Assembly (NCBI RefSeq): GCF_025685625.1
Contig: NZ_JAGSYI010000001.1
Coordinates: 620,001-684,000 of the forward strand
Length of the DNA: 64,000 bases
Source of the DNA: Acidicapsa acidisoli
GTDB taxonomy: Bacteria; Acidobacteriota; Terriglobia; Terriglobales; Acidobacteriaceae
Direction: 5' to 3'
Shown: positions 1 to 64,000 of the stretch, one piece after another
Layout: the number at the start of each line of letters is the position of its first letter
Numbering within the stretch: position 1 is the stretch's first letter
The notes under the pieces: generated by a model
What the model was told of the DNA's origin: nothing
The model's database searches: none
What the model saw: the letters and a program-made list of their open reading frames with translations, nothing else
Made by a program: the position numbers and the translations under genes

Positions 1-126
1 GTCAAACAGCACTCGTCCGTCTTCCAGAATCGCAGCAGCAGGATGCTCTACGACGTACGCTTCCACCATCGCGGCCAAAGCAGCAGGGGTTGCCGCATCC
101 GCCCCGCCGGGTGTTGTCACGGGCAT
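1..126 (-). CDS. Hypothetical protein, N-terminal fragment (cut by window edge)
   Basis: An open frame starts with ATG at 126 and runs off the left edge, giving 42 residues beginning MPVTTPGGADAAT and ending ILEDGRVLFD. It begins 8 nt after the stop of the DinB-family gene on the same strand, so the two are probably co-transcribed. The visible part is an Ala-rich helix followed by what looks like the start of a beta strand. I do not recognise a domain, and function cannot be assigned from this fragment. Confidence 0.55.
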   Translation of the reverse strand, partial: MPVTTPGGADAATPAALAAMVEAYVVEHPAAAILEDGRVLFD

Positions 127-134
127 GAAATGCT

Positions 135-689
135 TTACCAGCCCATCCGCTCACGCAGATTCGCGATGTGCGCGGTATGGTGGCGCGAGTGCCAGGCATA
201 CAGCGCCAGTACCTGAGCCAGATTCTGCCGTCCACCTGCGGGATGCACATAGCCCCTGGCAAAATCCGCGTCAGGTAGAGACTCCACCAACGCCACCCAA
301 CGCGCGTGGAGCGCCGCAATCAGCGTCAGAGACACGTCGATGGACAGCCGGGAATCTGAAAGCTCGGCCCAGGCCGCCTCATCGTAGGGTTTGATCGTTG
401 GCCAGTCTTCCGTCAACGCGAGCTTGAAGCGCACATAGGAGTTGGCGTGGCTGTCGGCCACATGATGCACCACCTGCCGCAGGCTCCAGCCTCCATCGCG
501 ATATGGCGTGTCCAACTGGCTGTCGTTCAGACTGGCGGCGGCAGCCTTCAGCCGCTCAGGAAGCAACCGCAACGTCTCGATATATTCATCATGTTCGACC
601 GCCGTGATGGAGGCAGGAAGCCGGAATCGACCGATCGGGAAGCGCAGGATGTCGATCGCTGAATGTGCAGTCTCAGAATGTACGGTCAT
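135..689 (-). CDS. DinB/YfiT-family putative metal-dependent protein
   Basis: 184 residues with the four-helix DinB/YfiT fold pattern. His residues lie at 75, 76 and 81 (LRQVVHHVADSH) and a His cluster lies near the C terminus at 167-174 (WHSRHHTAH). In this superfamily three His bind a divalent metal, and characterised members include bacillithiol or other thiol S-transferases. The GWSLRQVVHH segment is typical of the YfiT branch, so a cytoplasmic thiol-transfer or hydrolase role is likely, but the substrate cannot be read from sequence. The next gene downstream on the same strand starts 8 nt later. The start ATG at 689 is the only good candidate near the domain start. Confidence 0.85.
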   Translation of the reverse strand: MTVHSETAHSAIDILRFPIGRFRLPASITAVEHDEYIETLRLLPERLKAAAASLNDSQLDTPYRDGGWSLRQVVHHVADSHANSYVRFKLALTEDWPTIKPYDEAAWAELSDSRLSIDVSLTLIAALHARWVALVESLPDADFARGYVHPAGGRQNLAQVLALYAWHSRHHTAHIANLRERMGW

Positions 690-737
690 GGGCGCAACGA
701 TACCAGAATTTATTTATGGAGAAGAAATACAGATTAA

Positions 738-773
738 GCATGGCCCCGGAGCGCTCTGTCTCCGGAGCCATGC
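738..773 (-). terminator. Probable Rho-independent terminator of the His-rich peptide gene
   Basis: The arms 738-751 and 760-773 pair over 13 of 14 positions around an 8-nt loop. On the minus strand the hairpin is followed by a T-rich stretch (TTAATCTGTATTT). It lies 32 nt past the stop of the small His-rich gene. Confidence 0.6.
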
Positions 774-805
774 AAGCACGCCGCTCCCAGTCTTAACAGG
801 CGATC

Positions 806-913
806 TTAGGCGTGGTGGTGGTGATGATGATGCCGATGGTGGTGCCGGCCGGCTGCAAACACCGGACTTGCACAAACCAAGAGCAAAAGGGTGGCGACGA
901 TTAGCTTCTTCAT
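806..913 (-). CDS. Small secreted histidine-rich peptide
   Basis: A 35-residue product: a signal peptide (MKKLIVATLLLLVCASPVFA, residues 1-20) followed by a mature tail of about 15 residues that is almost all His (AGRHHHRHHHHHHHA). The ATG at 913 has an AGGG a few bases upstream. Export with a poly-His tail suggests periplasmic binding of Zn, Ni, Cu or Co, but that is inference from composition only. A longer open frame extends upstream, but its extra residues look non-coding while the signal peptide starts exactly at this ATG. A hairpin terminator follows. The lone Cys lies in the h-region and is not a convincing lipobox. Confidence 0.7.
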   Translation of the reverse strand: MKKLIVATLLLLVCASPVFAAGRHHHRHHHHHHHA

Positions 914-1154
914 GCCCTGAAGAGTAGCACGATTTTCGTCTCCGAATATGACTCGAAAGACGCATGAATCAAGTCGGCTACGGGTAGAGCGAATCATGCT
1001 GCGTGTGTCTTCTCTAAGCTCCAATGCAATCAACGCGCCGACAGATAATCCCAATTTGGAATTGCCCGTGCAGACATAAACCCCGGCAGAATCTCTGTGC
1101 GAAATCGCCCGCAATTTCAGTCCTTTCCGCTTCAGGCGTACACTGATAAGTACG

Positions 1155-2633
1155 ATGAGTGCAGCTTACGCCCAGCCAATTTCCGACCGTGACATCCATG
1201 CGAGGGTCAGCCACAAACGCTATTTTTTCGAGAAATTCGGCATCACGGAGCGGCTCCTCGAACGCTGCCTCGGCGAGGCTCTTTCCGCTGGTGGAGACTA
1301 CGCCGACCTTTACTTTGAATCAGTTACAGCGACGGCCCTTGGAGTTGACGAGCAGATCGTCAAATCCGCCAGCCAGGGAACAAGCGCCGGATGCGGCATC
1401 CGCGTCCTCTCCGGCGAGCGCACCGGCTACGCCTACACGGACAATCTCAGTCCGGAACGGCTGATTCACGCCGCCAAAACAGCCGCGCTCATCGCTTCCG
1501 GCCCGGCCAAACAGCCGATACATGGTTTTCAGGACGTACCGGTCGCCGATCTTTACCCTGTCCCGCTCGGCGGCTTCAATCTTGATCTGGCTGCACGTCT
1601 TGAACTTATTCAGCGCGCCGACCGCGCCGCGCGCGCCTTCAGTCCCCGCGTGATCCAGGTCCGGGCAAGCTACAGCGAAGAGTTGCGCCGCATCCTCATC
1701 GCGGCATCGGACGGCGCATTCGCCTCCGACACGCAGCCGCTGTGCCGCCTGAACGTCTTCGTCATCGCCAAGGACGATCAGAACACCACCCGCGGATCAG
1801 CCGGATGCGGCGGACGCGGCGGCCTCGACATCTTCACCGGTTCCAAGAGCCCCGAAAATCTGGCCCGCGAAGCCGCCCGCGGAGCGATTCTGCAGCTCGG
1901 CGCAGTCCATGCTCCGGCTGGCGAAATGGAAGTTGTTCTCGGCCCCGGCTGGCCCGGCATTCTGCTGCACGAAGCAGTCGGCCACGGCCTCGAAGCCGAC
2001 TTCAACCGCAAAAAGACTTCGGCCTTTGCCGGTCTCGTTGGCCAGCCCGTCGCCAGCTCCAAAGTCTCTGTCGTCGACAACGGCACCATCACCGGACGCC
2101 GTGGTTCGCTCAACGTGGACGATGAAGGTTCGCCAACGCAGGAAACCGTTCTGATCGAGAACGGCATCCTCAAGGGCTATCTGACAGACAAGCTCTCGTC
2201 GCGTCTCATGGGTACGGCCAACACCGGCTCCGGTCGCCGCGAAAGCTACCAGTGCATCCCCATGCCGCGCATGACCAACACGTACATGCTGGCCGGCGAC
2301 GACGAACCCGAAGACATTATCCGCAGCGTCAAGCGCGGCCTGTATGCAGTCAACTTCGGCGGCGGCTCGGTGGATATCACCAACGGCAAGTTCGTCTTTT
2401 CCGCCTCGGAAGCCTACCTGATCGAGGACGGCAAAATCACCGCGCCGGTCAAGGACGCAACCCTGATCGGCAACGGGCCAGAGGCGTTGAAATACGTCTC
2501 CATGGTCGGCCACGATCTCAAGCTTGACGAAGGCATCGGCACCTGCGGCAAGGCAGGCCAAAGCGTCCCTGTAGGCGTCGGCATGCCCACTATCAAACTC
2601 GACAAGATGACCGTAGGCGGTACAGGTCAGTAA
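1155..2633 (+). CDS. tldD: TldD metalloprotease
   Basis: 492 residues, the usual TldD length. The zinc-binding HExxxH motif is HEAVGH at residues 272-277 (context GILLHEAVGHGLEADF). The C-terminal half has the TldD signature SGRRESYQCIPMPRMTN and an INFGGG-type segment (NFGGGSVDITNGKF). TldD forms a heterodimer with TldE/PmbA that degrades unfolded or leader peptides; in enterobacteria it matures microcin B17 and helps degrade CcdA. Its partner is encoded 1.2 kb downstream on the same strand (3837-5237). Two small genes separate them, so the pair may share a transcript. The start ATG has no strong Shine-Dalgarno sequence. Confidence 0.95.
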   Translation: MSAAYAQPISDRDIHARVSHKRYFFEKFGITERLLERCLGEALSAGGDYADLYFESVTATALGVDEQIVKSASQGTSAGCGIRVLSGERTGYAYTDNLSPERLIHAAKTAALIASGPAKQPIHGFQDVPVADLYPVPLGGFNLDLAARLELIQRADRAARAFSPRVIQVRASYSEELRRILIAASDGAFASDTQPLCRLNVFVIAKDDQNTTRGSAGCGGRGGLDIFTGSKSPENLAREAARGAILQLGAVHAPAGEMEVVLGPGWPGILLHEAVGHGLEADFNRKKTSAFAGLVGQPVASSKVSVVDNGTITGRRGSLNVDDEGSPTQETVLIENGILKGYLTDKLSSRLMGTANTGSGRRESYQCIPMPRMTNTYMLAGDDEPEDIIRSVKRGLYAVNFGGGSVDITNGKFVFSASEAYLIEDGKITAPVKDATLIGNGPEALKYVSMVGHDLKLDEGIGTCGKAGQSVPVGVGMPTIKLDKMTVGGTGQ

Positions 2634-2661
2634 CTCGGAACATGTAAACAGGAATTCAGGA

Positions 2662-2985
2662 ATGGGGGATGCAATGACTACTGAAGCTCAAGTCGAAACA
2701 GTTTCGATGCCCGCAGCGCAGATGGTGGAGGTAGAAGTAAAACGCTGGCATGGTGCTGCGGATGGTCGCGTCTTCGGGTGGCAGCTCCTGCCAGTCAAAG
2801 AGGCATTGCGTCTCCAGGAAGATACCTTCCGCTGTCCCGAATGCCTGGGAAGAGTGCGCCTGCGACCTGCTTCCGCCGAAAAACAAACAGAAGCGTACGC
2901 CGAGCACTACAGCAAGAACACCGGATGCAGCCTCGGCGGACACTTCGCAGGAGAAAAGCACCTCCATCCCAAGCCGTTGAACTAA
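2662..2985 (+). CDS. Small hypothetical protein with putative zinc site
   Basis: 107 residues (or 103 if translation begins at the second ATG, 2674, which follows a GGGG run). The middle has a CxxC (FRCPECLGRVRLR) and the C-terminal part has HY..(N)TGC and several His (HYSKNTGC, GHFAGEKHLH). This arrangement suggests one small zinc-binding module like the N-terminal zinc ribbon of CoiA-type proteins, though I cannot confirm homology. It lies between tldD and a DUF5995 gene, 28 nt after tldD. Function unknown. Confidence 0.7.
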   Translation: MGDAMTTEAQVETVSMPAAQMVEVEVKRWHGAADGRVFGWQLLPVKEALRLQEDTFRCPECLGRVRLRPASAEKQTEAYAEHYSKNTGCSLGGHFAGEKHLHPKPLN

Positions 2986-3045
2986 GGCTGAGCTTAAAGC
3001 AGCTTAACTACCGAATCTCGCCACTGGCCGCTATAATCAGCGGCC

Positions 3046-3768
3046 ATGTTCCCTTACGACGCGCAGATTCTCACTATCCTGCAAACCACTCCCGCTTCGA
3101 TCGCCGACGTGCTGGCCACGATGCAGGCGATTGAGGCCCTCACCATCAACGGCGACGGTCTTAAATGGTTCAACCAGCTTTACTTCCAGGTAACTCAGGC
3201 AGTCGAGGCTCGCGTCGCTGCGGGCGGCTTCGCCGATGCGGCATTTCTCTCCATGCTGGATGTACAGTTCGCGCAGCTCTATTTCGACGCACTCAAGAAT
3301 TACCTCTCCAATAACGCGCTTCCCGACTGCTGGCAGACACTTTTCGCGCAGCGCAATCAGACAGCGCTCACGCGGATTCAGTACGCTCTGGCCGGTGTCA
3401 ATTCCCACATCAACCATGACCTGCCTTGCGCGCTGGTCTCCACCTGCGCCCTAGAAAACATCGCACCACAGCACGGAACCACCCAATACAACGACTACAC
3501 GGCGCTGAACTCAACCCTCGACAGCCTCATCGACGAAGCAAAAACCGAGCTCAATGTGCGCTTCCTCGGCGACGCCCTGCCGGGAGTTTCGCAGCTTGAA
3601 AACACCCTCGCCGCGTGGAACGTCACCGCAGCCCGCGAGTCGGCCTGGAACAACGCCGAGATCCTCTGGCATCTGCGCCTGGAAGCCGGATTGGCCACAG
3701 CCTTTCTCGATACTCTCGATGGACTGACGAGCGTAGTCAACAAGACCCTGCTGATTCCAATTCCATAG
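3046..3768 (+). CDS. DUF5995 family protein
   Basis: 240 residues, no signal peptide, no membrane segment. The central motif NSHINHDLPCAL is characteristic of DUF5995 proteins, which are mostly alpha-helical and of unknown function. The conserved His/Asp (HINHD) could form a metal site. The gene sits between tldD and pmbA on the same strand, 60 nt after the preceding small gene. There is no direct link to peptide processing beyond location. The start ATG follows an A/T-containing stretch without a clear Shine-Dalgarno sequence. Confidence 0.8.
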   Translation: MFPYDAQILTILQTTPASIADVLATMQAIEALTINGDGLKWFNQLYFQVTQAVEARVAAGGFADAAFLSMLDVQFAQLYFDALKNYLSNNALPDCWQTLFAQRNQTALTRIQYALAGVNSHINHDLPCALVSTCALENIAPQHGTTQYNDYTALNSTLDSLIDEAKTELNVRFLGDALPGVSQLENTLAAWNVTAARESAWNNAEILWHLRLEAGLATAFLDTLDGLTSVVNKTLLIPIP

Positions 3769-3836
3769 GGTTTTGTTTATCGGATAGAAATTCTGTCGGA
3801 AATCCCGCCGAGACCCTGTTTTGATACCTTGAAGTC

Positions 3837-5237
3837 ATGTCCGAAGCACCCGCAGTTCCGCGATCCGATGCCCAGCTTGATCTGAAATCCCTCGCCGCCG
3901 AGGTAGTCGCCCGCGCCACGAAGGCCGGAGCCACGGACGCCGAGGCCGTCGTCAGCGAAGGCGATGAGTTCTCCGTCTCGGTCCGCATGGGCGAGGTCGA
4001 GACCCTTCAGGAATCGGGCGCGCGCGGCCTCGGACTTCGCGTATTCGCAGGCAAGCGCTCCGCTTCGGCCTCCACCAGCGACCTGACCCCGGACGGCATT
4101 GAGCAATTGGTCTCGGGAGCCATGGCTCTCGCCCACGTGACCGAAGAGGACGCCTTCGCCGGTCTGCCCGATGAAGCCGATTTCGGCCAACTGGAAGGCG
4201 ATCTGCATCTCTACTTCGATGACGTCTACTCGCTCTCAGGAGCCGAACGCATCGATCACGCTCGACGCGCCGAGGCGGCAGCGATGGCATTTGACCCGCG
4301 CATCACCAACTCTCAGGGCGGGCACTTCGACGCCGCAACGGGACGAAAAGTCCTGGCCAATTCCCGCGGATTTCTCGGCGAGTACCGCAGCAGCTATTGC
4401 GGCATCTCCGCGGCCCCGCTCGCAATGGACCCGAACGGAGCCATGCAGCGCGATTTCTGGTCTTCCAGCGCGCGCCGTCTGGCTGACCTCGAATCCCCGG
4501 AATCCATCGGTCAGGAAGCTGCGCGGCGCGCTTTGCGCCGGCTGGGCGCACGCCGCGTCCCGACGCAGCGTGTTCCGATCGTCTTTGCGCCGGAGGTTGC
4601 CCGCTCGCTCATCGGTCATCTCTTCGAGGCAGCATCGGGCGACTCGATCTGGCGTTCGGCGTCTTTTCTCGCCGGACAATTGGGAGAAATTATCGCCGCG
4701 CCCACCATCACCATCGTCGACGACCACACCATGCTTCTGCCCACCGGCGTCGGCGGCTTCGGAACCTCGCCGTTCGATGGCGAAGGCCTGCCGACCCGGC
4801 GCACCGTCGTCGTCGAAAACGGCGTGCTGCAAACGTATCTGCTCAACACCTACACCGCACGCAAGCTGCAAATGCGCTCGACTGGGAACGCGACGAGAGG
4901 ATTGGCAGGCAGCCCGGGCATCGGCTCGGGCAACCTGTATCTGGTGCCCGGCACGCAAACTCCGGAAGAGATCCTGGCCGAAATCCCCGCCGGTTTCTAC
5001 GTCACGAGCCTGATGGGATTCGGCGCAAACATGGTCACCGGCGACTACTCCCGTGGAGCATCCGGCCTGTGGATTGAGAACGGCGAACTCACCCACGCCG
5101 TCGAGGAAGTCACCATCGCCGGCAACCTGCGCGAGATCTTCCGGAACATCACCTCCATCGGCAACGATCTTGTCTTCCGCAGCTCGGCCGCTTGCCCCAC
5201 CCTGCGGGTGGACGGCATGACCGTGGCTGGCGCGTAG
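3837..5237 (+). CDS. pmbA: TldE/PmbA, partner subunit of the TldD protease
   Basis: 466 residues of the PmbA/TldE family. It has the family architecture of TldD but lacks the HExxxH zinc motif, as expected for the non-catalytic subunit. Family segments include GVGGFGTSPFDGEGLPTRR and a C-terminal GYFVTSL-like block (GFYVTSLMGFGANMVTGDYS) followed by GLWIENGE. TldE is needed with TldD for peptide cleavage. The ATG at 3837 follows TTGAAGTC, a weak Shine-Dalgarno. The next gene starts 10 nt after the stop. Confidence 0.94.
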   Translation: MSEAPAVPRSDAQLDLKSLAAEVVARATKAGATDAEAVVSEGDEFSVSVRMGEVETLQESGARGLGLRVFAGKRSASASTSDLTPDGIEQLVSGAMALAHVTEEDAFAGLPDEADFGQLEGDLHLYFDDVYSLSGAERIDHARRAEAAAMAFDPRITNSQGGHFDAATGRKVLANSRGFLGEYRSSYCGISAAPLAMDPNGAMQRDFWSSSARRLADLESPESIGQEAARRALRRLGARRVPTQRVPIVFAPEVARSLIGHLFEAASGDSIWRSASFLAGQLGEIIAAPTITIVDDHTMLLPTGVGGFGTSPFDGEGLPTRRTVVVENGVLQTYLLNTYTARKLQMRSTGNATRGLAGSPGIGSGNLYLVPGTQTPEEILAEIPAGFYVTSLMGFGANMVTGDYSRGASGLWIENGELTHAVEEVTIAGNLREIFRNITSIGNDLVFRSSAACPTLRVDGMTVAGA

Positions 5238-5247
5238 AATTCCTGCC

Positions 5248-6570
5248 ATGCTGCCCCAGAGCCTGCCCTTCGATTCCGGCAATCCCGACGACGCTTTGCG
5301 ACAGCTTCCGTCACGCAAAGCTGTCTTCGCGCTGTACGGAGAAAATGAGGCAGCAGAACCCTACATCGGCGTAACTCCCGACCTGCGTCGCCGCCTCGAA
5401 CGCCTGCTTCGCCCGGCAAAGGGTCAGACCAAGCGCCTGCAACTTGTCTCCCGCGTCCGCCGCATCGCCTGGCAGCTTACCGGCTCGGAATTTGAATCAC
5501 TTCTGGTGCAATTCTCCCTGCTGGAGCAGGTGTACGGGCCGAAAGCCCTGGAGCGGATGCACCTCCGCGCACCGGCCTTCGTAAAATTCCACGGCGGCAA
5601 CCCCTACCCGAGGCTCACCGTAACAAATCGCCCCGGACAAAAAGAAAGCCAATGGGCCTTCGGGCCGTTTTCCTCTCGCACCGCTGCCGACCGTTACTCG
5701 GAAGAACTGCTCAAGCTCTTCCTGCTGCGCCGCTGCGAAGACAATCTCTCGCCCTACCCGGAACATCCCGGCTGCGTCTACGGCGAAATGAAAATGTGTC
5801 TTGCGCCATGCCAGCAGCGCTGCACCGACGCACGCTACGCCGAAGAAGCCGAGGCCGTGCGTAGTTTTCTGGCCACTCGCGGCGAGAACAAGCTCGTCAC
5901 GATCCGCGAACTGCGGGACCACGCCTCCGAAGAACTCGAGTTCGAGACCGCCGCAAAACTCCACGCGCAACTTGAAAAGATCGAATCAGTCCAATCCCTC
6001 GCCTCCGAGCTGGTTCGCCCTCTGAATGCCCTACGCGCCTGTGTGATTCAGCTCTCTGCAGAGCCCGACGAAGTCTCCATCTTCCTCTATGACAACGGAG
6101 AATGGCGAGGCCCTGCCCGCTTTTCCATCCTCGGAATGCGCATTCAGAACGAGCAATCCGGTTCCAGCTCCCTCTACGCACAGCCCATGGCGATCCAGCC
6201 GGTTCCTGAGCCCGATAGCCCAGGTGCGGCCAAATCGGCGCGTGACTTTCTCGAATCGCGCATGCAAGCGGCGATCGACTCCATGAGTTCGGCTAGGAAT
6301 TCGCCCCAACGTGCTACAAACTCCACAATCCGCCAGGGTCATCTGGCCCTCCTGACCCGCTGGTACTACCGGCCTCAGCAGAAACGCGCAGGCGAAGTCT
6401 TCTTTCCGCTCAGCGAAGGCCGCTGGCCGCTCAAAGCGATACTTCGCGCAGTTGGCCGTATCGTGGCCGCGAATCTTCCCAAACCGGCTCCGGCTCCGCC
6501 CAGTTCTGCTTCATCCAGCCCGGCGCAACCGCTCTCGCCTGCTGGTACACTTGAGCTGTCCGGGAGCTAG
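5248..6570 (+). CDS. UvrC-like GIY-YIG protein lacking the C-terminal nuclease half
   Basis: 440 residues against about 600 for UvrC. Residues 25-100 resemble the GIY-YIG domain (AVFALYG, EPYIGVTPDLRRRLERLL, then SEFESLLVQFSLLE with the catalytic-type Glu). Four Cys at 163, 176, 184 and 188 have nearly the spacing of the UvrC iron-sulphur ligands. A UVR-type helical hairpin follows (LEFETAAKLHAQLEKIESVQSL). The RNase H-like endonuclease and HhH domains of UvrC are absent, and the last third is poorly conserved, ending in a Pro/Ala/Ser-rich tail. The protein could make only a 3'-type incision (like Cho) or bind UvrB as an accessory factor. It follows pmbA by 10 nt. Confidence 0.82.
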   Translation: MLPQSLPFDSGNPDDALRQLPSRKAVFALYGENEAAEPYIGVTPDLRRRLERLLRPAKGQTKRLQLVSRVRRIAWQLTGSEFESLLVQFSLLEQVYGPKALERMHLRAPAFVKFHGGNPYPRLTVTNRPGQKESQWAFGPFSSRTAADRYSEELLKLFLLRRCEDNLSPYPEHPGCVYGEMKMCLAPCQQRCTDARYAEEAEAVRSFLATRGENKLVTIRELRDHASEELEFETAAKLHAQLEKIESVQSLASELVRPLNALRACVIQLSAEPDEVSIFLYDNGEWRGPARFSILGMRIQNEQSGSSSLYAQPMAIQPVPEPDSPGAAKSARDFLESRMQAAIDSMSSARNSPQRATNSTIRQGHLALLTRWYYRPQQKRAGEVFFPLSEGRWPLKAILRAVGRIVAANLPKPAPAPPSSASSSPAQPLSPAGTLELSGS

Positions 6571-6595
6571 CCCCGATCCGGTCTCTGGTTTGAAT

Positions 6596-7270
6596 ATGGT
6601 TGAACTGCTTCCGTCGATTCTTTCCGCCGATTTTGCCCACCTTGCCGACGAAGTAGCGGCGGCAGAGCGTGGCGGCGGCACTGTGATTCACGTCGATGTG
6701 ATGGATGGGCATTTCGTTCCCAACATCACCCTTGGGCCACCGGTCGTCAAAAGCCTGCGCAAGGCAACCAGCCTGCCGCTCGACTGCCACCTGATGATCG
6801 ACAACCCCAACGAATACATCCCCGCCTTCGCCGACGCCGGGGCCAACTGGATTGGCGTCCATTACGAGACCTGCCCCCACCTGCACCGCACCATCGAGCT
6901 CATCCACAACCACGGCATGAAAGCCGGTGTGGTCCTCAATCCGGCCACCAGGGTCGAACTGATCCTCGATATCCTGCCGATGTTGCACCATGTCCTGATC
7001 ATGAGCGTGAATCCCGGCTTCGGCGGGCAGAAATTCATCCCCTTTTCGCTGGAAAAGATTCGCAAGCTGGCGCAAATCCGAAAAGACCTTGGACTGCGGT
7101 TTAGAATTGAAGTCGATGGCGGCGTGGCTCACGATACCATTGCCCAGGTCGTCCAAGCTGGTGCGGACCTGCTCGTAGCGGGAAATGCTGTCTTCGGCGA
7201 TGGTAACGCCGAGCGGAATGCTCAAGAACTGCTTGCGGCTGCGAAAAAAGTAGCGGGCGAAGCCAGTTGA
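6596..7270 (+). CDS. rpe: Ribulose-phosphate 3-epimerase
   Basis: 224 residues, standard for the family. It interconverts D-ribulose 5-phosphate and D-xylulose 5-phosphate in the pentose phosphate pathway. Visible motifs are LLPSILSADF at the N terminus, HVDVMDGHFVPNIT (metal-binding His and catalytic Asp), LDCHLMI, the phosphate-loop SVNPGFGGQ, and EVDGGV near the C terminus. The frame is open further upstream, but the family start is the ATG at 6596. This start lies 25 nt past the stop of the UvrC-like gene. Confidence 0.96.
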   Translation: MVELLPSILSADFAHLADEVAAAERGGGTVIHVDVMDGHFVPNITLGPPVVKSLRKATSLPLDCHLMIDNPNEYIPAFADAGANWIGVHYETCPHLHRTIELIHNHGMKAGVVLNPATRVELILDILPMLHHVLIMSVNPGFGGQKFIPFSLEKIRKLAQIRKDLGLRFRIEVDGGVAHDTIAQVVQAGADLLVAGNAVFGDGNAERNAQELLAAAKKVAGEAS

Positions 7271-7363
7271 TTTGAAAGAACCTGCTGCAACAGCAGATCA
7301 GTTTCAGGGACCAGAAGCGCAGCAGCGGCGATCCCCGGCAGCGTGCAGCGAGATTGAGGTGGT

Positions 7364-8992
7364 ATGAATTTGTTTTCACACAAGACGTCTTTCCAGATGT
7401 CGGGCAAAATGCCGGGCCAGCTGCCAGGCAAGAAATCGGTAGCTCACCCCGGCAAGTCCGCGCGGCGGGTCTTCGCGACAGTCGGCGTTCTCGCGCTCAC
7501 GCTGTCGATGATTCCGGCCAACGCCGAGACCAAGAAGCCGAAGAAGAAGAAAAATGAGGATCTCAGCGCCAATCCCCTCGCGAATGTAGCCAGCCGCCAG
7601 CCGGACAAGGAGTTGTACGACAAGGCGATGGTCGCGCTGAAGAAAGGCCGCTTCGACGTCGCACGCCTGGATCTGCAGACCCTGCTCAATACCTATCCCA
7701 ACTCCGAGTACCAGATGCGCGCCAAGCTTGCCGTAGGTGACGCCTGGTTCAAGGAAGGCGGCACGGCTGCGCTGACCCAGGCCGAGGCCGAGTACGAGGA
7801 TTTCATCACCTTCTTCCCGCAGGCGCCTGAGGCAGCCGAGGCGAAGATGAAGGTCGCGGACATCTACTTCATGCAGATGGAGAAGCCGGATCGCGATTTC
7901 GTCAACGCGCAAAAGGCCGAGCAGAAATACCGCGAGATGATCGACCAGTTCCCCGACTCATCGCTGGTTCCGCGCGCCAAGCAGCGACTTCGCGAAGTGC
8001 AGGAAGTGCTGGCTGAGCGTGAATTCCTCATCGGACAGTACTACGCCAGCCGGTTGAACTGGGCAGGAACAATCGCCCGTCTACAGACCGTGGCTGACAG
8101 CTATCCGCTCTACAGCAAGAGCGACGAGCTCTGGATCACCATCGGCGACGCCTACTCCGGCGAAGCGCACTCCGTCCAGGCCGCCAAGGGGCTGCCCGGC
8201 GCGGTTCGCGAACGCCTGCAGCAGGTTTATCTGGACAGAGCGGCTGCAGCTTACGGCAAAGTGATCACCCGCTATCCGATGGCCCCACGCGTCGAAGATG
8301 CGCGTGAGCGGCTGATTGCGATGAACCGGCCTGTCCCCGAACCGACGCAGGAAGCCATTGCCGAAAACGATGCCGAAGAGCGCAGCCGCCAGGCTGTCCG
8401 TTTCACCGACAAGACTCTGGGCATGATCAAGCACGGACCCACGGTGGTTGAGGCCGCCCACGTTGGAGACCCGACGATGGTATCGCCGGCGCGCACAATC
8501 GCGCCCGCAATCACCAAGGAGAATCAGCAGATCTTCGCCGCCGCCTTCAAGGCAAGCCAGCCCGGCGCACCCGCTGAATCTGCGGCAGCTCCTCAGCCGA
8601 CCGGCGCCAACGAGCCGCCTCGTTCCGATCAGCCGCAGGCTCCATTGCAATTTGAAACGGCACCCGGCGTAGGCAGTGGCGGGAACAGCATTGGCGCATC
8701 CATTGTGAGCGCGCCTAACTCTGCCCCGGCAGCGCCAGCCTCCAAGCCTGCTGAAGACCCCAACGCTGTGCTCAAGGCCGTCGGAACAACCCAGACCGTG
8801 CTTCCCGCGGCTGAGGCTCCTGCCGAGGCTCCTGCACAGGTGAACGACATCAAGCCCGGCTCGGTGCCGCAGCAGACAGCCGCGGACGCCAACGCCAAGC
8901 CTACCAAGAAGAAGCCGAAGCTGGATGAAAGCGACGAAGCTTCGAGCAAGAAGAAAAAGAAGAAGGGTCTGTCTAAGCTGAACCCGTTCTAA
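7364..8992 (+). CDS. BamD/YfiO-like outer-membrane assembly TPR protein with long low-complexity tail
   Basis: 542 residues, about twice the usual BamD length. Residues 1-55 hold a basic N-region and a signal-like hydrophobic segment ending PANAETKK. Residues about 70-330 carry TPR repeats of the BamD type (DKAMVALKKGRFDVARLDLQ, then TYPNSEYQMRAKLAVGDAWF). From about 350 on the chain is Ala/Pro/Gln-rich and ends in Lys clusters. BamD is a lipoprotein of the BAM complex that inserts beta-barrel proteins, but no lipobox Cys is visible here. The protein is therefore either not lipid-anchored or is anchored differently. A strong terminator follows. Confidence 0.82.
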   Translation: MNLFSHKTSFQMSGKMPGQLPGKKSVAHPGKSARRVFATVGVLALTLSMIPANAETKKPKKKKNEDLSANPLANVASRQPDKELYDKAMVALKKGRFDVARLDLQTLLNTYPNSEYQMRAKLAVGDAWFKEGGTAALTQAEAEYEDFITFFPQAPEAAEAKMKVADIYFMQMEKPDRDFVNAQKAEQKYREMIDQFPDSSLVPRAKQRLREVQEVLAEREFLIGQYYASRLNWAGTIARLQTVADSYPLYSKSDELWITIGDAYSGEAHSVQAAKGLPGAVRERLQQVYLDRAAAAYGKVITRYPMAPRVEDARERLIAMNRPVPEPTQEAIAENDAEERSRQAVRFTDKTLGMIKHGPTVVEAAHVGDPTMVSPARTIAPAITKENQQIFAAAFKASQPGAPAESAAAPQPTGANEPPRSDQPQAPLQFETAPGVGSGGNSIGASIVSAPNSAPAAPASKPAEDPNAVLKAVGTTQTVLPAAEAPAEAPAQVNDIKPGSVPQQTAADANAKPTKKKPKLDESDEASSKKKKKKGLSKLNPF

Positions 8993-9030
8993 AAGACCGC
9001 AGTTAGTTTTGCCAACCTGTTTCAAGCAAG

Positions 9031-9066
9031 AGCCCCGCCATCATCCGAATCGATGGCGGGGCTTTT
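9031..9066 (+). terminator. Rho-independent terminator
   Basis: Perfect 12-bp stem (AGCCCCGCCATC at 9031-9042 with its complement at 9052-9063), 9-nt loop, then TTTT. It ends the bamD-like transcript, about 40 nt after the stop codon. Confidence 0.92.
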
Positions 9067-9113
9067 GACATTTGCGCCGGACTCTCGAAGATTGAACGAT
9101 GCCCAGGTCGATC

Positions 9114-9506
9114 TCAGATAACGACCTCCTCCGTCACGTTCCTTATTTTTCTCAGCAGATCGGTAGGATGGATAGGCTTCGAGAGCAGTTCGAAATCATG
9201 TCCATTGGTCCGGGCGACCTCAAGTAGATTGGCAGTCGCAGCCTGCCCCGAGAAAAGCAGAACTTTGCATTGCGGAGAAAGCTCTTTCACTCGAATCGCC
9301 AGGTCAATCCCGGATAGGGTTGGCATTACGACATCGGTGATAAGCAGATCCGGGGCCTGCTGTTCGGCAGCCGAAAGCGCTTCAAGCGGATCGGTAAATG
9401 CGATTGCGTCAAACCCGTTACGCTGAAGAATAGTAGCCAGAGTTGATGCGATGATGAATTCGTCATCGACCACGAAAACACGGGATGATACACGCGGATC
9501 GGACAC
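9114..9506 (-). CDS. Single-domain response regulator (CheY-like receiver)
   Basis: 130 residues forming one receiver domain with no output domain. Acidic pocket D14-D15, phosphoacceptor D58 (LLITDVVMP), Ser86 in the Thr/Ser position (LLFSGQ) and Lys110 before Pro (LSKPIHP). The start is GTG at 9506, with GGAGG 6 nt upstream. No histidine kinase is nearby, so the partner is unknown. It is divergent from the Crp-type gene with about 220 nt between them. It probably works by protein-protein contact or as a phosphate shuttle. Confidence 0.92.
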   Translation of the reverse strand: MSDPRVSSRVFVVDDEFIIASTLATILQRNGFDAIAFTDPLEALSAAEQQAPDLLITDVVMPTLSGIDLAIRVKELSPQCKVLLFSGQAATANLLEVARTNGHDFELLSKPIHPTDLLRKIRNVTEEVVI

Positions 9507-9724
9507 GGAAATCCTCCATGGAACGATGTACTGACAATCATTTCTGAAGTGAAGATCATCCTGAGCTCAGAGGCAGATAAATATTGAGGGAGAACTGCCA
9601 TTCAGAGGCTATCGTCCTCTATCTTGAAGCGTACGTTCGACATCGAACAAAGTTTTCAATTTTCCTGAGCAGGTGGTCGTGAGACAGGCAGGCTTTGTAG
9701 TTATATTCAAGAGCGGAGGGCTCC

Positions 9725-10438
9725 TTGGAAGATCTCAGGTTCAAGAACACACTCCTGAATGCGTTAGATCCTAAGGTAATTGCGCGCCTCCGGTTGAGCC
9801 CGCTCCGGTTTGAATTGAAATTCGAAATGGAGTACCCGCACCGGGCCATCCGGCATCTCTTCTTCCTCGAATCAGGAATGGCCTCCATGACAGCGACATT
9901 TCAAGATGGCTCTCAGGTCGAAGTCAGCACCTTTGGCTTTGAGTCGGTAATCGGCGTCTCCGCGCTGATGGGCGCCAAAAAATCCATGAACCGCGTCTAC
10001 ACCCAGATCGCGGGCCACGGTTACGCTTGCCCAGTTGAAGCTGCCAGAAAGGAATTCAACCTCGGCGGAAGCTTCCAATGCCTCACACTGCGCTACGTTC
10101 AGGCGCAACTGGATCAGGCTACCCAATATGTCGGCTGCAACGCGAAGCACACATTTGAACCACGTCTGGCTCGCTGGCTGCTCACCTGCGCCGACCGTTC
10201 CAACAGTGACACTTTCAAAATGTCTCACGAGCTGCTGGCCGACATGCTCGGAGGAACCAGGGCCACCGTCTCGCTCGCGGCCGGTAGTCTCAAAAGAAAA
10301 GGCCTGATCCAATATAGCCGTGGCGTCATCCATATCCTCAACCCCGCGGGTCTGGAAGAGAATGCCTGCGAGTGTTACCAGACCATTAAATCGCACCTCA
10401 AGAACTACGCCGAGTTCGACACGCCGATTGCAGAGTAG
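9725..10438 (+). CDS. Crp/Fnr-family transcriptional regulator
   Basis: 237 residues: an N-terminal cyclic-nucleotide-binding-like beta barrel (about 15-130; IRHLFFLESGMASMTATFQDG) and a C-terminal winged helix with recognition region MSHELLADMLGGTRATVSLA (about 160-205). The start codon is TTG at 9725, chosen because GGAGGG lies 4 nt upstream and the family N terminus fits. The canonical cAMP-contacting RxS/E residues are not obvious, so the ligand is unknown. It also lacks the N-terminal Cys cluster of FNR. It faces away from the response-regulator gene. Confidence 0.9.
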   Translation: MEDLRFKNTLLNALDPKVIARLRLSPLRFELKFEMEYPHRAIRHLFFLESGMASMTATFQDGSQVEVSTFGFESVIGVSALMGAKKSMNRVYTQIAGHGYACPVEAARKEFNLGGSFQCLTLRYVQAQLDQATQYVGCNAKHTFEPRLARWLLTCADRSNSDTFKMSHELLADMLGGTRATVSLAAGSLKRKGLIQYSRGVIHILNPAGLEENACECYQTIKSHLKNYAEFDTPIAE

Positions 10439-10481
10439 CCGCGCTAAATCACGCATTCAAGCGATAAAACGCCCGAAAAAC

Positions 10482-13316
10482 TCACCCTGTATTACGCAGC
10501 CCCGCCGAAATCCCGCTGATCGTCGCGGAAATCGCCCGGTTCACCTCCGGCGTATCCTCACCGGCGCGCTTCCGGCGCAGCAAATCCACCTGAATCAGGT
10601 GCATCGGGTCCACATACGGATTGCGCAGCTTGATTGACCGCGCCAGCACCGGATTGTTCTGCAAAAGCTCCTGCTGCCGCGTAATGGCCAGAACCGAGCG
10701 CACCGTGCGGTGATACTCCGCTTCAAACTGGTCATAGATACGGTCGCGCAGCTCCACATCTTCCACCAGCGTCGAGTAAAGCCGCGCCGTCCCCAGGTCC
10801 GCTTTGCCGAGAGCCATTTCGACATTTCGGATCAGGTCAATAAAGAGCGGGAACTCCCTGGCCATCGTCGTCAAAGTCGTGAGCAAGCCGCCCTCGGCAA
10901 GGAATCGCTCGACGGCATAACCCACGCCGAACCAAGCCGGAATCAGCAGCCTCGATTGCGTCCACCCAAAGACCCACGGAATCGCCCGCAGCGTCTCCAG
11001 GCTCAGCGAGCCCTTGCGCTTCGAGGGCCGCGAGCCGATCTTGGCATGCTCCAGCTCGCCCATCGGCGTCGACTGCCCGAAGTAGTCAAGCAGCCCCGGA
11101 TCATCGAGAATGTGTTCCTTGTAGCACTCATACGCCAGCACCGAAAGCCGGTCGAGCGCCTGCTCCCACTCCGGCAACAAAATGCCCGTAAAATGCCCCT
11201 CCGGATCGCGTGCATTGGGCCGCGCCAAAGCATCGAGAGAGGCGGCAATCATCAGTTCCAGGTTGCGCTCCGCCAGCACGACATCCGCGTATTTGAAGTT
11301 CAGCACCTCGCCCTGTTCCGTAATGCGCAACTGCCCATCGAAGGAGTCGAGCGGCTGCGCAAAGATCGCCCGATGCGTCGGTCCGCCGCCTCGGCCAACC
11401 GTGCCGCCCCGGCCATGAAAGAGCCGAAGATGCACGCCGGCCTCATGCGCCACCACATGCAGCGCACGGTGCGCGCGGAAGATCTCCCAGGTGCTCGTGA
11501 GCATGCCTCCGTCCTTGTTCGAGTCGGAGTAGCCCAGCATCACTTCCTGCGTATTGCCCCAGCTTGCAAGCATCGAGCGGTAATCCGGGCGCTGCCAAAG
11601 CTCGCGGCAGACCTCCGGCGCATTGCGCAAATCCTCAATCGACTCGAAGAGCGGCACCGGCATCAATCCCGGATCGGTCTCGGTGCCTTCGAACCTCACT
11701 CCTGCCAGCCGTCCAAGCCGAACGACAGCGAGTACATCCTCAACACACGTCGCTCCGCTGATCACGTAATGCCGAATCGTCTCCGGAGTGCACCCGGCCT
11801 TCACTTCGGCAATCACGCCGAAGGTCTCCAGAATGCTCGCCGTGTCAGCAGACAGCGCTCCCGGCAATTTTTTCCCCAGCGTATCGGCAATGGCTTCCTT
11901 GAGCGCCACGGAGTGCATCCGCGCATGCTGGCGAATATCGAGAGTATGCAGATGCAGCCCAAAGGTGTGCACCACCAGCAGCAGCGGATCGATCAGATTG
12001 CGCGCAATCCGCAGCCCCCGATTTGCCGCGAGAGAATCGCGCAGAATGCTCAGGTCGGAAGCAAACTCGGCCGCCGAAGCATACCCCGGCAGTACCTGGG
12101 CCAGTACCTCGTGCGTCTCAACCAGCGTAGACGTCCTCGGCAACTGCGGGGCAACCAGCCCACCATGCTGCAATGTGCGCCGAGTCCGCACGCGCACGCA
12201 GATCAAAAAGCGGCGATACAGCTCAAATTCAAAATTCTGGCCATACGCTTCCGTTTCTGCCGTGCGAATCCGCTCTTCATATCCCTCAAGCCGTTCGCGC
12301 AGAGCCTGGCTGACCGGCATCTGCTGCGCGGAGGTGCTGAGCAAATCAATGACCGTCTGCAACTGGTCATCGTAGAAGCCGAGCAGATGTTCACGCGCCA
12401 GTTGAATTGCGTTTCGCGTCACCTCCGGCGTCACAAACGGATTGCCGTCCCGATCCCCGCCGATCCACGAGCCAAAGGACAGAACTTTGGGCAGCTCATG
12501 CACTTCAAGCGTCAGTCCGTAGGCCGTATTCAGCGCTTCCGCAATCTCCCGATACAGGCTTGGCAGCGTAGCAAAGATGGAAATATCGTAGTAATCCAGC
12601 CCCATCTTGATCTCGTCGTAAACGGTCGGCCGCCGGCTGCGCACCTCATCCGTCTGCCACAGAGAAGTGATCTCCGCCAGTACCTCGTCCTCAAGCCGCG
12701 CCAGATCCTCTGGCGGAATCGGAATCCGATCAAGCTGCTCCAGCAGCTCGCCGATCCGCCGCCGCTTGAACATCACCGAGCGCCGCGCCACCTCCGTCGG
12801 ATGCGCCGTAAACACCGGCACCACCAGCACCTTGCGCAGCCAATCCAGCGCTTCTTCCGCAGAAATACCCACACGCCGCATGGCCCGTAGCGTTCCAGCC
12901 AGGCTTCCGCGCTGCTTGCCGGCCGCGCCGGTCAACTGCAACGCCAGCCGCCGACGCTTGCGATGGTTGGTCTCAGCCAGGTTGATCAGTTCAAAGTAGA
13001 AACCAAAAGCCCGCGTCAGCAGCAGCGCGCGCTCCACGGAGAGCCCGTGCACCAGCGCCATTGCGTTCGCAGCGTGCTCGGTGGCAGCGGCCACAGCGCC
13101 ACGATCCTCAGCCTCGCGCCGCCGGATCGTACCCTGACGCAATTGCTCCACCTGGGCAAACAGCTCATCGCCCGCCTGCTCGCGCAGCACCTCGCCCAGC
13201 AACATACCCAGCGAACGAACATCGCGTCGAAGCGGAGCTTCTTTCAACTCGCCAGACTCAGCCTGCAACTCCGCCAGCCGCTGCGACCAGCTCTCAGGAT
13301 TCCACAATTGTCCCAT
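10482..13316 (-). CDS. ppc: Phosphoenolpyruvate carboxylase
   Basis: 944 residues from the ATG at 13316 (MGQLWNPESW). It carboxylates PEP to oxaloacetate, an anaplerotic reaction. Catalytic segments are all present: VFTAHPTE (catalytic His), GGDRDGNPFVT, GYSDSNKDGG, FHGRGGTVGRGGGP and QGEVLN. The C terminus is ISAGLRNTG, as usual. The frame also allows a TTG start at 13358 that would overlap the ABC-F stop by 3 nt. The ATG is preferred because homologous sequence begins there; the weak AAGAG upstream does not decide it. It is probably co-transcribed with the ABC-F gene. Confidence 0.96.
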   Translation of the reverse strand: MGQLWNPESWSQRLAELQAESGELKEAPLRRDVRSLGMLLGEVLREQAGDELFAQVEQLRQGTIRRREAEDRGAVAAATEHAANAMALVHGLSVERALLLTRAFGFYFELINLAETNHRKRRRLALQLTGAAGKQRGSLAGTLRAMRRVGISAEEALDWLRKVLVVPVFTAHPTEVARRSVMFKRRRIGELLEQLDRIPIPPEDLARLEDEVLAEITSLWQTDEVRSRRPTVYDEIKMGLDYYDISIFATLPSLYREIAEALNTAYGLTLEVHELPKVLSFGSWIGGDRDGNPFVTPEVTRNAIQLAREHLLGFYDDQLQTVIDLLSTSAQQMPVSQALRERLEGYEERIRTAETEAYGQNFEFELYRRFLICVRVRTRRTLQHGGLVAPQLPRTSTLVETHEVLAQVLPGYASAAEFASDLSILRDSLAANRGLRIARNLIDPLLLVVHTFGLHLHTLDIRQHARMHSVALKEAIADTLGKKLPGALSADTASILETFGVIAEVKAGCTPETIRHYVISGATCVEDVLAVVRLGRLAGVRFEGTETDPGLMPVPLFESIEDLRNAPEVCRELWQRPDYRSMLASWGNTQEVMLGYSDSNKDGGMLTSTWEIFRAHRALHVVAHEAGVHLRLFHGRGGTVGRGGGPTHRAIFAQPLDSFDGQLRITEQGEVLNFKYADVVLAERNLELMIAASLDALARPNARDPEGHFTGILLPEWEQALDRLSVLAYECYKEHILDDPGLLDYFGQSTPMGELEHAKIGSRPSKRKGSLSLETLRAIPWVFGWTQSRLLIPAWFGVGYAVERFLAEGGLLTTLTTMAREFPLFIDLIRNVEMALGKADLGTARLYSTLVEDVELRDRIYDQFEAEYHRTVRSVLAITRQQELLQNNPVLARSIKLRNPYVDPMHLIQVDLLRRKRAGEDTPEVNRAISATISGISAGLRNTG

Positions 13317-13354
13317 CGTCTCTTGATTATGCCCTAGACGATGCGGGCCTCGTC

Positions 13355-15343
13355 TCAAGGGATGGCTGCCTGTTCCTCAAGCTGCATCATCAACTCTTCC
13401 CACTCCGCCGTGAAATCGCCCAGTTGCTTGCGCAGCTCCTCCAGCAGCAATGATTGCCGCTCCGTCTCCGCGGCCGAAACGTAGTTGCCCAGAGCATTTT
13501 CGGTATGTGCAATTGAAGCCTCGATGCGCGGCACTTCTTCTTCGAGAAATGCGCAGCGCTCCTCCATCTGCTTCAGCTTGATGGGGTTGAGCTTGCGCAC
13601 GCGATCCTTGGCCGAATCTGCTTTGACGTCAAACGCACCTGCCCCGTTCGCCACCGCAACGGCCATCGCCTGAGCCACCGGAGCGGCAACTGATTTGGGT
13701 GTCACAGGAGCGACTTTTGGCCCATCCCCAAGCGCAGCCCGCTCTTCCTGATCTCGCACGTACTCAGCAAAGTTGCCGGGATAGATCACCACCCCGCCAT
13801 CTTTCACTTCGAGCACTTTGGTCGCGAGTCGGTCCAGAAAGTACCTGTCATGCGAAACAAAGATCACTGTTCCTGAGAACGACTCAATCGCCTCAAGCAA
13901 AACATCCTTGGCCCGCATGTCGAGATGGTTCGTCGGCTCGTCAAGCAGCAGAAAGTTCGAGGGCGAAACCAGAATCCGTGCCACGGCATACCGATTCCGC
14001 TCTCCGCCCGAAAGCACTCCGAGCGGTTTGAAGACATCGTCGCCCGAAAACAGAAAACATCCCAGCAGCGACCGCAGTTCCACCTCAGGAACCCGCAGCG
14101 CAGCGCGGCTGATGTCGTCCAGCATCCGCGCTGCCGGATCGAGCACCTTGTACTGGTCCTGCGCAAAATACTCTGGAATTACGTTGTGCCCAAGCTGGGC
14201 CGTCCCCGACGAAGGCGCTTCCACGCCAGTCAGGAGGCGAATCAGCGTCGACTTACCCGCGCCGTTATGTCCCACCAACGCCACGCGGTCCCCGCGTTCG
14301 ATGGTGAAATTGACGCCTTTCAACACTTGCTTGGCGTCGTAGCTCTTGCACAGGTTCTGCACCGTAACCACCGTGCGCCCTGAGGGCGGGGGTTGCGGAA
14401 AGCTGAAGTGGATTACCGGCTCCTCTTCCGGAATCTCGATCCGCTCTATCTTCTCCAGCTCTTTAATGCGCGACTGCACCTGCTTGGCCTTCGTAGCCTG
14501 CGCCCGAAAGCGATTGATGAATGCCTCAAGATGCTCGATCTGCTCCCGCTGATTTTTGTACGCGGCAATCAACTGCGCCCGGCGATCTTCCTTCTGCTTC
14601 AGGTATTTCGTGTAATTTCCAGCGTAAATCTGCAGCCGCTTGTTCCAGATCTCAACCGTCCGGTCCACCGTTACATCCAGAAAATACCGGTCGTGCGAGA
14701 TCAGAATGTAGCCAAACGGATAGCTGCGCAGATAGCCCTCAAGCCAGTTGCGCGTTTCGAGATCGAGATGGTTAGTCGGCTCATCGAGCAGCAGCAGATT
14801 GGGCCGCGCCAGCAGCAGCTTGGCCAGCGCAATCCGCATTTGCCAGCCGCCCGAGAACTCCTCGGTTCGTCGCGCCCAGTCTTCCTTGCCAAATCCAAGG
14901 CCAGTCAGTACCGAACCCACCTGAGCATCCAGCACATAGCCGTCCAGCGCATGAAACCGGCCCTGCAGCATCGAATACCGCTCCGCCGCAGCTGCATATT
15001 CCGAACCGGCATGGTCAAGAGAGGCCATCTGCCCGGCCAGCGACTCGATTTCCGTCTCCATCTGGCGAAGCTCATCAAAGACCGTCAGGCACTCCTCGAA
15101 GACCGAGCGACCGCTCAGCTTCAGCCCCTCCTGCGGCAGATATCCGATGGACATTCCGCGCGTCATCTGCATCGCGCCGTAGTCGAGCGTCTCCAGCCCG
15201 GCCAGCACCTTCATCAGCGTGGACTTGCCCGTCCCGTTCGCACCCACCAGCGCAGTCTTTTCCTGCGCCGTGATCAGCCAGTTGGCATCCTGGAAGAGAA
15301 TTCGCGGCCCAAACCGCTTACCCGCATTTTGTAAAGAAAGCAT
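13355..15343 (-). CDS. ABC-F family ATPase (ribosome-associated type)
   Basis: 662 residues with two ABC ATPase domains and no membrane segment. Walker A motifs are GANGTGKST (about 34-42) and GHNGAGKST (about 350-360). LSGGERNRYAVARIL is the second signature, and FSGGWQMRIALAKLLL is the first. Each domain ends with LLLDEPTNHLD. A C-terminal coiled coil (about 590-660) has the typical RKLNPIKLKQMEERCAFLE start. ABC-F proteins bind the ribosomal E site and relieve stalled or antibiotic-blocked ribosomes; the overall layout fits Uup/EttA relatives. The gene is 38 nt upstream of the ppc ATG, or overlaps it if the TTG start is used. Confidence 0.94.
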   Translation of the reverse strand: MLSLQNAGKRFGPRILFQDANWLITAQEKTALVGANGTGKSTLMKVLAGLETLDYGAMQMTRGMSIGYLPQEGLKLSGRSVFEECLTVFDELRQMETEIESLAGQMASLDHAGSEYAAAAERYSMLQGRFHALDGYVLDAQVGSVLTGLGFGKEDWARRTEEFSGGWQMRIALAKLLLARPNLLLLDEPTNHLDLETRNWLEGYLRSYPFGYILISHDRYFLDVTVDRTVEIWNKRLQIYAGNYTKYLKQKEDRRAQLIAAYKNQREQIEHLEAFINRFRAQATKAKQVQSRIKELEKIERIEIPEEEPVIHFSFPQPPPSGRTVVTVQNLCKSYDAKQVLKGVNFTIERGDRVALVGHNGAGKSTLIRLLTGVEAPSSGTAQLGHNVIPEYFAQDQYKVLDPAARMLDDISRAALRVPEVELRSLLGCFLFSGDDVFKPLGVLSGGERNRYAVARILVSPSNFLLLDEPTNHLDMRAKDVLLEAIESFSGTVIFVSHDRYFLDRLATKVLEVKDGGVVIYPGNFAEYVRDQEERAALGDGPKVAPVTPKSVAAPVAQAMAVAVANGAGAFDVKADSAKDRVRKLNPIKLKQMEERCAFLEEEVPRIEASIAHTENALGNYVSAAETERQSLLLEELRKQLGDFTAEWEELMMQLEEQAAIP

Positions 15344-15414
15344 TCCTTATCAGGGTATCGTCTTTGGCGCTTTCACCGCACTTCCAGCCCCGATCTGTGT
15401 AGGAAAATAGAAAC

Positions 15415-15798
15415 ATGGAAACTGTCCGCATGGACAAATGGCTCTGGGCCTCACGCTTCTTCAAGACGCGCGCCCTCGCCGCGAAAGCCTGTGACATTGG
15501 CCGCATTCACTCCAACGAGATCCAGGCCAAGCCCGCACGCGACGTCCGCGTTGGCGACACCCTCAAAATCCGGAACGAGGCCGGCGAATTCATCGTCGAA
15601 GTCCTCGTCCTGAGCGAAATGCGCGGCCCGGCAGCTGTCGCTCAGACCCTCTACCACGAAACCGACGCCAGCCGCGAGCAGCGTCTCCGGCTCGTCGCGG
15701 AACAAAAGGCTCTGCAGCAAATCGAAGGATTTCTGCCCGTAGCCAAACCCTCCAAACGCGACCGCCGACAGATCAACCGCTTCCGTGGGCGGGCATAA
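15415..15798 (+). CDS. S4-domain RNA-binding protein (Hsp15/HslR-like)
   Basis: 127 residues. The S4 domain spans about 3-65 (VRMDKWLWASRFFKTRALAAKAC...GRIHSNEIQAKPARDVRVGDTLKI). The basic C-terminal tail (KPSKRDRRQINRFRGRA) matches Hsp15. Hsp15 binds free 50S subunits carrying nascent chain and recycles them after heat stress. It is divergent from the ABC-F gene, also a ribosome factor, with about 70 nt between the starts. Confidence 0.92.
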   Translation: METVRMDKWLWASRFFKTRALAAKACDIGRIHSNEIQAKPARDVRVGDTLKIRNEAGEFIVEVLVLSEMRGPAAVAQTLYHETDASREQRLRLVAEQKALQQIEGFLPVAKPSKRDRRQINRFRGRA

Positions 15799-15885
15799 CT
15801 CCGTATTTATCCCTCAGATCGGGACAAGTACTGTCCCGTTGCGGGTATTCTTGGGGAGTCGAAAATTCTGCAGTTGGAGTTCCAC

Positions 15886-16662
15886 ATGAGCAAGTCACTC
15901 TTTGATCTATCAGGCAAAACCGCAGTCGTCATCGGCGGCACCACTGGAATCGGCCACTCCCTCTCGCTCGGCCTCGCTGACGCAGGCGCGGACGTCGTTG
16001 CCTCGTCGCGCCGCAGCGAAGAGGTTGAAAAGACCGCCGCTGAAATCGAAGCCAAAGGCCGCAAGACACTGCGCCTCACCTCTGACGTAAAGGACCGCGA
16101 TTCGCTCGTCTCCCTGCGCGAGGCCGTGCTCGAGTTCTTTGGCAAAGTCGACATCCTCATCAACTGCGCCGGCACCACCAAGCGTGCTCCTACACTGAAC
16201 TTCGCAGAGTCCGACTGGGATCACATCCTGGAGACCAACCTCACTGGCACCCTGCGCGGCTGCCAGGTCTTCGGAGAAGCTATGCTGGCCCGAGGCTCCG
16301 GACGCATCATCAACATCGCCTCGCTCTCGACATTTGTCGCGCTCTACGAGGTAGCCGCCTATGCCGCCAGCAAAGCCGCCGTCGGCTCGCTCACCCAGTC
16401 CCTCGCCGTCGAGTGGTCCAAGCGCGGCGTACTGGTCAACGCCATCGCTCCCGGCGTCTTCCGCACAGCGCTCAACTCCCAGTTGCTCGACAGCACCCCG
16501 CGCGGCCAGGAGTTCCTCACCCGCACACCGATGGGCCGCTTCGGGAATACAGACGAGTTGATCGGCGCGGCAATTTACCTTGCTTCGGATGCGTCCTCGT
16601 TCGTAACCGGCCAGATCATCGCCGTCGATGGCGGATTCCTCGCCAGCGGCGTCAACCAATAA
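15886..16662 (+). CDS. SDR-family oxidoreductase (KduD/gluconate 5-dehydrogenase-like)
   Basis: 258 residues. It has the Rossmann glycine motif VIGGTTGIGHSLSLGLA (about 14-30), NCAG at about 88, catalytic Ser in NIASLS, and YAASKAAVGSL with the catalytic Tyr and Lys. The ATG at 15886 has GGAG 6 nt upstream; an upstream in-frame TTG is less likely. First gene of a four-gene sugar-acid operon: a 2-keto-3-deoxygluconate-kinase-like gene follows after 28 nt. The likely role is reversible oxidation or reduction of a keto-sugar acid (5-keto-4-deoxyuronate or 5-ketogluconate type), but the exact substrate is inferred from context. Confidence 0.9.
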   Translation: MSKSLFDLSGKTAVVIGGTTGIGHSLSLGLADAGADVVASSRRSEEVEKTAAEIEAKGRKTLRLTSDVKDRDSLVSLREAVLEFFGKVDILINCAGTTKRAPTLNFAESDWDHILETNLTGTLRGCQVFGEAMLARGSGRIINIASLSTFVALYEVAAYAASKAAVGSLTQSLAVEWSKRGVLVNAIAPGVFRTALNSQLLDSTPRGQEFLTRTPMGRFGNTDELIGAAIYLASDASSFVTGQIIAVDGGFLASGVNQ

Positions 16663-16690
16663 GCAATCGCGCATAAAGGAGAAGTCAGCG

Positions 16691-17797
16691 TTGAGTCTCA
16701 ATCTCAAACCCCAAACGTCCTGCAAATGGGATCTGGTCTCGCTCGGCGAAGTCATGCTCCGCCTCGATCCCGGCGTCGGACGCGTCGCTACCAGCCGCAC
16801 CTTCCAGGCGTGGGAGGGCGGCGGCGAATACAACGTCGCCCGCGGCCTCAAGCGCTGCTTTGGCCTGCGCACCGCCATCGTCACCGCCCTTGCAGACAAC
16901 CCCATCGGACGCCTCGTCGAAGATCTGATGTTTCAGGGTGGCGTCGATCAATCGCATGTTCGCTGGGTAAAGTACGACGGCGTAGGCCGCACCGTGCGCA
17001 ACGGCCTCAACTTCACTGAGCGCGGCTTCGGCGTACGCGCCGCCCTCGGCTGCTCCGATCGCGGCAACACCGCCATCTCGCAGCTCACGCCGGGCCAGAT
17101 CGACTGGGATGCCATCTTCCAGACGGAAGGAACGCGCTGGTTCCACACCGGCGGCATCTTCGCCGCGCTCTCTGAGACCACGCCAATGGTTGCGAAGGAA
17201 GCCATCGAAGCTGCGCACCGCAACGGAGTCATCGTCTCCTACGACCTCAACTATCGCGATTCCCTCTGGAAGTCCATCGGCGGCAAGGCGCGCGCCCTCG
17301 AAGTCAACAGCGAACTCGCCCCGCTCGTCGACGTCATGCTCGGCAACGAAGAGGACTTCACCGCATCCCTCGGCTTCGAAGTGGAAGGCCTGGGCGATAT
17401 TGCCGAACATCATGGCGAACTCGACACAGCCAACTTCCGCCGCATGATCGAAAAAGCGGTAGCTAAATATCCGAATTTCAAAGTCGTCGCGACCACACTG
17501 CGTAACGCCCGCACCGCCACCGTTAACGACTGGGGCGCAGTCTGCTACGCCAACGGCCAGTTCTATGAAGCGCGCCCCATGCCCGGCCTCGAAATCCTAG
17601 ACCGCGTCGGAGGCGGCGACTCCTTCGCTTCCGGCCTCATCTACGGCTTCCTCGCCGAAAAAGGCCCGCAGTGGGCCGTCGATTGCGGCTGCGCTCACGG
17701 CGCACTCGCCATGACCACCCCCGGCGACACCACCATGGTCACGCTTCCCGAAGTAGAACGCGTCATGAAGGGCGGCACAGCCCGCGTCCTGAGGTAA
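16691..17797 (+). CDS. kdgK: PfkB-family sugar kinase, likely 2-keto-3-deoxygluconate kinase
   Basis: 368 residues. PfkB motifs: N-terminal GEVMLRLDPG and GGGEYNVARGL, and the C-terminal DRVGGGDSFASGLIYG with the catalytic Asp. The start is TTG at 16691, supported by AGGAG 9 nt upstream; homology also begins about here. A longer frame into the SDR gene exists but lacks family similarity. The kinase would phosphorylate KDG to KDPG, which the next gene product cleaves. Its stop is 2 nt before the aldolase ATG, consistent with translational coupling. Confidence 0.88.
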   Translation: MSLNLKPQTSCKWDLVSLGEVMLRLDPGVGRVATSRTFQAWEGGGEYNVARGLKRCFGLRTAIVTALADNPIGRLVEDLMFQGGVDQSHVRWVKYDGVGRTVRNGLNFTERGFGVRAALGCSDRGNTAISQLTPGQIDWDAIFQTEGTRWFHTGGIFAALSETTPMVAKEAIEAAHRNGVIVSYDLNYRDSLWKSIGGKARALEVNSELAPLVDVMLGNEEDFTASLGFEVEGLGDIAEHHGELDTANFRRMIEKAVAKYPNFKVVATTLRNARTATVNDWGAVCYANGQFYEARPMPGLEILDRVGGGDSFASGLIYGFLAEKGPQWAVDCGCAHGALAMTTPGDTTMVTLPEVERVMKGGTARVLR

Positions 17798-17799
17798 GA

Positions 17800-18456
17800 A
17801 TGCATAAATCCGAAGTACTCCAAAAAATCCGCGAAGTCGGCCTCGTTCCCGTACTTCGCGCCGACTCCGAAGAAGAAGCCCTCGCCATCGCCTACGCCCT
17901 CGAAGCCGGCGGCGTCACCGTCCTCGAAGTCACAATGACCGTCCCCGGCGCCATCGACGCTATCCGCCGCCTGGCCTCCGAAGCAGGCGACCGCATCCTT
18001 GTCGGCGCAGGAACCGTCCTTGACCCGGAAACCGCCCGCGCCTGCATGCTGGCTGGCGCGCAGTTCATCGTAAGCCCCGCTCTCAACCTGCGCACCATCG
18101 AGCTATGCCGCCGCTACAACGTCGCCGTCTTTCCCGGCGGACTGACCCCCACCGAGATCGTCACCGCATGGGAAGCCGGAGCCGACGCCGTAAAAGTCTT
18201 CCCATGCAGCGCAGTCGGCGGAGCAAAATATCTTAAAGCCATCAAAGCTCCGCTCCCGCAGATCGAACTAATTCCAACCGGCGGCGTCTCACTCGCGACG
18301 GCAGCCGAATTTCTCGAAGCCGGAGCCATCGCCCTCGGAGTCGGCGGGGATCTCGTCGATAACAAAGCCATCCGCGCCGGAAAGCCGGAAGTTATCACCG
18401 AAAACGCTCGCAAGTATCTTGAGATTGTGGCTGCACATCAAGGCAAAACGAGCTAA
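17800..18456 (+). CDS. eda: KDPG/KHG aldolase
   Basis: 218 residues of the class I 2-keto-3-deoxy-6-phosphogluconate aldolase family. Visible motifs: GLVPVLRA, a catalytic Glu segment (GGVTVLEVTM), VGAGTVLD, FIVSPALN and the Schiff-base Lys in GADAVKVFPCSAVGG. It splits KDPG into pyruvate and glyceraldehyde 3-phosphate, the last step of the Entner-Doudoroff and hexuronate routes. It begins 2 nt after the kinase stop with GAGG 5 nt upstream. The frame extends upstream into the kinase gene, but homology starts at this ATG. Confidence 0.95.
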   Translation: MHKSEVLQKIREVGLVPVLRADSEEEALAIAYALEAGGVTVLEVTMTVPGAIDAIRRLASEAGDRILVGAGTVLDPETARACMLAGAQFIVSPALNLRTIELCRRYNVAVFPGGLTPTEIVTAWEAGADAVKVFPCSAVGGAKYLKAIKAPLPQIELIPTGGVSLATAAEFLEAGAIALGVGGDLVDNKAIRAGKPEVITENARKYLEIVAAHQGKTS

Positions 18457-18483
18457 GAGGGCAAGACACCGGAGTCAATCGCA

Positions 18484-19497
18484 ATGAAAGCCGTCATTCT
18501 GCAAAAACCCGGCGAAGCGGGCGTCGAATCCGTCCAGGACACCACGCCCGCGAGCGATGAAGTTCTACTCAAGGTACGCAGAGTCGGCCTTTGCGGCAGC
18601 GACCTGAACTCCTTTCGTGGCAAGAACCCGATGGTGACTTTCCCGCGCATTCCCGGCCACGAAGTAGCCGCAACTGTCGTCGAGTCGAGCAAGGCCCATC
18701 CGCACCTCACCGCCGGAGTCAACGTAACGCTCTCGCCGTACACCCAATGCGGCAAGTGTCCATCCTGCCTGCGTGGCCGTCCCAACGCCTGCCAGTTCAA
18801 TGAAACCCTCGGCGTGCAGCGCGATGGCGCACTCGCCGAGTACATCGCCGTTCCAGCCGGCAAGCTATACACCGCAAATCTCACTCTCAAAGAGCTGTGC
18901 CTCGTCGAGCCGCTCACGGTGGGCTTTCACGCCGTGGCTCGCGGCCGGGTTACCGCGGAAGATACCGTCGCAATCTTCGGCTGCGGCGGCGTGGGATTAG
19001 GAGTAGTCGCCGCATCAGGCTTCCGCCGCGCCCGCACCATCGCCATCGATGTCGACGACACGAAGCTTGCCATCGCCCTGAAATCCGGTGCGACAGACAC
19101 CATCAACACCACACGCGAGCCCCTGCATGAAAAGCTTCAAGAGCTGACCGACGGTCGCGGCCCGGACGTGGTCATCGAGGCCATCGGCCTGCCGCAAACC
19201 TTTCGTGCCGCCGTCGAGGAGGTCGCCTTCACTGGCCGCGTTGTCTACATCGGCTACGCAAAAGAGCCGGTAGCCTACGAGACCCGCCTCTTCGTCCAGA
19301 AGGAACTCGACGTCCTGGGCTCGCGCAACGCCCTGCCCGAAAACTTCCGCGAAGTGATCCAGATGCTCGAAGAACGCCGCTTCCCCGTCGAAGAAGCCGT
19401 AAGCCACATGGTTCCGATCGACGAAGCCCCAGCAATCCTCAAATCCTGGAGCGAGAACCCAGCCGCATTCTCCAAGATCATGATTTCCGTTGACTGA
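18484..19497 (+). CDS. Zinc-dependent alcohol dehydrogenase (sugar-acid/polyol type)
   Basis: 337 residues of the medium-chain dehydrogenase/reductase family. Catalytic zinc ligands lie in GLCGSDL and PGHEVAA. The structural zinc loop is CGKCPSCLRGRPNAC, and the Rossmann glycines are in IFGCGGVGLGV. It resembles sorbitol/L-idonate/galactonate dehydrogenases. It is last in the operon, 27 nt after eda. It could oxidise an aldonate or alditol to feed KDG formation; the substrate is inferred from context, not from residues. No transporter gene is nearby. Confidence 0.9.
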   Translation: MKAVILQKPGEAGVESVQDTTPASDEVLLKVRRVGLCGSDLNSFRGKNPMVTFPRIPGHEVAATVVESSKAHPHLTAGVNVTLSPYTQCGKCPSCLRGRPNACQFNETLGVQRDGALAEYIAVPAGKLYTANLTLKELCLVEPLTVGFHAVARGRVTAEDTVAIFGCGGVGLGVVAASGFRRARTIAIDVDDTKLAIALKSGATDTINTTREPLHEKLQELTDGRGPDVVIEAIGLPQTFRAAVEEVAFTGRVVYIGYAKEPVAYETRLFVQKELDVLGSRNALPENFREVIQMLEERRFPVEEAVSHMVPIDEAPAILKSWSENPAAFSKIMISVD

Positions 19498-19840
19498 CAT
19501 TGCGGACATAAACAGCAACTTAGCGTACGCCGTACCCCATTAATGTTGAAGTCGCAGACTCGCGTGAACAATAGACGCGCCTTTGCCTCGGGAATTCATC
19601 GAAGCCTCATAATTGACGCAAATGAAAATCTTCAGAGATCCTCCCGTATGACCGCTAGGCTCCAGCCCGGTTCCAGGAAGGACGGGCGGGGCTTAAGGGC
19701 AATATCGATGCTCTCTCCGAATGGGCTAGCGACAACCTGACCGAAATGCAGACTGAAGATTTAGTCAAGGTTGCGGTTTCGGATACAGAGAAGACCGTGA
19801 TAAGGTCCGCGTAGCGGATTTTTCTGCCAGAGAGAGAGCA
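19498..19840. other. Intergenic region between the sugar-acid operon and the lactonase gene
   Basis: 343 bases without a convincing gene. No clear terminator hairpin follows the dehydrogenase stop, so read-through into the lactonase gene is possible. Short open frames here show no recognisable domain. Confidence 0.5.
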
Positions 19841-20875
19841 ATGCAGAGACGCACATTCGTCAGCATGGCGACGGGCGCGACAATGGCCTTCGCTTTGAAA
19901 CCTGGCGCTCTTGTCAGTGAGCAGGAACCAAGACATCCGGTTCCCTATCCTGATCCAGCGATAGAAGTCGTTGATCCCCGGTTCGCGAAATATCAAATCA
20001 TCAGCGCGGCGGTAGAGCGATTGTTTACCGGTGCGCGTTGGACAGAAGGTCCGGTGTGGATTGGCGACGGAGGATACCTTATCTTTAGCGACATTCCCAA
20101 CAACCGCATGCTGCGATGGCTGGAGGAAACTGGAGATGTCACTGTATTCCGCAGCCCCTCGAATTACAGCAATGGCAATACCCGTGACCGTGTGGGGAGG
20201 CTGCTCACATGCGAGCACGACACACGCCGTGTGACACGGACCGAACATGACGGCACCATCTCAGTGCTGTTGGATTCATTTCAAGGCAAGAAGCTCAACG
20301 CTCCGAACGATCTCGTGGTCCACTCCGATGGGGCCATCTGGTTTAGCGATCCCGGCTACGGCATTATGTCAAATTACGAAGGGCACAAAGCGGCCTTCGA
20401 ACTCCCGGCCAACGTTTACCGGCTCGACCCAAATACGCGCGTGGCAACCGTTGTGGCCAGCGATCTGGAAAAGCCTAACGGCCTGTGCTTCTCTCCCGAC
20501 GAGAAATTGCTTTACATCGTGGATAGTGCAATTCCAAAGCACCCGGACGCTCCGCGTCCGATTCGGGTATATGACGTTGTGGATGGCGTGAGACTGACTA
20601 ACGGGCGCATGTTTGTGAACATGTCACCGGGTACTTCCGATGGCATTCGCTGCGATGTGGACGGCAATGTCTGGTCCGCCGCCGGATGGGCTGGAGAAGA
20701 CTTCAACGGGGTGCATATCTTCGCTCCCGACGGCACTCTCATCGGAAAGATTCATCTTCCTGAAACGTGCGCCAATCTTTGTTTCGGTGGCACCAAGAGA
20801 AACCGCTTGTTCATGACTGCGAGCCAGTCTCTTTACGCACTTTATGTCGGAACAGAAGGCGTCCAGATCGTTTGA
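19841..20875 (+). CDS. Exported SMP-30/gluconolactonase-type hydrolase
   Basis: 344 residues. The N terminus is a Tat-like signal (QRRTFVSMATGATMAFA). The rest is a six-bladed SMP-30/gluconolactonase beta propeller: TEGPVWIGDGGYLIFSDIPN (metal Glu), LNAPNDLVVHSDGAIWFSDPGYG (metal Asn), EKPNGLCFSPDEK and NVWSAAGW. It would hydrolyse aldonolactones to aldonates in the periplasm. This suits the adjoining sugar-acid operon, which it follows by 343 nt. It may provide the substrate for that pathway. Confidence 0.9.
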   Translation: MQRRTFVSMATGATMAFALKPGALVSEQEPRHPVPYPDPAIEVVDPRFAKYQIISAAVERLFTGARWTEGPVWIGDGGYLIFSDIPNNRMLRWLEETGDVTVFRSPSNYSNGNTRDRVGRLLTCEHDTRRVTRTEHDGTISVLLDSFQGKKLNAPNDLVVHSDGAIWFSDPGYGIMSNYEGHKAAFELPANVYRLDPNTRVATVVASDLEKPNGLCFSPDEKLLYIVDSAIPKHPDAPRPIRVYDVVDGVRLTNGRMFVNMSPGTSDGIRCDVDGNVWSAAGWAGEDFNGVHIFAPDGTLIGKIHLPETCANLCFGGTKRNRLFMTASQSLYALYVGTEGVQIV

Positions 20876-21205
20876 TGCGAAGGTTTACCCAGGGTCATCG
20901 GCCACGTGAACGTTAATCGATTTTCGGGTAAAAGAAAGGTGGCAGGCCACTCACGTCTTCCATTCCGGATTTATGACGGCCGCATACATGACTCGGTTCT
21001 GGGAAGGGCTGGCTGGCCGCTGAGGACAATGCGCATTCCACTACTCATTTAGGGGTCCTGCGCTTTCACTTTAAAACTACAAAAAGCCCGCCTGAGCGGG
21101 CCTTTTGTGCACTTCAGACTTATGCGGTGTCGACTTTACCTTCATGGGGTTCAACTTTACGCTTATGCGTAAACCCACAATACTTGTTGAATTCGAGGAG
21201 CCGGT
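20876..21205. other. Convergent intergenic region, lactonase/nrdJ
   Basis: 330 bases without a gene. It holds the nrdJ terminator (21081-21106) and a perfect 7-bp inverted repeat with a 4-nt loop at 21156-21173 (TTTACGC TTAT GCGTAAA), 33 nt past the nrdJ stop. Nothing else is recognised. Confidence 0.6.
21081..21106 (-). terminator. Rho-independent terminator for nrdJ
   Basis: Stem GCCCGC/GCGGGC with a CTGA-type loop, flanked by A and T tracts. On the minus strand it is followed by TTTTT. It can act in both directions between the converging genes. Confidence 0.85.
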
Positions 21206-24200
21206 CTAGCTGCAACCGCTCGTCGAACCGCAGCTCATGCAGCGATAGCATGATCCATTGCGCACCATGATCGCGCCGCACGTCCCGCAGCTTGGAGCAT
21301 CGCCCATGTCGTACATCTCGCGCATCGCATCCGCGGCATGATATAGGCCGCGATCTGTGAGCTTGGGAACACTCGTTACAGGAGAAGCCGATGGAGCCGC
21401 AGACGACACCCGAATCTCCGGCACCGGGCCAACCGCCGAAGCATTCACCTGATTCAGCCTGCGCGCGATATCCTCCACCAGCTTCGTAAGCGCAGCACCA
21501 GAGACTCCGGGAACACCCGAACCGGGTTCGGACTCGGATTCCATCTCCGTTTCCGGAACCATCGTCGCCGGAGGCGCGGCCAACTGCTGCGCCTGAGGAG
21601 CGAGTCCCGCAAACAACGGCAACTGCGTCCCCGACAGGAAGCGCAACTGCAGCCAGCGGAAGATATAGTCCATCAAGCTCTTCGCGTAGCCGATCTGCTC
21701 ATTGCCAGTCCAGCCCGAGGGCTCAAAGCGCGTATGCGCGAACTTCTCGCATAGCACCTTCAACGGAACGCCATGCTGCAAGGCAAGCGAGATCGATGTG
21801 GCAAAGGCATCCATCAGTCCAGAGACCGTTGAACCCTCCTTGGCCATCTTGATGAAGATCTCGCCCGGCTGTCCGGTTGGATACAACCCCACTGTGATGT
21901 AGCCCTCGTGTCCGGCAATCGAGAACTTGTGCGTTACCGAAGCCCGCTCCTCCGGTAACCGGTGCCGAACGGCCTTCGGCGGCGCATTCAGATCCTGATT
22001 GGCAGGCGCGGGTACGGCAGAAGGCATCGAAGCCGGTCGAGCCGCCAGCGCAGCCGCCCGAGCCTCGAAGCCAGCCAATGACTCAAGCGCCTTCTGGAAG
22101 GCCTGTGACACTGCATAGACCTGCTTCGCGCTTACTTCAAGCTTGTCGCTGATCTTGCTCGCAAGGTTGGCTTCCAGCGTCTTCACATCGGCATCCGCAG
22201 CTTCCGCCCCGGCAGCCAGCGAAGCCAGCACCCGCGCCCCGGCCGTATCCAGCGCCGTCGGCTCGTTCTTCTTAGCATCCTGGCTGGTGTTCAACGGCTG
22301 CACACCCTTGGACCCATCGCGATAGATTGCTACAGCCTTCAGCCCCTGACGCCAGCTTTCCGTATATGCCTCAGCGATCTGCTCGACCGTCGCCTCATGC
22401 GGCAGGTTCACGGTCTTCGAGATGGCTCCAGAGATAAACGGCTGCGCCGCCGCCATCATCTTGATATGGCCCATGTAGTGAATCGAGCGCGTTCCCTTCG
22501 ACGGCTTGAACGAGCAATCGAAAACACTCAGATGCTCCGGCTTGATTCCCGGCGCGCCTTCGATCGTGCCCGTCGCGTCGATGTAGCTGACAATCGCGTT
22601 CACTTCGTCGTCCTTGTAACCGAGCTTGAAGAGCGCCGAAGGAACCGTCTGGTTGACGATCTTGATCATGCCGCCGCCCACCAGCTTCTTGTACTTCACC
22701 AGCGCCAGGTCAGGCTCGATGCCCGTCGTGTCGCAGTCCATCATGAAGCCGATGGTGCCCGTCGGGGCCAGTACCGTCGTCTGCGAGTTGCGATAGCCAT
22801 AGCGCTCGCCATAGATCAGCGCCATGTCCCAGCACTCGCGGCTGGCCTCAATCATCGCGTCCAGTTGCGGAGCGACAAATGGCTCGCCGCTGACCTTAGA
22901 CTTGCCGATCTTGTTTACCTCCGCGCGGTGCATCCGGATCACATCCAGAAACGGCTCGCGGTTCACATAGTACCCGGGGCAAGCTCCGCCCTGACGGCCC
23001 ATTTCCTGGTTCACCTGCGCCGTCAGCGGCGTCGCTGAAGCCAGCGGCGGGCATGTCGCCGCGATAATCGACGACTGCAGATATGCCTGTCCGCACATGA
23101 TCGCCGTCAGGCATCCGGCATAGTCGCGACCTGCGTCGGAGTCGTACGGCAGACCCAGCGCCATCAACAGCGCGCCCAGGTTCGCGTAGCCCAAGCCCAG
23201 CGGGCGATAGTCATGCGAATTCTTCGCAATCGCCTCGGTCGGATAACCCGAGTTATCGACCAGGATCTCCATTGCCGTGATCACCACGGAAACAGCATGG
23301 CGATATGCCTGAATATCGAACGTCCCCGCCGAAGTCACAAACTTCAGCAGGTTAAAGCTCGCCAGATTGCAGGCCGAGTTATCGAGGAACATGTACTCCG
23401 AGCAAGGATTCGAAGCATTGATGCGCCCCGAGTTCTTGCTTGTGTGCCAGCGGTTGATCGTCGAGTCGAACTGCATTCCAGGGTCGCCGCACTGCCACGT
23501 CGCCTCGGCAATCTTGTTCATGATGAAGCGAGCCTTATAGGTATTCACCGGCTTGCGATCCTTCACCGCCAGGGTCGTGAACTCGCCATCCCGCTCATAA
23601 GCGCGCATGAACTCGTCATTCACGCGCACAGAGTTATTCGCGTTCTGGAAGAAGATCGAGGAATACGCCTCGGAATCCGGTCCCGAACCGTCATACCCAG
23701 CCCGAATCAGCGCAAAAGCCTTGGCCTCCTCCTTCGACTTGCAATCGATGAAGTCGACAATATCCGGATGGTCCACATTCAGGATCACCATCTTGGCCGC
23801 GCGCCGCGTCTTGCCGCCCGACTTGATCACCCCCGCAAAAGCATCGAATCCGCGCATGAAACTCAGCGGACCTGAAGCCGTGCCGCCACCCGAAAGCAGC
23901 TCCATCGAGCCGCGAATCGACGAAAGATTCGTCCCCGTTCCCGACCCCCACTTGAACAGCATTCCTTCCGTCTTCGCCAGCGTGAGAATCGCGTCCAGCG
24001 AGTCGTCCACCGCGTTGATAAAGCACGCCGAGCACTGCGGATTCCGGTAGCCTGTCACCGAAAAGCGCACCGCGCAGGTATGCGGGTCCCAATGCCAGTT
24101 CTGCGCGTCCGAATTCGGCTCCAACCGGTCGCAGCCCACGTTGAACCACACCGGCGAATTGAACGCCACCTTCTGCGACACGAGCATCGCCACCAGCTCG

Positions 24201-24625
24201 TCATGAAAGATCGCCGCATCCTGGGCGCTCGAAAAATAACCACCCTCCAGACCCCAGTCCCGAATCGTCTCCGCCACCCGCGCCACCAATTGCCGCACAC
24301 CCGTCTCCCGCTCCGGAGTGCCAATCTGCCCATGCAGGTACTTCGAGGCCACGATGTTGGTCGCCGTCATCGACCAATCCACGGGAACTTCGACATCCTT
24401 CTGCTCGAAGATCGACTTGCCGCTCGCGTCGGTGATGGAAGCGGTCCGCCGCTCCCACTGAACCTCGTCATACGGCGAAACACCGGCCTTCGAGAAGCGG
24501 CGCGAAAAGGTCAGCCCTCCGCGGGAGTAGCTCGCGGTCGTTGCGCCGGAGGCATTTTGGTTCGCGCCAGCAGTTGAGCCGGAGTTTGAAAAAGAAGTGG
24601 GTGACGCGGAGTAAGTATCGAACAT
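21206..24625 (-). CDS. nrdJ: Adenosylcobalamin-dependent (class II) ribonucleotide reductase
   Basis: 1139 residues from the ATG at 24625, with AAGGAGA 5 nt upstream. It reduces ribonucleotides to deoxyribonucleotides using adenosylcobalamin, so it works with or without oxygen. Active-site segments are visible: NPQCSACF, INASNPCSEYMFLDNSACNLASFNLL (the Asn-Cys-Glu radical relay) and APTGTIGFMMDCDTTGIEP. A C-terminal zinc ribbon (CGTCGAIMVRNGSCYRC followed by CGSTSGC) is typical of long NrdJ. An Ala-rich stretch of about 100 residues (about 800-900) looks like an insertion or linker. The promoter carries a strong NrdR-box match. Confidence 0.97.
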   Translation of the reverse strand: MFDTYSASPTSFSNSGSTAGANQNASGATTASYSRGGLTFSRRFSKAGVSPYDEVQWERRTASITDASGKSIFEQKDVEVPVDWSMTATNIVASKYLHGQIGTPERETGVRQLVARVAETIRDWGLEGGYFSSAQDAAIFHDELVAMLVSQKVAFNSPVWFNVGCDRLEPNSDAQNWHWDPHTCAVRFSVTGYRNPQCSACFINAVDDSLDAILTLAKTEGMLFKWGSGTGTNLSSIRGSMELLSGGGTASGPLSFMRGFDAFAGVIKSGGKTRRAAKMVILNVDHPDIVDFIDCKSKEEAKAFALIRAGYDGSGPDSEAYSSIFFQNANNSVRVNDEFMRAYERDGEFTTLAVKDRKPVNTYKARFIMNKIAEATWQCGDPGMQFDSTINRWHTSKNSGRINASNPCSEYMFLDNSACNLASFNLLKFVTSAGTFDIQAYRHAVSVVITAMEILVDNSGYPTEAIAKNSHDYRPLGLGYANLGALLMALGLPYDSDAGRDYAGCLTAIMCGQAYLQSSIIAATCPPLASATPLTAQVNQEMGRQGGACPGYYVNREPFLDVIRMHRAEVNKIGKSKVSGEPFVAPQLDAMIEASRECWDMALIYGERYGYRNSQTTVLAPTGTIGFMMDCDTTGIEPDLALVKYKKLVGGGMIKIVNQTVPSALFKLGYKDDEVNAIVSYIDATGTIEGAPGIKPEHLSVFDCSFKPSKGTRSIHYMGHIKMMAAAQPFISGAISKTVNLPHEATVEQIAEAYTESWRQGLKAVAIYRDGSKGVQPLNTSQDAKKNEPTALDTAGARVLASLAAGAEAADADVKTLEANLASKISDKLEVSAKQVYAVSQAFQKALESLAGFEARAAALAARPASMPSAVPAPANQDLNAPPKAVRHRLPEERASVTHKFSIAGHEGYITVGLYPTGQPGEIFIKMAKEGSTVSGLMDAFATSISLALQHGVPLKVLCEKFAHTRFEPSGWTGNEQIGYAKSLMDYIFRWLQLRFLSGTQLPLFAGLAPQAQQLAAPPATMVPETEMESESEPGSGVPGVSGAALTKLVEDIARRLNQVNASAVGPVPEIRVSSAAPSASPVTSVPKLTDRGLYHAADAMREMYDMGDAPSCGTCGAIMVRNGSCYRCMSCGSTSGCS

Positions 24626-24889
24626 TCGGTCTCCTTCGGGAACCTTGGGGGTGGGTTCATACGCTAGCGGGCCTCTAAAAAGGACCCTGAACATTAGATG
24701 AATCAGCTGGCGACACGCACCAGCAGGACTACAGAATCAAAAAGTTGCGGCAAGATCGTTCTTAACGAATAGGACATCATCCCGACCGCTGAAATTGCCG
24801 GCCAAGATTGGACAAGATTGGCACGATTCCGGAAAAAAACACCAGAGAACCAAGGTTTCTGTCATCAATTCGTAACAACCGCAGATGCA

Positions 24890-24918
24890 AAAATACCGCT
24901 GTCTGTGGTGCAGGTCAA
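24890..24918 (-). promoter_or_regulatory. Sigma70-type promoter of nrdJ
   Basis: On the minus strand: -35 TTGACC (24918-24913), 17-bp spacer, -10 TATTTT (24895-24890). Good spacing and hexamers. It places the start of transcription near 24882, giving a long leader to the nrdJ ATG at 24625. Confidence 0.65.
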
Positions 24919-24925
24919 GCGCGAA

Positions 24926-24941
24926 CCACAATATGTAGTAT
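24926..24941. promoter_or_regulatory. Candidate NrdR box upstream of the nrdJ -35
   Basis: CCACAATATGTAGTAT agrees with the NrdR palindrome consensus acaCwAtATaTwGtgt at 13 of 16 positions, including the core C, A, AT, T and G. A weaker box-like sequence (9 of 16) occupies 24896-24911 in the promoter spacer, 30 bp away centre to centre. Paired boxes about three helical turns apart are the known NrdR arrangement. Confidence 0.6.
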
Positions 24942-25217
24942 TTTCATCACCTTACGGAGCACCATCTTCGGCAACACCCGCCGTCGGCTGTGCAAAACGG
25001 GAAAGCCCCCGTCCAATGCGGGTTTCGGCCTTGAATTTTCCACGATCCGGCCGATAAAACCAGGGCGCAAAGAGCTGTCAAAGCGCAGGAAACCACCAAC
25101 GATCAGCCTCCCACCCTTGAGCCTATGCTTCCCCTCGGCCCGGCACAAGGCGCAGAAATAGTGCAACTCCGGTGGACTCCTGTGGGAGTTGTGGAGAAAG
25201 GAGTACGCAACTCCGTA

Positions 25218-25253
25218 GGCCTCGGGACCCAGACTGGGGCCACTCCCGAGGCC
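25218..25253. repeat. Strong unassigned stem-loop
   Basis: GGCCTCGGGA at 25218-25227 pairs perfectly with TCCCGAGGCC at 25244-25253, with a nested CCCA/GGGG pairing inside. There is no T tract on either side, so it is not an ordinary terminator. Owner and role unknown. Confidence 0.45.
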
Positions 25254-25337
25254 GTCCCGAAACCGTCACGAAACCCTGTAGGCAGATCGAGAAAGGCGCT
25301 TTGAATTTATGTCAGGCAAAAGGAACAAAATCGAAAC

Positions 25338-26105
25338 CTATTCGTTCGCCTCGATCTTCCGTCCGCGCGTTGGTTGAATCATCCGGCTGGTGACCTTAAA
25401 CAATGCAGCATAGCTGCGCAACTGGTCTCGTGACAGTTCAACCTCTTGCTCGAAGATGAACCATCGCACCCCTTCCGTACAGGGCGGAGCCGTCAGCGAA
25501 CCCTCATAGGTCCAGTACCCACGATCAGTCGGCAGCAGCCCCGCCGGGCTCATCGACTCCGTCATCTTATCCGTCGCGCCAGCCGTCTTCGGCATGTGCT
25601 GCCACAGGGCTGCCAGGACGGCGTTGGCATTGCCCTCATTGAGCCGCACCGCTACCACGGCGATCTTGCCATCGGCGCTCTTGTGCACCAGATCCAGGGT
25701 CATATCCGGCAGCTTTCCCTTCACTGCCTCCTCGCCAGGATGATGAAAATGAAACTGCACCAGGTCGTAGCGAGTCCCATTAGCGACGATATAACTCCCC
25801 GGCGCCGGCGTCACCTGAATCCAGTGCCCGGTATTGACCAGCGCCATCGAACTGCTCATGTAGTGAAACTCAATCGGCTGCAGACTCTTATTCAGGTGCG
25901 CCCCGCGAATATCAATCGGCGACTGCTCCTTGCCCGTAGAGCAAGCCCTGTACGCCGGGTCCAGCCTTCCCCAGTTCAGCGGTCCCTGCTTGCCCTCATA
26001 GCTCCACGGCGCGCCCGTAGCCGCCTGCTGGGCCTGAGCCACAAACGGTGCGCTTCCAAACAGACCAAGACTCAGCCCCAACATCGCCAATCCCATCCGA
26101 CGCAT
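25338..26105 (-). CDS. Alpha-class carbonic anhydrase, exported
   Basis: 255 residues from the ATG at 26105, which has GGAGAG upstream. Residues 1-26 form a signal peptide (MRRMGLAMLGLSLGLFGSAPFVAQAQ). The mature part is an alpha carbonic anhydrase: WSYEGKQGPLNWG, EQSPIDI, the zinc His pair in QFHFHHPGEE and the third His in DLVHKSADG, then YEGSLTAPPCTEGVRWF. It hydrates CO2 in the periplasm. An upstream in-frame ATG at 26162 exists but would disrupt the signal peptide. The gene runs toward nrdJ without a clear terminator. Confidence 0.95.
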   Translation of the reverse strand: MRRMGLAMLGLSLGLFGSAPFVAQAQQAATGAPWSYEGKQGPLNWGRLDPAYRACSTGKEQSPIDIRGAHLNKSLQPIEFHYMSSSMALVNTGHWIQVTPAPGSYIVANGTRYDLVQFHFHHPGEEAVKGKLPDMTLDLVHKSADGKIAVVAVRLNEGNANAVLAALWQHMPKTAGATDKMTESMSPAGLLPTDRGYWTYEGSLTAPPCTEGVRWFIFEQEVELSRDQLRSYAALFKVTSRMIQPTRGRKIEANE

Positions 26106-26205
26106 AGCTTTCTCTCTCCATTCCATCCAATGATTCCAAAAGATTCTATGACATAGACGCAACGAAACGGCCGACGCATTCAGCGCTCAACCGCCTCAAA
26201 GCCAG

Positions 26206-26234
26206 AAAAAGGCCTCCACCCGAAGGCGAAGGCC
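26206..26234 (-). terminator. Rho-independent terminator of metK
   Basis: On the minus strand a 10-bp stem (two G-U pairs) closes a TTCG tetraloop and is followed by TTTTT. It begins 31 nt past the metK stop. Confidence 0.88.
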
Positions 26235-26264
26235 CATTTCATTCATCGAAGTTTACGGAAAAAC

Positions 26265-27428
26265 CTACTTCGCCGCAGCCACCAGCCCGGCCTGCTCAGC
26301 CAAAGCCGCAGCCTTGTCCGTCGCTTCCCAGGTAAACTCTGCCTCGTTGCGTCCAAAGTGCCCGTAGGCCGCCGTCTGCCGGTAGATCGGACGACGCAGG
26401 TTCAGGCTCTCGATAATCCCCTTCGGCGTCAACGAGAAGTTCTTCCGCACCAGCTCCGTCAGCGTCTTGGCGCTCACCTTGCCCGTGCCAAAGGTCTCCA
26501 CCAGCACCGAAACCGGCTCGGCCACGCCAATCGCGTAGGCGAGCTGCACCTCGCAGCGGTCCGCCAGCTTCGCAGCCACGATGTTCTTGGCGATATAACG
26601 CGCCACGTAGGCCGCCGAACGGTCCACCTTTGTCGGATCCTTGCCGCTGAATGCGCCGCCGCCATGCCGGCCCGCTCCACCGTAGGTATCCACGATAATC
26701 TTGCGACCCGTCAGCCCGGTATCGCCCATCGGTCCGCCAATCACAAAGCGGCCCGTCGGATTGATGTGGTACTTGGTGTTTTCATCCAGCCACTCGGACG
26801 GAAGCACAGCCTGAATCACATGCTTCTGAATGTCCGCGCGCAGCTCGTCATTCCCGACCTGCTCCGCATGTTGGGTCGAAATCACAACCGCGTCAATGCG
26901 CACCGGCTTTCCGGACTCGTCATACTCAACCGTCACCTGGCTCTTGCCATCCGGCCGCAGATACGGCAGCTTGCCGTTCTTGCGCACTTCGGAGAGTCGC
27001 CGCGTCAGCTTGTGCGCCAGCGAAATCGCCGCCGGCATCAGCTCCGGAGTCTCGTTTGTGGCGTAGCCGAACATCATGCCCTGGTCGCCCGCGCCGCCCG
27101 TGTCCACGCCCTGCGCAATATCGCCCGACTGGCGATTGATTGACGAGATCACCGCGCAGGTATTGGAATCGAAGCCATATAGCGCGTTGTCGTAGCCAAT
27201 CGAAGCCACCACTCCACGCACCAGCGTCTGAAAGTCCACATACGCCTTGGTGGTAATCTCGCCCGCGATCACCACCAGACCGGTCGCGGTTAAAGTTTCC
27301 GCCGCAACGCGGCTGTAAGGATCCTGCTCCAGGCAGGCATCCAGAATAGCGTCGGAGATCTGGTCGGCAATCTTGTCCGGATGGCCTTCCGTCACAGATT
27401 CAGAGGTAAACAGAAAACGGTCGCTCAA
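26265..27428 (-). CDS. metK: S-adenosylmethionine synthase
   Basis: 387 residues. It makes S-adenosylmethionine from methionine and ATP. Motifs: [17 protein letters not shown] (ATP/metal site), [13 protein letters not shown] (signature 1) and [16 protein letters not shown] (signature 2, phosphate-binding loop). The start is TTG at 27428, preceded by GGGAGG at about 9 nt; the frame continues upstream to an ATG but homology begins at this codon. It is monocistronic with its own terminator. Confidence 0.96.
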
Positions 27429-27725
27429 ATTGCATTTCCTCCCATTGCGTCTTGTGCAGGGGGTATTTCCGGGCCGCATCACACGCAACCCAGGCTTCCT
27501 TCACCCTGGCGGCTCATAATCAGATGCCGGCAAGAGGAGGGACGAAGCCCGATACTGCATCTATTTATGGTAATTGCCACATGCCCGTTGCGGCAAAGCT
27601 GCGCCTGCCCAACGGCAACCATCGCCTGTTCAACCGCGCCCTGCCGAGGGTGAATGGGAGACAACAAAAGGAAATAAGGAAGAAAGAACAAGGAATCTAA
27701 ACGGGCGTCCAGTCTGAAATCCGGT
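27429..27725. other. Intergenic region upstream of metK
   Basis: 297 bases between metK and the RodZ-like gene, both on the minus strand. No gene, repeat or known SAM-riboswitch consensus was recognised. Confidence 0.5.
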
Positions 27726-28232
27726 TCAGAATCCGCCCAGCAGCCACATCCCCAAACCCGTCACCGCGCTCGTCGCTGGCTCCCGTCCCGGAACCACCGT
27801 CGGCCACCAACCCGACCGGAAGCCGAAGTAGCGCACCGTAAAAAACACCGCGATGCCGACCACGAACAGCAAGAGCAGCGCCCCAGCCCATTTCAGCCGC
27901 TCCGTCGCCGCATCCCGTGGCCGCACCCGCGCCCGGCCCACATTGGCGGCAAACTCGATCCAGTTGCGGTCGTCATCATGCAGCTCACCGGAAGCCGCAT
28001 ACGCCCGCTGGAAGCGCGTAACCCAGTCCATTTCATCCAGACCGAGGACGTTCACATAGCCCCGAACGATGCCCTTGTTCAGAATGCCGCCGGGAAGCAC
28101 ACGAAACTGGTTCTCCTCCAGCGCCACCAGGTGCCGCTGGCTGATCTTGGTGATCTCGGTAATCCTTTCGAGCGCAATGCCGCGGTTCAACCGCTCCATC
28201 CGCAACTCTTCGCCAAAGCTACCCGTGCTCAT
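27726..28232 (-). CDS. RodZ-like helix-turn-helix membrane protein
   Basis: 168 residues from the ATG at 28232. An N-terminal Cro/RodZ-type HTH_25 domain (about 5-75: FGEELRMERLNRGIALERITEITKI, then KGIVRGYVNVLGL) is followed by a basic linker and one membrane helix at about 114-134 (WAGALLLLFVVGIAVFF). RodZ links MreB filaments to the cell wall. The short periplasmic tail here lacks the usual DUF4115 domain, so this is a reduced RodZ-type protein. The frame also allows a start 13 codons upstream. Confidence 0.85.
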   Translation of the reverse strand: MSTGSFGEELRMERLNRGIALERITEITKISQRHLVALEENQFRVLPGGILNKGIVRGYVNVLGLDEMDWVTRFQRAYAASGELHDDDRNWIEFAANVGRARVRPRDAATERLKWAGALLLLFVVGIAVFFTVRYFGFRSGWWPTVVPGREPATSAVTGLGMWLLGGF

Positions 28233-28549
28233 CACAAAACAGGGACACTTTCCCAAAAAAGATTTCCACAATCAAGATAAAACCTATTCGCCACCCAGGT
28301 CAAAATCAAGTTGTTGCGCTTGTTTTCTTTTCATATACCTGCGATTGCGCGTTCAATCTGGGAAAATGACACCCCGGCTCGACCAAATCAGGGAACAATA
28401 TCTCATTAAATTCGTTGCCGCAATATTCCTTTACCGCTCCGCATTTCAACCCTCCGGCGTCGCTCCCCATCCGCCTGATACCCTTTTCTTATAGGTTTCC
28501 ATTCGGCCCCGCCTCATTCAGGAACGAACCGATCCATTACGAACAAACT

Positions 28550-29653
28550 ATGAACAAACTGGTATTCGCTAATCTGATCCATCGCCCCATGCGCTCCGTA
28601 ATCTCGGCCGCTGCGATCGCCATCGAAGTGGTGATGATCATCTCCGTCGCCGCCATCTTCCTCGGCCAGATCGACGGCCAGAAGATCCGCACCAACGGAG
28701 TCGGCGCCGACATGATCGTAGGCCCTCCCAACGCCAGCTTCATCAACGCCCTTGGGGGTGCGCCAATTCCGGCGAAAAATGTCGAAGCCCTGCGCAAACT
28801 GCCTCACATCGCCATCGCTTCGCCGGTAATTCAGAAGACCAGCCTCGGCAGTTCACTGGAGATTCTCTACGGCATCGACTACCCCAGTTTCAACGCCTTG
28901 CGTCCCTTCGTCTTCCTCCAGGGCGGCCCATTTCAAGGGCCTAATGACGTGATCGTCGATGACGTCTTCGCCGCCCCCGGCGCGGGATACCATGTCGGCG
29001 ATACGATTCAGGTCCTCGGCCATCCCTTCCGCATCTGCGGCATCGTCGAAAGCGGCAAAGGCGGGCGAAAAATGTTTCAGATCCAGACGCTCGGCGACCT
29101 GATCGGCTCCGAAGGCAAAGCCTCGCTCTTCTTCATCAAGAGCGACGATGAAGCGAATCAGGAAGCAATCCGGAAGGAAATCCTGAGCACGCCGGGCTTC
29201 CAGAACTACCAGATCTGGACCATGCACGAGTGGCTCTCTTTAATGACGCCAGATCACATTCCCGGATTCGATATAGCTCTTAATGTGGTCACTCTGATTG
29301 CAACCCTCGTCGGCTTCCTGGTCATCTTTCTGTCGATGTACACCGCGATCCTCGAACGCACCCGTGAAATCGGGATTCTCAAGTCCATGGGCGCATCCAA
29401 GACCGCAATCGTCGGCATGGTCCTGCGGGAATCGGCCATGATGGCCGTCGTGGGCATAGCAGCTGGCATAGCACTGACCTATGCGATCCACTCCGCCCTG
29501 GCCCACAAATTCCCCTCGTTGTTCTTCGAAATCACCTCCGACTGGACGGTGAAAGCCGCCATCATCGCCTTCCTCGGAGCAGTCCTCGGAGCTGCCTACC
29601 CGGCATTCATGGCCGCCCGCAAAGACCCCATCGACGCCCTGTCGTACGAATAA
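28550..29653 (+). CDS. ABC transporter permease of the FtsX/MacB type
   Basis: 367 residues. A first membrane helix (about 15-40: SVISAAAIAIEVVMIISVAAIF), a large extracytoplasmic MacB-type domain (about 45-240), then three helices (about 245-360) with the FtsX signature ERTREIGILKSMGASKTAIVGMVL. The layout resembles DevC/LolE-type permeases. No ATP-binding subunit gene is adjacent, so its ATPase must be encoded elsewhere. The ATG at 28550 is chosen because homology starts at MNKLVFANL; an upstream in-frame ATG adds unlike residues. Confidence 0.88.
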   Translation: MNKLVFANLIHRPMRSVISAAAIAIEVVMIISVAAIFLGQIDGQKIRTNGVGADMIVGPPNASFINALGGAPIPAKNVEALRKLPHIAIASPVIQKTSLGSSLEILYGIDYPSFNALRPFVFLQGGPFQGPNDVIVDDVFAAPGAGYHVGDTIQVLGHPFRICGIVESGKGGRKMFQIQTLGDLIGSEGKASLFFIKSDDEANQEAIRKEILSTPGFQNYQIWTMHEWLSLMTPDHIPGFDIALNVVTLIATLVGFLVIFLSMYTAILERTREIGILKSMGASKTAIVGMVLRESAMMAVVGIAAGIALTYAIHSALAHKFPSLFFEITSDWTVKAAIIAFLGAVLGAAYPAFMAARKDPIDALSYE

Positions 29654-29736
29654 CTCTTGCGCACACAAAAGGGCCAGTGCGATCGCATTGGCCCTTCCCT
29701 CTCCCGGCAGCCAGCCGCCAATTCCTTATTTCGGTA

Positions 29737-29837
29737 GTGGGTCAGTTTGAACGGTACGGGCTTTAGCCCGTACATTAAGTCCTGCAATATCGGGGGGCTT
29801 TAGCCCCTGAGGGTTGGCCTCTTTTCAAATTGACCAC
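29737..29837. repeat. REP/MITE-like palindromic element, family A copy 1
   Basis: The outer near-inverted repeats are GTGGGTCAGTTTGA (29737-29750) and the complement of GTGGTCAATTTGA (29825-29837). Inside are two hairpins with TT loops: 9-bp arms at 29754-29773 and 6-bp arms at 29794-29807, the latter followed by TGAGGG. A similar element lies at 37841-37947. Confidence 0.65.
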
Positions 29838-29842
29838 CACCT

Positions 29843-30664
29843 TTACTTCGGAAACATCGCAGTCATCTCGCGTAAGCTCGGCGCATCGTCGCCAAATGTA
29901 AAAGTCCCCTGCTCCCGCATCTCTTTGGTGGCGCGCAGCAGCGCACCATAAGCGGCGCGGGCAAGAGCGCTGCCCACACTCAGCCGCCTCACGCCCATGG
30001 CCGAGGCCTCTGCCACGCTTAGCTGAATCCCCTTGAATCCGACCAGCACATTCACCGGCCGATCGACTGATTTGATTACAGCCGCAATCTCATCATGGCT
30101 CGTCAGCCCAGGTGCATACAGAACATCCGCGCCCGCTTCCTGATACGCCTGCAGCCTGCGAATCGTACCTGCAAGGTCTGGACGCCCGTACAGATAATTC
30201 TCCGCCCGGGCAGTCAGCGTAAATGCGAAAGGCAGACCCCGCACAGCCTCTGCCGCAGCTCGAATCCGATCCGCCGCAAAGTCTTCCGCATAGATCGGAT
30301 CGTCCGCCCGCCCGGTCGCATCTTCGATGGAACCACCCACAGCTCCCGCAGCCGCAACCATTCGTATCGTTTCCGCGGCAACCTCCGGCGGGTCCCCAAA
30401 ACCATTCTCAAGATCGGCGCTCACCGGCAGATCCGTGGCCTCGGAAATCTCAGCTACATGCCCGATCATCGCCTCGCGGCCAACTGCGCCGTCTCGCCTC
30501 CCGATCGAAAAAGCGTAGCCCGCGCTGGTCGTGGCCAGAGCCTCAAAGCCCAATCCGGCCAACACCCGGGCCGTACCCACATCCCATGGGTTAGGAATGA
30601 CAAACGCACCACTGCGCTGATGCAGCGCGCGGAAGACCAGTCCTTTTTCATCCTGCGTCGACAT
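29843..30664 (-). CDS. Isocitrate lyase/PEP mutase family protein
   Basis: 273 residues of the PEP mutase/2-methylisocitrate lyase superfamily (TIM barrel). Visible: FVIPNPWDVGTARVL, the metal-binding DLENGFGDPP, GGSIEDATG and FTLTARAENYLYG. The canonical KKCGH loop of isocitrate lyase is absent, so the reaction is probably cleavage or formation of a C-C or P-C bond in an unknown small acid, typical of this uncharacterised oxaloacetate-hydrolase-like branch. It begins 6 nt after the NIPSNAP gene and forms an operon with it. Confidence 0.88.
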   Translation of the reverse strand: MSTQDEKGLVFRALHQRSGAFVIPNPWDVGTARVLAGLGFEALATTSAGYAFSIGRRDGAVGREAMIGHVAEISEATDLPVSADLENGFGDPPEVAAETIRMVAAAGAVGGSIEDATGRADDPIYAEDFAADRIRAAAEAVRGLPFAFTLTARAENYLYGRPDLAGTIRRLQAYQEAGADVLYAPGLTSHDEIAAVIKSVDRPVNVLVGFKGIQLSVAEASAMGVRRLSVGSALARAAYGALLRATKEMREQGTFTFGDDAPSLREMTAMFPK

Positions 30665-30670
30665 ACAGAG

Positions 30671-31156
30671 TCATCCTTTCTCCGAAGAAATTGCAGCAAT
30701 TCCAAACGTCCCATCGACTACTTCCACAAAGTTTCTCTCTTCGCGAAGAATCAGGCGATTGGCCTGCGCCATGGCAAAATTCGCTCGCGCTTCCGGATCT
30801 GCCCTGAGCCGCGCCCGGTACGCCTCATAAGTCGACAGGCTATCGAAGGCAATCAATCCCCAAGCCACATCATTCGTCCCCTCATAGGGAAGAAAATATC
30901 CGACAAGTTCGCCGCCGCAACGGGGAATGATGCGCCCCCAGTTCTCGGCATACTTTTGGAACTTATCCCGTTGAAACGGATCGATCTGGTAGCGAATAAC
31001 GCAGGTAATCTTCATTCCTCTCCTCTTCTGTGACAAGTCCTGAGCCGGATCTGCAAATACGCTTCCAGCAGGGGTCAGCAACACACTGGAAGCAACCGCT
31101 CCCACAATGGCTTCGCGGCGAGTGACGGAATGCACAACCGGTCTCGGGAATCGCAT
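30671..31156 (-). CDS. NIPSNAP-family protein with Tat-like N terminus
   Basis: 161 residues from the ATG at 31156. Residues 1-40 resemble a Tat signal ([17 protein letters not shown] then PAGSVFADP). The C-terminal 114 residues form a NIPSNAP alpha/beta-barrel domain ([19 protein letters not shown]). An internal ATG at 31015, just before this domain, has a strong GGAGAGGA Shine-Dalgarno and would give the usual cytoplasmic form. Either start, or both, may be used. Co-transcribed with the PEP-mutase-like gene; a divergent ArsR-type regulator starts about 50 nt upstream of the longer start. Confidence 0.8.
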
Positions 31157-31207
31157 GAGGAAAGTATGCCTCTTTTCCAACATCAATACTTCGTTTATCG
31201 TCACATC

Positions 31208-31990
31208 ATGGATGCGAACTTGAGACCCACGACTCATACAAGAACCAGTACAAGACTCAGAAGCACGAATATCAGTCCCGTAAGCGACGTCGCACTCTCC
31301 CGTCTCGCGGCAGCCATCGGCGAACCATCCAGGGCGCGCATCCTCTGTTGCCTGTTGGACGGTCACGCACGCACCAGCACCGAACTCGCGACGGTGGCCG
31401 AGGTCAGCCCTTCCACCGCAAGCGTACACCTCAACCGCCTAATGGCCGAGCGACTGATAAAACTGCTTGTTCAGGGGAAGCACCGTTACTACAGCCTCGA
31501 AGGAGCCGACGTGGCCAGCGCGCTCGAAGCACTCATGGTAGTAGCCGGAGGGTCGCGGCCTCAGTACGCTCCAACCACGCCTGTTCCCCTGCGCTATGCC
31601 CGCACCTGCTACGACCACATGGCAGGCACGGTTGCAGTCTCTCTCCACTCTCGCTTCGTCAATTCAGGCTGGATCATCCAAGCCTCCGAGCAATCAGGTT
31701 CAAAGCCCGAAGATGCGCTCGACCTGACATCCGCCGGAAACAAGGCCTTCGAAGCTCTGGGAATCGACATCGCAGCAACCCGAAGCCTGCGCCGCCGATT
31801 CGCCTATGCGTGCGTGGATTGGAGCGAGCGAAAGCCTCACATCGGGGGCGCGCTCGGCGCTGCTCTTCTGCAAACGGCTTTGCAGCGAAAGTGGGTCACG
31901 CGCGACCTCGATAGCCGAGCCCTGAATGTCACCCGGCTCGGCCAGCGCGAACTATCAGCCCGCTTCGGGATTCAATCAGCAGCCAGTTAG
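31208..31990 (+). CDS. ArsR-family transcriptional regulator
   Basis: 260 residues from the ATG at 31208; other starts are possible because no good Shine-Dalgarno is visible. An ArsR-type winged helix lies at about 30-105 ([40 protein letters not shown]). It is followed by a long C-terminal region with a CYDHMAG segment, as in the longer ArsR proteins of soil bacteria. Metal-binding Cys of classical ArsR are absent. Divergent from the NIPSNAP/PEP-mutase operon, which it probably controls. Confidence 0.88.
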
Positions 31991-32163
31991 TAGCTCCGCA
32001 AGCCTCAATAGCCCGGATCAATTCCGCCTCATAGGCCCGCTCAGAATCCGGCTTTAATCCAGTTTGACCCGACATGTTCGCTTGTATACTCGCCATGAAG
32101 CCCCATACTCGATACATTTTGGATAGACCAGCTTGACCGCTGCTGCAGGAGATCCCGCTTCTG

Positions 32164-33753
32164 ATGACCCCGAAACGCCTCGCGTACACACTGTGGATCA
32201 TCCTGATTGCGCTCTTCGCCGCTGCGCACGCGTGGCACCTCCGCGCCGATTTCCCCAACTTTTCCCCTTGGCAGGACTGGTCCAAGTACACCGACGAGGG
32301 CTGGTACGGCAACGCCGCCATCCGCTCCCATCTTTTTCACAACTGGTACGTCCCAGGCGACTTCAACCCCGCGCCCGCCGTCCCCGTCTGGCCTTTTCTG
32401 GAGTGGCTGCTCTTCTTTGTCACCGGCGTCACTCCGCAGGCCGTCCGCGCCCTCGCAATCGCCTTCTTTTTCCTGAATCTCTTCCTGAGCTACAAGCTCT
32501 TCCGCGAACGCGGCCCCCGCTGGGTCGGCCTGCTCGCCGTGACGCTCCTCGTCACCAGCCCGTTTCTCTATTGCTTCAGCCGCCTCGCCATCCTCGAGCC
32601 GCTCCTGATGGCGCTCACCCTCGCCGCCATGAACCTCGCCATTCGCCTCCCCCGATACCAGCACAAAGAGGGCGTCTCAGCGTTAATCGGTGTGCTCTTC
32701 ACCGGAATGCTGCTCACCAAGACCACCGCCGTCTTCCTGCTTCCGGCCCTTGCGTGGATCATCATCCTGCCCTTCTGGGACCGCAAACGCAAGCTCCTGC
32801 GCCTGCTCGTCGCCGCCGGAGGAGCCGCAGCCATCTCATTCAGCCTGTGGATGCTCCTCGTCGTCAGCTACGATCTTTTTGCGGACTACAAATATCTCTT
32901 TTTCGTGAACGCCTACGAAAAACCCCACGACCTTTACGGCCATTTCATGAGCTTCTGGTGGTCCTTCCACGGCGGCCTCTGGGTCGACCTCGTTCTCATT
33001 CCTCTCGCCGGGCTGCTCATTCTCGCCGCTCTCTATACCCGCATCCGCATCCGGGCCCGAAACTGGCGGCCAAACTGGACCGCCGGTCTCTGGCGCGATC
33101 CGCTCTTCTCCGGCTCCGTCGTCGCCGTCGCCGGTTACATCGGCTTCATGACCTATCAGAACCATCCCCAGCCGCGCTACTTTGTCGTCGTTGGCTTCTT
33201 CTGCTTCTTCATTGTCGTCCGCGTCACCGCGCAGCTTTTGTATCAGGAAACGCTGGCCCGCAAGTGTGGCCTTGCAATCCTCGGAGTCGTCGTTGTCACC
33301 GCGACCGTCAACGGCATCTGGACCCTGCGCTATGTCTTCCATCCCGAGTACACGTGGGTCACCGCCGCGCAAAACCTCACTCGCTACATCGACGAGCATC
33401 CCAACGGCAAACGCCTGCTGGTCTCAATCAGCGGCGATGAAATCACCCTGATCTCCCATCTGCCAACTCTGTGCGATGATTTCGGAACGATGGACCTGCC
33501 CTCCAAGATGGCTCTCTACCAGCCCGGCTGGTACGCCGCCTGGAACGACCTGGACCCCGGCACACTCCAGGATCTCCACGTCCACTACTCGCTCGAACAG
33601 GTCGCCGGATTTCCCGCCTTCGACGACCCGGAACGCAACGTACTGTACCTATTCAAACTCCACCCACTGCCCAACGGAAAATCGCGCGCCGAAGGCGACT
33701 GGAGCCTGCGAGTCGCTTTGCCCGGAGACAAAATCGACATCCCAATCGAGTAA
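32164..33753 (+). CDS. GT39-like polytopic membrane glycosyltransferase
   Basis: 529 residues with about ten to twelve hydrophobic segments. The first extracytoplasmic loop has YTDEGWYGNAA, the acidic motif seen in GT39/ArnT/PMT-type enzymes that use polyprenyl-phosphate sugars. The soluble C-terminal part (about 400-529) resembles the periplasmic tail of these proteins. It would glycosylate a lipid or protein on the outer face of the inner membrane; the acceptor is unknown. The start follows AGGAG by about 12 nt. Confidence 0.8.
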   Translation: MTPKRLAYTLWIILIALFAAAHAWHLRADFPNFSPWQDWSKYTDEGWYGNAAIRSHLFHNWYVPGDFNPAPAVPVWPFLEWLLFFVTGVTPQAVRALAIAFFFLNLFLSYKLFRERGPRWVGLLAVTLLVTSPFLYCFSRLAILEPLLMALTLAAMNLAIRLPRYQHKEGVSALIGVLFTGMLLTKTTAVFLLPALAWIIILPFWDRKRKLLRLLVAAGGAAAISFSLWMLLVVSYDLFADYKYLFFVNAYEKPHDLYGHFMSFWWSFHGGLWVDLVLIPLAGLLILAALYTRIRIRARNWRPNWTAGLWRDPLFSGSVVAVAGYIGFMTYQNHPQPRYFVVVGFFCFFIVVRVTAQLLYQETLARKCGLAILGVVVVTATVNGIWTLRYVFHPEYTWVTAAQNLTRYIDEHPNGKRLLVSISGDEITLISHLPTLCDDFGTMDLPSKMALYQPGWYAAWNDLDPGTLQDLHVHYSLEQVAGFPAFDDPERNVLYLFKLHPLPNGKSRAEGDWSLRVALPGDKIDIPIE

Positions 33754-33821
33754 TTGTTGATGAAAACAAGATTTAGGTGCCGCAGGTACCGCATCTGGAA
33801 CCTGCGATCTACTGACAGGAA

Positions 33822-35315
33822 CTACCGTCCCAGGTAAACCTTGTATTGCTGCTCAAGCACGCCCGTACTACGCGCCAGCACCAGTTTATCCACATTGAAT
33901 TGATACAGGCTCTGAACCAGGTTGCTCTGCGCACTCTGCAACGTCGACTGCGCCTGCACCAACGGCAGCGTGTCGTCGATCCCCGCATTGAAGCGGTCCG
34001 TCTCATCCGAGAGCGCCTGCGCCGCCAGATCCACGTTGGACCGCGCCACTTTTACCAGTTCCTCAGCCGCCTGCACATCCAGGAGCGCCGAACGAACCTG
34101 CTGATCGATCCGGCCGCGCAAATCTCCCAGTTGCTGATTCACGCCTTCCAATTGCGCCTTGGCCACTTCGGTATCGCCCCGCAGCGTGCCCTCGCGGAAG
34201 ATCGGCACCTGCAGCGTTCCTATCGCCGACAGCGTTCCGTGATACCCAACTCCGTTCACACCCGTAACCCCGTAGTTGCCCTTGAAGGTCAGCGCCGGCA
34301 GCCGCTCCTGCTTGCGCGTGCCCAGCACCATCTTCGCCTCTTGCTGCTGGGCCTGCAGATTCTGGTAATCCTGCCGATTCGCGTAAGCCTCGGTCTTCAG
34401 ATCCTCCGGCGTCCGCGCTGCCAGTTCGCTATACGGATTCGGATCGGTCAGCTCAATCTTCTGCCCTGGCACCAAACCAATCTCCCGCTTCAGCAGAATC
34501 TCCGCCTTCTCGCGCCGGTTCTCGTCGGCCACCACCGTCTGCTGCTGTTGCTGATACTGTACCCGCGCGCGCAGCTCATCCAGATTCGCGACGGTCCCGG
34601 CCTCATGCTTGGCATGAGCCTGGTCAAACAGAACCTTATCCGCATCCATCAACGCTTTTGCGTTCTCAACTTCGCTCTGGTCCGCAATCACCGCCAGGTA
34701 CGCAGTCGCAACCTGCTGCACTACTTCGCCCCGGGCCCGGGTCTTTGCAAAGTAAGCGGCCTTCTCTGCCGCCTTTACCGCTTTGTATCCATCGATCACC
34801 TGCCCGGAAAACAGCGTCTGCTCATAATTGATCTGCCCGGTCGTCACATCCGCCTTGGTGATGAACGATATGTCGCTGAAATCCGTGCCCGGAAACAAAC
34901 CACCGACCTTCTTCAAAAGCCCCGGCCCAAAGCCAAGCGCCGCAAGGTTGTACTCATGCACGCTCGGCCCGCCGCTCACCGTAATCGAGGGCAGAAAGTA
35001 CTGCACCGCCTCTTTCAGATCTCCATGAAACGCCGTCTCATTGAGTTCGGCCTCTTTGAGACCCAGATTGGTGGCGAAACCCCGCTGCACCGCGTCATCC
35101 AGCGACAGCTTCAACACCCCGTCCGTTGCCGGATAGCGCGTGACGCTGCCGTAATACGGGTTGCTCAAGGAGCTCGGATTCGGCGACGGATTTGACGGCA
35201 GTTCCGCCGACTGCGCCCGCAAGACCGGCGCCGCGCCCGATGCAATCAAAATCGCAGCCAACACCGGCACGCCGACCCGCCAAAAATCAGAGATTTGCAG
35301 CCTTTGCACGAACAT
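33822..35315 (-). CDS. TolC-family outer-membrane efflux protein
   Basis: 497 residues. A signal peptide (about 1-35, ending VLRAQS) is followed by two OEP repeats (about 65-270 and 290-490) rich in long helices with Gln/Ala heptads (AYLAVIADQSEVENAKALMDAD). There is no lipobox, as in TolC itself. It forms the outer-membrane channel of a tripartite exporter; the inner-membrane pump and adaptor are not adjacent. A MATE exporter gene lies upstream on the same strand, about 110 nt away, with a hairpin between. Confidence 0.92.
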   Translation of the reverse strand: MFVQRLQISDFWRVGVPVLAAILIASGAAPVLRAQSAELPSNPSPNPSSLSNPYYGSVTRYPATDGVLKLSLDDAVQRGFATNLGLKEAELNETAFHGDLKEAVQYFLPSITVSGGPSVHEYNLAALGFGPGLLKKVGGLFPGTDFSDISFITKADVTTGQINYEQTLFSGQVIDGYKAVKAAEKAAYFAKTRARGEVVQQVATAYLAVIADQSEVENAKALMDADKVLFDQAHAKHEAGTVANLDELRARVQYQQQQQTVVADENRREKAEILLKREIGLVPGQKIELTDPNPYSELAARTPEDLKTEAYANRQDYQNLQAQQQEAKMVLGTRKQERLPALTFKGNYGVTGVNGVGYHGTLSAIGTLQVPIFREGTLRGDTEVAKAQLEGVNQQLGDLRGRIDQQVRSALLDVQAAEELVKVARSNVDLAAQALSDETDRFNAGIDDTLPLVQAQSTLQSAQSNLVQSLYQFNVDKLVLARSTGVLEQQYKVYLGR

Positions 35316-35370
35316 TATTCTCTCAGATGAAGTAACCAGCCCGAGGATTCAATCGATTCAGCATTTTCAA

Positions 35371-35404
35371 GCAGGAAACGAGCTGCGTAAAGCTCGTTCC
35401 CTGC
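35371..35404 (-). terminator. Possible terminator/attenuator hairpin between MATE and tolC-like genes
   Basis: AACGAGCT pairs perfectly with AGCTCGTT around a 6-nt loop, extended by GCAGG/CCTGC with a small mismatch. The minus-strand 3' flank (TTGAAAATG) is only weakly T-rich, so termination may be partial. Confidence 0.4.
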
Positions 35405-35426
35405 AAGAATTCTGCCAGGAACACCC

Positions 35427-36857
35427 TTAAATCCGAATCCGCTTCCACCGCCCCCGCCGAAACAGCACCACACTCGCCCCGGCAATCGCAAACTGCGCAA
35501 TCACAAACGCCACAAACGCACCCTCAACCCCAAAATGCATCGGCACCGCCAGGCACCAGGCCAGCGGAATCTCCAGCACCCAGAAGCCGAAGAAATTCAC
35601 AATCGTCGGAGTAACCGTGTCCCCCGCCCCATTGAAGGCCTGCAGAATCACCATCACATACGCATAGCCCATATTCCCGCAGCTAAATATCCGCAGCGCC
35701 ATCGCCGCAATCGGCACCACGGCAGGATCATGCACAAACAGCCGCACAATCGGCGTCGCGAAGACAATGAAAAAGATCCCCAGTGTCCCCAAAAAGATCA
35801 GGTTGTAAAAACCCGTCCGCCAAACCGCCTGCTCCGCGCGATCCGGCCGCCGAGCGCCAAGATTCTGCCCCACCAGCGTCGCCGCCGCATTGCTCAACCC
35901 CCACGCCGGCAATATAAAGAAAATCACAATGCGAATCGCCACCGTGTAACCGGCAACCGCGGCCCCACCAAAGAGCGAAACAATGCGCACCAGTCCAATC
36001 CAGCTCGCATTCGAAATAGCGAACTGCAAAATACCCGAGAGCGAAACCCGCAAAAGCCTCCAAAGCACAACAAAGTTCAGCCTCAAATGCCGGCCAAGGA
36101 TGTGAATGCGCTCGGTCCCGCGCAGCAGCAGCCAGAACTGCACCAGCACCCCAATGCTCCGTCCGATAAACGTCGCAGTCGCCGCGCCCGTAACCCCCAT
36201 ATGCGGAAACGGCCCCAGCCCAAAGATCAGGCACGGATCAAGCACCAGATTCAGAATGTTCGATACCCATAGCAGCCGCATCGCAACCGAAGCATCACCC
36301 GCTCCCCGAAAGATCGCATTGTTAAGAAACAGCATGATGATCGCGCCACATCCGCCCAAGGCAACGCGCGCATAGCCGGACCCCACCGCGACAATCGCCG
36401 GAGAAGCACCCATCAGCTGCAACAGCCGTGGCGCAAAAAAGCCCGCCGGAATCCCCAGCACCACCGAGATCAGCAGCCCAAGCACAATCGCCTGCACAGC
36501 AGAGATCGCCGCGTCCTCCGGATCTTTCTCTCCAATTCGCCGCGCCACCATCGCCGTAGTCGACAGCGCGACGCCAAGGCCAATCGCAAAGACCAGCGCC
36601 AGAAGCGTCTCCGTAATCCCTACGGTAGCCACAGCATTCGCGCCAAGCCGCCCAACCCAAAACACATCTACAACCGCGAACAGCGATTCCAGCACCATCT
36701 CCAGAACCATCGGAATCGCCAGCAAGAGAATGGAGCGATTCAGGTCGCCAGAGGTAAAGTCCTGGTGCGAGCCGCGCAAAGCCTCTCCCACCGAAGACCA
36801 GAATCCATGCGTCACGCCATCCGGATGCTGCGGCGTAGTTATTTCCGTAGCAGACAT
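35427..36857 (-). CDS. MATE-family multidrug/sodium antiporter
   Basis: 476 residues from the ATG at 36857, with GGAG 6 nt upstream. Twelve predicted membrane helices arranged as two six-helix halves. MATE features: SILLLAIPMVLEMVLESLFAVVDVFWVG near residue 40 and RGAGDASVAMR in the first half, FNGAGDTVTPT in the second half. It exports cationic compounds in exchange for Na+ or H+. The substrate is unknown. Confidence 0.94.
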   Translation of the reverse strand: MSATEITTPQHPDGVTHGFWSSVGEALRGSHQDFTSGDLNRSILLLAIPMVLEMVLESLFAVVDVFWVGRLGANAVATVGITETLLALVFAIGLGVALSTTAMVARRIGEKDPEDAAISAVQAIVLGLLISVVLGIPAGFFAPRLLQLMGASPAIVAVGSGYARVALGGCGAIIMLFLNNAIFRGAGDASVAMRLLWVSNILNLVLDPCLIFGLGPFPHMGVTGAATATFIGRSIGVLVQFWLLLRGTERIHILGRHLRLNFVVLWRLLRVSLSGILQFAISNASWIGLVRIVSLFGGAAVAGYTVAIRIVIFFILPAWGLSNAAATLVGQNLGARRPDRAEQAVWRTGFYNLIFLGTLGIFFIVFATPIVRLFVHDPAVVPIAAMALRIFSCGNMGYAYVMVILQAFNGAGDTVTPTIVNFFGFWVLEIPLAWCLAVPMHFGVEGAFVAFVIAQFAIAGASVVLFRRGRWKRIRI

Positions 36858-37368
36858 AAAGATCTCCACAGCACCATCCAGACGATGGCGCCAGCAGTAG
36901 GGTCACGCTGCCATGCAAAACAAAATGTGCAGTGCAAGTACCCGAAGTGGAGGTTTCCTCGGGGACCGCAATCAAGCGGCGCAATAGGAAATCAACCCGA
37001 GGGAATCCTTAGCGGCGAGGTCGTACAGCGGCGGGCATCTTCATCGGGGCTCTCCAAAGCGGGGATCCGGCTAATGCCACTAATAGTAGCCTAGAACGAC
37101 GTTAATCGGCTATCTGATTCATTGGCGGTTCTATTTTCACCTGAGCAGAAAAGCACCCCAAAGGCAACGGCGAAACCGAATCGCGCTTCTATACCAAGGA
37201 ACGCATCGGCCCCCGCAATGGCCACACGTTCGGTACGGAACAGGGGCGCTTGGTTTTCGCGATTTCCCTGACTCGCCGGTGACGAAGGAGAATCGCAATG
37301 ACAGTCACCGGACCCTGTCCGTACATCCCCCAAACAGCTCGATAACTCCCCTAATCGAAAGGAACGAG
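36858..37368. other. Intergenic region between the MATE gene and the DUF2383 gene
   Basis: 511 bases, divergent promoter region. No recognisable gene; short frames show no domain. A Shine-Dalgarno (AAAGGA) near the right end belongs to the DUF2383 gene. Confidence 0.5.
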
Positions 37369-37824
37369 ATGCCCACCCCATCGAACACCCTCAAGGAAGT
37401 CGAAGAAACCTTGCGCCTCGTCATTCAGAGCCTCATAGACGATCAGGAAGGATTCCAGAAGATCGGCGACGCATTGAAGGACGAAGGCCTCAAGCGTTAC
37501 TTCCTGACTGAGTCCCTGAATCGCGCTCATTTCCGCGGCAACCTCGAAACCATCCTTCATCAGGAAGGCGTTGCCGACATCAAGGAAAGCGGCACCATGA
37601 CTGCCAAGCTCCTTCGCGCATGGGGCAACCTCAAGACCGCCCTCGGCGGCGATCACGCCCTCCTCGAAACCGCCGAGCAGGCAGAAGACGAAGCCATCAA
37701 AGCATACGAAGATGCACTCACCAGAGAACTGCCTCTGCCCGTCCGTCAGCTCCTCGTCTCCCAGGAAGCACACATTGAGGCCTCCCACGACTACGTGAAA
37801 ATCGCACGGGAAAGAATCAAGTAG
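37369..37824 (+). CDS. DUF2383 (PA2169-type) four-helix-bundle protein
   Basis: 151 residues, all helical. The N-terminal 110 residues match DUF2383/PA2169 proteins, which have a ferritin-like four-helix bundle of unknown function (LRLVIQSLIDDQEGFQKIGDAL; LLETAEQAEDEAIKAYEDAL with carboxylates in an ExxxD/E pattern). Members are often stress-induced. The ATG at 37369 follows AAAGGA by 6 nt; an upstream in-frame ATG is less likely. It is monocistronic and followed by a palindromic repeat element. Confidence 0.88.
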   Translation: MPTPSNTLKEVEETLRLVIQSLIDDQEGFQKIGDALKDEGLKRYFLTESLNRAHFRGNLETILHQEGVADIKESGTMTAKLLRAWGNLKTALGGDHALLETAEQAEDEAIKAYEDALTRELPLPVRQLLVSQEAHIEASHDYVKIARERIK

Positions 37825-37840
37825 CCTGCGATCTGCTTCA

Positions 37841-37947
37841 GATTGATGAAAAACCCTCAGCTTTGAAGGGGCGCGGCTTTAGCCGCGCCATAGACACCAC
37901 AAAATCAGTCGGCCTTTAGGCCCCGAGGGAAGCTTTTCATCTTTGTC
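37841..37947. repeat. REP/MITE-like palindromic element, family A copy 2
   Basis: Same layout as 29737-29837: a 20-nt hairpin with 9-bp arms and a TT loop (37870-37889), a second hairpin with a TT loop (37911-37922) followed by CGAGGG, and outer inverted GATGAAAA sequences. It lies between two convergent genes. Confidence 0.65.
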
Positions 37948-37966
37948 AGCGGTTTATCCGTCGCCG

Positions 37967-40192
37967 TTACTCCTCTTCAGCTTCCACCGGCTTCTTCGCC
38001 GTAGCCAGAATCTTTTCCGCCACTAACTGCGGCACCACGTCGTAATGCTTCAACTCCATGTGAAAGCTACCCCGCCCCTGGGTAATCGAAGTCAGCGTAG
38101 TTCCATAACTCAGCATCTCCGCCATCGGAACCTCCGCCGCAATCACCGTCGCCTTGCCACGCGCCTGCATTCCCTGCACCCGGCCGCGACGCCCATTGAG
38201 ATCCCCCATCAGCGCCCCGGCAAACTCCTCCGGAGCTTCCACTTCCACCTTCATAATCGGCTCCAGCAGACACGGCTTCGCCTGCTCCATCGCTTTCTTG
38301 AAGGCCAGCCGTCCCGCCACCTTGAATGACAGCTCATTCGAATCCACCTCGTGATAACTGCCGTCATACACCGTCGCCTTGAAGTCCACCACCGGATACC
38401 CGGCCAGGAATCCCCGCAGCGCCGTCTCTACAATCCCCTTCTCGACCGCCGGCACATACTGCCTGGGGATCGAACCGCCAAAGATCTCGTTGCCAAACTC
38501 AAATCCAGTCCCGCGCGGCAGAGGCTCCAGTCGAATCTTGCAATCCCCATACTGGCCATGCCCGCCGGACTGCTTCTTATGCCGTCCCTGCGCCTCCGCC
38601 TTGCCGCGAATCGTCTCCCGATACGGCACCTTCGGAGCCTTCAGCGTCACCTCGGTGTGATACCGCCGCTTGAGCCGCGAAACAATCGCCTCGATATGCT
38701 GCTGGCCCGACCCAGCGACCAGAAATTCATGCGTCTCCGCATCGCGGAAGAAGCGCACCAACTGGTCCTCCTCCATGATCTTGTGCAGCGCCCCAGCCAG
38801 CTTGTCCTCATCCGCCCGCGTCTTCGGCTCAATCGCGTAAGTCATGCTCGGCTCAGGCCGCTCCGGCAATTCCACGCGAATCTCCGCGCCCTTTTGTCCC
38901 AGCGTATCGCCCGTAAACGTATCGCGCAGCTTGGCCACAGCTCCGAGATCCCCGGCATGAAGCTCCGTCACCTCGACAGCCTTGCGCCCCTGCATCACGC
39001 TCAGATGCGAAAGCTTCTCCTGCCCCTTGCGCGCGTAGTTCTCCACGCAGGAATCCGTCTTCACCACCCCGCTCACCACCTTGAAAAAGCTGATCCGGCC
39101 CGTAAACGGGTCGCTCATCGTCTTGAAGACAAACAGCGCCACCGGTTCGCTGTCCGCCACCGGCCGCAGAACGATGTCGGCGTCATTCTTGTCGTTGCCC
39201 ATCCCGCTCCCGTATCCCGAAACCTCGCCATTCCCATGCTCCGCCTCGCCGCCACTTGCGCCCAATCCAGCCGCGTGACCATTCGCGGCCACCGTCTCCA
39301 TGACCTCGATGCCGCTCACCGCCACTGCCGCCCGCTCCGAGGCTGCAGGCGCATACACCTTCAGAAAGTCCAGCAGATGATCGGTAGCCACATTGGCTTC
39401 GCCGCTCGTAAACAACACCGGAAATATCCGATCCTCGCGAATCGCCTCATGCAGCGCCGTAATCAGGTGCTGCTCCGGAATCGTCCCCTCGGCAAAGAAC
39501 TCCTCCATCAACTCATCCTTGCCCTCGGCCACCAGCTCCACCAGCGCCTCGTGAGCCGCGCGCGCTGCCGCCAGCATGTGCCCCGGAACCTCGCCAATCC
39601 GCCCCGATCCGTTCCCATTCGTCTCGTAGAAAAAGGCCTGCATCGTAATCAGATCCACCACCCCATGAAACCCCTCGGGGCCAGTAATCGGAAGCTGCAC
39701 CGGAACGCACGTCCGCCCCCAGCGCTCATGCAAATCCTCCATCAGCGCCGACAATCCCTGCCCGCCGCCCGCCCGCGGAGAATCCATCTGATTCAGCACC
39801 ACAATCCGCGGCAGGTTCGCTTCTTCGGCATACTTCCACACCCGCTCCGTCACCGCCTCCACGCCGCACTGCGCATTCACCAGCACCAGCGCCGCCTCTA
39901 CCGGCAGCATCGCGGCCTTCGCCTCATGCGAAAACATATGAAATCCGGGCGTATCCACAAGATTGATCTTCACTCCCTGCCATTCAGCAAAGGCCACTGC
40001 ATTCTGCATCGTCGTCCCGCGCGCCACGTCCTCTTCGTCATAAGCGGTCACAGCAGAACCATCTGCAACTCTGCCCCTTGCTGCGGTCATCTTCGCGGCA
40101 TGCAACAGCGCGGCAATTAAAGTAGTCTTGCCGCTCCGCGCATGCCCCACTACAGCTACATTGCGGATCTCACTTCCCGGATAAGTTTTCAT
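37967..40192 (-). CDS. EF-G-like translational GTPase (second-type fusA homologue)
   Basis: 741 residues with all EF-G domains. G1 GHARSGKTT (16-24), G3 DTPGF (80-84), and G4 reads NQMD (134-137) where EF-G has NKxD. A low-complexity Gly/Asn-rich insertion (about 305-345) precedes domain II. Domains III-V include GQQHIEAIVSRLKRRY, GGHGQYGDCKI and GRRGRVQGMQARGKA. The protein belongs with EF-G-2/EF-G-like paralogues whose role may be recycling, stress or tetracycline-type protection rather than bulk elongation. AAGGAG stands 8 nt before the ATG. No ribosomal-protein genes are adjacent. Confidence 0.9.
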   Translation of the reverse strand: MKTYPGSEIRNVAVVGHARSGKTTLIAALLHAAKMTAARGRVADGSAVTAYDEEDVARGTTMQNAVAFAEWQGVKINLVDTPGFHMFSHEAKAAMLPVEAALVLVNAQCGVEAVTERVWKYAEEANLPRIVVLNQMDSPRAGGGQGLSALMEDLHERWGRTCVPVQLPITGPEGFHGVVDLITMQAFFYETNGNGSGRIGEVPGHMLAAARAAHEALVELVAEGKDELMEEFFAEGTIPEQHLITALHEAIREDRIFPVLFTSGEANVATDHLLDFLKVYAPAASERAAVAVSGIEVMETVAANGHAAGLGASGGEAEHGNGEVSGYGSGMGNDKNDADIVLRPVADSEPVALFVFKTMSDPFTGRISFFKVVSGVVKTDSCVENYARKGQEKLSHLSVMQGRKAVEVTELHAGDLGAVAKLRDTFTGDTLGQKGAEIRVELPERPEPSMTYAIEPKTRADEDKLAGALHKIMEEDQLVRFFRDAETHEFLVAGSGQQHIEAIVSRLKRRYHTEVTLKAPKVPYRETIRGKAEAQGRHKKQSGGHGQYGDCKIRLEPLPRGTGFEFGNEIFGGSIPRQYVPAVEKGIVETALRGFLAGYPVVDFKATVYDGSYHEVDSNELSFKVAGRLAFKKAMEQAKPCLLEPIMKVEVEAPEEFAGALMGDLNGRRGRVQGMQARGKATVIAAEVPMAEMLSYGTTLTSITQGRGSFHMELKHYDVVPQLVAEKILATAKKPVEAEEE

Positions 40193-40718
40193 AGGGATTC
40201 TCCTTGAAGGTTGCGAAATTGAAATTGACGAGCGTTGTCATCCTGAGCGCAGCGATGGATCTGCTTTTGACTAGCGGGTGCCCAAGGTCGCGCTTTTGAG
40301 ACCTAGGCCTCATTCGTGCGCCGCACGAACCCAAAAGCCGCGCCCAACCAGAGAACCGGGGCCCCATCCTAAGCGCAGCCTCATCGCGCTTAGGGTGGGA
40401 TACCGCCAAAGCCAGCGACCTCCCCAGACCCAGGGAATTCGTAATGGCGTCCAGTTGGGCGTCTTTGTGGTCCCAAACCCAGGTAAGGCTGAGACGCAGG
40501 CCGCAGAGCGCGACCATTCCGCTACTTCTGCCGTCCTCCGTCATGCGGAATAACTCCGGCAGGCGCTTACGCGATATAGAGCAGCGCGTCAGCGTCTTCA
40601 CTAAAGAAGACGAAGCCTATCACACAGAGGGAATCAACCTCAACGACAATGCGCCCAACAATATCCAGATTTAGACCCTTGATTTTGATCGCCGACAACC
40701 GAGTGATAAGCTGACCGC
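40193..40718. other. Intergenic region with repeat element
   Basis: 526 bases upstream of the EF-G-like gene. It contains the composite repeat at 40276-40399. No gene is recognised; short frames are unconvincing. Confidence 0.55.
40276..40399. repeat. Composite palindromic repeat, family B copy 1
   Basis: Three hairpins in a row: imperfect AGGTC...GACCT (about 40284-40304), TTCGTGC/GCACGAA with a 3-nt loop (about 40313-40329), and a 14-bp stem with one wobble (40363-40376 with 40386-40399). The first 55 bases closely match 56195-56252. Confidence 0.7.
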
Positions 40719-41192
40719 ATGAAAAATAGGGCAAATTGGGCTCTGTTGCTCCTAACTTTAGGGTTACTGGGAGCCACGAATGACCCTTATAGAACGCTGA
40801 CACCAGAGCAAAAGTCTCTATTCAAACCAGCCGTCGAAAGATACATAAACGATCAGGAGAAACAAAATTGGGCTGATCTTTGGGAAATTCAGGATCAGAC
40901 CTCCGACCTCAAAAACGAACTTCTTCTCGGACGTCGAGACGCCCCTGATATGAGTAAGCAGGAGTTCATTTCTGCCATGCGAGAGGTCATCGATACCGGC
41001 GGACGTCCACGATTGCGGTCCTTTGAACTGCGAGAGGTTCGTGTCGATAAAGGAGACTTCATCATGATCGGATGCGGTCATGCAACGCGGGAGTCCTGGC
41101 AGGGGACTGGCTTCGTAATCGCTGGAATAAGACTCATAGATGGAAAGCCCAAGTTCGACATATGGAGCATGACGTCTAGCTCCTGCTCCTAG
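40719..41192 (+). CDS. Hypothetical exported protein
   Basis: 157 residues: signal-like N terminus (MKNRANWALLLLTLGLLGA, cleavage near 19), then a mostly hydrophilic chain of about 138 residues with two Cys (IGCGHA, and near the C terminus SSSCS). The middle has a YINDQEKQNWADLWEI block. I do not recognise a family. A small membrane-peptide pseudogene begins 3 nt after its stop. Confidence 0.65.
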   Translation: MKNRANWALLLLTLGLLGATNDPYRTLTPEQKSLFKPAVERYINDQEKQNWADLWEIQDQTSDLKNELLLGRRDAPDMSKQEFISAMREVIDTGGRPRLRSFELREVRVDKGDFIMIGCGHATRESWQGTGFVIAGIRLIDGKPKFDIWSMTSSSCS

Positions 41193-41194
41193 CC

Positions 41195-41316
41195 ATGAAA
41201 CTCCTAATCGGCGTCGTCCTGTTCGTCCTCATCGTGTTTCCCTGATCGCTCACTACAAGTGGAAGCAATGGATCGCGGCCAGCAGGGAGCAGCGCGACGG
41301 CCCGCCACAGAAATAA
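41195..41316 (+). pseudogene. Frameshifted copy of a small membrane-peptide gene
   Basis: ATG at 41195 opens MKLLIGVVLFVLIVFP and then hits TGA. In another frame from the same point the sequence continues SLIAHYKWKQWIAASREQ to a TAA at 41316. Joining the frames gives a protein closely matching the intact 38-residue product at 41810-41926 (MKIIIGLVALVLVAISLIAD then YKWKQWIAARKHERDQPK). One base appears to be missing in the GTGTTTCCC stretch. This could be a real pseudogene, programmed frameshifting at TTTCCC, or a sequencing error. Confidence 0.65.
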
Positions 41317-41410
41317 TCACAATACCAAGACACAGGATCTCGCGTGCGTGCTAAGCTTTTCGCGATCCGCCCCGCCGCAGAAATGTAGCATGCAGAGGAG
41401 GAAACGACCT

Positions 41411-41782
41411 ATGGCAAGACTTTCGCGGATCGCCCCCGAACTTCCGGTCGCCAATCTCCAGGGATCAATTGATTACTACCAGCAGAAACTCGGCTTTCAA
41501 CTCGTCTCAGAGTTGCCAAGCCGAGACTACGCGATCCTCGAGCGCGACGAAGTTGCCATCCACCTCTTTCGAGACAGCGACCATTCCCATTCCCCGGTCG
41601 GCATCCACATCTTCACCCCCGACCTCGAAGCGCTACACGACGAGCTGGTTCAGCGCGGCGCTCATCTGTCGCAGGGAATTCTGCGTAAACCTTGGGGAAA
41701 CCGCGATTTCCGCGTAAACGACAGCTCGGGGAACGAGATTAAATTCACCGAGCCTCTGTCCCCGGACGAGTCAGCGGAGTAA
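41411..41782 (+). CDS. VOC-family (glyoxalase/bleomycin-resistance fold) protein
   Basis: 123 residues, one VOC unit with two beta-alpha-beta-beta-beta modules: APELPVANLQGSIDYYQQKLGF, then AIHLFRDSDH (metal-type His) and KPWGNRDFRVNDSSGNEIKF (C-terminal Glu). It resembles bleomycin-resistance-type or glyoxalase-like proteins; the substrate is unknown. The ATG at 41411 is preceded by GGAGGAAA, and an upstream in-frame ATG adds unlike residues. It sits between the two copies of a small membrane-peptide gene. Confidence 0.88.
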   Translation: MARLSRIAPELPVANLQGSIDYYQQKLGFQLVSELPSRDYAILERDEVAIHLFRDSDHSHSPVGIHIFTPDLEALHDELVQRGAHLSQGILRKPWGNRDFRVNDSSGNEIKFTEPLSPDESAE

Positions 41783-41809
41783 GCGCCTCGTGCGATCCTG
41801 TTCTCAGTC

Positions 41810-41926
41810 ATGAAAATCATAATCGGACTAGTCGCGCTAGTCCTCGTAGCCATATCCCTCATCGCCGACTACAAATGGAAGCAGTGGATAGCCGCTCGCA
41901 AACACGAGCGGGACCAGCCCAAATAG
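41810..41926 (+). CDS. Small membrane peptide (38 residues)
   Basis: The product is one hydrophobic helix (IIIGLVALVLVAISLIA, residues 3-19) followed by a basic tail with DYKWKQWIAARKHERDQPK. Coding is supported by a diverged, frameshifted second copy at 41195-41316 that keeps the same helix, the YKWKQWIAA block and similar length. It is probably an inner-membrane peptide with a cytoplasmic basic tail. It follows the VOC gene by 27 nt. No known family is recognised; the shared pattern is the main evidence. Confidence 0.6.
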   Translation: MKIIIGLVALVLVAISLIADYKWKQWIAARKHERDQPK

Positions 41927-41990
41927 TCTCTGCGTCACTCTTTTCCATATCCGCCCGTTACAATCGCTTCAAGGAAAACGTCCAAACCCT

Positions 41991-42638
41991 ATGAATTCAT
42001 CCCGCGCCACCATCCTGGCAGTTCTCCTTTCCAGTCTTGTCGCCGCTACCCCCGCGCTCTCGCAGTTTGGCGGGTCGCCGAGCGGAACCCAGGTCCACGA
42101 CACTTCCGCCTTGCATCCACCGGCTGGTGCGCACGTAGCGATCGTTGAGTTCGAAGATCAGGAGTGCCCCCTCTGCGGCCATGACAATCCAGTTCTGAAG
42201 GCGGCGGCTGCCAAGTACAACATTCCCTGGGTTCGCCATGATTTCCCGCTGAAAATGCACGCCTGGAGTTTTGAGGCCGCCGTGGATGCACGCTGGTTCG
42301 ACACCAAATCAAAGAAGCTCGGTGACGAATATCGCGACGCGATCTTCGCCAACCAGCCCTCTTTCTACAACGACCCTACTTTGGTGCGGAAATTCACGGA
42401 GAGTTTCGCCCAGAACCATGCGATCCAGTTACCGTTTGCTCTCGACCCACAGGGCAATCTCGCAGCCGGGGTGACGGCGGACTACAACCTGGGTGTGCGA
42501 ACAGGCATCGAACACACCCCAACCATCTGGATCGTCACCGACCACAGCCGCGGGGCGCCGTTTATCGAAGTGACCAATATTCAAAACCTGTATCAGATCA
42601 TCGATCAGGCACTGGCTGACACCAAGGGCGTCAAATAA
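41991..42638 (+). CDS. DsbA-like thioredoxin-fold protein, copy 1
   Basis: 215 residues. Signal peptide (about 1-24, ending TPALSQ), then a thioredoxin-fold DsbA-type domain with the CPLC redox motif (EFEDQECPLCGHDNP) and the cis-Pro region in EHTPTIWIV. It is predicted to work in the periplasm as a thiol-disulphide oxidoreductase. It is about 60-65% identical by eye to the next gene (42749-43399), so the pair is a tandem duplication. Leader sequences before both genes are also alike. Confidence 0.9.
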   Translation: MNSSRATILAVLLSSLVAATPALSQFGGSPSGTQVHDTSALHPPAGAHVAIVEFEDQECPLCGHDNPVLKAAAAKYNIPWVRHDFPLKMHAWSFEAAVDARWFDTKSKKLGDEYRDAIFANQPSFYNDPTLVRKFTESFAQNHAIQLPFALDPQGNLAAGVTADYNLGVRTGIEHTPTIWIVTDHSRGAPFIEVTNIQNLYQIIDQALADTKGVK

Positions 42639-42748
42639 GCGGAAAATCGCCCCAACTCCGGGATCTTTGACGATGAATCGAAGCAGCGAAGCTCTTTCCT
42701 CGCGCCGCTCGCCCGTTACAATATTGTCGAGGACATCGTCCAAAGCCT

Positions 42749-43399
42749 ATGCTCCGCACCCATCCGATCCGCTCCGCCGCCCTTGCTCTCGCGACCCTCG
42801 GCGCACTCGCCGCCCCGGCACTAGCCCAGTTCGGCGGCGCGCCGCCCACCACCCAGGTCCACGACCCCTCCGCGCTAAGGCCGCCAGCAGGCGCCCGCGT
42901 CGCCATCATCGAATTCGAAGACATGGAGTGCCCCGACTGCGCCCGCGCCAACCCACTCCTCAAGGAAGCCAGCGACCAGTACCACATCCCCTGGGTGCGT
43001 CACGACTTCCCCCTCGCCTTCCACGCATGGAGCTTCCAGGCCGCCGTCAACGCCCGCTGGTTTGATACGAAATCCAAGAAAATCGGCGACGATTACCGCG
43101 ACGCCGTCTTCGCCAACCAGCCCTCCATCACCTCGCTCGAAGTCCTGCGCACCTTTTCCGAGAAATTCGCCGCCGACCACAAGCTCGCGCTGCCTTTCGC
43201 CATCGACCCCGAGGGCAAGCTCACCGCGGCCGTCAAAGCCGACTACGCCCTCGGCCAGAGAGTCGGCATCGAACACACCCCGACGATCTGGGTAGCCACC
43301 AGCCAGTCCAAAGGCGCCCCATTTGTAGAAGTGGTAGATCGCACCAAACTCTTCCAGCTAATCGACCAGGCCCTGGCCGACACCCGCGCGTCGAAATAG
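42749..43399 (+). CDS. DsbA-like thioredoxin-fold protein, copy 2
   Basis: 216 residues, paralogue of the preceding gene: signal peptide (about 1-26, ending APALAQ), redox motif CPDC (EFEDMECPDCARANP), and EHTPTIWVATS with the cis-Pro. The CPLC to CPDC change could alter redox potential. Long blocks are shared with copy 1 (IPWVRHDFPL, WFDTKSKK, YRDA(I/V)FANQPS). It is followed by a strong terminator. Confidence 0.9.
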   Translation: MLRTHPIRSAALALATLGALAAPALAQFGGAPPTTQVHDPSALRPPAGARVAIIEFEDMECPDCARANPLLKEASDQYHIPWVRHDFPLAFHAWSFQAAVNARWFDTKSKKIGDDYRDAVFANQPSITSLEVLRTFSEKFAADHKLALPFAIDPEGKLTAAVKADYALGQRVGIEHTPTIWVATSQSKGAPFVEVVDRTKLFQLIDQALADTRASK

Positions 43400-43415
43400 C
43401 TACGCCGCAAAAAAG

Positions 43416-43456
43416 AACCGCCCCGAACCTACTGCATTCGGGGCGGTTTTGTTTTT
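43416..43456 (+). terminator. Rho-independent terminator
   Basis: 12-bp perfect stem (AACCGCCCCGAA at 43416-43427 with its complement at 43437-43448), 9-nt loop, then TTGTTTTT. It ends the tandem DsbA-like transcript. Confidence 0.93.
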
Positions 43457-43475
43457 ATATGGAACGGAAGAGTGT

Positions 43476-44519
43476 CTAATTAGCACCCTGAATCGTCACC
43501 AACCCCGGCGCTTCACCAGCGTGTCCCCCCGGCGAAATGGACCGAGTCTGCGGCGTCCGCCAGTGGTCGATATAGCTGATCTGATGCACGCAGCTAACCG
43601 TGCAGTTCGGCGAACACGACTTCGCAGTGACAAACTCCCGCTTCACATCCGCCGTCGTGTATTCAGCCAGCGGAATCCCAGGAAACCCGCGCTGCTGCGA
43701 GCAGTAATGCACCAGCCCATCCTCGCAGATATACAGATACCGCGAACCTGCCCGGCAGCGCCAGTCATTCGGCTTGCCCTGCGCAATCGCCTCCTGAAAC
43801 TGGTTAAACCGCGAATAACTCCGCCGCTTCAGGTTCTTCACCGCAAAGTAGATCTTCGCTTCTTCCGGCTGCAAAGGCTTCAACTGCCCGCTGCCGTCAT
43901 GGATAATCCCAATCGTGTTGCTGAAACCCAGCTCCAGCGCGCGCTTCGAGATCACCAGCGCGTCATTCGGGTCTTTTATGCCGCCGCCCACCACCGAGTT
44001 GATATTCACGTGGAACTCGGCGTGCTCGGCCAGCATCTCCAGCTTCTTGTCCAGCACCTTGAGGCTCTTCATCGAAACATCGTCAGGATTGATGTTGTCG
44101 ATCGAGATCTGCATGTGGTCCAGGCCAGCCCGGTTCAGCCGCTCGATCCGCTCCACATTCAGCAGATAGCCATTGGTGATCATCCCGGCCATCGCGCCCA
44201 CTTTGCGCATCCGCCGGATCACGCCATCCAGTTCCGGATGCGTCAGCGGCTCGCCACCGGAAATCGTAATAATGCTCGTCCCCAGCCGCCCCAGATGATC
44301 GATGCGCCGCTCCATCTCATCCAGCGGCACCGGCTTCGAAACCTTGTCGTACTCGTTGCAATACGCGCACGAAAGATTGCAGAAGCGCATCGGCACAATC
44401 TGCGCCATCACCGGATGCCCGGTCGAGGCCAGCGCCCTGCCGACCAACGCCAGCTCGCGCACGTTGCGCTTTGCAGCCAGCATCCGCCCGTGCGCAGTCA
44501 ACTTACGAGGAGTACCCAT
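43476..44519 (-). CDS. Radical SAM protein with C-terminal Cys cluster
   Basis: 347 residues. The radical SAM 4Fe-4S motif is CNLSCAYC (C47, C51, C54), followed by SGGEPLTHPEL (SAM contact) and ITNGYLL. The C-terminal region (about 255-320) has further Cys groups (WRCRAGSRYLYICEDG, HYCSQQRG, CSPNCTVSCVHQ), typical of a SPASM-type or auxiliary cluster domain. Such enzymes usually modify a peptide or a small molecule through radical chemistry. A GT-A-like gene lies 69 nt upstream on the same strand, so the two may act on one substrate. No precursor peptide gene was recognised. Confidence 0.88.
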   Translation of the reverse strand: MGTPRKLTAHGRMLAAKRNVRELALVGRALASTGHPVMAQIVPMRFCNLSCAYCNEYDKVSKPVPLDEMERRIDHLGRLGTSIITISGGEPLTHPELDGVIRRMRKVGAMAGMITNGYLLNVERIERLNRAGLDHMQISIDNINPDDVSMKSLKVLDKKLEMLAEHAEFHVNINSVVGGGIKDPNDALVISKRALELGFSNTIGIIHDGSGQLKPLQPEEAKIYFAVKNLKRRSYSRFNQFQEAIAQGKPNDWRCRAGSRYLYICEDGLVHYCSQQRGFPGIPLAEYTTADVKREFVTAKSCSPNCTVSCVHQISYIDHWRTPQTRSISPGGHAGEAPGLVTIQGAN

Positions 44520-44588
44520 CCTTCTTATTCAACCACATTCCGCAACCTGCAGCCACGCAGTCAAGCTAACCCAGACCAAACAAGGCGG

Positions 44589-46007
44589 TTACCTCGCAGC
44601 CCGGCCCAGGTGCAACATCGGCAAACCATGCCGGATTTTCTGGAAATAACAGATCTCCACCAGCGTAGGCCACAGCTCAATCGAAGCCTTGATCACCCCG
44701 ATTGCATCATCCACAATCCGCAAAAGATTGTGCTGAAAGAAATCCGGCTCAAACCCATAGAAAGCCTTTTGCAGATTCGCCGCGAAAATCTTCAGCGCAT
44801 CTACCCGCTCCTGGCTTTTCGCCGTCTCCGCGCCCTTGAGCGCCCGCGAATGCAGTCCGGTAATCTTCTCAAGAATCTCCTCCGCATCCTGCGCCGTAAC
44901 TTCGCCCGAGTAATCGAAGCTGATTCCCAGGTCATCCACGCTCGTCAGCGAAGACTTGATCTTCCGCTTCAGCAGATTCGCAATCTCCTCATTCAATATC
45001 TCCGAAGCCGGCGGATTCCGCATGTAGTTACTCTTGCTGTGATGCTGCGCCGCATCCACATGCGCCGCCACGATACTGTTCTGCTGTATCCACAGCCGGT
45101 AAATGTAATCCTCAAAACGCAATCGCGTCGGAAAGAACGGAGGCAGCCCAAAAGTATTGTCATAACCCGCCACACCGCAATCCATCCGCCAATTCTTGTT
45201 CGTAACCACCGGCCGGAAGTTCACCAGAACATATAAGTCATTCAATACATCAAGGCTCACCTGCTGCTCGTCATTCAGGAACATATCCACAAAGTCGATT
45301 GCGTCGATATCATTGGTCCCCGATCGGAAAGTCTGCGCAATCTTCACCACCGCATTCTCAGGAACATTCCCCCGCTGCAACAGCATCGCGTTCTCTTCAG
45401 CCAGCCCCTTCGTCGCATTCGTCTCCAGATCCATCGCCGTATCGACCAGCAGCTCGCCGCGCTCATAGTTCTCCGGAACCTCCGAAACCGGCTTGCCCAG
45501 CACATCGAAGAACGCCGACATCATATCGAACGACTTGCGCACATAGCCGTTCTTGCCCACCTTATGCAACCGCCCACGGCTGATCTCGTCATCTTCCAGC
45601 GACTCAGGGCTATCCTCCATCAGCGAATAAGGACGCATATCGTCATCCGAGCTAACCATCAGCCCGCCCAGCGAGTACATCAATGTGTAGTTTCGATTTC
45701 CCCCATAACTGGGGCGGAAGAGATTCTTGACCAGCGGCTCTAATCGATTGTTTCTAAGTCTTGAGTTGACATAGGAGATGAATTCCTCCTTCTGCCTCGG
45801 ACCTACATACCACAGGTCACATCGGGTCTTCGTCTCATCCAGACAACTGAAATACTTCTCAACATTGGTGGGAGTGGAATCATCGAACACAATCATCTGC
45901 GGCGAGTGGCCGTTGCGCCAGAAATGTTCGTCATACTCGTGGATTGTTTCACTCACATCGCGCAATCGATGCGTCGGAACGACAAAGTAAGTCTTGGGTT
46001 CATTCAT
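44589..46007 (-). CDS. GT-A-fold glycosyltransferase-like protein
   Basis: 472 residues. The N-terminal 240 residues suggest a GT2-like nucleotide-sugar-binding fold: YFVVPTHRLRDVSETI, IVFDDSTP, a GGNRNYTLMYS block and an acidic DDD at 121-123 (LMVSSDDDMRP) as a DXD-type metal site. The C-terminal half is helical and shows no known domain. The best call is a glycosyltransferase-like protein of unknown donor and acceptor. It is upstream of a radical SAM gene with 69 nt between. No signal peptide or membrane helix was seen. Confidence 0.7.
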   Translation of the reverse strand: MNEPKTYFVVPTHRLRDVSETIHEYDEHFWRNGHSPQMIVFDDSTPTNVEKYFSCLDETKTRCDLWYVGPRQKEEFISYVNSRLRNNRLEPLVKNLFRPSYGGNRNYTLMYSLGGLMVSSDDDMRPYSLMEDSPESLEDDEISRGRLHKVGKNGYVRKSFDMMSAFFDVLGKPVSEVPENYERGELLVDTAMDLETNATKGLAEENAMLLQRGNVPENAVVKIAQTFRSGTNDIDAIDFVDMFLNDEQQVSLDVLNDLYVLVNFRPVVTNKNWRMDCGVAGYDNTFGLPPFFPTRLRFEDYIYRLWIQQNSIVAAHVDAAQHHSKSNYMRNPPASEILNEEIANLLKRKIKSSLTSVDDLGISFDYSGEVTAQDAEEILEKITGLHSRALKGAETAKSQERVDALKIFAANLQKAFYGFEPDFFQHNLLRIVDDAIGVIKASIELWPTLVEICYFQKIRHGLPMLHLGRAAR

Positions 46008-46179
46008 AAAGGATCGGGATACTCTCGCAAGTCATAGTCGAGTGACCCGACCCAACGCCTTCGCCTGAGAAAGGCAACCGGGTTCAAATACAGCAGGTGC
46101 AAGCCACTACTCATAACCCACTGATTCTAGGCCCGAATTTGAAAGCATTCCGTAAGGATAAGATAGTCATTTTCACTAC

Positions 46180-46288
46180 AGCATTTTCGCTTCCGGTGCT
46201 TACAACGCGACCACTGCCTACACGGTTTTTCCTCAAGAAAAACCGTACTTGGCTGATCTCAATTGTTAGGACTAGAAGCGAAAATGCT
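46180..46288. repeat. MITE-like long imperfect palindrome
   Basis: Terminal inverted repeats of 14 bp (AGCATTTTCGCTTC, 46180-46193, and its complement, 46275-46288) enclose a perfect 10-bp hairpin (46222-46231 with 46237-46246, loop CTCAA). The two halves are each 52 nt, and parts of the middle are also complementary. No transposase gene lies inside. Confidence 0.6.
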
Positions 46289-46384
46289 CTAATCCGCTCC
46301 AACAAATACTCAGAACATTAGGAATCGATAAAGAATTTACTTACACAAATCAACCTGCCCAAGTTATTTCAGATACCGCAAAAA

Positions 46385-46405
46385 GCGCGGACCATAAGTC
46401 CGCGC
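46385..46405. repeat. Short REP-like hairpin
   Basis: GCGCGGAC CATAA GTCCGCGC: 8-bp perfect stem, 5-nt loop, no T tract. Resembles the hairpins in the family A elements, but shorter. Confidence 0.5.
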
Positions 46406-46446
46406 CTTCACAACCAACCAGTTTCGTCATTTAAGACACAAGCAGG

Positions 46447-47340
46447 CTACGACTTGTGCCGCTTTCCATCCACCTGCAGCAGCACCAGTTGCTTCATCCG
46501 GTCGCGCAGAATCTCCACCTGCACCGGCTTGCCCTCACTCGACCGCAGCAGCCGCTCCCAGTCGCTCGAAGTCACAACCGTTTCGCCGCCAACCTCCAGA
46601 ATCACATCATGCGATCTCAGCCCGGCCACATCCGCTTCGCTCCTGCGGGCCACGCTCTTGATCATCACCCCGCCGCCAACCCCAAGGAAATCCGCCATCT
46701 GCGCCGTCAGCGGCTCGACCATCGCGCCCACATGCAGCGAGCTCCCAAAAAACGGCGAATGAAATCCACCCGCGGAAGGAAGATCGGCCCCATTTGAAAC
46801 GAAGCTGTTCCCCGAACCTGACGTCATGCCAACCGTGTCCAGCCGCTCCCGTGCTTCTTCCTGCACCTTGCGCCGGTCGGCCAACTGCACTGGCACCGTC
46901 TGCAACGCCCCATCGCGGCTAATCAGCAATTGCAGCTTCCGCCCTGGAGGAGCCTCGTGCAGAATCTGTTTCACCTGCTCAGCGTCGTCAATCTCCCGGC
47001 CATTCACCTGCAGAATTACGTCATGCAGCATCAATCCGGCTTTTCCCGCCGGAGCATCATGATCCAGAATCGTGATCTCTGCCCCGCGCGTATCCTTCAG
47101 ATGCAGCGCCTGCGCCCTGTCCGCGTCCACGTCGCCCACATCTACGCCCAGAAACCCCTGCGATTTCGAATGCAACAGCAAAAGCGTGGGTTCATCCAAA
47201 ACATCGATCAACTGCAGGCTCTGCGCCCGCGCAGCTAACCCGATCGACAGCCCACCCGCCACCAGAACCCCGGCAAAGAAGCGCACCCTTCCCGGAATTC
47301 CGACTCCACCTACCCTGCACGGCCTCAAAAAGTGATCCAT
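46447..47340 (-). CDS. Exported double-PDZ protein
   Basis: 297 residues. Residues 1-40 are a signal peptide or anchor (RVRFFAGVLVAGGLSIGLAARAQS). Two PDZ domains follow: about 60-155 (GFLGVDVGDVDADRA, then APAGKAGLMLHDVILQVNGREIDD) and about 200-290 (ADFLGVGGGVMIKSV, then SEADVAGLRSHDVILEVGGE). No protease domain is present, so it resembles the PDZ half of DegP-type proteins and may act as a peptide-binding sensor or adaptor. Third gene of an ECF sigma, anti-sigma, PDZ cluster; it starts 125 nt after the anti-sigma stop. Confidence 0.9.
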   Translation of the reverse strand: MDHFLRPCRVGGVGIPGRVRFFAGVLVAGGLSIGLAARAQSLQLIDVLDEPTLLLLHSKSQGFLGVDVGDVDADRAQALHLKDTRGAEITILDHDAPAGKAGLMLHDVILQVNGREIDDAEQVKQILHEAPPGRKLQLLISRDGALQTVPVQLADRRKVQEEARERLDTVGMTSGSGNSFVSNGADLPSAGGFHSPFFGSSLHVGAMVEPLTAQMADFLGVGGGVMIKSVARRSEADVAGLRSHDVILEVGGETVVTSSDWERLLRSSEGKPVQVEILRDRMKQLVLLQVDGKRHKS

Positions 47341-47465
47341 TTTCTTTAACTCCCCGCGGCTGACTTGTGATCCCCACCCGCACTCTGTCTGACGGCGCGG
47401 TGCAGGGAATGTGAGTCTATCTTTGCTGAGAAGAAATCCCCGAATGAGTTGAAGGTCCTGCGGAA

Positions 47466-48503
47466 TTACTGTATCTCAGAAACCCGGCGCAGTACCACCC
47501 TCGACGCGCTCCGGATATTCGAATTCTGATCGGAAGCCGCCACCGTTGACAAGACCTGTCTTACGCTCGTGTCCGCTTCCACCGGCTCCAGCATACTGAT
47601 CGCTGCCGACCGGATGCGCGCATCCGGATCATTCAGCAGCGTCTCCAGCACCGCATCGCGCACTTGCATGTCCTCAGCCACGAATGGCTGCAGGCCTTCC
47701 AACGCCTTTTGCCGCACCGCGGCGCTTCGGTCGTAGCGTAGCGCCACCATCAGCGCGTCGCGAACACCCGTGCCCTGCCTGTCCGCGCCCTCGCAGCCAC
47801 GGCCCGAACGGCATTCGGCAGCCAGCAGTCCCACCGAGTCATTCCGCACATCCGGATTCGCCCCATTCTGCGAAGCCAGCATCAGCAACTGGCGAATCTG
47901 CGGATTGTCCACCGTGCCTTCCACCTGCCTGCGCTCCACCTGGTTATAGCGCACCTGAACCAGATTCGAATTCGGCTGCCGGACAATCCCCGAGACGCTC
48001 GCGATCTCACCAGAAGCGAGGGGTGCACCCAGACTCACCGCAGGCGCTTCCGAACGTTCCAGATGAGCTGCGCCAACTACGCTAGCGCTCACATTTCCAG
48101 AACCGTTGCCGGCAATTCCAGCCGCGTGCCGCGCCGCAAACTCATATCCGCCCAGGCTGCCCAACCCGGCTCCCGCCACCAGCAGCAGACAAGCCGCCAC
48201 CGGCGCCGACTGCAAACCAGCCGCCGTCCGCGTCATCCAATCCGCAACCCGGTCATACCACCGCTTCGGCGGCAGCGCATCCAGGGCGTCCTCAAGCCGC
48301 GTTCGGCTTCTCGCAATCAGATTGGCATTCGGTTCGAGCATCGGATACGCCGCCGACAGCGTTTTCAAAGCCAGCAACTGCTCCTGCTCCTGTCGACACT
48401 CCGCACAACCCGCCGTATGCATGGCCAAAGTATGCGCCTGATCGTCCGGCAACTCACCGTACGCCGCCAGCACAACCTTTTCGTGGATTTCTGAACAATT
48501 CAT
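47466..48503 (-). CDS. Anti-sigma factor with zinc finger and periplasmic HEAT repeats
   Basis: 345 residues. The N-terminal cytoplasmic ZAS/zf-HC2 domain has H29, C33, C36 (HTAGCAEC). A membrane helix spans about 99-119 (VAACLLLVAGAGLGSLGG). The periplasmic part has HEAT-like repeats (about 195-340: QIRQLLMLASQNGANPDVRN, ALRYDRSAAVRQKALEGL, NDPDARIRSAAISMLEP). It should hold the ECF sigma factor of the adjacent gene inactive until an envelope signal. The HEAT region may bind a periplasmic ligand or protein, an unusual addition for an anti-sigma factor. The next gene downstream encodes a double-PDZ protein. Confidence 0.88.
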   Translation of the reverse strand: MNCSEIHEKVVLAAYGELPDDQAHTLAMHTAGCAECRQEQEQLLALKTLSAAYPMLEPNANLIARSRTRLEDALDALPPKRWYDRVADWMTRTAAGLQSAPVAACLLLVAGAGLGSLGGYEFAARHAAGIAGNGSGNVSASVVGAAHLERSEAPAVSLGAPLASGEIASVSGIVRQPNSNLVQVRYNQVERRQVEGTVDNPQIRQLLMLASQNGANPDVRNDSVGLLAAECRSGRGCEGADRQGTGVRDALMVALRYDRSAAVRQKALEGLQPFVAEDMQVRDAVLETLLNDPDARIRSAAISMLEPVEADTSVRQVLSTVAASDQNSNIRSASRVVLRRVSEIQ

Positions 48504-48647
48504 GGTCTGTACGTCCTGTTCGCCTCAAAAATTTGTTTACGCCAGAGCTTCAGTTGCCGTGTTTCGGCGCTCTCCGCGCTCTCCGGCAATCTATTAGGAA
48601 GCCCATTCACGCCCGCGAACCCAACCGCGTCCACGGCAATCCAACCT

Positions 48648-49394
48648 CTACCGCAAACCCGCCAGTTGACATCGCAACTTCTTGGTCGCCCTGAAAAGGG
48701 TATTCTTCGCAGTTTCTTCCGTAGTGCTCAACATCTCTCCGATCGTCCGCAACCGGAGCCCTTGATAATGCTTCAGTTCAAAGACCATCCGCTCGCGCGG
48801 CGTCAGCGTCTCCAGAGCCACCTGAATCCGCTCTCCCAGAACCTTCCGATCCAGCTCTTTCCCCGGATTCGAAAACGCCCTCTCATCCGATACAGATGCC
48901 ATCAGATCGATTTCGTCGCCGGAATGATCCAGCACTACCGCCGAATCCTCCCGCCGCGTCTTACGCCGTCGCAGTTGATCCAGGCACAGGTTGGTCACAA
49001 TCCGGTAAATCCACGTATAGAACGAGCATTCGAACCGAAAGTTGTTCAAATACCGGTAGGCCTTCAGAAAAGCCTCCTGGTAAATGTCCTCCGCGTCCTG
49101 TTCGCTGCCCGTCAGGTGCAGCGCGAGCCGCAAAACCTGGTGCTCATACTGCCGCACCAAAGCATCGAATGCCGCCCGCGATCCGGCCTGCGCCTCGCGA
49201 ATCAGATCCATCTCCGTCGCGCGAACCCGCAGTTTCTCCTCATTGCTCTGCTGAACATGAGCCTGCGCCCTGCCCTGCCGAGCTGTTTGCCCATCGCTGG
49301 TCGTCGTCACCATACCTGGCAAGGATTGTACGCCCAAGGCCCGTGACCACGCTGCGCTCATCGGAGCAGCCAAAGGAACTGCGTCTGTCGCCAT
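48648..49394 (-). CDS. ECF-type (RpoE-like) RNA polymerase sigma factor
   Basis: 248 residues from the ATG at 49394, with GGAG upstream. Region 2 is FDALVRQYEHQVLRLALHLTG, then DAEDIYQEAFLKAYRYLNNF and FYTWIYRIVTNLCLDQLRRRK. Region 4 is LTPRERMVFELKHYQGL, IGEMLSTTEETAKNTLFRATKKL. No region 3, as in the group IV sigma factors. An N-terminal extension of about 55 residues precedes region 2, and the frame extends further upstream without homology. Paired with the downstream zinc-finger anti-sigma gene. Confidence 0.93.
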   Translation of the reverse strand: MATDAVPLAAPMSAAWSRALGVQSLPGMVTTTSDGQTARQGRAQAHVQQSNEEKLRVRATEMDLIREAQAGSRAAFDALVRQYEHQVLRLALHLTGSEQDAEDIYQEAFLKAYRYLNNFRFECSFYTWIYRIVTNLCLDQLRRRKTRREDSAVVLDHSGDEIDLMASVSDERAFSNPGKELDRKVLGERIQVALETLTPRERMVFELKHYQGLRLRTIGEMLSTTEETAKNTLFRATKKLRCQLAGLR

Positions 49395-49539
49395 ACGTCT
49401 GTTCTCCAGAATTAAAACGCGTGCCGGCAAATCGAATACTACGTGCCAGATGGACGCGCTCAAATCGCATTTGTGAGCGTTTTTGTCCTCTCCGTCGTCC
49501 GCTGTTCCGTCCACAGACCTTCCCGATACACTAATCGAG

Positions 49540-50196
49540 ATGAACTCGACCCTGTTCCCCACTCCCGAAACCTCCACCGAAATGCTCATCGCCCACTGCG
49601 ACGGAGGCTCCCGTGGCAACCCCGGCCCAGCCGGCTACGGCGCCGTCATCGAAGACCCGAACGGCCGCGTCCTCGCGCGCCTCAGCGAATACTTAGGCAA
49701 GCGCACCAACAACTACGCCGAATACTCCGCCCTCCTCGGCGTCCTCGCCTGGTGCCTCGAAAACAAACACCGCCGCCTGCGAGTCGTTGCCGACTCCGAG
49801 CTGATGGTCAAGCAGATGCAGGGCAAGTACAAAGTCAACAGCCCCGACCTGCGCCCACTGTGGGAAGAAGCTCGCCGCCGCGCGAATCAATTGGAGAAAT
49901 TCGAGATCGCCCACACCCTGCGCGGCGGCAACAAGGAAGCCGATCAGCTCGCCAACGACGCCATGGACCGCGGCATGGGCCGAACCCCGTCCGCGCCGCC
50001 CACTGCCGCAACAGCATCCGCAGGCCCAGCCAAACCCGCCTCCAGAGCATCCCCAAGTAGTTCGCCGAACCGCGAAGCGGACCCGGCCATCCGGCGAGGA
50101 CCACAGACTCTCGAAGGCTTCGTGAAAAATGGCGTAGTCCACATCATCAACGGCGAACTCCCAGACGGAATCTTCGTAAAGATCATCCGCGGGTAA
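49540..50196 (+). CDS. Ribonuclease HI-family protein with C-terminal extension
   Basis: 218 residues. The RNase H fold fills about 14-150 with active-site acids in CDGGSRGNPG, NNYAEYSAL, VVADSELM and GNKEADQLAND. It cleaves RNA in RNA-DNA hybrids. A Pro/Ala/Ser-rich linker (about 155-190) leads to a compact C-terminal piece (TLEGFVKNGVVHIINGELPD...VKIIRG) not found in ordinary RNase HI. The ATG at 49540 is preferred; a later ATG (MLIAHCDGG) is also possible. Divergent from the ECF sigma gene. Confidence 0.9.
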   Translation: MNSTLFPTPETSTEMLIAHCDGGSRGNPGPAGYGAVIEDPNGRVLARLSEYLGKRTNNYAEYSALLGVLAWCLENKHRRLRVVADSELMVKQMQGKYKVNSPDLRPLWEEARRRANQLEKFEIAHTLRGGNKEADQLANDAMDRGMGRTPSAPPTAATASAGPAKPASRASPSSSPNREADPAIRRGPQTLEGFVKNGVVHIINGELPDGIFVKIIRG

Positions 50197-50207
50197 GAGG
50201 CAAACGC

Positions 50208-50249
50208 AAAAAAACCTCCTGGATAGGCCAAGAGGCCATTTCCAGGAGG
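50208..50249 (-). terminator. Rho-independent terminator of the 50279-51281 genes
   Basis: Nine-bp stem CCTCCTGGA/TCCAGGAGG with an inner GGCC/GGCC stem. On the minus strand it is followed by seven T. It can also terminate the converging RNase HI transcript only weakly (no T run on the plus strand). Confidence 0.88.
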
Positions 50250-50278
50250 TGAGTGTTGCAGGTATATCCGCTGACTGC

Positions 50279-50722
50279 CTAAAACGTAAGCAGTCGATCG
50301 AAGAACGAACGATAGCGCTTCATCGCTTGCCTTAGATCTTCCGTCGAAACATCTGATCCGCTGTCCCACTGTTTCTCCAACTGCTCGCGCTCAGCGGAAA
50401 ATTGCTCCGCGATACGCTGCACCACATTCGCAACCAGGGAGTCGGCCTGTTCCACGGCCTTACGCGGCTCGTCCACAAACGAAGTCTGTACGCGATCCCA
50501 GCGGCTCCGGAAAGCCTGCATCTCATTGTCCGGAAACAGAGGCCCAGCCGCTTCCAATACCTCCGGGCCGCCTGCTTCCATTTGTCTGCCTTCAATCTCC
50601 TGTCGTCCGACAGTGTCGGTAGCTGGATCGATAACGGCGGCCCGGGCACCGGCGCCACTTCGGGCAGGATAGGCAATATCACGGGTTGTTAACTGCTCAT
50701 CGTTAAGACGCAATTCGTCCAT
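50279..50722 (-). CDS. Hypothetical protein, paralogue of the upstream membrane protein
   Basis: 147 residues, no signal or membrane segment. The C-terminal part (about 70-147) shares the pattern (R)W(D/A)xVQxxFVDxPxxAVxxADSLV and a terminal YRSxFDxLL with the upstream gene product. The N-terminal part is variable and Ala/Gly-rich. Its ATG is preceded by AGGAG and lies inside the last 20 nt of the upstream gene, suggesting translational coupling. Function unknown. Confidence 0.75.
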   Translation of the reverse strand: MDELRLNDEQLTTRDIAYPARSGAGARAAVIDPATDTVGRQEIEGRQMEAGGPEVLEAAGPLFPDNEMQAFRSRWDRVQTSFVDEPRKAVEQADSLVANVVQRIAEQFSAEREQLEKQWDSGSDVSTEDLRQAMKRYRSFFDRLLTF

Positions 50723-51281
50723 GGGAAACTCCTGTCATTTCAGATTTCGGTGTTTCAAGCAACTCATCGAATAGCGACCGGTAATACACCAGAGCCTGTC
50801 GCAACTCCTCGGTGGTAGCCTGCCCCTTCGCATGGCGCGTAGAGATCAAGCGCGCGGCCCGGTAATTCTGCACCACCCTCGGGTAATGAACAGAGATATC
50901 AGCAGAGCGCTGCTCAAAGGTAGCCATTGGATAGCCGCGTGTAGTCATCACGGCCGTAACCAGACTGTCCGCTTCATTGACGGCCATCGCCGGATCGTCG
51001 ACGAATCGCTTCTGCACATTCGCCCACTCTTCCGCGTATATCCGCCTGTCCTCTCTCGACAGTTCATGGATCGAAAGCTTCTCGACCCGCTTCTCTCGAT
51101 CGGCCAGAACCGCTTCAGCCCTTCGCGGATCTCCCTGCTCTCTCACCAATTGGTCGTATTCCGGACCGAAGCGTTCCTTCAGCCGCTCAGTGCGACGCTT
51201 GCGTTCGATCACGAACACAAACACCACAACAGCAACAACAACTACCGCCATGAGAATCGCGATAACAGTTTTCGTATCCAT
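50703..51281 (-). CDS. Membrane-anchored hypothetical protein
   Basis: 192 residues. One N-terminal membrane helix (about 5-26, VIAILMAVVVVAVVVFVFVI) is followed by a charged stalk (RKRRTERLKERFGPEYDQLV) and a C-terminal helical domain with WANVQKRFVDDPAMAVNEADSLV and LVYYRSLFDELLE. This domain is shared with the next gene product (50279-50722). Single-pass, N-terminal anchor with the domain on one side of the inner membrane. Function unknown; such pairs may interact. Confidence 0.78.
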   Translation of the reverse strand: MDTKTVIAILMAVVVVAVVVFVFVIERKRRTERLKERFGPEYDQLVREQGDPRRAEAVLADREKRVEKLSIHELSREDRRIYAEEWANVQKRFVDDPAMAVNEADSLVTAVMTTRGYPMATFEQRSADISVHYPRVVQNYRAARLISTRHAKGQATTEELRQALVYYRSLFDELLETPKSEMTGVSHGRIAS

Positions 51282-51434
51282 TGAACTGAATCCTCCATGA
51301 GTTCTCAGTTCAATCGGATGCCCGTCCTCTGTCTTGGCGATGCCCCGGCGGAGCCTATTTCCATCAATCGCCTGATCTGTTTTGACCAGCAGTTCAGCGA
51401 ATAACGCCAGGGCGCAATCAATTCCCGCCCAGAT

Positions 51435-52124
51435 TTAATTCCCCTGATTCTGAGCAATCTTGCCGCCAATGTAAGCTCCGTGCCCGAGGCCCATCAGAAT
51501 CATCAGCGTCTGCCCGATATCGGGAATCCCCTGCCCACAAGCTCCATTTGCCACGCACGGAGCAGGGCTGTGAATGGCCGCAATAATCCCGTTCAGAAAT
51601 ACCCCCACCGCGACCGCAGTCCACAGCACCACCTGGACCTTGCCCAGATCCGGCGCACCACTCGGATCGGTGAAGATGCCGCTCTGGTCAACAGGCGGAG
51701 GCGGTTGCGGGGCAACCTTGACCGGCGTCACGACTACCGGAGGTCCACCCATCTCCTGCGCAACCACCGACGGTCCCGTCGCCACCACCTGGGGCGGCGC
51801 GGCGGCGGCCGCCGCATCGGCGCGATTGCTCGAATTCACCTCAATCGCCTTGGTAGAAATCGTAGTCACCACGCTGATCCCCATCGCGATCAGCAGATTC
51901 TGCGGAATATCCGCCAGCCCCTCATAGTGCCCGTGACTGACTCGCACCTCATAAACCGCCAGATACCCGAACACCACCGCAGCAAGCCACACTAGCATCT
52001 GAAACTTACTCGTGCTCGGCCTTCCATCCTCGCCCTTTACCAGCGCCCACGGATGCTCCCCCGTCGCAATCAGCAAAACCAGCCAGAACACACCCAGACC
52101 CGCGAACCCCAACACATAGGGCAT
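51435..52124 (-). CDS. Polytopic membrane protein of unknown function
   Basis: 229 residues. About five hydrophobic segments (approx. 3-20, 45-62, 76-92, 167-184, 205-224), with an Ala/Pro-rich linker (about 100-150) between the third and fourth. There is a HYEGLADIPQNLLIAMGIS segment and a GHGAYIGGKIAQNQ C terminus. I do not recognise a family. It is on the same strand as the 50279-51281 pair, about 150 nt upstream of it. Confidence 0.65.
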   Translation of the reverse strand: MPYVLGFAGLGVFWLVLLIATGEHPWALVKGEDGRPSTSKFQMLVWLAAVVFGYLAVYEVRVSHGHYEGLADIPQNLLIAMGISVVTTISTKAIEVNSSNRADAAAAAAPPQVVATGPSVVAQEMGGPPVVVTPVKVAPQPPPPVDQSGIFTDPSGAPDLGKVQVVLWTAVAVGVFLNGIIAAIHSPAPCVANGACGQGIPDIGQTLMILMGLGHGAYIGGKIAQNQGN

Positions 52125-52206
52125 GACTTACCTCCATATCAGTGAGTGGAGGGACTATATCATGCGCCCGCACCGGTTGGAATCCGTTTCTTTCCGGAAG
52201 TATCTC

Positions 52207-54117
52207 CTAACTTACCGTCAGATAAGTCCGGTATCGCTCCTCATGAATCTCCGTAAACGGCGTCAACAACAGCGGCCCCGAACTCGTATCCGCCATCCAC
52301 ACCGCCTGCCCCTTCATAGCCTTCGCAGCGAGGAGCTGCGCCCGGCTTACCTTCGGCGCATCCTCAGTCAACGCAAAGAGCACCAGCGGCCCGCGCACCA
52401 GCGCCACCGTATCCGGATTCTTCGTTCCCGCCCCGTCAATCGCCTCCAGCCGCATCGGCAACGGCAGCATCAACTCCACGCGATCGCCGTCCTTCCACTT
52501 GCGCCGCAGCGTGGCAAAGCCCTTATCCACCGCAGCATTCACAGCCAATCCATTCACCTTGATCTCCGCCACCTGACCACCCAAACCATCCTGCCCAGCC
52601 CAAGCCGGAATCCGCAACCGCAACGCAAACTCCTCCGCCTTCGAAGCCTTCACCACCAGCGCAACATTCCCCTCAAGCGGATACCCACCCGCTTGCGTCA
52701 GCGACATCCGCGCCCCATGCGATCCCGTCCACTTCAGCGTCGAAGGCATATATAAGTTCACCCATACCCCATCGTCATCGCGAAAGTAACCGAGGATGTG
52801 ATAATCCGCAGCCACCTGCGGCAGCGTCCCCGAGCAGCACGGCCACGCATCATCAAAATAAAACTTAGTAGCCGAATCACTATAGTCCGAGTAATAAAAA
52901 GCCCGCCCATCCTTCTGCAACGACTTAGCCCCGAGCACCGTGTTATACAGCACCCGCTCCATACTGTCCCCATACCTGCCATCCCGCGTAACCCGCAGCA
53001 GATATCGCGTCAGCTTAAAGTGCGCATAACTCCCGCACGGAGTCTCAAAGCTATGCTTTGTCTTCGTCAAACTCGCATACAGCGCCCCGGTATTCGGCTC
53101 ACGAAAACTCTCATCCGGACCCCACCCGCCCGTAGCATAACTCTGCGTCGCCACAATCATCTCGTGCGCATTCCTCGCCGCGCGCAGATGCTTCTCGCTT
53201 CCGCCAACCATATAAGCCTGCATCGCCGAACTCAGCGCATTGCAAAAGCTGTAAGCATGATGATCCGGCAACACATTCCTGTTCTCCGAAAGCGGATCGA
53301 AGTAACTCTTATCCAGCAGATAGCGCGGAGCCATCGTCCTATACCGCTCACCCGCCCCGCGCTGCGCCGCCAGATACAAATTCTCCGGCAGCGTGTAAGA
53401 CTCATCCCACCCATAATCGCCAGTCGAATTCTGCCCCGTAGCCGTGCGCCAGGCGATCTGCGGAGCATCCCGATCCAGCGCAGTCGGCGGCAGATGCGGC
53501 TCCGCAGCATCCGTAGTCCGGTTCAATAGATCAAAAGCATCCGGCACACCCGCAAACTGGTGCGCATCGATCAGCCCGATCACCATCTTGTCGTAGTTAT
53601 AAGCAGGAAATCGAAAGTTATCATAAAACTTACCCGAAATTGCAGGCCCATATAAGTCCAGAATCCGCCGCAGCTTCGCCTTGCTCTCCGGATCGCCATC
53701 CACCGCAACCCCGCGAGCCAGCGCCGAAATCCACTGCCCAAACGAATGCCCCGGAGCAAATCCCTCCCCACCGCTAGGCGTCTTAACCAGCGGAACCTCG
53801 TCATACCACCCACCCATCGGACCACCCGGAGCAGACAACCCCGCCCGCAGCCTCCAGGGCCGCAAAAGCGCATCCTCATCCATGCCAAGCAACACCGCCC
53901 GAGTCTCTTCAAACTGCGTCCGCATCCGCCCCGGAGCCAGTTCCACATCCCCATACCCAAACTCTTGCAAAGGCTTGGCACCAGCATCCTCACCCGCAGC
54001 CAACCCCTCAGCCAGCGCCCCAGTCAAAGCACCAGGCGCCGCCGAAGCCACCCCAGCCACCTTCAACCCATTCTTAAGAAAAGCACGACGCAGCATCCCA
54101 AAATCCCCCGCCGCCAT
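52207..54117 (-). CDS. GH127/DUF1680-type glycoside hydrolase, Tat-exported
   Basis: 636 residues. Tat-type signal near the N terminus (LRRAFLKNGLKVAGVASAA). The rest is an (alpha/alpha)6-barrel followed by a beta-sandwich, as in GH127 beta-L-arabinofuranosidases. Cys of the metal/catalytic group are seen as Glu-Thr-Pro-Cys (E358, C361) and CysCys (427-428, WPCCSGT). The Glu-Cys spacing differs by one from the best-known enzyme, so activity is not certain. The likely substrate is an arabinose-containing plant glycan. No other glycosidase or transporter lies next to it. Confidence 0.9.
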   Translation of the reverse strand: MAAGDFGMLRRAFLKNGLKVAGVASAAPGALTGALAEGLAAGEDAGAKPLQEFGYGDVELAPGRMRTQFEETRAVLLGMDEDALLRPWRLRAGLSAPGGPMGGWYDEVPLVKTPSGGEGFAPGHSFGQWISALARGVAVDGDPESKAKLRRILDLYGPAISGKFYDNFRFPAYNYDKMVIGLIDAHQFAGVPDAFDLLNRTTDAAEPHLPPTALDRDAPQIAWRTATGQNSTGDYGWDESYTLPENLYLAAQRGAGERYRTMAPRYLLDKSYFDPLSENRNVLPDHHAYSFCNALSSAMQAYMVGGSEKHLRAARNAHEMIVATQSYATGGWGPDESFREPNTGALYASLTKTKHSFETPCGSYAHFKLTRYLLRVTRDGRYGDSMERVLYNTVLGAKSLQKDGRAFYYSDYSDSATKFYFDDAWPCCSGTLPQVAADYHILGYFRDDDGVWVNLYMPSTLKWTGSHGARMSLTQAGGYPLEGNVALVVKASKAEEFALRLRIPAWAGQDGLGGQVAEIKVNGLAVNAAVDKGFATLRRKWKDGDRVELMLPLPMRLEAIDGAGTKNPDTVALVRGPLVLFALTEDAPKVSRAQLLAAKAMKGQAVWMADTSSGPLLLTPFTEIHEERYRTYLTVS

Positions 54118-54135
54118 CCTAAGGCCTGAGTCGTT

Positions 54136-54199
54136 GATTCGTCATTCGAAGCGCCACAAGTGTCTGCAACAGGCTAATGGATGGCTACAATGACGAATC
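54136..54199. repeat. Inverted repeat before the OLD gene
   Basis: GATTCGTCATT at 54136-54146 has its exact complement at 54189-54199, 42 nt apart. It sits between the GH127-type gene and the atypical OLD-family gene. Confidence 0.5.
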
Positions 54200-54314
54200 T
54201 TTGGTTGCGAGCGAACCATTCAGTCGCTGGGGTGCTTTGCATATTGCAACAACTGACAGATCGTGAAATGCTAGGGTCGTTAAACTCTAACTTATTTTTG
54301 GGGAGCAAGAAACA

Positions 54315-56171
54315 GTGAGACTACGACGGTTTGTAATCGTAAATTTTAAGGCCATTCAGAGAATTGAACTTGATTTCGACGACCTACTGATTGTTATAGG
54401 TGAAAACAATTGCGGAAAGTCATGCGCTCTTTCAGCATTGTCGATATTTTTATCTGGCAGCGCCATTAAGGATACGTCACTTTTTCATCGACATCAGGCC
54501 GATGAAGCCAACGCGATAGAACTGATCGGATACTTTGATCAATTGACCGCGACTGAACAAGAGGAATCCGCTGTAAAAGGGAGAACTCTTGGAGGAGAGT
54601 GGATTCTCAGAAAGAAGTTTTGGATGACCGTTGATAGTACGGACGGTGAAGATAAGACTTCATGGAAAGAAGAGCTTTCCTCGTATTCCGCGCCCGAGAT
54701 CTTTCATTTATGGCCCCAGCCAGACACAACTTGGGCGGTCTTTGGTTCAGACTATCAGCCCCTCATTGCCCAAATCCCGGGCGCCACGGGCCGAACCAAT
54801 GCTATTAACCGCGAAATGTTGAAGCAGCTTGTTCGACAAAATCGCCCAGACCTAGTCTCTCAGGGTACACCTGCATGGCTTGCCAATCCCGGCGGTGGTG
54901 GGAACTGGAAGTCAAACGCTAATTCCATTCTGCCCCGATGCGTCTTTATTCGAGCCGTACAAGAGGCCACCGAAGAATCCCTTTCCAAGGATGCTTCGAC
55001 GTACGGCAAGCTCGTGAATCTGATAGTGGAGAATCAACTCTCGCAACGGCAGGAGATTATCGACCTTAAGAACGCACTCAACAGGGTCTTGGAACTCTTC
55101 TCTCCAGATCAAAACAATCCGGAAGGTCAAGCGCTAGAAATCAAGGAGCTTGAGAGGAAGATCAACGACGGACTGAGAGAAGTCATAGGCGGTGAAGCAC
55201 GAATTAGGACCGAAACCCCGGACGTCAACTCTTTATTGCTTCCAAATACCTCGCTTGTGATCCGGGACGTAAGCGTTGAGATAGACACAAAAATTGCGCA
55301 CCAAGGTCACGGGCTTCAGCGAACGCTGGTTATGACGCTACTCCAGATACTCGCTGAGGCACAAGAGACTTCTTTGGGAGCTATGGGCGATAAACGTGCT
55401 GTCATGCTCATAGTGGAAGAACCTGAACTCTATATGCATCCCCAGATGGAGCGGCGGATGCGAGATCTGCTTTACCGGCTATCATCCGAGCCGTCATTCC
55501 AAGTGGCCTGCTGCACCCACTCCCCTGTTTTCATTGATATCGCAAATCGGCACAAATCAATCGTAAGAATGTCTAAAGCTGCGAATGGGCATGTAAGCGT
55601 GAAGCAGGTTACTCAGGAGATTTTCGTTGGTCCCGCTGATGAGATAGAGCGCCAGCGCCTTTCGGCGGTCTCAAGATTCAATCCAAGTGTTAACGAGGTC
55701 TTCTTTTCTAATGAAGTGGTGATCATGGAAGAATTGACGGCTGTTGCGGCATTCGAGCGCGCTGCTGAAGTTACAGGGATTTTCGCAAGGCACCCGCAGA
55801 GGCGTAGAGGTGTGTCGATTATCGAGACTACTGGAAAGGGCAATATCCCCTCATTCCAGAAAGTTCTCAATGCGTTTGAAATTCCATACCGTGTTATCCA
55901 CGATGAGGACCGCAGTCAACCTCAAGCTCTGACCGAGAACCTCCGAATAGTTGCATTAGCCGGAACTCCACCGGGAAATCGACCAATCCATATGGTTGGC
56001 CCCGAAAGCATTGAAAACACCCTTGGATACGTGGCTCAGAGGGGAGCCGGCAAGCCCTACGCAGCAGTCCGAAGGGTAGAAGAACTGCACAGCCTAAACG
56101 CCCTTCCACAGCCATTCGTCGAAGCAATGAATTTCGTCTACTTCGGAACCTTAGATGAGCCACTGCTCTAG
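54315..56171 (+). CDS. OLD-family ATPase/TOPRIM nuclease (lone, atypical base composition)
   Basis: 618 residues. N-terminal SMC/RecF-type ATPase: Walker A GENNCGKS (29-36), signature HQGHGLQRTL, Walker B LIVEEPEL (Glu 368-369) and CTHSP as the H-loop. C-terminal TOPRIM domain: MEELTAVAAFERA (E472-E473) and HDEDR (D530, D532), plus IENTLGY. The usual EGxxE/D of the first TOPRIM motif is here EELTA, so one metal ligand may be lost. Start is GTG at 54315, with GGGGAG upstream. The coding sequence is clearly AT-rich against its neighbours (22 of 60 and 24 of 60 G+C in two sample lines). It has no gajB-type partner. A phage-defence or repair role is inferred. Confidence 0.88.
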   Translation: MRLRRFVIVNFKAIQRIELDFDDLLIVIGENNCGKSCALSALSIFLSGSAIKDTSLFHRHQADEANAIELIGYFDQLTATEQEESAVKGRTLGGEWILRKKFWMTVDSTDGEDKTSWKEELSSYSAPEIFHLWPQPDTTWAVFGSDYQPLIAQIPGATGRTNAINREMLKQLVRQNRPDLVSQGTPAWLANPGGGGNWKSNANSILPRCVFIRAVQEATEESLSKDASTYGKLVNLIVENQLSQRQEIIDLKNALNRVLELFSPDQNNPEGQALEIKELERKINDGLREVIGGEARIRTETPDVNSLLLPNTSLVIRDVSVEIDTKIAHQGHGLQRTLVMTLLQILAEAQETSLGAMGDKRAVMLIVEEPELYMHPQMERRMRDLLYRLSSEPSFQVACCTHSPVFIDIANRHKSIVRMSKAANGHVSVKQVTQEIFVGPADEIERQRLSAVSRFNPSVNEVFFSNEVVIMEELTAVAAFERAAEVTGIFARHPQRRRGVSIIETTGKGNIPSFQKVLNAFEIPYRVIHDEDRSQPQALTENLRIVALAGTPPGNRPIHMVGPESIENTLGYVAQRGAGKPYAAVRRVEELHSLNALPQPFVEAMNFVYFGTLDEPLL

Positions 56172-56194
56172 ATCGGGAACCCAAGCCGGGTGCA

Positions 56195-56252
56195 GGTGCC
56201 CCAGGTCTCGATTTTGAGACCTGGGCCTATTTCGTGCGAAGCACGAAACCCT
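56195..56252. repeat. Palindromic repeat, family B copy 2
   Basis: Two hairpins: CCCAGGTCTC/GAGACCTGGG with loop GATTTT (56200-56225) and TTTCGTGC/GCACGAAA with loop GAA (56230-56248). Closely similar to 40276-40332. Lies between the OLD gene and yqeY. Confidence 0.72.
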
Positions 56253-56266
56253 GCATCACTCAGCCC

Positions 56267-56740
56267 CTAGGCCAGCGCAACCTTAACAGCCTCACTCACC
56301 AACCGCCCCTCAGCCCGCAGCCCATCCGCCTGCAGCTTCGCCTGCACCGCCTTGATGACCGTCCCCATCTCCTTCGGACCCGGCTTCTGCCCCGCTCCCT
56401 CGGCAATCGCCGCAATCACCTGCCCCACCAGCGCAGCAAGCTCGTCCGTACTCAGCGCCTTGGGCAAAAACTCCTCGATCACCGCAATCTCCGCAGCCTC
56501 TTTCTCCGCCAACTCCGGCCGCCCGCCCTTGGTGAACTGCTCAATCGAGTCGCGCCGCTGCTTAATCATCGTAGCCAGAATCTGCTGCGACTCCGCATCC
56601 GAAAGCTCCTCACGCTTCTCAATCGCCCGGTTCTTCAGCGCCGTCGTAATCAGCCGCAAAGTCGTAGTCCGCTCAGAATCCCGAGCCTTCATCGCCGTAA
56701 TCGTCTGCGCCTTCACCCGCGCTTCCAAAGTCTCACTCAT
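56267..56740 (-). CDS. GatB/YqeY domain protein
   Basis: 157 residues of the YqeY family: MKARDSERTTTLRLITTALKN, RDSIEQFTKGGRPELAEKEAAE, IEEFLPKALSTDEL and KEMGTVIKAV. The fold is the tRNA-binding C-terminal part of the GatB amidotransferase subunit; freestanding YqeY may affect tRNA metabolism. Often seen near translation or division genes, but here between the OLD gene and the serine operon (divergent from the latter). Confidence 0.94.
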   Translation of the reverse strand: MSETLEARVKAQTITAMKARDSERTTTLRLITTALKNRAIEKREELSDAESQQILATMIKQRRDSIEQFTKGGRPELAEKEAAEIAVIEEFLPKALSTDELAALVGQVIAAIAEGAGQKPGPKEMGTVIKAVQAKLQADGLRAEGRLVSEAVKVALA

Positions 56741-56844
56741 CGCTAAACCACCTGTTTCTCAAAACTTTCGTATTCCATCGATTGTACCCAACCAGCAATC
56801 AGCCCTGGCACCATCCATCCGCACTTCACACTCCACGCCAGCAA

Positions 56845-56873
56845 TTCACATTTCTCACAAGAATGTGTATTCT
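56845..56873 (+). promoter_or_regulatory. Promoter of the serine-biosynthesis operon
   Basis: -35 TTCACA (56845-56850), 17-bp spacer, -10 TATTCT (56868-56873). The -35 matches TTGACA at five of six positions, the -10 matches TATAAT at four of six. It is about 50 nt before the aminotransferase ATG. Confidence 0.6.
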
Positions 56874-56877
56874 GTGA
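56855..56877. promoter_or_regulatory. Palindromic candidate operator overlapping the promoter
   Basis: TCACAAGAAT, GTGT, ATTCTGTGA: the arms are complementary apart from one bulged base. It spans most of the spacer and the -10, a position where a bound repressor would block RNA polymerase. Possibly the site for the XRE domain of the SerA fusion encoded in the same operon; this is inference. Confidence 0.45.
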
Positions 56878-56923
56878 TTGCAGCCGGCGAGCAAACCCGG
56901 CCAGGTCTTTCCAAGGAGATTCC

Positions 56924-58093
56924 ATGTTCCGTAAAACCCGCCTATACACCCCCGGACCGACCCCACTGCTCCCAGCCGCCCAGTTCGCCATGGCCGCCGC
57001 GGACATCCACCACCGCACCGCCGAGTTCCGCGCCCTCTACACCAAAGTCCTCGGACAACTTAAAGAGTTCGTCGGCACCAAAAACGACGTCCTGCTCCTA
57101 GCCTGCTCCGGCACCGGAGCCATGGAAGCCTCCGTCAGCAACCTCACTTCGCCCGGCGATCGCGTCTTGGTCCTGAGCGCCGGAAAATTCGGCGAACGCT
57201 GGGTCGCCCTCGCCAAAGCCTTCGGCTGCCAGGTCGACCTCCTCACCGCCCCCTACGGCGAAACCTTTGATCTGGAGCAAGTTAAGGCCGCACTGAAGCC
57301 CGATACCAAAGCCGTCTACGTCCAGGCCACCGAAACCTCCACCGCCACCCGCCACGATGTCCAGGCCATCGCTGAAACGCTCAAAGCAGCCAATTCCGAA
57401 GCCCTCCTGATCGTCGACGCCATCACCGGCCTCGGCACCACCCACTTCGATGTAGACGCCTGGGGCGTCGACGTCCTCATCGGCGGCTCGCAAAAAGCCG
57501 TCATGGTCCCGCCCGGCCTCGCCTATCTCTCCGTCAGCGACCGCGCCTGGGCCGCCATGGAAACCAGCAAAAACCCGCGCTACTACTTCGACCTCCGCAA
57601 AGAGCGCAAATCCGCCAAGCTCGGCGAAAGCGCGTATACACCATCCGTAGCCTTGATTGCCGGCCTCGGCGCAGCATTGGACTACATCGCCGGCCAGGCT
57701 GGCGGAAACCTCGCCGAAGGCCGCATCGCCCTGATCGAAAACGCCCAGAACTGCGCCGCCATGACCCGCGCCGGACTCGTCGCTCTCGGCTTCACACTCT
57801 TCGCGCCGACTGCCCCAGCCGCCGCAGCCACAGCAGTATCTGTCCCTGAAGGCCTCGACTCCGGAGCCGTCGTCAAGGAGCTGAAAGCCCGCTTCGGTGC
57901 AGTCATCGCTAACGGCCAAGGCGAAATGAAGGGCAAGATCTTCCGCATCGCCCACCTCGGCTTCTTCGATTACATGGACACCATCGCCCTGCTCGGCGCA
58001 CTCGAACTGATCGCCCGCGACACCCTCAAGCTTCCCGTGCAATTCGGCCAGGGAGTCGCCGCCGCCCAGGAAGTCTTCGCGCAGAAGAAGTAA
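56924..58093 (+). CDS. Class V aminotransferase (alanine-glyoxylate/serine-pyruvate/phosphoserine type)
   Basis: 389 residues. PLP fold type I, class V: TPGPTPLLP near the N terminus, ACSGTGAMEASVSNL, DAITGLGTTHFD (PLP Asp), and GGSQKAVMVPPGLAYL with the Schiff-base Lys. It lies 41 nt upstream of a D-3-phosphoglycerate dehydrogenase gene. It therefore probably serves as the phosphoserine aminotransferase (or a serine-glyoxylate type enzyme) in serine synthesis; the choice cannot be made from sequence. AAGGAG lies 6 nt before the ATG. Confidence 0.93.
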   Translation: MFRKTRLYTPGPTPLLPAAQFAMAAADIHHRTAEFRALYTKVLGQLKEFVGTKNDVLLLACSGTGAMEASVSNLTSPGDRVLVLSAGKFGERWVALAKAFGCQVDLLTAPYGETFDLEQVKAALKPDTKAVYVQATETSTATRHDVQAIAETLKAANSEALLIVDAITGLGTTHFDVDAWGVDVLIGGSQKAVMVPPGLAYLSVSDRAWAAMETSKNPRYYFDLRKERKSAKLGESAYTPSVALIAGLGAALDYIAGQAGGNLAEGRIALIENAQNCAAMTRAGLVALGFTLFAPTAPAAAATAVSVPEGLDSGAVVKELKARFGAVIANGQGEMKGKIFRIAHLGFFDYMDTIALLGALELIARDTLKLPVQFGQGVAAAQEVFAQKK

Positions 58094-58097
58094 AAAC

Positions 58098-58134
58098 AGC
58101 TCCTAGCTTCTAGCTAGGAGCTAGGAGCTATTCC
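58098..58134 (+). promoter_or_regulatory. Hairpin leader with duplicated Shine-Dalgarno before the XRE-SerA gene
   Basis: AGCTCCTAGCT (58098-58108) and AGCTAGGAGCT (58112-58122) form an 11-bp stem with a 3-nt loop. The 3' arm carries an AGGAG, and a second AGGAG (58123-58127) follows just outside, 7 nt before the ATG. The 5' arm could pair with either copy, so translation may depend on folding. Confidence 0.5.
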
Positions 58135-59961
58135 ATGCCTGAACTCACTTTTGGCGAAAAACTCATCCTCGCCCGCAAGCAGTTGAACCTGTATCAGTAC
58201 CAGATGGCCGAAAAGCTTGGGGTTCACCCCAACTCCATCTGGAAATACGAGCAGGGCGAAGGCAAGCCACAGGCCTCCGTAGTGCGCATTTTCGATATGT
58301 TTTGCGAACAGAACAACCTCCGCTTCGACGAATTCTTAAGCAAAGGCCCAAAAATGAAGATCGTACTCGCTGAAAAAGTCTCGCCCGCCACATTAGCCGT
58401 CCTCGCCAGCGAGCCTGACTGGCAGATCCTCACCCATGACGACGTAGCCAAGCTCCCCGGCAAGCTGCCGGAAGCGCTCGCTGATGCTGACGCGCTCGTC
58501 GTCCGCTCTGCCGTTCAGGTTGACGATGCAATGCTCGAACACGCGCCGAAGCTCCGCGTCATCGGCCGCGCCGGTGTCGGTGTCGACAACATTGACGCTG
58601 ACGCCGCCACCCGTCGCGGCATCGTCGTGATGAACACACCCGGCGCAAACGCCATCGCCGTTGCCGAACTGACCATCGGCCTTATGCTTGCCCTCGCGCG
58701 CCAGCTTCCGCAGGCCAATGCCACCATGCACGCCGGCAAATGGGAGAAGAAGTCCCTGCAAGGCGTCGAACTGCGCGGCAAAACTCTCGGCATCCTCGGC
58801 CTAGGCCGCATTGGTCTTGAAGTCGCCAAGCGCGCGAAGGGCTTTGGCCTGGAACTCGTCGGTCACGATCCGTTTGTCTCCGCCGCCGTAGCCCGTGAGG
58901 CCGGGATCAAACTCGTCACCACGGAAGAGCTCTTCGCCGAATCAGACTACCTGACGCTGCACGTTGGCCTGACGCCGCAGACCACCGGCATCATCAACGA
59001 GCGCACGCTCGCGACGATGAAGAAGGGTATTCGCATTCTCAACTGCGCACGCGGCGAACTGATCGAAGAAACCGCGCTCGTCGCGGCGCTCAAATCCGGC
59101 CAGGTCGGCGGCGCGGCGCTCGATGTCTTCACCGTCGAACCGCCGAAAGACTCGCCCTATGCCAACCTGCCGAACGTTATTCTGACGCCGCATATCGCAG
59201 GATCGACGGCTGAGGCGCAGGAGGCCGTGGGTATTCAGATTGCACGCCAGGTTCGCGAGTATCTGAAGCTCGGCGTAGTCCAGAACGCGGTCAACGTCGC
59301 GTCACTCACGCACGAAGAGTACCTGCAGCTGGCTCCCTTCATCGATCTCGCGGGACGGCTTGGCAGCTTCCTTTCGCAGGCTGCGCCGCGCACGATTGAG
59401 AGCATTCATCTCACCTACGCGGGCGCACTCGCGGAGGGCAAAACAGATCTGGTGCGCAATGCGGCCATCGCCGGGCTGCTGTCGCAATCCGAGCATGTAA
59501 ACCGCATCAATGCGGCTACCATCGCTCAGGAGCGTGGTATCCGCATCCACGAAGAAAAGCACGAGAGCATTCGCGGCGGCGCGGCCTCGGTTCTCTCGAT
59601 TACGCTGCACGATGTGGCCGGATCGACCAAGGGATCGGCTACCGTGCTGCATGGCGAACAGCCACGACTGCTGGGCTTTGATGGCATGGACATCGAAGCG
59701 CCACTCGAAGGCAGCCTGCTGGTCTGCCGCAACCTCGACGTTCCGGGTGTAATCGGCAACATCGGCACGGTGCTTGGTCAGCAGGGAGTGAACATCGCCA
59801 ACTTCGCCCTGGGCCGCGATCGGGCGCCGCAACAGGCCGGAACCGGGCCGCTTAAGGCGCTCTCAGTGGTTCAGGTTGACGAGCCGGTTGGTCCGGAAGT
59901 TCTGGAGGCTTTGGCCAAGGTTCCGAACCTGCTTCAGGCTCGGCTTGTGCGTCTGGGATAG
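58135..59961 (+). CDS. serA: XRE helix-turn-helix domain fused to D-3-phosphoglycerate dehydrogenase
   Basis: 608 residues in one frame. Residues about 4-67 form an XRE/Cro-type HTH (FGEKLILARKQLNLYQYQMA, EKLGVHPNSIWKYEQGEGKP). Then MKIVLAEKVSPATL at residue 74 (58354) begins an ordinary SerA of about 535 residues: NAD fold LGILGLGRIGLEVAKR, NCARGELIEE (Arg), LTPHIAGSTAEAQE (His), an ASB-like domain and a C-terminal ACT domain (VPGVIGNIGTVLGQQGVNIANF). SerA oxidises 3-phosphoglycerate to 3-phosphohydroxypyruvate, the first step of serine synthesis; ACT/ASB domains often sense serine. The internal ATG at 58354 has AAAGG 6 nt upstream, so a plain SerA could also be made. Confidence 0.93.
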   Translation: MPELTFGEKLILARKQLNLYQYQMAEKLGVHPNSIWKYEQGEGKPQASVVRIFDMFCEQNNLRFDEFLSKGPKMKIVLAEKVSPATLAVLASEPDWQILTHDDVAKLPGKLPEALADADALVVRSAVQVDDAMLEHAPKLRVIGRAGVGVDNIDADAATRRGIVVMNTPGANAIAVAELTIGLMLALARQLPQANATMHAGKWEKKSLQGVELRGKTLGILGLGRIGLEVAKRAKGFGLELVGHDPFVSAAVAREAGIKLVTTEELFAESDYLTLHVGLTPQTTGIINERTLATMKKGIRILNCARGELIEETALVAALKSGQVGGAALDVFTVEPPKDSPYANLPNVILTPHIAGSTAEAQEAVGIQIARQVREYLKLGVVQNAVNVASLTHEEYLQLAPFIDLAGRLGSFLSQAAPRTIESIHLTYAGALAEGKTDLVRNAAIAGLLSQSEHVNRINAATIAQERGIRIHEEKHESIRGGAASVLSITLHDVAGSTKGSATVLHGEQPRLLGFDGMDIEAPLEGSLLVCRNLDVPGVIGNIGTVLGQQGVNIANFALGRDRAPQQAGTGPLKALSVVQVDEPVGPEVLEALAKVPNLLQARLVRLG

Positions 59962-59984
59962 TGCGAAACAGTGTGGAACATGTG

Positions 59985-60004
59985 AGTGTTCCACGTGGAA
60001 CACT
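59985..60004. promoter_or_regulatory. parS-type centromere site (ParB binding)
   Basis: TGTTCCACGTGGAACA at 59987-60002 is a perfect 16-bp palindrome matching the bacterial parS consensus TGTTNCACGTGNAACA; the palindrome extends to 20 bp. A parS half (GTGGAACA) lies just upstream, at about 59973-59980. parS sites usually cluster around oriC. No parA/parB gene is in the window. Confidence 0.75.
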
Positions 60005-60119
60005 TTGGGGCGGAAAAGCTCTCGAATATGTGTCAAGTAAAGTTTGTTGGATCTGTCTTGTTTTACTGCACTTGTATTTGCGGGGAATTTCAGCCGTTTG
60101 TGCCTTGTGTTCCAAGGGA

Positions 60120-60155
60120 AAAGCCCGACATAGCGTGCTCGCTATATCGGGCTTT
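60120..60155. terminator. Bidirectional terminator between serA and the Dabb gene
   Basis: Sixteen-base arms (AAAGCCCGACATAGCG and CGCTATATCGGGCTTT, one mismatch) around TGCT. The A and T ends of the arms serve converging transcripts from both sides. Confidence 0.8.
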
Positions 60156-60166
60156 CTCGTGCAAGG

Positions 60167-60460
60167 TTAATCCAGCGCCAGAAAGTCGAACTCGACGGGG
60201 TCGATCAGCGGCACCAGCCACTTGAGCAAGGCCTGATGCTGCGGATGGGTTACATAGGCTTCGAATGCGGCTTTGCCGGTGAAGCGCATCACGCCCGCGA
60301 AGGCATAGCCCTTGCCATGGGGCGACTCATTGTGTCCAACATGCAATTCGAGCAGCCCTGGAATCTTCCCCTTAAAAGCCGAGATATCTGCTTTCGCTCG
60401 CTCTTTTAATGTTTCCGTTGCCTCGGGCTTCCATTGAAATCCAAAGATATGAAAATACAT
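60167..60460 (-). CDS. Dabb-family (stress-responsive A/B barrel) protein
   Basis: 97 residues from the ATG at 60460 with AGGAGG upstream. One dimeric alpha/beta-barrel domain: FHIFGFQWKPEATETLKERA, IPGLLELHVGHNE, HGKGYAFAGVMRF and YVTHPQHQALLKWL. The usual family length is about 100. Homologues bind small hydrophobic or polyketide-like ligands or act in stress response; the specific role is unknown. Confidence 0.92.
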   Translation of the reverse strand: MYFHIFGFQWKPEATETLKERAKADISAFKGKIPGLLELHVGHNESPHGKGYAFAGVMRFTGKAAFEAYVTHPQHQALLKWLVPLIDPVEFDFLALD

Positions 60461-60664
60461 CCGTCCTCCTGGCGAAGATTTTTTCGACCCTTCAGTATCT
60501 CGCACTCACCTCGGAATAGAAACTGCCCGCCGGACAACGCGGCCTCGCCACAATTGGGATAATGGATCAGTGTCGCTCGCGATGGACGAAGAATCTTTGT
60601 CTCGATATGCAAGCGGAGAGAGTCAGGCGACCAGCAGATGACGGAAATACATACAGGAGGACGC

Positions 60665-61681
60665 ATGAACCGCCGCAGTTTTCTAGCCGCCACCGCATCG
60701 TTGGCGACCGCCGCGATCCCTACCTCCGCGCCAGCGTTGCCCAGCGCCGTCCAGCCAGACGAGATCCTTACCAGCCAGCCGGACGGTCTTAATCCTCCTG
60801 GCATTCGCACCGCTGGCATCAAGATGCTGCCGGTGGTCGGCGGCAAATACAAGGTCTGGACCAAGAAGCTCGGCTCTGGCCCGATCAAGGTTCTGCTTCT
60901 TCACGGAGGTCCGGGCTTTGGCCATGAGTACCTCGAAGCTCTTGAATCCTTTCTGCCTCAGGCCGGCATCGAGATGTACTACTACGACCAGCTCGGTTGC
61001 AATAACTCCGACCAGCCGGATGATCCGGGCCTTTGGACGCTGGCACGCTATACCGAAGAGGTGGAAGAGGTGCGCCGGGGGCTTGGTCTCGAACACTTCG
61101 TCCTCTACGGCCATTCGTGGGGCGGCATTCTTGCCATGGAGTACGCGCTCAACTATCAGCAGCACCTGCGCGGACTGGTCATCTCGAACATGACCGCCGG
61201 AACCCAGTCATACCTGAAGCGCACCGCCGCGCTCAAGCTCATGCTGCCGCCAGACAAGCTTGCGCGCCTCAACGCGCTCGAAGCCAAAGAGGACTACGAC
61301 TCGCCCGAGTACGAGAAGATCATGATGGACGATCTCTATCCCAAGATGATCTGCCGGGTTCAGCCGTGGCCGGATTCCGTCAATCGCGCCTTCCGCCATG
61401 CCAACGACAAAATTTATAGCCAGATGCAGGGCAAGAGCGAGTTTCTGGTCACGGGTAACCTCAAGGATTGGGAGCGCTGGGACCGCCTGCGCGAGATCAA
61501 GGTGAAAGCGCTCACCATCGGCGCGCAGCACGACGAGATGGACCCCGACGACATGAAGAAGATGGCCGCTTTGATGCCCAACGCCAGCAATGCATTTTGC
61601 CCCAACGGCAGCCACCTATGCATGTGGGACGATCAGGAAGTCTACTTCAAACATCTGCTCAGATTCCTGCATAGCGTCTAA
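60665..61681 (+). CDS. Tat-exported proline iminopeptidase-family alpha/beta hydrolase
   Basis: 338 residues from the ATG at 60665, with AGGAGG 5 nt upstream. Tat signal (MNRRSFLAATASLATAAIP). The hydrolase core shows LLHGGPGFGHEYL (oxyanion loop), YGHSWGGILAMEYAL (nucleophile Ser) and a C-terminal GSHLCMWDD with the catalytic His. Proline iminopeptidases of this S33 type remove N-terminal Pro from peptides, or act as hydrolases on related amides. Export suggests a periplasmic peptide or amide substrate. Confidence 0.92.
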   Translation: MNRRSFLAATASLATAAIPTSAPALPSAVQPDEILTSQPDGLNPPGIRTAGIKMLPVVGGKYKVWTKKLGSGPIKVLLLHGGPGFGHEYLEALESFLPQAGIEMYYYDQLGCNNSDQPDDPGLWTLARYTEEVEEVRRGLGLEHFVLYGHSWGGILAMEYALNYQQHLRGLVISNMTAGTQSYLKRTAALKLMLPPDKLARLNALEAKEDYDSPEYEKIMMDDLYPKMICRVQPWPDSVNRAFRHANDKIYSQMQGKSEFLVTGNLKDWERWDRLREIKVKALTIGAQHDEMDPDDMKKMAALMPNASNAFCPNGSHLCMWDDQEVYFKHLLRFLHSV

Positions 61682-61711
61682 ACCACTTAGTCTTGGAGCT
61701 CCGCCTCATTG

Positions 61712-61778
61712 TTGAATGCAATCAATTTTGCTACCCAATGCAACGTTATGCTGGCACCCAATGCAATGGAATGCTGCC
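61712..61778 (+). repeat. Tandem 23-bp direct repeats
   Basis: 61733-61755 and 61756-61778 are adjacent copies (ACCCAATGCAA then CGTTATGCTGGC or TGGAATGCTGCC). A third, degenerate copy precedes them (61712-61732). They lie in the 260-nt gap between the hydrolase and the secreted unknown gene. Confidence 0.55.
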
Positions 61779-61944
61779 ACTGGCAGATCGAGAGAATGCG
61801 CAGCATTATCCTCGCCGAAGGCGTGCGGGGGTTGACTCAAAGTTAACTGCCGGTTGGCCGGTTATCCGCTCAATGCGCGGGACCATCCTTGGCCGATGGC
61901 CCGTCATCCGCAGCCTACACCGTCATCATCTAAAATCATTCGTT

Positions 61945-62829
61945 ATGAACCAGAGAGCTTTCCGATTCAATGCGCTGTCACTATTCTGCGCATTCTTGGC
62001 CGCCGCTATTACGCCGCACTTCTTGAGTGCGGAGAAACCTAAGGCTATTCCCGGAGAGGAAGTAGATCGGTTGGTCATTTCGGCGTTGTCGCATCAGGGC
62101 GTTACGAAACCAAAAGTCGTCTCTCATATAGACTTGACGGAACCCTTTGGAACCGTAGCCCAATGGACGTTCGTGGCCATCCAGGATGGCGGCCAGCCAA
62201 TACCCGACTTCGAGGACCACGGCCCAATCTTACTTTGCCTTGTGAAGGCAGCTAGCCCGGATTGTGCTCAGCACCTCTATCAACAAGTCAGAAGCGAGAT
62301 GCCGTGGTTCGACACACCTTACCATCTTTTCGACGGCAGCGTCGTTTACGCGAATCAGAACAAGTCAAGCCCCCTGCTGTTCCTAAAGGTGTGCGGGGCT
62401 GTGAGCGGCGACGGCGACTGCGAGATCGCCACTGCTTTGTACACGTATGACAAGCGCAATGATCGCTTCATACGCGTGTTCCTGAACCTGACAGGACGAA
62501 ATAACAATCAGGCCACGCGTTTTGTCGAGAGCGGTCCGTTGCAAGGAGACGTGATCGTCGCCAATCCTACGGAGAACGCTCCCTACACCTACTGGATTGA
62601 GGTTTACCGAGCAGAAGATTCAGGGCAGTATGGCCGGATTCTTCGCTATCGCGGTCACACCGGCTACTCAGATGGTAATCCGCTGGCCGTAGCTGATTCC
62701 GAAATGCCTGAAATACTGCATCGCTTTGGGCTGTGGCAACCCGGCGATCCATTGCCTGTTCCGGCCCACCTGCCTCAAGGATGCATAAATCTATCTATGC
62801 GGCACGGTGAAGAATGGTGCAAGCGATGA
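61945..62829 (+). CDS. Hypothetical exported protein
   Basis: 294 residues from the ATG at 61945; the frame is open further upstream, but the signal peptide begins here (MNQRAFRFNALSLFCAFLAA, cleavage near HFLSA). The mature chain of about 265 residues contains several Cys (ILLCLVKAASPDCAQ, KVCGAVSGDGDCEI) that could form disulphides, and a TYDKRNDRFIRVFLN block. No family is recognised. It follows the hydrolase by about 260 nt, which includes tandem direct repeats. Confidence 0.68.
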   Translation: MNQRAFRFNALSLFCAFLAAAITPHFLSAEKPKAIPGEEVDRLVISALSHQGVTKPKVVSHIDLTEPFGTVAQWTFVAIQDGGQPIPDFEDHGPILLCLVKAASPDCAQHLYQQVRSEMPWFDTPYHLFDGSVVYANQNKSSPLLFLKVCGAVSGDGDCEIATALYTYDKRNDRFIRVFLNLTGRNNNQATRFVESGPLQGDVIVANPTENAPYTYWIEVYRAEDSGQYGRILRYRGHTGYSDGNPLAVADSEMPEILHRFGLWQPGDPLPVPAHLPQGCINLSMRHGEEWCKR

Positions 62830-63097
62830 GCAGGGGCGGTCTGCACGTCAGCCATATCTAGCGACCCGATGTGGGCGTATTGTCGGCAAGCGGTCAGTTA
62901 CTCCTGCGTAAACAGCATCGATCCGGCAGGATAGTTCTTTACCGGGCGGCAGATGGGGAGTGTACGGGAACGACCCCAGATGGCAGCGTTCCATTGCCGC
63001 CAGCAGCCTCATTGCATTGCTGAGGAATCGCCGGGGGCCGGTCTTGCATTTCATCCCGCTCCCGGGCAGGTTTGCGCACAGCCGATGCAGGCAGCGA

Positions 63098-64000
63098 TTA
63101 GCTGCCCAGTGCAAACTCGCGTGCAGCCTCCAGCAGCTTCGTTACCGACTCCTTTGAGCAGGACTCCGAATAAATCCGCATTAGCGGTTCTGTGCCACTG
63201 GCGCGGAGGAGCAGCCATGTTTCGGCGGCGTTCGGCTTGGTCTTTGCTTCGGGGTTGTCGAGGTAGAACTTTACGCCGTCGAGGGTTTCGACGCGCAGGA
63301 TCTTCATGCCGGCAAAGGCCGTTTCGCCAGCATGAAGGAGCCGGGCGCGCGCGATAGCCGCGTTCTTGAGGCGGTCGGGAATGTGCAGGTCGATGCGGCC
63401 GTACTGGTGTTCGCCGTACTCGGCTTGCAGGTCGGCGACGAGTTGGCCGAGGGTCTTCTTTTCTTCGGCCATGACGTTGGCCAGCAGCAGCGCGTTGAGC
63501 AGGCCGTCGCGCTCAGGCAGATGGCGCTGGTAGCCGATGCCGCCGGACTCTTCGCCGCCCATTACGATCTCCTGCTGCTGCATGTAGTCGACAACATACT
63601 TGAAGCCGATGCCATGCTCGTAAATCCTGCGTCCGTATTTGGCGCAGATGCGGTCGAGCATCTTTGTGGTGTTGAAGGCGCGGGTTACATCGCCCGGCCA
63701 GCCTTTGCGCTTGAGCACCCACTCCAGCAGGACGCTGAAGATTTTGTGCGGATCGACGAATTCGCCGTGCTCGTCGGTGGCTCCGATGCGGTCGGCGTCG
63801 CCGTCGGTGCAGAGTCCCGCGTCGCAATGGTTGGCGACGACGGCCTCGCCGAGGGCGCGGATGTTTGGCTCGATGGGTTCGGGATTGATGCCGGGGAACA
63901 GTGGGTCGACATGGCCGCGGATCTGAACGAAGTCGACGCCGAGCCGCGTGAAGATGCCGGCAATCAGCTCGCGTCCTGCGCCGTACATCGAGTCGATGCC
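63098..64000 (-). CDS. Alpha-D-phosphohexomutase (phosphomannomutase/phosphoglucomutase), C-terminal fragment
   Basis: The frame is open to the window edge, so only the last 300 residues are seen. Motifs: CTDGDADRIGATDE (metal loop), HGIGFKYVVDYMQ, GGEESGGIGYQRHLPERDGL (sugar-specificity loop GEESGG) and RASGTEPLMRIYSE (phosphate-binding). It interconverts hexose 1- and 6-phosphates; whether glucose, mannose or glucosamine cannot be told from this part. The active-site phosphoserine loop is outside the window. Confidence 0.94.
   Translation of the reverse strand, partial: GIDSMYGAGRELIAGIFTRLGVDFVQIRGHVDPLFPGINPEPIEPNIRALGEAVVANHCDAGLCTDGDADRIGATDEHGEFVDPHKIFSVLLEWVLKRKGWPGDVTRAFNTTKMLDRICAKYGRRIYEHGIGFKYVVDYMQQQEIVMGGEESGGIGYQRHLPERDGLLNALLLANVMAEEKKTLGQLVADLQAEYGEHQYGRIDLHIPDRLKNAAIARARLLHAGETAFAGMKILRVETLDGVKFYLDNPEAKTKPNAAETWLLLRASGTEPLMRIYSESCSKESVTKLLEAAREFALGS

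Follow-up and report, generated by a model that had tools for sequence, protein, structure and literature searches.

Trigger enzymes are already known, and PutA, BirA and NadR of E. coli are named as such (Commichau and Stulke 2008, as cited in PMC8249747 and PMC3602430). PutA has one regulatory target, the spacer between its own gene putA and putP, and binds nowhere else (PMC8249747). These proteins resemble the SerA fusion described here (HTH-SerA) in that an active metabolic enzyme carries a DNA-binding domain. They differ in being other enzymes, whereas HTH-SerA is a phosphoglycerate dehydrogenase (PGDH) with an XRE helix-turn-helix (HTH) head and a probable internal start for the head-less enzyme. 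The DNA-binding folds of PutA, BirA and NadR also differ from that of the XRE head.

BzdR and BoxR combine an XRE-HTH with a shikimate-kinase-like domain, and BzdR is without kinase activity (PMC3602430). The catalytic bifunctional intermediate of BzdR, the Q1 chimera, had to be built by hand (PMC3602430). HTH-SerA is similar to these regulators in its N-terminal XRE HTH, its linker, its C-terminal enzyme-derived ligand domain and the metabolic operon that it is predicted to control. Unlike BzdR, it retains all the catalytic residues and the full enzyme, the cell's sole PGDH, and is the natural equivalent of the Q1 chimera. The type-I PGDH of M. tuberculosis (SerA, 1ygy/3dc2) is a solved protein that aligns to residues 76-594 of HTH-SerA and, unlike it, has no HTH. 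None of PutA, BirA, NadR and BzdR is a PGDH, and no earlier report of a SerA-HTH fusion was found in the open-access literature searched.

Here we describe HTH-SerA from a window of 64,000 nucleotides (the whole stretch of DNA that was analysed), which is part of a 7.1-Mb assembly. The nearest named relative in the searches is Acidicapsa dinghuensis (Acidobacteriaceae). The features of the locus are collected in Table 1. A model of autoregulation by the enzyme is presented together with its alternatives.

Table 1. Features of the aminotransferase-serA locus, in positions of the window
Feature	Position	Strand	Basis
Promoter/putative operator	56845..56879	+	PWM of 74 fused loci; sigma-70-like match; genome co-occurrence
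Class-V aminotransferase, 389 aa, probable phosphoserine aminotransferase	56924..58093	+	NCBIfam, synteny
14-bp-stem hairpin over long-form Shine-Dalgarno	58098..58129	+	RNA fold; AGCTAGN heptamer repeat
AGGAG, Shine-Dalgarno of long form	58123..58127	+	Sequence; duplex energy -7.6
XRE/Cro-type HTH domain, residues 1-67	58135..58335	+	Pfam/NCBIfam, AlphaFold, Foldseek
Linker, hypervariable, low-confidence	58336..58353	+	Start-to-internal-Met distance 73-83 aa across clade
AAAGG, reduced internal Shine-Dalgarno (clade consensus AAGGGAGA)	58342..58346	+	Pairing energy, Gly codon bias
Complete type-I SerA, 535 aa, own ATG	58354..59961	+	TIGR01327, Mtb PGDH alignment, invariant columns

Domains, fold and distribution of the fused protein

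The frame at 58135-59961 is open from its ATG to its stop codon and encodes 608 aa, an XRE/Cro HTH followed by a complete type-I SerA. HTH_3 is found at residues 13-50 (Pfam, 30.4 bits against a cut-off of 23) and is followed in order by 2-Hacid_dh, 2-Hacid_dh_C, PGDH_inter and ACT. The TIGR01327 model (PGDH, type I) aligns at full length to residues 75-607 (model positions 1-525, 566 bits, with the cut-off at 454). Pfam and TIGR01327 agree with the original prediction that one uninterrupted frame joins an XRE HTH to a complete SerA with ASB-like and ACT domains.

This SerA is the only protein of the source genome above the TIGR01327 cut-off, so the gene very probably supplies the enzyme. The catalytic residues R306, E335 and H353, whose roles we take to be those assigned in E. 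coli SerA, are invariant in 67 sequences. In the same set D535 and N553 are invariant and N533 is nearly so. N533, D535 and N553 align with Y461, D463 and N481 in the ACT domain of the M. tuberculosis PGDH, which we take to be serine contacts (the E. coli equivalents are presumably H344, N346 and N364). The catalytic and serine-contact residues are intact, and the protein is predicted to be a working PGDH.

The aminotransferase 5' of serA has BhcA as its best NCBIfam model (280 of 650 bits) and falls below every cut-off. Its match to canonical SerC (TIGR01364) is 31 bits against a cut-off of 443.6. No canonical SerC above the cut-off was found in the source genome and SerB is present elsewhere in it, so this partner is the likely phosphoserine aminotransferase. 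The gene adjoins serA in the fused and in most of the unfused relatives. By operon context and the absence of another SerC it is probably a non-canonical, serC-like phosphoserine aminotransferase. A frame for a putative AAA/OLD-like ATPase-nuclease with a GENNCGKS motif is located near the operon (54315-56171).

When modelled alone (AlphaFold), the HTH adopts a four-helix XRE fold with a pLDDT of 92 and helices at residues 6-16, 21-28, 32-39 and 47-59. The full-chain model is of modest confidence (pTM 0.54), and the linker between the HTH and SerA has a pLDDT below 50. Foldseek matches of the HTH include P22 c2, 434 Cro, MqsA and C.BclI (E of ~0.01-0.03, probability 1.0). The HTH domains of these four proteins have the XRE/Cro fold in common with the head and are ~20-33% identical to it, but they belong to stand-alone regulators or antitoxins. 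Among 24 diverse members the recognition-helix region (VHxNS...KYExGEG) is wholly or almost wholly conserved. The dN/dS of the HTH is 0.00-0.09 in ungapped pairs, similar to that of SerA itself; two indel-bearing pairs (window/L020 and L018/L020) gave meaningless values and were left out. As judged by these comparisons, purifying selection on the HTH is strong.

The 73-residue head used as a query has matches in 12 of the 14 other genomes of the same genus and in two genomes of other genera (g3 and g9), and these matches always open a long reading frame. A 90-aa query across the junction gave 180 relatives in named genomes, from which 80 loci were kept. In 80/80 of them the reading frame runs from the HTH across the junction into the start of SerA. 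Some MAG sequences lose the frame after the junction (L044, L050, L063, L067 and L074) and some run off the contig end (e.g. L048). Close relatives, to which the original prediction had pointed as the place to look, keep the HTH in frame and have no stop between it and SerA.

A full-length query of 200 genomes of the family found the fused form in 8/8 g1 and 15/15 g9 genomes, and all other matches listed align from query residue 47 at the earliest, that is, without the HTH. The fusion is present in every sampled genome of g1 and g9 that is at least 90% complete, and also in g3, and it is absent from the remaining sampled Acidobacteriaceae. The carriers are a group of soil Acidobacteria, with Acidicapsa, Occallatibacter and Terracidiphilus as the named ones. 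In a SerA tree built from 72 fused proteins and 26 unfused ones, a branch with a support of 99 sets the fused SerA apart. By this tree the fusion was gained once, with no loss seen. A recent or strain-specific fusion, or an assembly error, is rejected because the trait is conserved in relatives and follows one supported branch. In the genus g44 (G066 and others) no close type-I SerA match was found at E 1e-100, unlike in nearly all genera of the family; these genomes possibly encode another PGDH type.

Most loci of unfused relatives have the same aminotransferase ~20-200 nt 5' of serA, and their serA, which has a ribosome-binding site of its own, begins at the codon equivalent to the internal ATG. 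This arrangement indicates that a short HTH frame came to lie between the aminotransferase gene and serA and was fused to the latter. A profile search for an HTH donor in 396 Acidobacteriota genomes gave strong matches in the fusions alone, in addition to three weak matches. Derivation from a known stand-alone neighbour is rejected because the strong matches are confined to the fusions.

A conserved element before the operon

The sole sigma-70-like match in the region consists of a -35 TTCACA (56845-56850), a 17-bp spacer and a -10 TATTCT (56868-56873). Four CACA/TGTG half-sites are arranged here around one dyad axis as TCACA-N5-CACA-N4-TGTG-N5-TGTGA, with an outer TCACA/TGTGA and an inner CACA/TGTG pair. 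A palindrome had been proposed at 56855-56877. It exists, but it is not the whole element; it is the right part of the symmetric 56845-56879.

The element has the form TTCACA-N4-YCACA-N4-TGTGTATTMTGTGATT across the clade and is located 44-142 nt 5' of the aminotransferase in 74 of the 75 readable fused loci. The position matrix of the 74 sites reads ATTCACA-W-AAA-YCACA-N4-TGTGTATTMTGTGATTG, and most CACA/TGTG positions are conserved in 72-74 of them. It is a single conserved block with random flanks within the 200 nt 5' of the aminotransferase in fused loci, and part of it doubles as the -35/-10. Because the half-sites share this block with the -35/-10, a bound protein would cover the promoter.

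The deepest fused lineage (L095:1735-3564 and L096) keeps the four half-sites, and TAAACT/TAAAAT replaces TATTMT between them. These two loci separate the conservation of the half-sites from that of the exact -10 sequence.

With at most one mismatch, the pattern occurs once each in 22 of the 200 genomes, all of them g1 or g9, and the fused genome G022 has the element with two mismatches. The element is present in 23/23 fused versus 0/177 unfused genomes, with a search pattern that came from the fused loci themselves; a reversed control pattern had no match in the 200 genomes. Unfused relatives with the same gene pair use a different promoter. As the fusion and the site arose on one branch, their co-occurrence is one historical event, and it is the conservation of the footprint, as the independent argument, that weighs more than the count.

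No second site was found in the source genome at up to three mismatches and none at serB, and a broad regulon is rejected on this basis. The gene 5' of the element varies, with yqeY within 700 nt in just 22 of 69 loci. An assignment of the element to the divergent yqeY is rejected because the upstream gene differs among loci. The element stays with the aminotransferase while the upstream gene changes, which assigns it to the aminotransferase-serA operon. Phylogenetic footprinting and the exact co-occurrence with the fusion strongly support the guess that the fusion protein has the palindrome as its target. The full element is a conserved candidate operator of HTH-SerA's own operon.

Signals for two translation starts

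In 80% of the loci the Shine-Dalgarno of the long form has a pairing energy of -5 kcal/mol or stronger. The 66-nt stretch that contains the hairpin over it has a predicted fold of -27 kcal/mol. Members of the AGCTAGN repeat family are found at several further places in the source genome. The gap between the aminotransferase and serA is variable across the clade, and in many fused relatives it holds this repeat.

An ATG is present at the SerA Met (58354 in the window) in 81/81 sequences, the window and the 80 loci. The linker before it is hypervariable save for AAGGGAGA at -12 to -5, which is complementary to the 16S tail. The predicted pairing of this internal Shine-Dalgarno averages -9.0 kcal/mol, whereas redrawing the synonymous codons gives -7.12 +/- 0.22 and the other in-frame ATGs give -2.5. 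Positions -9 to -7 are a glycine codon, and 75/79 sequences use GGA or GGG for it, versus 938/4086 (23%) in the SerA body; the four exceptions, with GGC, are the window, L018, L019 and L020, all of one genus. The codon bias and the pairing energy show selection on the nucleotide signal and indicate translation of plain SerA as well. Both HTH-SerA and plain SerA are probably made across the clade.

The same four sequences have a reduced internal Shine-Dalgarno, AAAGGCC, and in the window the signal is AAAGGCCCAAAA-ATG with a pairing of -4.1 kcal/mol. The short form is for this reason less certain in the window genome and may be minor there. The original prediction had raised the worry that the internal ATG could give ordinary SerA; the worry was well placed, and the Shine-Dalgarno selected across the clade makes two products likely.

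Predicted control of the aminotransferase-serA operon

We propose, at a probability of roughly 0.78, that HTH-SerA is an autoregulatory trigger enzyme that would repress the serC-like-serA operon with serine as the co-repressor and with a head-less second form. The XRE head would bind the four-half-site candidate operator overlapping the -35/-10. Repression would set in when the end-product serine suffices, through serine bound at the ACT/ASB interface, and would be relieved as serine falls. Internal initiation from its own Shine-Dalgarno would yield head-less SerA and so ample enzyme, and this form may also set the number of DNA-binding heads per PGDH oligomer. Four half-sites would fit a tetramer. 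We infer the binding of the HTH to this site, the repression, serine as the signal and the accumulation of both products; repression as the sign of control is a guess from the overlap of operator and promoter. That HTH-SerA and plain SerA co-assemble after dual initiation, so that heads and serine occupancy would together set operator binding, is a tentative extension to which we give slightly less than an even chance.

The sign and the ligand are not fixed by the sequence, and the catalytic and ACT pockets are both intact. HTH-SerA might on these grounds bind the operator and activate or fine-tune the operon, with a substrate or redox signal (3-phosphoglycerate, NADH) in place of serine. Half-sites on and between the -35 and -10 favour occlusion, however, and end-product repression suits an operon for biosynthesis and an ACT domain that binds serine, which makes this alternative unlikely. 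More doubtful still is an origin of the palindrome as the site of a different regulator, which would leave the HTH of SerA with another target or with a role in assembly or localisation. The HTH family does include non-repressor proteins, but the site and the fusion co-occur without exception in the 200 genomes, no genome carries more than one site, and the operon that follows the site encodes the fusion.

A spurious N-terminal extension is a highly improbable explanation of the HTH; in that case ordinary SerA alone would be made from ATG 58354. The conservation of the internal ATG with its Shine-Dalgarno, and the start of unfused relatives at this codon, would agree with such an explanation. 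It is rejected because the 73-83 codons before that ATG are open in frame in all kept loci with a dN/dS below 0.1. The frequent pairing of the long-form Shine-Dalgarno also argues against it, as does an XRE domain that can fold and whose recognition helix is close to invariant.

Serine biosynthesis is nearly universal. In the proposed autoregulation by HTH-SerA, a central single-copy enzyme appears to have turned into its own transcription factor across a bacterial clade, with the operator, the HTH and the internal start visible to selection. It presents a natural and testable case of an enzyme turning regulator, a route that has so far been reconstructed synthetically for BzdR (PMC3602430). 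If the two forms co-assemble, the flux enzyme, the sensor and the repressor would be one oligomer, and the fusion would be a natural intermediate between enzyme and transcription factor that has kept its catalysis. The finding also predicts gene control in the poorly studied Acidobacteria.
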